Of a stretch of DNA of 27,613 bases, positions 1 to 27,613 are shown in pieces (position 1 is the stretch's first letter; each line of letters starts with the position of its first letter). Position numbers and translations under genes: made by a program. The notes below the pieces were generated by a model that did not search any database, was not told where the DNA came from, and saw nothing but the letters and a program-made list of their open reading frames with translations. Origin of the DNA: a virus; IMG/VR virus record IMGVR_UViG_3300003858_000001, positions 1 to 27,613 of that record; one strand, given 5' to 3'.

Positions 1-623
1 CTTGGATTAGCCGGTAAAGAATAAGTACCATGAAGCATTTGACGGCCTGCCAATTGCACCAATGTTGCAAAGAATGATTCCAAATAAGTCTTAACACTCG
101 AAAGCTTAATTTTAATTTTTGTAAATAAGTTTTCTGAGTTTTCGGCTAAAATTATGTCATTATCGACTAAAACAGTTTTTTCGGTTAATGTGGATATTTC
201 GGCAGCAACTGATTTGTGGATTGCGTTAGTATCATTACCGGCATCACCTGTAATTTCTACCAATTCCTGTGATGAAAATTGATAAATACGGTTAGGGGAT
301 TCCCCTATATATATGACAACCTGTCCTGCAAGTAATTGGACAGATTGCCAACTAAAAGAATCCAATGCAGTGAGTACTTCAAAAGTATCGGAAGTCACAA
401 ATATATCACCTTGAGAAAATTCGGTAGGTACCGCAGAAGAAAGCCCTACACCTAGGTTACTATATACCACCGCAATAGGCGGGGTATAGTCAGAAATTAA
501 AGGGGTAGACACCCCAGTCTCGTCTATTTTAACAGGAACCCCTGCCAAATTAAACCCTAATCCCAATTTATTGACTGCCGGGGTTTTAAGAGTGGAAGTC
601 TTACTTAAATTTATCTGACTCAT
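1..623 (-). CDS. Tail fibre/appendage-like protein, N-terminal part (cut by window edge)
   Basis: Open reading frame that enters the window at its left edge; 207 complete codons are visible, starting MSQINLSKTSTLKTPAV at an ATG whose AUGA overlaps the stop of the upstream 112-aa gene. The visible part is Ser/Thr/Leu rich with short beta-type segments (residues 1-140) and then a helical stretch (about 165-195, ENLFTKIKIKLSSVKTYLES) such as occurs in trimeric phage fibres and appendages. There is no signal peptide. Being last in the tail operon, after the hub protein, it is in the place where siphoviruses encode baseplate appendages or receptor-binding proteins. The family is not recognised with certainty; the role is inferred from position and composition. 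The C-terminal part lies outside the window. Confidence 0.6.
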   Translation of the reverse strand, partial: MSQINLSKTSTLKTPAVNKLGLGFNLAGVPVKIDETGVSTPLISDYTPPIAVVYSNLGVGLSSAVPTEFSQGDIFVTSDTFEVLTALDSFSWQSVQLLAGQVVIYIGESPNRIYQFSSQELVEITGDAGNDTNAIHKSVAAEISTLTEKTVLVDNDIILAENSENLFTKIKIKLSSVKTYLESFFATLVQLAGRQMLHGTYSLPANP

Positions 624-958
624 ATCGTATTTATTACTCCGTCACAATTTATAATCCCATCGACATCTAAGTCGTAAATATTATATTCATAATACTCTGG
701 GATATCTAATATATCTTCTTCTTCAATTAAAGATTTCACCCCACCAATCACTGCCCCGTTTAAGGTAATCCCAATACCACTGCCAGTCTCAACGGAGGTG
801 CCCGCTCCGTATTTTTTCATAGTCCCATTTACCAATTGGTAGAAATACGTTTTATCTGAGGGATAATAAAACGCCTTTTCTATCCAATTGGGATTGTCTG
901 GAAGCAAAGATAGAATCTGTGCCTCAGTTCCGTATACGTATTTTACAAATTCAGCCAT
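620..958 (-). CDS. Small tail-region protein of unknown function (112 aa)
   Basis: A 112-residue acidic protein (many Asp/Glu and Tyr in the last 35 residues, EEEDILDIPEYYEYNIYDLD). It contains a Gly-rich beta segment near residues 50-75 (GAGTSVETGSGIGITLNGAV). Its start overlaps the end of the hub gene by 16 bases and its stop overlaps the next ATG by 4 (ATGA), so it is coding and translationally coupled on both sides. No membrane segment or known catalytic motif is seen. Position between hub and fibre suggests a small baseplate or fibre-attachment component; that role is inference only. Confidence 0.7.
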   Translation of the reverse strand: MAEFVKYVYGTEAQILSLLPDNPNWIEKAFYYPSDKTYFYQLVNGTMKKYGAGTSVETGSGIGITLNGAVIGGVKSLIEEEDILDIPEYYEYNIYDLDVDGIINCDGVINTI

Positions 959-2469
959 GTTAAGTCTTGTCCTAGTATGTTGGTCACCTGATTGTTTACC
1001 GTATTATCCGTTTCATTTACTGTATAGGTATTTTTCTGAATAGAATAAATGGATTGCTGTATTGCAAAATTAGTATTTTTTAATAAACTCAACAAACTTT
1101 TAGGCAATACATCCCCAAACTTAATAGAGTACCTACTCGGAATAGTAATGCTTTGTACCAACTCTTTAATCTCATACAGATTGTCTATTTTAAAAACACC
1201 GCTTACCACTCTTACCATATCCCCTAAATCTAAGATAATAGAGTTTTCTTGCACAAAGATATCATCCAGTTTCCCAACAAACAATTCTAAGGCTTTACTT
1301 TTTTCGTTTAGATAAGCCTCTGTCGCAGCCAAAAGATTCCCTATGGCTACGTCTATATAGTTTTGAGGTAAAATAATATTAAATAAACGATAAGTATCCG
1401 AGACAGCCGCTTTAATATTGTCATTAGGATACTGTCCGCTTTCGTCCGAATAAAAATCTAATGTTATTTTCTTAGTAAGATAATCAAAGGATATATCAAA
1501 TGTAAGATTTGCAAGCAAGCCATCCAAAAAACAAATCTTTGGTTTTAAGCCTGCTGATTTATACTGCTCTATATCAAACTCAATAGAGGTATCGTACAGT
1601 ATTCTAACATCCGTAGAATCTATAGCAGTAATGGATCCTACCCGCTCTGGCTTTATGTCGAATTCCTGTACACTCTCTATTCTCCCATACAAGTCTACAT
1701 TCTTTTCCAATCTACTTTCACCATCCACCCCACTAAAACACAATCTATTCTCTGTCAATACCCCGCTATCATAGACAGGTCCAGACTCCGCAGTACGAGG
1801 CGGTAAATTCTCCGTGGAACCGTAACCATACACCACCGTTTGCATGTCCTCACTTTCTACTCGTAATCTAGTGAGTTCTGTAAAGCCTAGTAATCTACCT
1901 ACCTGCAATACGTAGGTAGTCTCAACCGCCTTGTCATCAAAATTTAAAATCTTGCCATCCAGATACCAAGAAAACTTTAAAGTCTCTGCAATCTTAGTGA
2001 TAGCCTCCAATACATTCCAATTATTAAAATCTATTGTTACAAATTCTGTGGTTTTGTATTTCCCAATAGAATACCCCGAGGAATTCCTATTCAGATTATC
2101 TACTATAAATGCAAGAAAAGTCTGGGCATTTCCTGTCAATGAAAACTTGTAATCTTTGTAATACCCAACCACCTTATTAGTGGTCAGAAATACTTTTGTT
2201 TTCTTTAATTCATGGATGCTACCTTCAAATATACATTGATACTGGTAATTGTCAGGACTCTCAATTACCACAGGCTTCTTGTTAAGCTTGTATAATTGAT
2301 TGGTTTTCGTATAAGAAATATAATCACCTATCTGAAATTCCACAAGAGTAGTCAATGTAAAATTCAAACGAATAATATCTTCACTTTGCTTTTTTTGAGA
2401 AAGTTCTGAATTATCATCTGGTTTTACACTGGCTACCAAAATACTGTTTCTAAAAATGGAATAAATCAT
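943..2469 (-). CDS. Tail hub / tail-associated protein (Tal, gp27-like)
   Basis: 508 residues. The N-terminal half reads like the beta-barrel hub domains of prophage tail-endopeptidase (Tal) proteins: a GDYISY element near residue 48, a region near 105-170 with alternating beta strands and a short helix (WNVLEAITKIAETLKFSWYLDG), and a later barrel (ILDLGDMVRVVSG, about 415-430) typical of baseplate hub folds. No peptidoglycan hydrolase domain is appended, so it is a structural hub rather than an obvious tail lysin. It lies immediately after the Dit-like and unknown tail genes, the usual Dit-Tal order behind the tape measure. Its ATG overlaps the preceding stop by 4 bases. The family is called from fold-like pattern and gene order, not from a search. 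Confidence 0.65.
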   Translation of the reverse strand: MIYSIFRNSILVASVKPDDNSELSQKKQSEDIIRLNFTLTTLVEFQIGDYISYTKTNQLYKLNKKPVVIESPDNYQYQCIFEGSIHELKKTKVFLTTNKVVGYYKDYKFSLTGNAQTFLAFIVDNLNRNSSGYSIGKYKTTEFVTIDFNNWNVLEAITKIAETLKFSWYLDGKILNFDDKAVETTYVLQVGRLLGFTELTRLRVESEDMQTVVYGYGSTENLPPRTAESGPVYDSGVLTENRLCFSGVDGESRLEKNVDLYGRIESVQEFDIKPERVGSITAIDSTDVRILYDTSIEFDIEQYKSAGLKPKICFLDGLLANLTFDISFDYLTKKITLDFYSDESGQYPNDNIKAAVSDTYRLFNIILPQNYIDVAIGNLLAATEAYLNEKSKALELFVGKLDDIFVQENSIILDLGDMVRVVSGVFKIDNLYEIKELVQSITIPSRYSIKFGDVLPKSLLSLLKNTNFAIQQSIYSIQKNTYTVNETDNTVNNQVTNILGQDLTWLNL

Positions 2470-3167
2470 GACAATACGGCATTTACCTTCATAGACAATG
2501 TCAACAAATCACTCCCAGCACCAGACTTTATTACATAAAAAGAACGACCATCGGCTGGAATGAAAAATGTAATACCTCCCTGAACATATTGGACTGTACC
2601 ACCTAAATACGCCATCATTGCCCCATTGTTACTCATTGCGGACACTTCGGCATCTAATTTCCACAAAGCTGAAAAGTGAACGGCCTTAAAAGTTTTTCCA
2701 ACAGGTAACGTAGGTGCCAATGGGTATGATGTTCCATAGGTAATGGATGTGCTAAATGTCACATCAAATACCATAGAACGTCCAGTGGCGAAGTTATTCG
2801 TTCTATATATCGCAGGAATCTGACTTTGAAACCATTCTAGTTTCCATTGGGCTTTCATCAGTATTTGATGTACCGATAACAATAATCCTGTCCCAGCGGG
2901 GGTAGTGACATCAACATCCGCTGCAATCATCCCAATACCTTTTCTTGTGGTAGACATTATACTTTCATAAAATGCTTTAGGCGTCATTGCCAAATAATTT
3001 ATGGCATTGTCTTCTACAATTGCCTCAGTTAGTAAACTCTTAACCATTACTTTCTGAGCTTCCGTGAATCCAGTCGCATCTACAACAAGATACAAAGTAT
3101 TTATCAGTCCTGACATTTCCTCTGGACCAACCTCGGATGCTAAATTTAATATTCTTGAATCTGCCAT
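2466..3167 (-). CDS. Tail structural protein of unknown function (233 aa)
   Basis: A 233-residue protein beginning MADSRILNLASEVGPEEM, a start resembling phage tail proteins whose first residues dock onto another component. Residues about 15-65 are predicted helical, the remainder is Gly/Thr rich and looks beta-rich (for example GGTVQYVQGGITFF near 190-203). No signal peptide, membrane segment or catalytic motif. It lies between the Dit-like PKD protein and the hub, so a baseplate periphery or adhesin role is plausible. Stop and next start overlap as ATGA (2466-2469); only 3 bases separate it from the upstream gene. Function not recognised. Confidence 0.65.
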   Translation of the reverse strand: MADSRILNLASEVGPEEMSGLINTLYLVVDATGFTEAQKVMVKSLLTEAIVEDNAINYLAMTPKAFYESIMSTTRKGIGMIAADVDVTTPAGTGLLLSVHQILMKAQWKLEWFQSQIPAIYRTNNFATGRSMVFDVTFSTSITYGTSYPLAPTLPVGKTFKAVHFSALWKLDAEVSAMSNNGAMMAYLGGTVQYVQGGITFFIPADGRSFYVIKSGAGSDLLTLSMKVNAVLS

Positions 3168-3170
3168 AAT

Positions 3171-4091
3171 TTAATGTTTTAGTAAATTGTCCTCATTGTT
3201 TATTAGTAAAATACTATTATTATTCACGAGCAATCGTGATTTTCTTGTGTTAATGTAATTAGTTTTGGTATGACTTGCTACTCCCCCGACAGCATTAAAT
3301 ACCTGTAAAGTTACAGTAAAAGTACCAACAGTGGTATAGATATGCAATGGGTTTTGTTCAGAACTTGTAAAACCATCCCCAAAGTCCCAGGACCATAATG
3401 CGATTGTACCTGAGGACAGGTCTGTGAACTGTACTGCTAAAGGTAAGGCACTTCCTGTCGGAGTTGCTGAAAATAAGGCAGTCAACATGGTAACGACAGG
3501 TGTATTTTTATCGATGTCTACAATAATGTCTACCACTTCGTTTACCAGATAAACCTTGCTATAATTACCAGAATTGCTGACAACACCTTTATCCCCGTCT
3601 CCCCAATAAATCGAGGCACTCTGTCCTTTATCATATGCGATAGAAGTGGATAGCCCTGTTATGGTATTGTAGTATTTTAATGCATTAGGATTCACGTCTT
3701 TTAATCCCAATTTAAAGACATACAGACTATTTTGCTGCCTAACATTTATTTCAGGAACAATAGTTGTAGAACGAGAGCACAAAAAGGCTTTACGAGTACC
3801 TTGTACTGTATCTCGTAAAGACAGGACAAAGACACCTTTTGCAAACATATACTCTACTAAGGTATTGATAAGGTCGTATGCCAACACTTCGTTGGAGGCT
3901 TTACAGTAACATGTCAATAAGAATTCCTTTGTGTCATATCTTATATTTTCAGTATTCTTGTCTACCCCGGATTTGTCTTGCCATGTCCTCTCGTCTACTC
4001 TTTCTGCAGGAAAGGCTAAGGCACCTGTGTAATCTAATACAGAGATGCCGTATACACTTTTCAGGTCTTTATTATCTATTAGTACATTCAT
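3171..4091 (-). CDS. Distal tail (Dit-like) protein with PKD domains
   Basis: 306 residues. The N-terminal part (about 1-140) has the length and style of a distal tail protein: MNVLIDNKDLKSVYGISV opening, a small beta barrel, and the partially repeated element VYVFKLGLKDV-like strand near 123-133. It is followed by a degenerate PKD-like stretch (about 155-190, SIYWGDGDKG then NYSKVY) and a well-formed PKD domain at about 205-281, with the hallmark WSWDFGDG (233-240), then NPLHIYTTVGTFTVTLQV (247-264). PKD domains are Ig-like folds often used for carbohydrate or protein contact on surfaces. Directly downstream of the tape measure, as Dit genes are. The Dit assignment is inference from position; the PKD call is strong. 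Confidence 0.7.
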   Translation of the reverse strand: MNVLIDNKDLKSVYGISVLDYTGALAFPAERVDERTWQDKSGVDKNTENIRYDTKEFLLTCYCKASNEVLAYDLINTLVEYMFAKGVFVLSLRDTVQGTRKAFLCSRSTTIVPEINVRQQNSLYVFKLGLKDVNPNALKYYNTITGLSTSIAYDKGQSASIYWGDGDKGVVSNSGNYSKVYLVNEVVDIIVDIDKNTPVVTMLTALFSATPTGSALPLAVQFTDLSSGTIALWSWDFGDGFTSSEQNPLHIYTTVGTFTVTLQVFNAVGGVASHTKTNYINTRKSRLLVNNNSILLINNEDNLLKH

Positions 4092-4093
4092 GA

Positions 4094-7000
4094 TTATATA
4101 GATTCTAGTTTTTCATATGTTTTTCTAGTGTTGGCAGCAATCTCAGGTAAATAATCTGTGTTTAATTTGATTTGTCTCATATACACCAGATTTTGTATTG
4201 CATAATCCAAGGCATCTGCATTGTAATTGGAAATTCGTTCATTACTTAACATCAGAGCACCTAATCGTCCTACAAGCATAGAGCCTGTCTCCTCTGTGAT
4301 TGCCTGTGCTATCATCCCCGCCTGTGATTCTGGTAAGGTAACCTCAGGTGGTTCTGGAGTTGTAGGCACCTCAGGAACCTCCACCGGCTTAACAGGATTA
4401 AACACGGAATCAAATCCTGCTGCGGCGGCTAATTCATCTGCATTTTTGTAGGCAGATAAAATCTGCGGTTGCAGGACTTCTAAATTCTTATAAAAGGAAC
4501 CTAATATGTCCACTATATTTGTCTGCAACTTGTCTGCCGTTATTTCCCCGCGAGCATACTGTTCTCCTAATTTTTCTGTAGTCTCGTTTAAGGTGTTTAA
4601 ATAAGGCTGTAAGAAGGCAAATTCTATGGCATTCTTAGTAAAGCTTTCTATCATATCAGAAAAAGACTGTTCCAAGGAAACCATTGCATCGTCCCCACCC
4701 TCGTACATATCCTGAAACGCCTGGGTGATATTATCCCCTACATTGCCAAATATGGATGAGATGTAATCCCCGAATCTAGCATAGGCATCAGCGGCAGCGG
4801 TGGAAAGTTCTATAAGATTAGATAAACGTGCCTTGTCTACCTCCGACAAATTCTCAGTCTCTATAACCGTCTGCAATAATGAGGCATTTAACTCACCATT
4901 GGCATCTACTAAATCAGGATAAATGTATAACAGACTATTAAATTCATCTGGGAGTCCTACAAGATTACCTAACCAATTTCTACCCTTTGTTTTTACTGAG
5001 ATTCCAGCAAGGGCTTTCTGTAATTCATCAGAGTATTGGTCTGCCAGTCTATTAATACCCTGCACCATGTCCTTTTCTCTGCCACGTCCTAGCCCAAAAC
5101 TAAGCTTTACATTCACAGTATCATCTAAGGCTATTTGATTGGTTAATTCTTGTTGATACTTTAATGCTTGAGTATATGCCTGCAATCCTTGTAAAGCGGT
5201 GCCCCATTTATCGTCCGCAAAAAAAGTGTTTCCTTCTGCATACAAGGCATTCTGCTTGATTAACTCTAGATTAATAGCCTGTATTTTTTCTAACTCATTA
5301 ATCTTAGCAAGTTCCCTTTCAGCCGCGGCTTTTTTAAATATGTCACTAATTGCGGTAACCACTTGTATTGCAGCCCCTATCACAGCAAGGATGGCAGATG
5401 CTTTTTCTAGTGAGGAAACCGAAGCCCCTACGGCTTTGAATGCTGTGACTAAATTAATTACGCCGCCTGTAGTCTCTGTAATCCCTGTCAGTACATTCTT
5501 AGTAGCTTCGTCCATGCCGTCAAAGGAGGTAGTTATAGTGGAAACTAAGGAATTTATACCCTTCATTAATTCCAACGTGTCTTTCCAACTTGTCTTGCCC
5601 TCCTCTTGGATACCATTTAATTTATCCAATTCCTTTTGCAGTTCTTTTATTTTGCCCTTATATAAGACTACTTGCTCAGGGTCCAATCCTTCTGCCTGCA
5701 TACCTACATTAAGAGCATCTAATTCTTTTTGTAATGCGGCAATCCCTTTTTTCGCTATATCTGGTAAACTTGTTTCCAACCATTTTTGGAACCCGGCATC
5801 TCCTGCTAGTATACTTTCGTCCAGACGTACCAATTCCTTTGCAAGGGCCTGGTCTGCTTCATTTGCCTGCTCTATGTACCCGGCATCTCGTAAGGCTTTC
5901 GCTTTGTCTCCATACTCTTTTTCTAATGCCGCTTTTTTAAGAACGTATGTGGAGTAAAGTTCTATTAATTTATCTAAGTCAGCCTTGTTTTTATCAAATG
6001 TCTTCTGGGCTTCTTGTTGATCGATTACTATTTTTTCTACCTTAACATTTGCAATCTCTTTTTTGATAATTTCTTGCTTCTTTAAATCCTTTTCCTTTGC
6101 AAGCATGTTCTCCAAGAACAGTAAATAGGTTTCCCCTTGCTTCATCAAATCAGAATACTCCGCCTTTACGACATCCTTTCTGACGCCCGATAATCCTTGA
6201 ATAATACTGTTATACTCTTCGTAGGCTTTCCTTTGTTCTGCCAAAGATTTCGATAGATTATCTAGTGTTTTCTGGTATTCCTTTGCTAATTCTTCCTTCT
6301 GCTCTTTTGTAAGCAGAACAGTACCGGTGCCATCTGCCACTTTATCTGTAGCCTTTTTGTATTTGTCTATCTGGGATATTAATTCTTTTATTTGAAGAAT
6401 TTTAATATTCATTGCTTCTTTTTCTGCCTCTGTTTTACCGGGCTGACTTATGGAAAATTCTAAACCCCGTAATTGTTGTTGGTATTTTGCTTTATTACGA
6501 GTGTTCTGCAATGTCTTGACATCTTCCTTATTGAAGGTTTCTAATCGTTTGGTAAGTTCTTTGTAACCTTCTATATTAAAAGACAAATAGGCTTTTTCGG
6601 CATTGTTCAAACCAGATGCCGCTCGTTTGATCTCTTCTCCAGAAATCATCTGTTGCAATCTCAGTTTTTCCTTTGCAATTTTAATATTGGCTTCTTCAAT
6701 TGAATTGGTTTCTAGGATTCTTTGGGATATAGTCTTCCATTGTGCATCTACTTGTCCAATAAAGTCAGAATCCTTTTTCAATTTATCTAACCAAACACCT
6801 TCTAACCCCGTATTGTTTAAAGTTGAGATTACTTTTGCCAGATTGGAGAAACCTTGTATTGCCCCCCGTATTACCTTACTGATTATACCATCTCCAGACT
6901 CTATACTAAGCACAAAACCATCCCATGCCGCCGATGCTTTTTCTAAATCCTTAGAAAGTGTATCATTCATAATTGCAGCCTGGTCAGTAGCGGTGGTGGT

Positions 7001-7987
7001 ATCGGTAACGGCCTTGGTTAGTGTTTCAAACTTTTGTATATTCTGAGTAAGTATAGAACCTACCGTGATATTCTCTAATCCAAATAACTTTAATTTGTAG
7101 GCGTCTCGTTCGGCCTCGCTGCCCATGGTAGCCATTATCTTATTGGATTCCTCTAGGGCGTCCTTCATATTAAATGCCCCTGAGGCATACCCCAGATTAG
7201 CCTCTTTTAATTTCAAGGTTGCTCCACGTAATTTAGTTCCTGCCTCAGCCCCGAAGATTTGCTTTTCTCCAAGTATCTCAATTAATGCAATGGATTGTTC
7301 TATACTGAGATTAGCATCATTGGCAACCGTACCATAATTTTTTAAACTCTCTGTAATATTATCTACTTCTGCACTACCTTCTAAGGAACCTGCGGCAAGG
7401 GCATTAATGATACGTTCAGTATCCGCTGCTTTTAAATTAAATTGAGACATTACGGCGGTGACTGCAGAAGCAGATTGTACCAAGTCCATTCCAGTGGCAT
7501 CACTTAATATCAAGACCTTATCTGTAACCAATTGCAGCGCGGCAGCATTCTTTAATAATTCTGGTTTCTGAGAACCTACAAGTTTAAAGGCATCCACAAT
7601 CTCTTTCCCAGACTTTCCATACTGATTAGACATCTCTAATGCAGAGTCTTTCATAAACTTTAAATCCTCGCCTACAAGCCCCGTGATGGAACTTAACTCT
7701 GCAAGGGATTTACCAAAGTCTTTTATTGTGTTAAAGGCTGCGGTAATGCCGGCTCCTATCGCAGCTATACCTGCCGCGATCCCACCAAAAGAAAGTATCT
7801 GTTTCCCTATGTCTTTAAAAGAGACTCCTAATTGCTGGGTGGACTTGCCCGCCTTGCCAAAGGATTTGTCAATATCTTTCCCTACCTTGTCTACAGAACC
7901 TCCAAAGTCAGTAACCTTGGTATTCATCCTTCTCAAATCATCCTCAAACCCGCTATCTACACCACTTTCAAACATTAATCCAGCCAT
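4094..7987 (-). CDS. Tail tape measure protein
   Basis: 1297 residues, by far the longest gene. Residues about 70-360 match the TP901-type tape measure core (pattern ...SSITGLVGEDLKFMK..., ...LSDATGMDLVQSASAV..., ...GTKLRGATLKL...). Further features are a Gly/Ala-rich hydrophobic segment near 47-71 (GGIAAGIAAIGAGITAAF), another near 880-900 (ILAVIGAAIQVVTAI), and a long, highly charged coiled-coil-like middle (about 420-800). A Pro-rich patch (PVEVPEVPTTPEPPEV) is near the C-terminus. The protein sets tail length and is ejected during DNA delivery. At roughly 0.15 nm per residue it predicts a tail near 0.2 micrometre (inference). Starts 6 bases after the chaperone fusion stop. Large opposite-strand reading frames here are shadows. 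Confidence 0.95.
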   Translation of the reverse strand: MAGLMFESGVDSGFEDDLRRMNTKVTDFGGSVDKVGKDIDKSFGKAGKSTQQLGVSFKDIGKQILSFGGIAAGIAAIGAGITAAFNTIKDFGKSLAELSSITGLVGEDLKFMKDSALEMSNQYGKSGKEIVDAFKLVGSQKPELLKNAAALQLVTDKVLILSDATGMDLVQSASAVTAVMSQFNLKAADTERIINALAAGSLEGSAEVDNITESLKNYGTVANDANLSIEQSIALIEILGEKQIFGAEAGTKLRGATLKLKEANLGYASGAFNMKDALEESNKIMATMGSEAERDAYKLKLFGLENITVGSILTQNIQKFETLTKAVTDTTTATDQAAIMNDTLSKDLEKASAAWDGFVLSIESGDGIISKVIRGAIQGFSNLAKVISTLNNTGLEGVWLDKLKKDSDFIGQVDAQWKTISQRILETNSIEEANIKIAKEKLRLQQMISGEEIKRAASGLNNAEKAYLSFNIEGYKELTKRLETFNKEDVKTLQNTRNKAKYQQQLRGLEFSISQPGKTEAEKEAMNIKILQIKELISQIDKYKKATDKVADGTGTVLLTKEQKEELAKEYQKTLDNLSKSLAEQRKAYEEYNSIIQGLSGVRKDVVKAEYSDLMKQGETYLLFLENMLAKEKDLKKQEIIKKEIANVKVEKIVIDQQEAQKTFDKNKADLDKLIELYSTYVLKKAALEKEYGDKAKALRDAGYIEQANEADQALAKELVRLDESILAGDAGFQKWLETSLPDIAKKGIAALQKELDALNVGMQAEGLDPEQVVLYKGKIKELQKELDKLNGIQEEGKTSWKDTLELMKGINSLVSTITTSFDGMDEATKNVLTGITETTGGVINLVTAFKAVGASVSSLEKASAILAVIGAAIQVVTAISDIFKKAAAERELAKINELEKIQAINLELIKQNALYAEGNTFFADDKWGTALQGLQAYTQALKYQQELTNQIALDDTVNVKLSFGLGRGREKDMVQGINRLADQYSDELQKALAGISVKTKGRNWLGNLVGLPDEFNSLLYIYPDLVDANGELNASLLQTVIETENLSEVDKARLSNLIELSTAAADAYARFGDYISSIFGNVGDNITQAFQDMYEGGDDAMVSLEQSFSDMIESFTKNAIEFAFLQPYLNTLNETTEKLGEQYARGEITADKLQTNIVDILGSFYKNLEVLQPQILSAYKNADELAAAAGFDSVFNPVKPVEVPEVPTTPEPPEVTLPESQAGMIAQAITEETGSMLVGRLGALMLSNERISNYNADALDYAIQNLVYMRQIKLNTDYLPEIAANTRKTYEKLESI

Positions 7988-7993
7988 CTTGTT

Positions 7994-8625
7994 TTATTTT
8001 AGAATCCCCATTACGACTGCCAATTCCTCTTCTGCAGTTTTGGGGATGGTTATTTTATCTTTTTTATCCTTCTTACTCTCGTAATCTATGGAGGGGGCAT
8101 CTAGCATCCCGATAACAAAAAGTATGTAAGGTAATTTTAGAATGCTCCCAATTGGCATTCCTGTTTTCTCTTGATAAGAGAATAGTTTACCTAAGATGGT
8201 TTTTCCGCCTTTAACAAGGTATTGTCTGTCTGCTTCATCAAATTCCAATAGCTTAAAAAAAAAGCAGGCTCGTCTAATTTATGGATAGTTATGTATAGAT
8301 TTAATATGTGGTAATGTCCGCATTTCTCAAGTTTCCTACGAAGGAAATAACGGAAAAACCAACTAAAAGAACGTCTGTTAATTAATGCAGTCAAACAGTA
8401 TTCAATTAAAAAAGGAACAATCTGTTCCTGTAGGTCTGCATTATAGAAATCACTCAATTTAGGGTCTTCTTTTGCTATGCGATTAATCTGTTCCCTAATC
8501 TTGCATAACTGTATATGAGTACCTACATTGATATAGCGAAGGTAAAAGGGGAAGACCCCTAATACCTTAAAACCTGACAACCTCTTTTTCTCATTGGTTG
8601 CTATGTCGGCTATTTCTAATTGCAT
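7994..8625 (-). CDS. Tail assembly chaperone, -1 frameshift fusion product (gpGT-like)
   Basis: Predicted product when ribosomes slip back one base at the T-run 8255-8263 near the end of the upstream frame. The second frame is open from 8278 down to its TAA at 7994-7996 and adds about 86 residues after the slip: KLLEFDEADRQYL onward, ending in an acidic/basic tail (SKKDKKDKITIPKTAEEELA). This frame has no ATG near its beginning; only a TTG at 8246-8248 could start it alone. Two overlapping frames between the tail tube and the tape measure are the hallmark of G/GT-type chaperones that bind the tape measure protein before tube assembly. The second-frame part would be the tape-measure-binding T domain. 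The fusion is inferred from sequence; it has not been shown. Confidence 0.75.
8191..8625 (-). CDS. Tail assembly chaperone, unshifted product (gpG-like)
   Basis: 144 residues, starting MQLEIADIATNEKKRLSGFK at 8625, whose ATG shares one base with the tail tube stop (TAATG). Helix-rich with many Arg/Lys/Phe (SWFFRYFLRRKLEKCGHYH near 88-106). The frame runs through the slippery run as ...PAFFLSYWNLMKQ... and ends at a TAG (8191-8193) about 20 codons later. By analogy with lambda gpG this is the more abundant product, the fusion being the minor one. Position immediately after tail tube and before tape measure fixes the role better than sequence similarity, which is weak in this family. Confidence 0.75.
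   Translation of the reverse strand: MQLEIADIATNEKKRLSGFKVLGVFPFYLRYINVGTHIQLCKIREQINRIAKEDPKLSDFYNADLQEQIVPFLIEYCLTALINRRSFSWFFRYFLRRKLEKCGHYHILNLYITIHKLDEPAFFLSYWNLMKQTDNTLLKAEKPS
8254..8260 (-). promoter_or_regulatory. Programmed -1 ribosomal frameshift site (T_TTT_TTA)
   Basis: On the minus strand the upstream frame reads GCT TTT TTT TTA AGC; bases 8260-8254 form T_TTT_TTA, a canonical X_XXY_YYZ slippery heptamer in the correct register. Slipping back one base after the TTA continues into the second frame as AAG CTA TTG GAA. The run is nine T in total (8255-8263). I did not find an obvious strong stem-loop directly downstream, as is also true of some phage tail chaperone shifts. Confidence 0.8.
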
Positions 8626-9386
8626 TACAATACGGTTAATGTGATTGTCCAGTTCTGAGTAGCACCATTGGCAGACTCCACAGCATATACAACAGGAGAA
8701 GTAAAGTCCTGAACCACTCCACTTTCAGGTACAATAGAAGCACCAAGGCTGACCCCTATAACAGGAATCACGGCGGTTTTAGTTGTACCATTTAACAGAT
8801 TAGCGGCAACGGTATGGGCTGATGCATTAATTGTGGCAACACCAGAAATATTCGGACAAGTGAAAGCAATGATATCATTTGCATCTGGCAATTTAAGGAT
8901 ATCAAAACTGTATGCTGAAACAGTCACTTTAGATGGCTGCAATACAGTACTGTTCATTTGATAGTAATGTAAATCGTCGTCGTTAACCATTGGATAACCG
9001 TCGAAATTCATACGAGCAAAAGTGAACAATACATTGTTACCAGTTAAGAACTTAATGGATTTCTCCACTACCTGATTCAAATTCAAAGGGGCTTCATATT
9101 GTGTGGTATTTGCGTCTGTGGTTACTACACCACCTACAAATGCCGCAATCACATCCGGGGTTAAATCTGCCAATTGGAAGTTGCACGTCATGTCTCCTTT
9201 TAGCATGGCACTCTCAAGCACGGAGCCTAGAATGTTCTTGTAATTGGTAACATCTGCATCAGATCCATTAAATTGCACAGAAGCCTCTCTCTGGCCTAAT
9301 TGGATTTCCTTCCAATTCGTACCGACACCACCATCTGCGGCTACATCAGCGTACCAAAACTTTTTAATCTTTATACTTGTTTTCAT
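8625..9386 (-). CDS. Major tail tube protein with C-terminal Ig-like domain
   Basis: 253 residues. Residues about 1-165 have the tail tube pattern: MKTSIKIKKFWYADVAADGG, a loop of small residues (GSDADVTNYKNILGSVLES, 41-59), then beta strands in the usual order. Residues about 171-253 form an added domain (VIPVIGVSLGASIVPESG, QDFTSPVVYAVESANG, WTITLTVL) that resembles repeated surface-protein Ig-like modules of Bacteroidota (pattern ...GVxQDFTxPVxYxVxxxxGxxxxWTVTVTV). Such C-terminal modules decorate the outside of siphovirus tails. It lies between the terminator-like gene and the chaperones, the standard place for the tube protein. Lambda gpV also carries a C-terminal Ig-like domain, a useful parallel. 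Confidence 0.85.
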   Translation of the reverse strand: MKTSIKIKKFWYADVAADGGVGTNWKEIQLGQREASVQFNGSDADVTNYKNILGSVLESAMLKGDMTCNFQLADLTPDVIAAFVGGVVTTDANTTQYEAPLNLNQVVEKSIKFLTGNNVLFTFARMNFDGYPMVNDDDLHYYQMNSTVLQPSKVTVSAYSFDILKLPDANDIIAFTCPNISGVATINASAHTVAANLLNGTTKTAVIPVIGVSLGASIVPESGVVQDFTSPVVYAVESANGATQNWTITLTVL

Positions 9387-9389
9387 TGT

Positions 9390-9791
9390 TTAAATAGTTA
9401 GTTGAAAATTCATTTTTAAAATAACATAATGTTGATGTATTTCCGGGACTGCTTCTGGGTAAACCTGTCTACTCCTAACATCAAAATCGTATCCTGAGGT
9501 ATGCAGTAACACTTCTGACAAATCTAGTAAAAGATGTTCTAAAGTCTGTCCTACGGAGGAATCCTCATAGAAGGTATTATCCTTGTTAATGTCATTATAG
9601 AATAAGCGAATGTAGATTGCCCCATCCCTTACAAATTTAGCAGTACTACCAGGTAACATATGGATAACACAATCCTGCAGAATACTGCCTGTCGGCCTCG
9701 TATTTTTGTAGACACCTCCATTAAGTAGTCCTATAGGACTTGCTACGAGTATTGTCCAGATATCTGATAATATTTCGTTAGTAGACTTCAT
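9390..9791 (-). CDS. Probable tail terminator protein (133 aa)
   Basis: 133 residues with an alpha-helical N-terminus (MKSTNEILSDIWTILVASPI), a middle rich in beta strands (IYIRLFYND) and a helix around 80-95 (VGQTLEHLLLDLSEVLLHT), ending in HYVILKMNFQLTI. Length and helix-strand order fit gpU-like tail terminators, which cap the tail tube and join it to the neck. Located directly between an HK97 gp10-like protein and the tail tube. No specific family motif is visible, so the role depends on synteny. Separated from its neighbours by 2-3 bases. Confidence 0.6.
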   Translation of the reverse strand: MKSTNEILSDIWTILVASPIGLLNGGVYKNTRPTGSILQDCVIHMLPGSTAKFVRDGAIYIRLFYNDINKDNTFYEDSSVGQTLEHLLLDLSEVLLHTSGYDFDVRSRQVYPEAVPEIHQHYVILKMNFQLTI

Positions 9792-9793
9792 AA

Positions 9794-10273
9794 TTATGCA
9801 ATGTATAAGGCATCCGTATTCAAGGTGTCGATCTTCCTTTTAAAATTCTTTATAAAACGTTCTAGGTCTTTCTGCATTTTTAATTCCGTAGACTTCAATA
9901 CATTTAACTCGTAATTGTTTTCCACGTAGGTTGCATACTCCATACCTGCCACGAGGATTATTGTAAAACCAGAACGACTTTGTGCGGCAATAACCTCCTC
10001 TAAAAATGCGGAACCTTCCTTATCCCCACTATCCGCGGAACCTTCCTTTACAAACCCAGCATATGATACAGGCTTTCCATCTTGCAGAACAACACCACCT
10101 ATAGAACTTTTTAGATTACTGGTTTGGTCGTCATACCCTGCTGATAATTTAGCATGGTTCTGCAAGTCTGCTACCATGGCTGCTAAGCCATAGATTAAAC
10201 CTGCTTTTATTAGGTTGGACCGTTTCAGTATATACTGCAAAAGGACCTTTTGATTTCTCATTTTTAAAGCCAT
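9794..10273 (-). CDS. HK97 gp10-like neck/tail-completion protein
   Basis: 159 residues. Pattern is that of the HK97 gp10 family: an N-terminal helix (about 15-45) around ALIYGLAAMVADLQNHAKLSAG, then the paired elements TSNLKSSIGGVV (51-62) and VSYAGFVKEGS (69-79), then FTIILVAGMEYATYVE (103-118), and a C-terminal amphipathic helix (125-150). The 'LxxSI...Y..fvExG' layout is the family's signature. These proteins sit at the head-tail interface. One base separates it from the preceding connector gene. Confidence 0.75.
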   Translation of the reverse strand: MALKMRNQKVLLQYILKRSNLIKAGLIYGLAAMVADLQNHAKLSAGYDDQTSNLKSSIGGVVLQDGKPVSYAGFVKEGSADSGDKEGSAFLEEVIAAQSRSGFTIILVAGMEYATYVENNYELNVLKSTELKMQKDLERFIKNFKRKIDTLNTDALYIA

Positions 10274-10274
10274 G

Positions 10275-10604
10275 TTATACAGTTATCTTAAGTCTATTAG
10301 TAATATTTAAAAATTCTTTATTCTGTACCTGAAAAACGCCTAATTCATTCATTTTAGAGTCCTGCAAACGGATCTCTTTTAAAGAACTTAAATCGATCGC
10401 TGCAATACGGAAATTATCTATCACAATACTGTACCTTGCCTGCATGTATTGTCCATGAACAAGTAACTTATATTCTCTGGTAATTACCTCAAGATTACAA
10501 GGTACGTTCGCACTAAAACTCTTAGCCGCCGCTATGGGATTTCCGTTCTCATCAAACCCACTTGGCGTTTCCTGCAAAAATGCGATATACCCTGTATTAA
10601 CCAT
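10275..10604 (-). CDS. Head closure (stopper)-like protein (109 aa)
   Basis: 109 residues, all-beta in appearance, with MVNTGYIAFLQETPSGFDENGN as opening and regular hydrophobic alternation (NVPCNLEVITREYKLLVHG, ARYSIVIDNFRI). This matches the size and order of head-tail joining 'stopper' proteins (SPP1 gp16, HK97 gp7/phage head-tail joining type), which are small beta barrels between adaptor and terminator. Overlaps the upstream gene by 8 bases. Role from gene order plus fold-like pattern. Confidence 0.6.
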   Translation of the reverse strand: MVNTGYIAFLQETPSGFDENGNPIAAAKSFSANVPCNLEVITREYKLLVHGQYMQARYSIVIDNFRIAAIDLSSLKEIRLQDSKMNELGVFQVQNKEFLNITNRLKITV

Positions 10605-10926
10605 TGAAGTCCTCTCCTATAAAGCCTATAATGTTTCCCGTAAATTTATCGCTGCCGTATAAGGCGTATATCTTATTCGCCCGGTCCAATAACTCCTGCT
10701 TAATCGCAATGGCATTGTTGATTCCAACAGACTGCTCTACAAGACTAGGCGCCGCATGAACGAGTACCAGGAAATCCGCCATGGCTAATTGGAAAGCCCT
10801 AGAGGATCCTGTGTATACGTTATAAACCGCAGCTGCCTCCAACCCGTTGTCTATGCATATTTTTTCAATAGCAACAACAGGGATTGGATAGGCATTAAGG
10901 GATTGTATGGCTTCCAGGTTTGTCAT
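10597..10926 (-). CDS. Head-tail adaptor-like protein (109 aa)
   Basis: 109 residues, helical: MTNLEAIQSLNAYPIPVVAIEKICIDNGLE, a middle helix (SRAFQLAMADFLVLVHAAPS) and a C-terminal part with a helix (AIAIKQELLDRANKIYALYG). The first gene after the major capsid and helical of about 100 residues is the normal profile of adaptors (gp6/gp15-like) that extend the portal. Two bases separate it from the capsid gene. Family not recognised with certainty. Confidence 0.6.
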   Translation of the reverse strand: MTNLEAIQSLNAYPIPVVAIEKICIDNGLEAAAVYNVYTGSSRAFQLAMADFLVLVHAAPSLVEQSVGINNAIAIKQELLDRANKIYALYGSDKFTGNIIGFIGEDFNG

Positions 10927-10927
10927 A

Positions 10928-12025
10928 CTACCAGGCTACCGCGTTAATCTTAAGATAGAAATTATCTGCATAAGTGTCTACCACTGGGAAGCCACGTCCT
11001 TTAGCATAAATCTTGCTATAAGAAGGATCTACCTGTTTGTAATTACCTACAAGGAAGAAGCTCTCGTATGTCTCACGGGTTACATCATCTATGTAAATAG
11101 GATTCCAGGCAAAGTGACCTACCTTAGTCTCTGTGGTAAATACTGCTACCGCATCAGCGAAAGGATTAAGTACGGTTTTCTCATCGGCTCTTGTAGCCCT
11201 TGTAATCTGCTCATCAATTACCTCAAACTGAATGTCGGCATCAAAATAGCCAGCCATCATAGTATTGATTGCAACAAGAGTTGGTGCCGATTGGGTATTG
11301 TACAGATTCTGTACCAAGGTGGCACAATATTTCTGGATCTGGGTATTGTTACGAACGTAATTAAACCAGGTTTTGTTGATCTTAATCTTACGCAAAATCT
11401 TACCGTAAGACTTAGCCGTTGCAATCGCAGAGGCAATGTCTGTAAGAATCTCTGTAGAAGCGGTTGCCCAAGATGCCGCAGTATTGTTTTTCTGCCATGC
11501 TGCCAATCCGTAATCCATGGCAGTGATGCCTTGCATATAAGGCGAGTTAGATGCTACGAAATCAATATTACAGGCATTAGATAACAATGCATGTCCTAAG
11601 TAAGACATCTCGGCGTTCATAGCCTGACGAACAAAGCGCAAATCATTACCGTAGAAATCTACCAGTTGTTGGGCCACTGCGGCGTTTCCTAACTGAGAAA
11701 ATTTACGTTTCAACTCTGCAAACTTTTCTAAATCGTCTGCTGTCATTTCTCGGCCTTTACCAAAAGAAGCCATCTCACCAATTATCTCTTTAAAACCAGC
11801 ACGTCCAGAAACTGGAACTTTAGCATTTAAAGAGATAGGATCTGCTGCCTCATTCTGCAAAAGACTTTCATTTGAGATTGTTTTCCATGTCTTGGAGTCT
11901 GATTGCTCCAATGGAAACAATGCTTCCACACTTGAAGGTGGAATCGGGTTATCCAGGTAAAACGCCTGTATATCCTGCACCGAAACAATACTTGCCAACG
12001 GTGTACTAGGTACTATCTTTCCCAT
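10928..12025 (-). CDS. Major capsid protein (lambda gpE-like HK97 fold)
   Basis: 365 residues, starting MGKIVPSTPLASIVSVQDI. The motif GRAGFKEIIGEMASFGKGREMTADDL (about 74-98) matches the gpE family's 'fGKgreMt..dl' element, and the end (GRGFPVVDTYADNFYLKI, about 344-361) is the family's usual C-terminal strand with 'P...D.....F.v'. The middle (KIKINKTWFNYVRNN, 213-227 and QIQKYCATL) is the typical 'k.wn.l..n..v' A-domain helix-strand region. It lies right after the decoration-like gene and a separate scaffold gene. There is no N-terminal delta domain, consistent with a separate scaffold. High confidence from motifs and synteny. Confidence 0.93.
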   Translation of the reverse strand: MGKIVPSTPLASIVSVQDIQAFYLDNPIPPSSVEALFPLEQSDSKTWKTISNESLLQNEAADPISLNAKVPVSGRAGFKEIIGEMASFGKGREMTADDLEKFAELKRKFSQLGNAAVAQQLVDFYGNDLRFVRQAMNAEMSYLGHALLSNACNIDFVASNSPYMQGITAMDYGLAAWQKNNTAASWATASTEILTDIASAIATAKSYGKILRKIKINKTWFNYVRNNTQIQKYCATLVQNLYNTQSAPTLVAINTMMAGYFDADIQFEVIDEQITRATRADEKTVLNPFADAVAVFTTETKVGHFAWNPIYIDDVTRETYESFFLVGNYKQVDPSYSKIYAKGRGFPVVDTYADNFYLKINAVAW

Positions 12026-12044
12026 ATTTTTCTAAAATTGAATA

Positions 12045-12623
12045 TTAATACTTAAGCTCTTTGATCATAGGCAATAAAGCCAAGTACAGAGGTCCTATAC
12101 AAGCTTCTTCCACATCAGCCCTTAACAAACCTTCAGCCATCCAAATAACCTGAGAACTGGCAGTAGGAACTACGAAAGCAGTTTCCAAAATAGCATCAGG
12201 GATATTTTTAAATGTACTGGTGTTTGAGGCACTTTGAGCGGCTGCTTCATATACCCAATCTCCTGCGGCAGTGGCTTCTATTGCGGTACCAACAGTCACA
12301 TCATCCACTCCGTTAGAAGTTGTGATAGATGTAATTGCGTAGGCAATACCGGCCTGTTTTGTACATAAGAAATCACCTTGCTTAAAATGATGAGTTCCAG
12401 TGGTAATTTTCTTAACGGTAGTGGTGCTACCAGTTAATACCTGAGCCTGCTTGCAGATTGTTCTTTTACCGCTTGAAGGGGCAGATAACGGCGTGGCTTC
12501 TGGTACTACCAATCCACTAACTAAAGTGGTTAGGACCAAAGATACACCACCCGGGATACCGGAAATCCGGTTGATGATAAACTTCCTTACAAAGCTATCA
12601 GTACTCTTCGAGATTTGTTGCAT
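12045..12623 (-). CDS. Capsid decoration-like protein (192 aa)
   Basis: 192 residues rich in Ala, Thr, Ser, Val and Ile, with predominantly beta character (SGLVVPEATPLSAPSSGKRT, VGTAIEATAAGDWVYEAA). The centre (about 65-130) looks like a small barrel that binds trimers, as in head decoration or head-fibre proteins; the C-terminal part (VIWMAEGLLRADVEEACIG) is more helical. Located between scaffold and major capsid, as gpD-like proteins are in phages with gpE-like capsids. 19 bases separate it from the capsid gene. Role inferred from order and composition; could alternatively be a fibrous head protein base. Confidence 0.6.
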   Translation of the reverse strand: MQQISKSTDSFVRKFIINRISGIPGGVSLVLTTLVSGLVVPEATPLSAPSSGKRTICKQAQVLTGSTTTVKKITTGTHHFKQGDFLCTKQAGIAYAITSITTSNGVDDVTVGTAIEATAAGDWVYEAAAQSASNTSTFKNIPDAILETAFVVPTASSQVIWMAEGLLRADVEEACIGPLYLALLPMIKELKY

Positions 12624-12626
12624 CGT

Positions 12627-13304
12627 TTACTTTTTTTGTTGATTAATTTTCTGTTGATTGATAATGTCCCTTGCTTTCGCTAATTCTGGAGTCTCACCAG
12701 TAACCTCGGGGATCTTTACATGCGATTTAGGAAACATGGTATTTAATCCTTGTTCCTTTGCAGCTTGTTTAAATGCATCTCGTTGTTTTTCAACATCCGC
12801 GCGGTACTGTTCAAAGTCCTCTTCCGTCTCAAAATTAGCCTTACTAAAACTGGTTAAGATTGGTTTGGTGTAATACTCTGGCAGACCGTCTAGCGTTTTC
12901 TTTAAACTTTCGCTTCTTGTAGAGACTACCTTTTCTGTTTTTAAGGAGGTCAATTCCTGTGCAAACAACTTGTTCTGCTCTAGTATCGCTTTCGCCCATG
13001 CAGGTGTTTCGTCTGTACCGGTATTTTCCGTGTCCTTAGCTGATTTTTTTGCAGCCTCTTCCTTGGCTTTTTTAGCCATTTTAGCATCTTCCGCCTCTTT
13101 GTTCTTTCTAATAACGTCAGCGGTATAATTATTAATATTTCCGTCTATGCTTGCAATCGCGGCAGACAGGTCTGCAACATCTAAAATGGAATCCGAAGTG
13201 ATTACGGTTACCAATGATTTAGCCAAGTCCTCAAGACTTCTGTCGCTTACATTAGAGGTTGTTCCTCTCTGTGCTTTTAATTTGAGTAAGATTTTTTCGT
13301 ACAT
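12627..13304 (-). CDS. Capsid scaffolding protein
   Basis: 225 residues, highly charged and mostly helical. A Lys/Ala/Glu coiled segment lies at about 68-92 (RKNKEAEDAKMAKKAKEEAA), with an acidic linker DTENTGTDETPAW and further long helices to the end (QYRADVEKQRDAFKQAAKEQG); the C-terminus is basic (INQQKINQQKK). This is the profile of phage scaffolds, which interact with the inner capsid surface by a basic C-terminal helix and leave before or during DNA packaging. No protease motif is visible. Just upstream of the decoration and capsid genes. Confidence 0.8.
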   Translation of the reverse strand: MYEKILLKLKAQRGTTSNVSDRSLEDLAKSLVTVITSDSILDVADLSAAIASIDGNINNYTADVIRKNKEAEDAKMAKKAKEEAAKKSAKDTENTGTDETPAWAKAILEQNKLFAQELTSLKTEKVVSTRSESLKKTLDGLPEYYTKPILTSFSKANFETEEDFEQYRADVEKQRDAFKQAAKEQGLNTMFPKSHVKIPEVTGETPELAKARDIINQQKINQQKK

Positions 13305-13346
13305 TTGAATAAGTTTTTATTGATAAATTTTTGTAAAGTTATAGAT

Positions 13347-13496
13347 TTAATCTATATAAAGATAGCCTGATATAGATTTTATTTGTACAGACACCTTAGA
13401 CGCCTGTTTAATCAGTACATCTAGCCGATCACTAAAAACCTGCTCCTCCGGGGTTAATTTAGGATCTACTACCAATCCTACATCTGATTGAGACAT
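13347..13496 (-). CDS. 49-aa small protein between MuF and scaffold genes
   Basis: Short frame from ATG 13494-13496 to TAA 13347-13349, 49 residues: starts MSQSDVGLVVDPKLTPEEQV and ends SISGYLYID. It is soluble, mixed charge, with one probable amphipathic helix (TPEEQVFSDRLDVLIKQASK). It is in the same reading frame as the MuF gene: codons between the MuF TAA (13551-13553) and this ATG are all sense (18 codons, Lys-rich), with no earlier ATG, GTG or TTG. An independent start at the ATG is the simplest reading; suppression of the MuF stop would give a longer C-terminal extension. Function unknown. Confidence 0.55.
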   Translation of the reverse strand: MSQSDVGLVVDPKLTPEEQVFSDRLDVLIKQASKVSVQIKSISGYLYID

Positions 13497-13550
13497 GTCT
13501 TGTATACGTGCCTTGTTTACTTTTTCTTTTTCTTTTGTGTTCCTAACAGT

Positions 13551-14624
13551 TTAATTTCTATGGTTTATAAGAAAGTTAGGTTTACTTTTCCAATTCTCCC
13601 ACATCTTTTCATTATCTTTTACATACTTGGTAAAGGATGTGGGTATTTTCTTTATTTGATTTTTACTACCTGTGGAAGGTCCTCCTCCTGCAAGTATCTC
13701 ATCTATGTCAGCATCTATTTCCTCGGGAGTCTTAAGTATGTTTAATGACATACATTTGCAATTAATATGCCATTTCCTCGAGAAATCAAACGTCTTTGGG
13801 TAATCCCCTTGTAAGGCATCACAACTAATACCGCCTTTGTCATCGGCTGCATTATGAGACGGACTCACTTGTATACGTATGCCTACAATGAAGTCTTGTT
13901 GTTTCCTTTTTTCTTGATTAGAGGATTCATATGCAAAGTTAGTCTCATTTCTTGTAACACGAAAAGCATTTTTATAAGAGCTGCGGTATACACCTTGTCC
14001 GGGATGGTACACGGCAGCCGCCTTGGATAAACGAAGCACACCTTTTTCGTCCCTGACACGGCGGAACAACTTATCGGGGTTATTTAGATACTGCTTAATA
14101 TCCTTTGCCATTGTCGAGGCTGATTTGCCTTTTCCTATTCCTACCTCCAAAGCAAGTTCCATTTCTTGTTTAAATTGCTTACTATTATTCCAGACACGAT
14201 CCGATAAATTAAGTCCGTTTTCTGTACGTCTAAGAAAAGCTAGTCTGGCATCATTGTTATTGGAAAGAATTGTACTGCGGTATTCCTCTGGTAAATCTGC
14301 AAGGGATTTGCCGAACAATTGTTCTGCTATTTTGTTATTCTGCTCCACCGCGAGGTCCCATTCTGAGGTAACCCCTTCTACAGTTAAGCCGTGTACCTGC
14401 GTATATAAGTCATTAATGGCAGAATCGAGACGTTTAGATAGCCCGGGAAACTGTTCAAACAAGGTTAAGGTGGATGTCTTTTGTGCTAGGCCATAAACAG
14501 GACTATCCGTGACAGATTTAAGTATGTCACGGATAGTTTTCTCGTATGCCGCCTTTAATTGCTTTGCATACTTTTCCAGATTGGCAGAATGCTGCCTGTA
14601 ATATTTGTAAGGATCTTCAGACAT
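13551..14624 (-). CDS. MuF-like minor head morphogenesis protein
   Basis: 357 residues. The N-terminal half is helical (1-180). The conserved MuF (SPP1 gp7) core lies at about 215-295: RVTRNETNFAYESSN, a basic helix, IRIQVSPSHNAADDKGG, and a metal-binding-like cluster C268, H286, C289, C291 (KWHINCKCMSLNI). These proteins bind the portal and are packaged inside the head, sometimes as carriers of effector domains; here no toxin domain follows, only about 60 residues to the end. It lies after the portal in the normal order. Its ATG shares one base with the stop of the upstream 32-aa microprotein (TAATG). Confidence 0.9.
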   Translation of the reverse strand: MSEDPYKYYRQHSANLEKYAKQLKAAYEKTIRDILKSVTDSPVYGLAQKTSTLTLFEQFPGLSKRLDSAINDLYTQVHGLTVEGVTSEWDLAVEQNNKIAEQLFGKSLADLPEEYRSTILSNNNDARLAFLRRTENGLNLSDRVWNNSKQFKQEMELALEVGIGKGKSASTMAKDIKQYLNNPDKLFRRVRDEKGVLRLSKAAAVYHPGQGVYRSSYKNAFRVTRNETNFAYESSNQEKRKQQDFIVGIRIQVSPSHNAADDKGGISCDALQGDYPKTFDFSRKWHINCKCMSLNILKTPEEIDADIDEILAGGGPSTGSKNQIKKIPTSFTKYVKDNEKMWENWKSKPNFLINHRN

Positions 14625-14722
14625 TACAAATGGCTAAAGACGTACAAGGCTACAAGAGCCCAACTTGTCCAAAAAGTAATTCTGATTCCTAAGGACAGTA
14701 TTCTCCAGGTTTTGTCACTCAT
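14624..14722 (-). CDS. 32-aa membrane microprotein between portal and MuF
   Basis: Short frame from ATG 14720-14722 to TAA 14624-14626: MSDKTWRILSLGIRITFWTS then a hydrophobic run WALVALYVFSHL. It would place one membrane segment (about residues 14-29) after a short basic N-terminal part. Stop and MuF start overlap as TAATG, and 20 bases separate it from the portal stop, so it occupies the operon's only gap and appears translated. No family recognised. Could be a holin-like or virion membrane-interacting peptide, or a translational coupler; none can be chosen from the sequence. Confidence 0.55.
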   Translation of the reverse strand: MSDKTWRILSLGIRITFWTSWALVALYVFSHL

Positions 14723-14742
14723 AACGGTTTAATTTTAGTGGT

Positions 14743-16128
14743 TTATAATAGTTGATTGCTTGCGGCACTTTGTTCAGCAGAGATAGCCTCAACCTCCTGT
14801 TCTACGTCATCTACGGCGCCTAGTGTTCTTACTTTCGTAGACAAGGACATGGCGGCTCCTCCTACTGCGACATACTCTGCATTCTCCTTATTGGATTTAA
14901 TAGAGTACGGCTTAACGACGGAACGTACAGAAATGGTATCGTAATCTGCCGCATAAGATGGCATGATTATTTTTGCAAAGTTTTTCACTACCAATAATTC
15001 TTCGTAGAACATCTTAGCCCATTCACCTCCCAAATCAATTGCCTTGGCTTTTGCGTCTGCAAACAGGAGTTCTTTGTTCTCCGCTGAGGTATTAGAGTTA
15101 ATCATATTGGCAAAACTAATATCAGGCATCTGTACCTGCTCAAAAAAGGCATTCCGCAGTCTGTTATATCTACCTGTAATGGCTTTATCTGCTCCGTCCC
15201 AGGTAACATCCTTCATGTTTCCTCCCTTTCCTACCACAATAATACGTCTGCTATCAGAATTGGATTCTACTGCTGTACCTTTAGTGGAATTACTAAGTTC
15301 CCCATAATCTATGGTAAAGGCGGGCAAGGCGTTCTTCTTAATGTACATTCCTTGAGAAGACTCCATTTCCTCTAACTGCTCAACGAGATTGGTACCTGCT
15401 GCACCTCCCCAGACCGGTTCTGGTATACAAGAATACACGGCCGGAAACACCTCCAATGGCTTGCTTACTAAGGGGTCTATGGACCATACATCTAGTTTCA
15501 CATAACGTATAAATTGAGGTGTCTCAAGATTAGCGTATACATCAGCATACTCCACATTCGCTGCATCTTTGTACATGATAGTCACGACTAACAAATTGCC
15601 ATAATCATCCTTTTGTGCAAATATAGTATACCCGTCTATTTCAGCGTAGGTTTTATGCATCAATTTAAACTTAGCAGGTTCCCCATTGTACAGAGACGGT
15701 TTTTCATAGGTACCCCAGATAGTTACAATCTGACAGGAAGCATTTAATTTCTTTGCTCTCTCTATGTTCTCGGAGTCTATGTAGTTTTCCGTTCTGTATA
15801 AGAGCTCTAGTAAATCTACGGCTTTTTGCTGAGACTCGGAAGCCTTGTCATATGCATAAATCCGCTCTGTAGGAGTAGCAAACATAGATTGGGAAATTCG
15901 AGAAACCGCAAGCTTCTGCAAGGCTAGAGCCGTACGTTTAAAGTCATCCCCACCATTTTCGTTTATCTTAGGAGGATATAAAGTTGTATCCCAGATAGAA
16001 TGCTTCAATGGGTTATATTCCTTTTCTAAATCACTCCATAACGGTATAGTTTCCGAGGAAACCTTTAATCCTTTTATCGCCTCATCCGGGGCTAGAGCAA
16101 GCAGCTCTTTCAGTTTCTCAATTGTCAT
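14743..16128 (-). CDS. Portal protein (SPP1 gp6-like)
   Basis: 461 residues, the standard size for the SPP1/gp6-type portals. N-terminal helical start (MTIEKLKELLALAPDEAIKG), wing-type middle (IVTIWGTYEKPSLYNGEPAK...FAQKDDYGNLLVVTIMYKD, about 134-188), stem/tunnel-loop region near 300-345 (RYNRLRNAFFEQVQMPDISF, NMINSNTSAENKELLF), and a crown with Gln/Glu/Ala rich end (DDVEQEVEAISAEQSAA). It forms the dodecameric DNA entry ring. Placed after terminase and the 102-aa protein, before MuF. The element 'pdisf......sS' is typical of this family. Confidence 0.9.
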   Translation of the reverse strand: MTIEKLKELLALAPDEAIKGLKVSSETIPLWSDLEKEYNPLKHSIWDTTLYPPKINENGGDDFKRTALALQKLAVSRISQSMFATPTERIYAYDKASESQQKAVDLLELLYRTENYIDSENIERAKKLNASCQIVTIWGTYEKPSLYNGEPAKFKLMHKTYAEIDGYTIFAQKDDYGNLLVVTIMYKDAANVEYADVYANLETPQFIRYVKLDVWSIDPLVSKPLEVFPAVYSCIPEPVWGGAAGTNLVEQLEEMESSQGMYIKKNALPAFTIDYGELSNSTKGTAVESNSDSRRIIVVGKGGNMKDVTWDGADKAITGRYNRLRNAFFEQVQMPDISFANMINSNTSAENKELLFADAKAKAIDLGGEWAKMFYEELLVVKNFAKIIMPSYAADYDTISVRSVVKPYSIKSNKENAEYVAVGGAAMSLSTKVRTLGAVDDVEQEVEAISAEQSAASNQLL

Positions 16129-16139
16129 TTCTCAAGGTA

Positions 16140-16448
16140 TTATTTATGTTTGCCTCTTTTAATCTCTGGCATAACTTCATCAATCTCATCCTCAGCGACT
16201 TCTTCAGTAAGGTCCTTTTCTTGCTCATAGTCAAGTAAAGCCTGTCCGAATTCTACCTTTTTAACATCGATGGAGTCTACCTTTTTAACATCGATGGAGT
16301 CTACCAATTCAGACTCATTCACCATCTCATCTGGAGACTCTTCTAAACGATAAGTCACGTTGCCATTAGAGAAATCTTTACTGGCTGTTTTGATTGTGCA
16401 AATCTTCCCTTTGTAAGGAACTTTATCACCTGCATTAAATTTTGTCAT
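16140..16448 (-). CDS. 102-aa protein of unknown function with internal duplication
   Basis: 102 residues. Residues 1-40 (MTKFNAGDKVPYKGKICTIK) look like a small SH3-type barrel (GDxVxYxGxxxxI); the remainder is strongly acidic with a basic end (EIKRGKHK). A 24-base tandem duplication (16252-16299, with five further bases of a third copy) makes VDSIDVKKVDSIDVKK in the middle. It sits between the large terminase and the portal, where tailed phages often keep a small accessory protein. Twelve bases separate it from the portal. Function not recognised. Confidence 0.7.
   Translation of the reverse strand: MTKFNAGDKVPYKGKICTIKTASKDFSNGNVTYRLEESPDEMVNESELVDSIDVKKVDSIDVKKVEFGQALLDYEQEKDLTEEVAEDEIDEVMPEIKRGKHK
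16252..16304 (-). repeat. 24-bp tandem duplication inside the 102-aa gene
   Basis: Unit TCTACCTTTTTAACATCGAT + GGAG (24 bases, plus-strand sense) occurs at 16252-16275 and again, identical, at 16276-16299, followed by TCTAC. The period is a multiple of three, so it duplicates eight residues (VDSIDVKK) without breaking the frame. Identity of the copies suggests a recent event or assembly-level slippage. Confidence 0.9.
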
Positions 16449-16495
16449 TTTCTTAATTTTTAGTTAGAAATAAAATGTAAAGTTATATAAAAAAA

Positions 16496-17812
16496 TTAAA
16501 CGTATAATAAGGCCCGTTGATATGCCTCGTTAGGTATTGCAGTATTGTAAATGATTAGGAACATTCGCATGATAAAGATATCTAGCCAATCTGGGGACCT
16601 TCCGATATTCTCTTTGATCTTTATCTTGGGCATTATTCTTAACCTATTGTCATTATCAGATTTCCATGTTTTTAACTGGGCTAACTCCTCCTCTATTCTT
16701 TCCTTAGTTTCCTCATTGACATCGGCCTCAAAGTATATGCCGGATAATACTTCTGCTAATTTGTATCCGCACTCGTCTTTCAGGATGGCATATGCCTTGT
16801 CACTAGGACTACTTCCATTCCGGAACCCTACAATACCGCAATTGTCTACAACGCCTCCTCCAACACCGTCTTCATCAGCGACACACCTACTGGCAGGAAT
16901 ACCATGTTTCCTCCGCATTGCATTTATACAGTTCTGTATCTGCACCGTACTTGAGGTTTCAAATACATAATACTCTACCAATCTCAATCCATAAAATACG
17001 GCAATGATGGCTGAGTCGCTTCCAAATCTAGCCACGTCACAGATAATGCATTTATCTTGATAATTCATTTCTACATGGGTATTCGTCCATATATTGGAAA
17101 TGTCCTCATAGCTGGTTAGACAGGTAGGGTCATCATCGTAGTCAAAATTACCGTATAACATACGTTCACGAGTAGCTCTATCTTTTGTGTTCCTGAGATT
17201 CTCGAGATACTCTTCTGGCAAGAATGGATTATCTGTAGGCAATGCAAAGACAAACTTTGTGTCTAGCCGTTCTTCCTTTTTGAGAAAAGGTCTATAAAAG
17301 GTATGCAGTAACCAATTTTTCTTGGGGTTAAATGTTACTAAGATTTTACCCAGTATATCATACTCTTTATTCAAATGTCGGTTAATACGCAATTTTAAAA
17401 TCTCAAATGCCATTGTATGTACGTTCCCCGCTTCTTCTATCCAGCCGCCTGTATACTCCTTAGAACCGAAACGCTCGTACAGAGGATCTAACTGCGGAAA
17501 ATAGGATAAATCAATAAACACTATCTCGGACCCATTGTCAAATTTAATAGCATTCTCAGAATAGTGCCAATCGGTACGCCTTAAAATCTTTGCTACTTTG
17601 CGCCACGTGATTAAAACACTTTCCCGAGTATCCTTTAAACTGTCACGACCAATAAACCAACGTGTCTCGGGGAACAAGGAACACATAAGTAGAAGCCAGT
17701 AACATCCTATCCACGTCTTCCCTCCTCCGGCCGCCCCACCATACCCTATAGATTTCGTGAATTTATCTGTCAATAAATGGAGGGCCCACTTTTGTTTTTT
17801 GGTTAATTTCAT
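16496..17812 (-). CDS. Large terminase subunit (TerL)
   Basis: 438 residues, normal for a TerL. The ATPase part has Walker A GGAAGGGKT (25-33) and the Walker B-like GGWIEEAGN (122-130) with E126/E127 as candidate catalytic acid; a coupling motif LVTFNP (158-163) follows. The nuclease part has acidic clusters D259 (CDVARFGSDS), D313 and D315 (VADEDGVGGG), and D408/D411 (SPDWLD), which form the RNase H-like metal site. It drives genome packaging at the portal. Its ATG overlaps the small subunit's stop by 4 bases. Family resembles PBSX/Terminase_3 type; packaging strategy (cos or pac) cannot be read here. Confidence 0.95.
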   Translation of the reverse strand: MKLTKKQKWALHLLTDKFTKSIGYGGAAGGGKTWIGCYWLLLMCSLFPETRWFIGRDSLKDTRESVLITWRKVAKILRRTDWHYSENAIKFDNGSEIVFIDLSYFPQLDPLYERFGSKEYTGGWIEEAGNVHTMAFEILKLRINRHLNKEYDILGKILVTFNPKKNWLLHTFYRPFLKKEERLDTKFVFALPTDNPFLPEEYLENLRNTKDRATRERMLYGNFDYDDDPTCLTSYEDISNIWTNTHVEMNYQDKCIICDVARFGSDSAIIAVFYGLRLVEYYVFETSSTVQIQNCINAMRRKHGIPASRCVADEDGVGGGVVDNCGIVGFRNGSSPSDKAYAILKDECGYKLAEVLSGIYFEADVNEETKERIEEELAQLKTWKSDNDNRLRIMPKIKIKENIGRSPDWLDIFIMRMFLIIYNTAIPNEAYQRALLYV

Positions 17813-18465
17813 TGCATTGGATTTTCTAAATCGTCTAGACCGAATGCAGTTCGTAAATCCTGTATGGTAGTTCCTTGCAATCTCAGAGTGGTGTCTGTTG
17901 TAGAAACTACCTTATCAGGCTCATTATAACCCAATATCTTATTAATGCTGTCTAATGCAGAGATTTTGGAATACAGTTTTACCTTGACAAACTTAACCTC
18001 GACTAATTCCTTATCCACAATTCTTTGCTCTACTTTTGTTTCTATGCTTTCTACTGCATCTAATACCTCAGGGGATGACGCCACCAAGGTTTTATAGTCT
18101 GTTAATGCTACCCAAGAATTATGAATGTTCCTGATACTGCTAAAGGCAATCTTACTGTATTCGCGGATCACCTTGGATTTGGAAATACCGCACAGAAGTT
18201 CATAATCTGTTTTGATAGCCTGTATATATTGCCTTATCCAAGGTTTCCTTAATATCTCTATCGCTATCTGTGACGCCGTGTGCCTACTGTATCTAGCCGA
18301 TATCGCCGCCTGTGTCCCGTTCCAACCATTACTGCAATATTCATGGCAAAAATGCTTCTGCTTCTCAGTTAGCATCGTCTTTAATTGTCTAGTCGTAAAC
18401 TGCACCTGTTTGTCCTGTGCCGGATACTTTGTCCTCCTCATTACTTGTCCCATTATGTTTTTCAT
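17809..18465 (-). CDS. Small terminase subunit (TerS)
   Basis: 218 residues from the ATG at 18465. The Terminase_2 family start MLTEKQKHFCHEYCSNGWNG is at residue 31, followed by the family's helix-turn-helix (QAAISARYSRHTASQIAIEIL). A middle helical region and a C-terminal oligomerisation/TerL-binding part follow. Four Met codons (residues 1, 5, 9, 31) are possible starts; the family normally begins at the MLTEKQ equivalent, so the N-terminal 30 residues are uncertain. It recognises the packaging site. First gene of the leftward operon. Confidence 0.88.
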   Translation of the reverse strand: MKNIMGQVMRRTKYPAQDKQVQFTTRQLKTMLTEKQKHFCHEYCSNGWNGTQAAISARYSRHTASQIAIEILRKPWIRQYIQAIKTDYELLCGISKSKVIREYSKIAFSSIRNIHNSWVALTDYKTLVASSPEVLDAVESIETKVEQRIVDKELVEVKFVKVKLYSKISALDSINKILGYNEPDKVVSTTDTTLRLQGTTIQDLRTAFGLDDLENPMQ

Positions 18466-18480
18466 TATGTTTATACTCTA

Positions 18481-18488
18481 CAAAATTA
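18481..18488 (-). promoter_or_regulatory. Candidate promoter -7 box for the late operon
   Basis: The plus-strand CAAAATTA is, on the minus strand, TAATTTTG, an exact fit to the Bacteroidota -7 consensus TAnnTTTG. Transcription would begin about 7 bases further, close to the TerS start at 18465. I see no TTTG-like -33 element at the expected distance, so this is a weak or activator-dependent candidate. Confidence 0.4.
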
Positions 18489-18589
18489 TGGAAATATTGT
18501 TTAGATATGTAGATTATTTATTTATTTGCGATTTTATTGTGATTTTTTTTAATTCTATATGTACTGTATTCAGTAAGGAATAGGAACCT

Positions 18590-18620
18590 TTTAAAAATAA
18601 TTTAAAAATAATTTAAAAAT
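18590..18620. repeat. 11-bp A/T tandem repeat
   Basis: TTTAAAAATAA is present twice in tandem (18590-18600, 18601-18611), followed by a truncated third copy TTTAAAAAT (18612-18620). It ends two bases before the TTTG of the candidate rightward promoter. The A-tract period near one helical turn would bend DNA; could be an UP-like element or regulator site (inference). Confidence 0.7.
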
Positions 18621-18621
18621 G

Positions 18622-18653
18622 TTTGGAGATATGAATAAGGTGTTGTAATATTG
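18622..18653 (+). promoter_or_regulatory. Candidate rightward early promoter
   Basis: TTTG (18622-18625) is followed, after 20 bases, by TAATATTG (18646-18653). This matches the Bacteroidota pattern TTTG - 19 to 21 bases - TAnnTTTG with one mismatch in the -7 box. Expected start near 18660, about 24 bases before the first rightward gene. Confidence 0.55.
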
Positions 18654-18683
18654 CAAGACATTTAACGATTAAAACTTGCAACT

Positions 18684-18947
18684 ATGAACATTATTGACAA
18701 AATTCTGACGCCAAAAAAGGAATTTTATTTGGTAACTTTGGAAGCCAGTAAAGGTAATGCCTATGAATATAGCAAATCGACTCCGATTCCTACCACGATT
18801 AAATTTAGAAGATTTCATGATGGCAAATTTGAAGTTGGTAAAATATCTGATAATTTTACAAATCTGCAGATGCATGACATATTATACCTCATAAAAAGAG
18901 GGCATTCATTATTACAAATCACAAACCATATAAACCATATAAAATGA
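18684..18947 (+). CDS. Early protein of unknown function (87 aa)
   Basis: 87 residues, basic, starting MNIIDKILTPKKEFYLVTLE. Predicted beta strands around 14-50 (KEFYLVTLEAS, TTIKFRRFHDGKFEVG), then a C-terminal helix (DILYLIKRGHSLLQITNHI). First gene behind the rightward promoter; its stop overlaps the next ATG by 4 bases (18944-18947). Small basic early proteins of phages often bind host proteins or DNA; no motif supports a choice. Function unknown. Confidence 0.65.
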   Translation: MNIIDKILTPKKEFYLVTLEASKGNAYEYSKSTPIPTTIKFRRFHDGKFEVGKISDNFTNLQMHDILYLIKRGHSLLQITNHINHIK

Positions 18948-19075
18948 TTCCAATAATAGAGTACAATGAAAATGACTCCCGCCACGAGGACGGAGGTACG
19001 GAGTTTATCATAAAAGTAGGTGGTATTATCATACTGCTTATATTTACAATCGGGGCACTTATTTTTAATATTTAA
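18944..19075 (+). CDS. 43-aa single-pass membrane protein, candidate holin
   Basis: 43 residues, ATG 18944 (ATGA with the preceding stop) to TAA 19073-19075. N-terminal 21 residues are polar and acidic (IIEYNENDSRHEDGG); the rest is one hydrophobic segment (VGGIIILLIFTIGALIFNI, about 25-43). Two genes later comes the lysozyme. A small membrane protein so near an endolysin is a reasonable holin or holin-partner candidate, but with a single C-terminal segment ending flush with the chain it does not match a named holin class. Membrane location is well supported, function inferred. Confidence 0.55.
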   Translation: MIPIIEYNENDSRHEDGGTEFIIKVGGIIILLIFTIGALIFNI

Positions 19076-19085
19076 TCGCGAAGAT

Positions 19086-19322
19086 ATGCAAGATTTAATA
19101 GATTTAGCAGCAAAGAAAAGGTTCTGCTATTGGAAAGGACAGACACTTGTCAACGGGTATGTATTGCAACTTGGCAAAACGGCATTCTTTAATCAACAGA
19201 ACTTAATTGAGATTGTGAGGATGGATGATATGTATGCGGTAGACATCTGGGTGGATACCTCTCATGTTATGTACACGAGCCTACCGCTTGCAAGAGTATT
19301 AAATCTATTGAAAACATTATGA
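19086..19322 (+). CDS. 78-aa unknown protein between membrane protein and lysozyme
   Basis: 78 residues starting MQDLIDLAAKKRFCYWKGQT. I chose the ATG at 19086 rather than an in-frame GTG at 19020, because the latter lies inside the membrane protein gene. The protein appears mixed alpha/beta with no membrane segment (VNGYVLQLGKTAFFNQQNLI, 20-39), and ends in LPLARVLNLLKTL. Stop overlaps the lysozyme ATG by 4 bases, so it is translated with it. Function unknown. Confidence 0.65.
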   Translation: MQDLIDLAAKKRFCYWKGQTLVNGYVLQLGKTAFFNQQNLIEIVRMDDMYAVDIWVDTSHVMYTSLPLARVLNLLKTL

Positions 19323-19876
19323 AGGTCCTTTTTCTACTAATTTTAATAATACCGTTGCAATTACATGCCCCGGGTTATAGTGAGGCGCTGAAACAGGCTA
19401 GAATTAACATTGTGTTAAAAAAGGCGGCGGATGTACTGCTTTATGAAACAGTACTGGAGGACATACGTCGCCTGGAAGCCTTGAGATTACAGGTTTATAT
19501 TTGTCCAGCTGGACAGAGGACTATCGGGTATGGGCACCTCCTAACGGAGGGGGAGTCTTATCAATCTATTTCCAAGGAGAAAGCGGATAGTCTGCTTAAA
19601 AAAGATTTTGAGATTGGTATGCAGTATACAGGCGAGGAAATTCCTTACCACAAACGGTTGGCAATATCTCACTTTATCTTTAATGTCGGGCAAGGTAACT
19701 ATGCAAGTAGTAACCTAAAACAATTCGTGGACGACAAACGCCCGATAGATACTGAGATTATTAAATGGCAGTGCTACCATAGTAAAGGTGTACTGATTAA
19801 AAGCAAAGTATTATTGAAAGCTAGATTATTTGAACTAAAATTGTATAATTATGAAGATCATTCCAATAATAGATGA
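19319..19876 (+). CDS. Endolysin: T4-type lysozyme (GH24) with signal peptide
   Basis: 185 residues. Residues 1-16 (MKVLFLLILIIPLQLH) are a Lys plus hydrophobic core like a Sec signal or signal anchor. The muramidase part begins near 45: RRLEALRLQVYICPAGQRTI then GYGHLLT, aligned to T4 lysozyme Glu11-Asp20-Thr26 by exact spacing (E53, C62, T68). Thus the general acid Glu and the Thr are kept, while the position of Asp20 is Cys (TGT at 19502-19504). The downstream HFIFNVGQGNYASSNL (117-132) matches the family's 'sf.fN.G...f..StlL' element. It cleaves peptidoglycan in the periplasm after export. It overlaps the next gene by 26 bases. Confidence 0.85.
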   Translation: MKVLFLLILIIPLQLHAPGYSEALKQARINIVLKKAADVLLYETVLEDIRRLEALRLQVYICPAGQRTIGYGHLLTEGESYQSISKEKADSLLKKDFEIGMQYTGEEIPYHKRLAISHFIFNVGQGNYASSNLKQFVDDKRPIDTEIIKWQCYHSKGVLIKSKVLLKARLFELKLYNYEDHSNNR

Positions 19877-20156
19877 AAGCCACTTAGAAATGGCAAGGCT
19901 AGCATTACATCATGTTGGTGTAATCATTGCAAGATCAGAGGAATTGGTAATATTTGTAGAAGCCGTTGAAAAGGTTGCCGAAACCTCCGTAAAGGATTTC
20001 GAGGTAGCGTTACATGATACATTGATTTGTATAGGTAAACCAAATCTAATTACTGTAGACATAAATGAGATGACCTATGCAATGGGGAAATTGGCTGATT
20101 ATTGCCCAGCAAAGAAAAAGCAGGGCTGGAAACGAGAGTATAAATTTCATAAATAA
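19851..20156 (+). CDS. Unknown protein (101 aa) overlapping the lysozyme gene
   Basis: 101 residues starting MKIIPIIDESHLEMARLALH, with regular helices (LEMARLALHHVGVIIARSEE, VIFVEAVEKVAETSVKDFEV) and a Lys-rich end (CPAKKKQGWKREYKFHK). It begins 26 bases before the lysozyme stop in another frame. Its first bases share the 14-mer ATTCCAATAATAGA with the start of the 43-aa membrane gene. No membrane segment, no recognised family. Confidence 0.65.
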   Translation: MKIIPIIDESHLEMARLALHHVGVIIARSEELVIFVEAVEKVAETSVKDFEVALHDTLICIGKPNLITVDINEMTYAMGKLADYCPAKKKQGWKREYKFHK

Positions 20157-20163
20157 AAGTATT

Positions 20164-20367
20164 ATGGATGAAGATGTATTAAATAAACAAATGGAGGATG
20201 AATTAAATAATTTACTAACCACTGATGAAGCTGGACATATTCTAGCATCATTAATAAGAACTATGGCAAAGCACGATGTACTCACTACTTCTCTACAATT
20301 AGAAGATAAATTATCAGCAGTTTTATATAAAGACGGAAATAAAATAAAATTCAATGGGACAAAGTAA
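20164..20367 (+). CDS. Small acidic unknown protein (67 aa)
   Basis: 67 residues from ATG 20164: MDEDVLNKQMEDELNNLLTT, helical throughout (EAGHILASLIRTMAKHDVLT, QLEDKLSAVLYKDG). A longer reading back to 20077 in the same frame would start inside the upstream gene and has no suitable ATG context; the ATG at 20164 is preceded by the A-rich AAATAAAAGTATT usual for this phage. Overlaps the next gene by 14 bases. Function unknown. Confidence 0.6.
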   Translation: MDEDVLNKQMEDELNNLLTTDEAGHILASLIRTMAKHDVLTTSLQLEDKLSAVLYKDGNKIKFNGTK

Positions 20368-20665
20368 AGGTAAAAAACAGGCGCCGAACGGCGAGTATTG
20401 GTGCAATGTCTACCTACAGGGTAAACCAAAACTAGCATCAGCGAAATTAGTCAATGCTGAAAATATGCTATTCAGAGTAAAGACAAACGGTATAGTGGTT
20501 AAAGAACATAACCACGAGGTAGCAAACAAGATAAAGCAGTATCCTAAACAATTAAAAGAACTGCAGAAGCAAGTATGGAGTCCTATTCCAGGACGTCTTC
20601 TATGGTTTCAAATATACATGCATGAGGCAGATATAAATGAATTTTTTGATTATTCTTATTCTTAG
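20354..20665 (+). CDS. Basic unknown protein (103 aa)
   Basis: 103 residues beginning MGQSKGKKQAPNGEYWCNVY, Lys-rich in the first third and aromatic at the end (WFQIYMHEADINEFFDYSYS). Strands around 15-50 (YWCNVYLQGKPKLASAKLVN, MLFRVKTNGIVVKE), then a helix. Could be a small nucleic-acid-binding protein by charge, but no motif shows this. Start lies in the upstream gene's last 14 bases. Confidence 0.6.
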   Translation: MGQSKGKKQAPNGEYWCNVYLQGKPKLASAKLVNAENMLFRVKTNGIVVKEHNHEVANKIKQYPKQLKELQKQVWSPIPGRLLWFQIYMHEADINEFFDYSYS

Positions 20666-20691
20666 TATTAATTTTTAAAACCAAATTTGTT

Positions 20692-20907
20692 ATGAGAACA
20701 CTGATTAATTTTTTAAACCCGATTACAAAAAAGAGGCAGCTTGGCGCCTTAAATCCGTTGACCCACGTCGTTAAGACTGCTGATGATTCACTGTATGATT
20801 TAAAAGCATTAAAAAAAACTAACCAGGACGGTGGTATAGGTTACTTTGAGACACGTGAGGAAGGTAAGATTATACAACGTTCAGGACCCTACAAAAAGAA
20901 AGGGTAG
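20692..20907 (+). CDS. Unknown basic protein (71 aa)
   Basis: 71 residues: MRTLINFLNPITKKRQLGAL, ending in IIQRSGPYKKKG. Basic, with a short central stretch DGGIGYFETREEGK that looks like a beta hairpin. Preceded by AATTTTTAAAACC, an A/T-rich leader. Followed by a long dyad element before the helicase gene. Function unknown; no family recognised. Confidence 0.55.
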   Translation: MRTLINFLNPITKKRQLGALNPLTHVVKTADDSLYDLKALKKTNQDGGIGYFETREEGKIIQRSGPYKKKG

Positions 20908-20936
20908 AGCCTTAAAAAAGGACAGATTTCTCAGGG

Positions 20937-20972
20937 TATCCCCTTAAAAATTCACAGACAATTAAGGGGATA
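20937..20972. promoter_or_regulatory. 11-bp perfect dyad upstream of the helicase gene
   Basis: TATCCCCTTAA (20937-20947) and its exact reverse complement TTAAGGGGATA (20962-20972) with a 14-base loop; GG on the left and CC on the right extend it after a one-base offset. It has no U-run directly after it, so it is not a standard terminator. It sits about 28 bases before the SNF2 helicase start and may be an operator or an RNA stem controlling that gene. Confidence 0.6.
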
Positions 20973-20999
20973 ACCTTAAATAATAATAAACTAATTTTT

Positions 21000-22748
21000 A
21001 TGATATCTTTTGCACGTACATATGTCAGCCGGAAAATGGCTAATCTGTTTATCACTCAGAATGAGGAGGTAGTGATACGAGTAGTGTTTCCTTTTGACCA
21101 GGTTAATCTGGACGAAATACGGACGATTCAAGGACGAAAGTATTCTAAGGTAAATAAGTATTGGACTGTTCCTTTAAGCCTAGAAAATGCAGAAAACCTA
21201 AAGGCATTTGGATATGAGTTTGGGACCGAGCTTAAAAATTGGGGGAATAAAACCTATATGAGAATTCATCCAAAGGAGACTCCTGCCGTTATAGAGACAC
21301 CTGGTTTAGGTGGCACTTTGCGGCCGTTCCAAAAGGAAGGTTTAGCATTACTAGAACGTTTTGATGGACGGGCCTTACTTGCAGATGAGATGGGGTTAGG
21401 TAAAACAGTACAGGCACTGGCATATTTATTCTTACACCCCGAGGCGGTACCTGCTGTGATTATATGTCCTTCTTATTTGAAATACAATTGGGAAAAGGAA
21501 GCACGGGTTTGGCTGAATAAACCTAGCATACAAATCCTGTCTGGAGAGACGGCTAATAAAATTTTGACAGCTTCTATTCTCATTATTAATTATGACATTG
21601 TACAGCATTGGTTACCTGCATTAAAAAAGATAAAGCCGCAGATAGTCATAATAGACGAAAGCCATTACATTAAGAACAGTAAAGCAATTAGGACAAAGGC
21701 TTTAAAACAGTTATGTAAAGGTGTTCCAAAGGTAATCGGCCTCAGCGGAACCCCAATAGAAAGCAAGACAGCAGATATCTACAATATTGTAAACATTATA
21801 GATTCTTCCATATTCCCTAATCAATGGACATTCTTGCACGAATTTTGCGACCCTAAATATAACGGATTTGGATGGACTTTTAAAGGTGCAACCAACTCTG
21901 AAAAACTGCATAACATATTGATAGAGAAGGTGATGATTAGACGTCTCAAGAAAGACGTTCTCACAGAGTTGCCAGATAAGACGTATACGTTTGTACCAAT
22001 GCAAATTACCAACAGAAAGGAATATGCTGAGGCAGAAAAAGACTTTGTAGAGTACATCAGAAATAATGCAGAACTAAAATTAAGAAAACAATTACGAGAA
22101 TTATTAGGTGATTGGGGTATGGATATTTCTCATATAAAAGACCATAAATTAGACAGACTAAAGGACGAAGCGGCGGCAAAGGCATCTCCTTTAGCACAGA
22201 TCGAGGTATTAAAACAATTAGCCGTGAAAGGTAAATTGCAAGCAGTATTAAATTGGATTGAGGATTTTTTAGAATCTGATGAAAAGCTTGTCTTATTTTG
22301 TGAACATAGGTTTGTCATAGATGAATTAATGCTACATTTTAAAAGGATTGCAGTAAAGATAGACGGCGGTGTAGACATTAAAGACAGGAACGAAGCAGTT
22401 AATCAATTCCAGATGAATAAACGTATACGCCTTTTTATAGGGAACAAAGCTGCTGAAACGGGGATCACATTAACCGAGGCTAGTCATGTAGCTATTATAG
22501 AATTTCCTTGGACTCCAGGTCCTCTGAGACAGCGAATAGACCGTTGTCATCGTATAGGGCAAAAGGATGCAGTGAACGTCTATTATTTAATGGGGATGGG
22601 TACAATAGAGGAGCTACTTGCAAAGTTGCTAGACTCCAAACAGAAAATAGTAGACTCCGTGCTAGACGGCAAGGAAACTGAGGATATAGATTTACTTACA
22701 GAATTAATAAAAAAATACAAAAGACAAAGACAAAGACAAATAATTTAA
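21000..22748 (+). CDS. SNF2-family DNA helicase with HARP-like N-terminal domain
   Basis: 582 residues. Residues about 13-75 look like the small N-terminal HARP-type module (VIRVVFPFDQVNLDEIR...GRKYSKVNKYWTVPLS) seen in annealing helicases. The motor follows: LRPFQKEGL (107-115), Walker A DEMGLGKT (129-136), DESH (219-222), GLSGTP (247-252). The second RecA lobe carries GNKAAETGITL and a classical motif VI RQRIDRCHRIGQ. It would translocate on dsDNA, remodel or anneal forks, and likely aids replication or recombination. In-frame Met codons at 1 and 13 are alternative starts; the first follows AATTTTT. Ends with a Lys/Arg/Gln repeat (KRQRQRQ). Family call certain; role inferred. Confidence 0.92.
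   Translation: MISFARTYVSRKMANLFITQNEEVVIRVVFPFDQVNLDEIRTIQGRKYSKVNKYWTVPLSLENAENLKAFGYEFGTELKNWGNKTYMRIHPKETPAVIETPGLGGTLRPFQKEGLALLERFDGRALLADEMGLGKTVQALAYLFLHPEAVPAVIICPSYLKYNWEKEARVWLNKPSIQILSGETANKILTASILIINYDIVQHWLPALKKIKPQIVIIDESHYIKNSKAIRTKALKQLCKGVPKVIGLSGTPIESKTADIYNIVNIIDSSIFPNQWTFLHEFCDPKYNGFGWTFKGATNSEKLHNILIEKVMIRRLKKDVLTELPDKTYTFVPMQITNRKEYAEAEKDFVEYIRNNAELKLRKQLRELLGDWGMDISHIKDHKLDRLKDEAAAKASPLAQIEVLKQLAVKGKLQAVLNWIEDFLESDEKLVLFCEHRFVIDELMLHFKRIAVKIDGGVDIKDRNEAVNQFQMNKRIRLFIGNKAAETGITLTEASHVAIIEFPWTPGPLRQRIDRCHRIGQKDAVNVYYLMGMGTIEELLAKLLDSKQKIVDSVLDGKETEDIDLLTELIKKYKRQRQRQII
22720..22740 (+). repeat. Hexanucleotide repeat at the end of the helicase gene
   Basis: AAAGAC in 3.5 tandem copies, coding the terminal KRQRQRQ of the SNF2 helicase. 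Slippage here would change the length of the basic tail by two residues per copy without breaking the frame. Confidence 0.75.
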
Positions 22749-22789
22749 ACAGTCATTGCCCAGAAAGCAATGCCCACAGAACAGATAAG

Positions 22790-22915
22790 ATGTCTGGAAG
22801 TGATAGAAAATGGCTTCGAGGCAGACTCTCAAAGGCGTCCTACAAAGAAATAAAAAAGACGGCTAACAAAAAAAGAAGACAACTCTTGAATAATATGGAA
22901 AATGACAAGATATGA
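22790..22915 (+). CDS. 41-aa Lys/Arg-rich microprotein between helicase and primase
   Basis: Frame from ATG 22790 to TGA 22913-22915: MSGSDRKWLRGRLSKASYKE then IKKTANKKRRQLLNNMENDK I. Highly basic and helical; stop overlaps the primase ATG as ATGA (22912-22915). Most bases of this intergenic stretch are accounted for by it. Possible small DNA-binding or replisome-associated peptide, or a translational coupler to the primase; no family recognised. Confidence 0.5.
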   Translation: MSGSDRKWLRGRLSKASYKEIKKTANKKRRQLLNNMENDKI

Positions 22916-23808
22916 ACATAGAACAGTTATACAGAGACTTTAATGTGCCTTATGCAACAGAAGGGCATAGACATTGCAGACCAGGTTGGGTGCAGACGCC
23001 TTGTCCGTTCTGTATAGGAAATCCGGGGATGCACCTGGGGTACAATACAGAGAATGAAAGGTTTGTTTGTTGGCGCTGCGGAGGACATTGGCCAGAGGAG
23101 GCTATTTCCCGGCTTCTAAACATAGGCAAGGCTGAGGCTAGTAAATTACTATACCAATATGGGACTCTGGCTAGAAAAGCCCCGGAAAGTAAAAGGAAGA
23201 TAAGGGTAAAGCAATTTAGATTACCCGACAATATTACAGCCCTGCAAAAAAATCATAAAGACTACCTTATAAAAAGGGATTTTGAACCTTCTAAATTAGA
23301 GAAGGACTGGCATATAGAAGGAACAGGTGTGTCTGCATTGTTAGACAAAATTAATTATAAGCACAGAATTATTATCCCTTTCTTTTGGGGTAGTAAATTA
23401 GTGTCCTTTGATAGCAGAGATATCACAGGTAAGGCAATGAATAAATATCAAGCCTGCCCCGCTGAACGAGAGTTAATAGAGCATAAAAGGATACTATACG
23501 GCCGACAAGATAAATGGACAAATGTAGGTATCTGTGTAGAAGGGCCTACCGACGTCTGGAGGATAGGCGTCAATAGTTTTGCCACCTCGGGGATAAAATA
23601 CACAGGTGCCCAATTAAGAGTAATTAGCAAGACATTTACCAGAGTTCCTGTACTGTACGATGATGATCCTCAGGCTATCGTACAGGCTAATAAGTTAGTG
23701 GCAGATTTAAAGTTCCGTGGTGTAGATGCATTCCGTGTAGACATTAAAGGAGACCCCGGTGCTATGTCGCAAGAAGAAGCAGATTATCTAGTAAAACAAT
23801 TAATATGA
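22912..23808 (+). CDS. DNA primase (zinc finger plus Toprim)
   Basis: 298 residues. The N-terminal zinc finger has C31 and C34 (CPFC), then C53 and C56 (CWRC), with GGHW after it, as in viral primase zinc-ribbon domains. A middle linker is followed by the Toprim core: ICVEGPTDVWRIG (207-219) with E210 and D214, and VLYDDDPQA (247-255) with D250, D251, D252 for metal. It makes RNA primers for the phage fork, next to initiator, loader and helicase genes. Shorter than bacterial DnaG (no helicase-binding C-domain). The helicase (DnaB-like) is separately encoded. Ends with ATGA overlap to the next gene. Confidence 0.92.
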   Translation: MNIEQLYRDFNVPYATEGHRHCRPGWVQTPCPFCIGNPGMHLGYNTENERFVCWRCGGHWPEEAISRLLNIGKAEASKLLYQYGTLARKAPESKRKIRVKQFRLPDNITALQKNHKDYLIKRDFEPSKLEKDWHIEGTGVSALLDKINYKHRIIIPFFWGSKLVSFDSRDITGKAMNKYQACPAERELIEHKRILYGRQDKWTNVGICVEGPTDVWRIGVNSFATSGIKYTGAQLRVISKTFTRVPVLYDDDPQAIVQANKLVADLKFRGVDAFRVDIKGDPGAMSQEEADYLVKQLI

Positions 23809-24029
23809 AAATAAGAACATTAGTACCAGTGAATTATGCTCTAACAGAAGAGCAGCAAAATAGGGAATTCAGATGGTTAGCCACAAAGTTAATCACTGAA
23901 CTTCCTAAGGAGGAATTTAATAGAATTTTTAAATGCTCCATTGAAAAAGAAGATGAGATTATACGAACTGGTAAACGAGTTTACCAGATGCCTATCTACG
24001 ATACATTCGTGGTAGAGAGTAGAGTTTAA
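23805..24029 (+). CDS. Unknown protein (74 aa) coupled to the primase
   Basis: 74 residues starting MKIRTLVPVNYALTEEQQNR, with one helix (FRWLATKLITELPKEEFNRI) and a beta end (YDTFVVESRV). Its ATG overlaps the primase stop (23805-23808). No motif. Perhaps a small replication accessory factor by position; unknown otherwise. Confidence 0.65.
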   Translation: MKIRTLVPVNYALTEEQQNREFRWLATKLITELPKEEFNRIFKCSIEKEDEIIRTGKRVYQMPIYDTFVVESRV

Positions 24030-24096
24030 AACTTTATTTATATCGTTACGTTCAAATTTAGGACGAGTTTTAGTATTTACCAAAAACAATTATTTT

Positions 24097-24531
24097 ATGA
24101 AACCAATTTTGTTCTTTTTTGCCTTATTGGCATGTCTATCCCTGACGTTATGTTCACTGGCGTCACAGGAAAAGAAAAGTGAACCTCATTGTAAGGTAGT
24201 AGGAGTTGAATTAATGACTCATTTCAGCGCGGCTGCTATGTGTAATTATGCCAATTTTGATTACCTTACAGTATCAAACCCTAGTATAAACCCGGTAGAC
24301 TTGAATTCTTTGGTTGACGTTGGCGAAATCTCATTACGAGAGCCTGCGAAAACCAATTGGGGAAATAAATCAGGAATTGATATTTCTACTATATACCTAC
24401 AAAATAACGAATTTGGTGAATATCGGAGTTCCTTGAATAACAAAGATAATAGGCCGACAGACTTAGAAAATAGACATGGACTATCTTGCGGTGGAGCAGA
24501 ACTCCTGTATAGCCAGGACCAAATGAGATAG
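24097..24531 (+). CDS. Secreted or lipid-anchored moron-like protein of unknown function (144 aa)
   Basis: 144 residues with a clear signal: MKPILFFFALLACLSLTLCS. The LLAC at 10-13 could be a lipobox, leaving Cys13 as anchor; cleavage near SLAS (20-23) by signal peptidase I is the alternative. The mature part has C32, C49 and C131, the last in GLSCGGAELLYS. No known domain. It is the only exported protein in the replication half besides the lysozyme, preceded by a 67-base gap and ended by a strong terminator, the arrangement of a phage moron. Possible roles: superinfection exclusion, lysis accessory, host-surface factor; none is shown. Confidence 0.7.
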   Translation: MKPILFFFALLACLSLTLCSLASQEKKSEPHCKVVGVELMTHFSAAAMCNYANFDYLTVSNPSINPVDLNSLVDVGEISLREPAKTNWGNKSGIDISTIYLQNNEFGEYRSSLNNKDNRPTDLENRHGLSCGGAELLYSQDQMR

Positions 24532-24560
24532 CCCGGTATGTGTGGTATCGGGCTATTTTT
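24528..24560 (+). terminator. Intrinsic terminator after the secreted protein gene
   Basis: ATAGCCCG (24528-24535) pairs with CGGGCTAT (24549-24556); the stem extends by four further U-A/G-U pairs to a GTGTG loop (24540-24544), followed by TTTTT (24556-24560). The left arm starts at the gene's stop codon (TAG 24529-24531). G/C-rich stem plus U tract is a canonical rho-independent terminator, and the best one in the window. Confidence 0.85.
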
Positions 24561-24592
24561 ATGATACATTTTTTAGTCTAAAAATTACTTTT

Positions 24593-24600
24593 TACATTTG
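24593..24600 (+). promoter_or_regulatory. Promoter -7 box before the replication initiator leader
   Basis: TACATTTG, exact to the TAnnTTTG consensus. No clear TTTG at the -33 position, but T-rich sequence is there. Located between the terminator and the initiator's leader, so transcription would start near 24607. The same octamer is at 26143-26150 before the DnaB-like helicase gene. Confidence 0.6.
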
Positions 24601-24606
24601 CAGTAC

Positions 24607-24721
24607 AGTGGTTAGGCTCTCAACCTAGAAACCATAAAGACATTATAGAAGCTTAGTAAAGAAAGATGTGAGTTGAGAGCCATGTCCTATTTACTGAGCT
24701 TTTCTTATTTAAACTGAACCT
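24607..24721 (+). ncRNA. Structured 5' leader with pseudoknot-type interlocked stems
   Basis: Stem 1: GGCTCTCAAC (24615-24624) with GTTGAGAGCC (24672-24681), perfect 10 bp. Stem 2: AAGCTTAGTAAA (24649-24660) with TTTACTGAGCTT (24690-24701), 12 bp with one G-U. The left arm of stem 2 lies between the arms of stem 1 and its right arm lies beyond, which is an H-type pseudoknot order (loops about 24, 11 and 8 bases). Stem 2 is followed by TTTTCTTATTT, a U-rich tract, and 20 bases later by the initiator ATG. This could be an attenuator/riboregulator of initiator expression, a stand-alone small RNA, or a DNA-level element. Structure is from the sequence; function is inference. Confidence 0.6.
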
Positions 24722-25492
24722 ATGCAACGTGATTTTAAAGGTATTTGGATTCCTGCCAATATATGGCTATCCAAGGAACTGACTTTACAAGAAAAGGTAT
24801 TCTATGTGGAAATACAATCCTTAGACAACGGAGAAGGATGCTATGCCTCAAATGCCTACTTTGCAGAGTTCTTTGAGGTAAGCATTAATAGAGCCGGCTT
24901 TATAATTGGCAGATTAGTATCCAAAGGACTTATACAACGAACAACCTCAAGTAAAACACCTGGGAAAAGACTGTTGAAAGTAAGTAGAAAAAAGGCAAAG
25001 AAACCTGCCGCTCTTCCTGTAATGACACGTACGAAGCATAGGAAGGAGGAGACGATGCCTAAAGGAGGAGGGGACCGATGCCTAAAGGAGGAGACCCCCC
25101 GATGCCTAAAGGAGGAGGATAATAATACAGTATTTAATAATACAATTAATAAAAATTTAATAAAAACTTTTTCAAATAACTATACTTTTTTTAAAATGGA
25201 ATTTTCCACTATATGGACAGAAGAGTTCATCCCACTTAAGAAAAAGAAAAAGGCATCCGTGACGGAAAGAGCATTAACTTCCCAATTAAATAAAATACAA
25301 ACCTATTCCAAAGGGGATTATGATACCGCCTTGCAAATTTTAGAAAGAAGTGTTAATGCAGGTTGGGCTGATTTTTATGCGCCGCCGGTCACACAGAAAT
25401 ATAAACCTCAATTAGCACAGGCCGGAAGCAGAGCGTCGGGTCATTTTAAATCTACAGAAAATTATTCACGTATAGATAAGGTAATACACTAA
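24722..25492 (+). CDS. Replication initiator (lambda O-like, winged helix)
   Basis: 256 residues. N-terminal winged-helix domain (about 1-85): FKGIWIPANIWLSKELTLQE, then the recognition part YASNAYFAEFFEVSINRAGF and LVSKGLIQR. A flexible middle (about 95-160) is encoded by the iteron and A/T-rich region. The C-terminal domain (about 165-256) has KKKKASVTERALTSQLNK and DYDTALQILERSVNAGWADF, the DnaD/replisome-organiser-like end that contacts the loader. It binds the origin in its own gene and recruits the DnaC-like loader encoded next. Stop and loader ATG share one base (TAATG). Likely controlled through the structured leader. Confidence 0.85.
   Translation: MQRDFKGIWIPANIWLSKELTLQEKVFYVEIQSLDNGEGCYASNAYFAEFFEVSINRAGFIIGRLVSKGLIQRTTSSKTPGKRLLKVSRKKAKKPAALPVMTRTKHRKEETMPKGGGDRCLKEETPRCLKEEDNNTVFNNTINKNLIKTFSNNYTFFKMEFSTIWTEEFIPLKKKKKASVTERALTSQLNKIQTYSKGDYDTALQILERSVNAGWADFYAPPVTQKYKPQLAQAGSRASGHFKSTENYSRIDKVIH
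25032..25117 (+). repeat. Iterons of the replication origin
   Basis: CGATGCCTAAAGGAGGAG occurs exactly at 25053-25070, 25076-25093 and 25100-25117; a degenerate copy (CGAAGCATAGGAAGGAGGAG) begins at 25032. Start-to-start distances are 21, 23 and 24 bases. Because 23 is not a multiple of three, copies 1 and 2 code different peptides (MPKGGG versus CLKEE), so conservation acts on the DNA. Confidence 0.9.
25032..25200. other. Probable replication origin inside the initiator gene
   Basis: Four iterons (25032-25117) followed by an A/T-rich tract (about 25118-25200, with runs such as TTTAATAATACAATTAATAA). Iterons followed by an unwinding element inside the initiator gene is the arrangement of lambda ori in O and of related phages. 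The initiator would bind the iterons and open the A/T tract, then the loader and helicase from the next genes would load. Confidence 0.75.
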
Positions 25493-26088
25493 TGAAAATA
25501 TTCAGACAAAAAGAAGTAAAACGTCGCGAGGAGTACTGGAATGCGACGTACAAAGCACGTGTCATAGACACGATTGGCGTAAGACATCCTCGTATTGCTA
25601 AGGTATTAAAAACAATTGTCTACCTAGACAGCACACTCCCAATTGGGAGTGGTTATTTGTTTGGTCCTGTAGGTACTGGTAAATCTGTCTCAGCGGCAAT
25701 AATGGTACTACAATGGCACCTTTTACAGCACCTGCAAGGTACAGGGTTAAAAAGTTATGCATACATAACCTTGGCCGATTTATTGTACGAGGTTAAATGC
25801 AGTTATGACAAAGACGGAGTAAAGGTAGACGTTCTTGAGAAATACAGAAAAGTACATTTTCTAGTTTTGGATGACGTAGGTGCATTCCGTTATTCAGACT
25901 GGGCTTATGAGTTCTTGTATATGCTTCTTACATACAGGTACGACCAAATGAAAATAACCGTGTATACTGCAAACATTACCTTAGAGGAATTTGCAGTACT
26001 TCTGCATGATGACAGATTAACAAGTAGAATTCAGCATGAATGCAAAGGTAACATACAATTTTTTGATAAAGAATCCATGAGGACGTAA
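25492..26088 (+). CDS. Replicative helicase loader (DnaC-like AAA+ ATPase)
   Basis: 198 residues. Walker A GPVGTGKS (58-65), Walker B FLVLDDVG (123-130) with D127/D128, a sensor I-like Asn in YTAN (158-161), and HDDRLTSRI (172-180) with a candidate arginine finger/sensor at R175 or R179. The N-terminal 50 residues form the helicase-contact part. Fits DnaC/IstB-type loaders that place the DnaB-like helicase on origin DNA. Its ATG shares one base with the initiator stop; a helicase gene with its own promoter follows. Confidence 0.9.
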   Translation: MKIFRQKEVKRREEYWNATYKARVIDTIGVRHPRIAKVLKTIVYLDSTLPIGSGYLFGPVGTGKSVSAAIMVLQWHLLQHLQGTGLKSYAYITLADLLYEVKCSYDKDGVKVDVLEKYRKVHFLVLDDVGAFRYSDWAYEFLYMLLTYRYDQMKITVYTANITLEEFAVLLHDDRLTSRIQHECKGNIQFFDKESMRT

Positions 26089-26142
26089 TGACATCGCCTT
26101 CGTTTAGAAATCTTGCCTGTCTTGCCTTCAAATTTTAAACAA

Positions 26143-26150
26143 TACATTTG
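26143..26150 (+). promoter_or_regulatory. Promoter -7 box before the helicase gene
   Basis: TACATTTG, exact to TAnnTTTG, with TTG at 26122-26124, 18 bases upstream, as a plausible -33 element. Start expected near 26157, about 80 bases before the helicase ATG. The intervening 26089-26236 holds no gene that I can support. Confidence 0.6.
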
Positions 26151-26236
26151 TACTATTTTAACAAGTGAAGGAAGATACCAAAAGAGTAAATAGTAAGACA
26201 TACAGAATTTTAACCCTGTTAAGACCCTAAAGTACA

Positions 26237-27613
26237 ATGATAGAAAGAAAAATCGTAATTGGATTAATCACCAGTACAGAGTATCTCAAAAGAATACGTC
26301 CGCTCTGGGATACTTTGTTGTTAGAATCCTCCACTGCTAAGATGCTGGCCAATTGGGCAATTGCTCATTATGACAAGTATAAGAAAGCGGCAAATAAAGA
26401 AATGGAACTTATCTTTTTCCAAAAAGTACGAGAAGGATTAGACAAGGAAATTGCAGAAGAGATTGAGGAAGACATACTGCCGGACCTTAGTGAGGAGTAT
26501 TCCACAGAGGATTTTGATTTGGAATACCTAATTGCAGAATCCTTAACATACCTCAAGTCTCGCCAATTACTACGACTAGGAGAGCAGTTAGAGGCATTGA
26601 TTGACAATGGAAAAGGCAGTTTAGAAGAACGTATAAAACAGGCCGAACTATTAACAAGTTCTTATAAACCGATAAATACAAGGGTAGACAATAGTATTGA
26701 TTTAAGCAAGGAGTCCAGTTTAGACAGAATACGGAAAGCCTTTGAGGAAGCCTCAGAATGCATAATAAGATGGCCGAAACAGTTAGGGACCTTTTGGAAT
26801 GCCCAGTTTGTTGCAGGCGGCTTTATTTCTTTATTAGCCCCTGAGAAAAGAGGCAAGACGTTTTGGCTATTAGAAATTGCCATGCGGGCTTGTAGACAGA
26901 ATAAAAAAGTAGCCTTTTTCCAAGCAGGAGATATGAACGAGGCAGAGCAGTTAAAAAGGATAGGAATTTACCTTACTAAGAAAAGTACCTTAGAAAAATA
27001 CTGCAAGGAGCATTATGAACCTGTTCGAGACTGCATACGTAATCAAATGGATAAATGTGAAAAGAAGGAAAGGGAATGTGATTACGGCATTTTCTCAGAG
27101 ATGGAAGAATCCGATATAAGACTCCTGCCTATGCAAGAATTAATAGAGGCCGCAAAAGAGGTGGTGGAGTATTACCCGTGTCATAACTGCAAAGACTACA
27201 ATGATTTGAAATTAGGTGTCCCCTGGGTATCCTATGTTCCTGCCGTAGACCCGATAGAGAGTGAGGATGTAGTGAAAGCGGCACAAAAGTTTTTTATCAA
27301 GAATAAACGTAGATTTAAGATAGACACGTATCCCAACGGAACCTTGTCTGTAGACCAAATCATCTCCGTTTTAAATATGTGGGAAGATGAGGATGGCTTT
27401 ATTGCGGAGGTAATTATCATAGATTATGCAGACATTTTAGTTCCTAGTACGTCTACGGAATTCCGACATCAACAAAACCAAATATGGAAAGATTTGCGTA
27501 GGCTATCTCAGACGAAGCGGGGAAATATACTTCCTTTAGTCATTGCGCCGACACAGGCAGATGCCGCCTCGTATAAGGCTTACTCCTTGCGGTTGGATAA
27601 CTTTTCTGAGGAT
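26237..27613 (+). CDS. DnaB-like replicative helicase (cut by window edge)
   Basis: 459 residues visible, still open at the right edge. The N-terminal 190 residues are helical and probably bind primase or loader. The RecA-like motor starts near 185: AGGFISLLAPEKRGKTFWLL with Walker A APEKRGKT (201-208; G206-K207-T208), where the usual first Gly is Ala. Walker B is EVIIIDYAD with D396. Between them lies a longer than usual, Cys-containing region (about 245-325; ...DCIRNQMDKCEKKERECDYG..., YYPCHNCKDYN at about 312-322) that could bind zinc. Role: unwinding at the fork, loaded by the DnaC-like protein. The end and the last motifs lie outside the window. Confidence 0.85.
   Translation, partial: MIERKIVIGLITSTEYLKRIRPLWDTLLLESSTAKMLANWAIAHYDKYKKAANKEMELIFFQKVREGLDKEIAEEIEEDILPDLSEEYSTEDFDLEYLIAESLTYLKSRQLLRLGEQLEALIDNGKGSLEERIKQAELLTSSYKPINTRVDNSIDLSKESSLDRIRKAFEEASECIIRWPKQLGTFWNAQFVAGGFISLLAPEKRGKTFWLLEIAMRACRQNKKVAFFQAGDMNEAEQLKRIGIYLTKKSTLEKYCKEHYEPVRDCIRNQMDKCEKKERECDYGIFSEMEESDIRLLPMQELIEAAKEVVEYYPCHNCKDYNDLKLGVPWVSYVPAVDPIESEDVVKAAQKFFIKNKRRFKIDTYPNGTLSVDQIISVLNMWEDEDGFIAEVIIIDYADILVPSTSTEFRHQQNQIWKDLRRLSQTKRGNILPLVIAPTQADAASYKAYSLRLDNFSED

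Follow-up and report, generated by a model that had tools for sequence, protein, structure and literature searches.

A terminator-like hairpin with a kissing loop in operon leaders of Bacteroidota phages, an apparently undescribed RNA switch

SAM-II and preQ1 are H-type pseudoknot riboswitches, in which interlocked pairings occupy a short 5′ leader. In antisense attenuators of the pT181 type, a replication initiator has a leader with a terminator and with hairpins that kiss; these systems depend on an antiterminator and on an antisense RNA made separately (PMC3753616). A regulatory element lies within the terminator hairpin itself in the HMP-PP (thiS) riboswitches (PMC6478431). In phage HK022, early operons begin with the putRNAs, leaders of ~70 nt with two stem–loops that affect RNA polymerase in cis; putL lies just downstream of PL (PMC9378689). 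Among Bacteroidota, Flavobacterium tunes initiation through structure close to the start codon (PMC6847099), and 5′ leaders have been surveyed in F. psychrophilum, in a paper that nowhere uses the word prophage in its main text (PMC9723704).

The window, a 27,613-nt stretch of a virus (IMG/VR record IMGVR_UViG_3300003858_000001), carries a structured leader 5′ of its replication initiator, with the following features.

24530–24560, + strand: intrinsic-terminator-like hairpin AGCCCG...CGGGCT (GC stem 24530–24554) and T-run at the end of the preceding gene, from sequence
24593–24600, + strand: Bacteroidota −7 promoter box TACATTTG, from sequence, with consensus and register from PMC6847099
24608–24635, + strand: hairpin 1 (HP1), a 9-bp stem (24608–24616/24624–24635) with a 3-nt bulge and the loop CUCUCAA (24617–24623), from folding
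24615–24624, + strand: kissing element a, GGCTCTCAAC, with the 7-nt loop CTCTCAA as its core, from sequence, scanner and loop-swap control
24636–24647, + strand: A/U-rich single-stranded linker, from folding; such a linker recurs in relatives
24648–24702, + strand: hairpin 2 (HP2), with outer stem b/b′ (24648–24660/24690–24702), internal loop GAAA/CUA, inner stem (24665–24670/24681–24686) and apical loop (24671–24680), from folding and scanner
24672–24681, + strand: kissing element a′, GTTGAGAGCC, with core TTGAGAG (24673–24679) in the HP2 apical loop, from scanner, loop-swap control and folding
24700–24710, + strand: U-rich, terminator-like tract 3′ of HP2, from sequence and from the T-run that follows HP2 in 13 of 13 loop-E loci (below)
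24722–25492, + strand: replication initiator (HTH_36; PHROG replication initiation O-like), the first downstream gene, from profile assignments

Since the G of the Bacteroidota housekeeping −7 box sits at position −5 (PMC6847099), the predicted transcript should start at ~24605, directly 5′ of the structured leader. Elements a and a′ form 10 perfect base pairs, and b and b′ (AAGCTTAGTAAA, 24649–24660, with TTTACTGAGCTT, 24690–24701) form 12 with one G–U, extendable to 13. The pairings interlock in the order a–b–a′–b′ and are followed by an interrupted U-tract, TTTTCTTATTT; the initiator ATG lies 19 nt beyond the HP2 stem. Interlocked pairs of this length arose in 0 of 300 dinucleotide shuffles of 24601–24721, although some pair of at least 7/7 appeared in 81. 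The first-pass annotation had drawn attention to both pairings, to the terminator and promoter upstream of them and to a second stem resembling a terminator 5′ of the initiator, and all three observations hold, with termination at HP2 being deduced from the U-tract alone. A standard terminator scan did not call HP2 in the window because its loop exceeds the length allowed by the rule.

The same annotation described the leader as a pseudoknot in which stem 1 forms first and traps part of the loop of stem 2. The minimum-free-energy fold consists instead of HP1 and HP2 (−28.5 to −30.1 kcal/mol), the single-strand fold lies 2.7 s.d. below shuffles, and the best nested fold that is made to contain the 10-bp a/a′ stem is ~9 kcal/mol less stable. 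Every base of the 7-nt HP1 loop can pair with UUGAGAG of the HP2 apical loop, so a/a′ would most simply be a loop–loop (kissing) contact between two coexisting hairpins, and no rival of HP2. Pseudoknot-type pairing is thus present, but its first stem is better read as a kiss. The small GGTT/AACC hairpin once proposed to compete with stem 1 overlaps HP1 and is better drawn as the HP1 stem, whose loop is the kissing partner. We regard the two-hairpin kissing structure as nearly certain. The inner stems of its kissing hairpins set it apart from H-type riboswitches, as does the lack of a ligand-site consensus. With Rfam 15 covariance models at gathering thresholds, neither the window nor 18 further loci gave a match, which agrees with the earlier failure to recognise a riboswitch class, and at E values up to 10 the window leader gave only chance-level miRNA and snoRNA matches.

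We scanned for four features: the box, a stem with a U-tail, a complementary segment upstream and a hairpin enclosing that segment. The window leader was the top match (score 27.8) among 30 in 740 kb, and 400 shuffles of the window gave no score above 18.6. At a score of at least 20 there were 20 matches in 740 kb, many of them homologous, against 0.1 per shuffle. Reversed sequences gave five matches, one at 22.4; hairpins survive reversal, so the shuffles are the cleaner control. A scan of 400 kb of chromosomes gave three low-scoring matches, a soft control given the higher GC content and the scarcer boxes of these genomes. The near-threshold matches in L140, on the + strand of L089 and on the minus strand of the window at 25381 are probably due to chance.

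Neither phage records nor the exact stem-1 pattern yielded a close DNA relative of the window leader, and its class is assigned by architecture rather than by covariation among its own orthologues. Homologues of the initiator N-terminal domain led to distant phages of other hosts that lack the leader, and DnaC as bait gave no relatives. Searches with the primase and DnaB-like helicase recovered three colinear relatives, L042, L044 and L045 (helicase 65–67% identical; primase 67–74% over the parts present), whose initiators keep the C-terminal part and have a different N-terminal domain. Each has an HP1-like hairpin and a U-tailed hairpin 5′ of the initiator, with sequences that differ from those of the window; the U-tailed hairpins of the set read AAGTCTTTGGG-GAGTA...GAAA-CCCAAGGGCTTTTTT, AAGCCTTTAGA-GAGTA...GAAA-TCTAAAGGCTTTTTT and AACTTTTGGG-GAGTA...GAAA-CTCAAAGGTTTTTTT. 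From the T-run to the initiator ATG there are 10–15 nt in L044 and ~22 nt in L045, and in L042 the distance to the homologous ORF start is ~90–100 nt. The L042 kiss is only 5 bp, no better than swapped pairs. Two relatives without a gap 5′ of the initiator, L049 and L050, have no leader.

The initiators of the window (24722–25492), L042 (8191–9000), L044 (1235–2017) and L045 (3310–4308) have the C-terminal part in common, while their N-terminal DNA-binding domains differ, each accompanied by its own repeat sequence. Within the window gene, 25053–25118 holds three 19-nt direct repeats, CGATGCCTAAAGGAGGAG(G/A), spaced 23–24 nt apart, which are probable origin iterons, as in lambda O; the colinear relatives have unrelated repeats at the same place. 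The N-terminal DNA-binding domain and the origin thus seem to be swapped as a unit. Between primase and initiator, 24097–24531 encodes a small secreted or lipoprotein-like protein that is kept in L042 (37% over 67 aa), with a C-terminal LSCGG motif in both.

The leader architecture, namely a promoter, HP1, an A/U linker, HP2 with a kissing loop, a U-tract and an ATG ~17 nt on, is present in the colinear relatives and in phages of Flavobacterium, Cellulophaga and Winogradskyella. A BLAST search with one leader reached the isolated phages Muminvirus (Flavobacterium), Cellulophaga phi18:3 and Winogradskyella Peternella_1, and a protein search reached Flavobacterium phage FCL-2. Their kisses differ: GTGAGACG/CGTCTCAC in filifjonk9-1 and GTGGAACG/CGTTCCAC in mumin6-1 (both Muminvirus), CTTCTGAC/GTCAGAAG in phi18:3 and CATCCAC/GTGGATG in FCL-2. 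In Peternella_1 (L088 12500–12640), a 17-nt a/a′ abuts b′ in an interlocked pseudoknot like that of the window, 5′ of a KilA-N gene. Distances from the box are nearly constant at most loci (a at 11–24, b at 46–54 and the end at 92–103 nt), with a/b/end at 14/46/103 nt in the window, 13/47/100 in Muminvirus and 12/47/97 in phi18:3. With later loci included, scores of at least 17.4 comprise 31 distinct elements and 26 distinct kisses; a few are probably chance. At least 20 different kiss sequences occur with this architecture.

A second pattern, called loop-E, was drawn from HP2 of L042, L044 and L045 alone and required neither T-run nor kiss. It found 13 IMG/VR loci, and in all of them a T-run directly follows HP2, with an ATG 12–21 nt further. 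The RNA upstream holds 6 nt that can pair with the HP2 loop (TGGTGG/CCACCA, GTGCAG/CTGCAC, CCGACA/TGTCGG). In its strict form the pattern was absent from 395 genomes from the phylum group of a Bacteroides MAG, so the loop-E leader is no common chromosomal element. These T-runs bear on the idea that a kissing complex right at the 5′ terminus simply protects the message and insulates translation, leaving the start codon free and terminating nothing. HP1 does begin a few nucleotides from the predicted 5′ end, the spacer to the ATG is A/U-rich, and the Flavobacterium precedent of structure-tuned initiation (PMC6847099) is in keeping with such a role. A T-run directly after HP2 in every element, including those found without requiring it, is needless for a stabiliser, and we consider this explanation improbable.

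The window leader belongs to the class by its TAnnTTTG box, complementary loops in HP1 and in a U-tailed HP2, and an ATG shortly after; its HP2 internal loop, GAAA/CUA, is not the GAGUA/GAAA of the loop-E subclass and places it in a different one. Non-helical GAGUA/GAAA is conserved in one subclass and occurs flipped, as GAAA/AGUA, in another; GAAA on the 5′ side and AGTA on the 3′ side of HP2 are seen on the minus strands of L155 (1939) and L105 (3384). Such conservation would suit a kissing complex that, together with its internal loop, offers a site at which a metabolite or phage protein decides termination in all leader operons. Single phages may carry several leaders with different kisses (L062, L069 and L155), resembling a regulon, and the HMP-PP riboswitches provide a precedent for an aptamer within a terminator stem (PMC6478431), though they lack a kissing hairpin 1, precede metabolic genes and have a known ligand. 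Against a binding site of this kind, the conserved internal loop is absent from the window and Muminvirus classes and, not being universal, provides no shared binding-site consensus; the downstream genes have only DNA metabolism and homing in common. We therefore see a riboswitch or protein-binding leader as rather unlikely.

Base pairing is well supported in relatives. Across nine aligned Muminvirus-type leaders, 99.6% of the alignment cells are paired, and two-sided compensatory changes occur in 12 of 29 pairs, including four of the eight kiss pairs; none of 500 shuffles reached this level, and structures slid along the alignment collapse. This is the covariation check that the first-pass annotation had proposed on related phage leaders, and its result for the kiss covers the Muminvirus subclass, no close orthologues of the window leader having been found. 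A blind pattern consisting only of promoter and HP1 stem gave 91 matches, 57 of them distinct. Ten distinct matches had a U-tailed stem 17–25 nt downstream, and all ten showed a 6–8 nt loop complement that matches elsewhere lacked. When loops were swapped between leaders, complementarity fell from 7.45 to 4.88 nt. Conservation extends jointly to HP1, to both stems of HP2 (inner and outer) and to the kiss, for the most part through compensatory changes, so a loop–loop complex fits better than the either/or switch implied by stem 1 trapping stem 2.

If the two-hairpin complex bound the transcribing polymerase and acted like HK022 putRNA, terminators, HP2 included, would be ignored. As in put (~70 nt, two stem–loops, putL just downstream of PL; PMC9378689), two adjacent hairpins spanning about 75–110 nt are kept just after a promoter at phage operon starts, and the AGUA/GAAA internal loop is conserved in one subclass; action in cis on RNA polymerase, demonstrated for put, is our inference for the leader. 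However, loop–loop pairing has not been described for put, which has no U-tract end of its own whereas HP2 is terminator-like, and the apical loops here vary freely provided that pairing holds. The host phylum is different as well, and the sequences are unrelated. A put-like RNA is thus unlikely.

The genes behind the leader are varied. They include initiators of unrelated families (O-like, DnaD-like, PrimPol/DUF3987 and HTH_36), DUF6291 and KilA-N proteins, helicases, a DNA methylase, an ATPase and, several times, HNH/NUMOD-like endonucleases; some of these names were read directly from the sequence. This variety identifies an operon leader for DNA-metabolism genes, not one confined to initiators, and lends no support to the control of copy number suggested earlier. 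It also weakens a scheme in the style of plasmid copy-number attenuators, in which terminated leader RNA kisses nascent leaders in trans. Loop–loop pairing and an initiator target do recall pT181 (PMC3753616), but in the phage leader both loops lie in one RNA, which favours action in cis, and no antiterminator pairing was found. The window holds no further copy of the 8–10 nt kiss elements, although the contig may be partial. Dose control in trans is accordingly very improbable.

Several small genes have their own shorter kissing leader, at L069 5664 (+) and 1189 (−), L059 3923 (−), L062 12329 (+) and L071 184 (+). Behind these leaders, most of which have a UGAU/UGAU-like internal loop, stand HNH/NUMOD-like endonucleases and other small genes, and free-standing homing genes seem to travel with them.

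We favour, with reasonable though not strong confidence, an attenuator that acts in cis on the transcription of phage DNA-metabolism operons and in which kissing tunes the terminator. A host-type promoter would start the RNA just 5′ of HP1, and ~40 nt later HP2 would be made, an intrinsic-terminator-like hairpin with its U-tract. Its apical loop would pair with the HP1 loop, joining both hairpins in a single kissing complex while RNA polymerase arrives at the U-tract. This contact may set how well HP2 folds at the polymerase, and with it the fraction of polymerases that terminate ahead of the first gene, in the window the initiator; both termination at HP2 and the effect of the kiss on it are parts of this proposal. 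During infection the balance could be shifted by a factor from the phage or the host, or by the polymerase's own state. We lean towards a kiss that stabilises HP2, with termination as the default and read-through as the regulated state, but this direction is a guess, hardly firmer than a coin toss.

Covariation in relatives supports the view that both hairpins, the HP2 inner stem and the kiss are held together, and this joint conservation points to a state that holds terminator hairpin and kiss at once; the roles of promoter and U-tract are read from sequence. The complementarity of arms b and b′ to the leader upstream of them does not exceed that of swapped pairs, and no classical antiterminator is therefore apparent. 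The short ATG ORF expected of a leader peptide is missing from a large fraction of the leaders and differs in length among the others. Taken together, these results favour an attenuator with a kiss-tuned HP2. More tentatively, and with somewhat less than even confidence, we propose a widespread and undescribed RNA switch of Bacteroidota phages. Operons for DNA metabolism and homing endonucleases would carry at their 5′ end a self-kissing terminator, which would dispense with an antiterminator stem, control the terminator hairpin at the polymerase by tertiary contact and possibly answer a phage-wide antitermination signal.

In open-licence papers, to which our search was limited, we found no description of a kissing terminator leader. 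Kissing loops and terminator leaders are known parts; what appears new is that they are combined and that Bacteroidota phages share the combination so broadly, and the leader seems to represent an RNA switch not described before. The timing of gene expression in Bacteroidota phages is little described. The leader is compact and common, and its presence in isolated phages with cultured hosts (FCL-2, Muminvirus, phi18:3 and Peternella_1) makes it directly testable. If the proposal is true, a terminator would be controlled by a loop–loop tertiary contact in place of a competing stem, and the leader provides a search rule for operon starts and homing genes in uncultured Bacteroidota phages.
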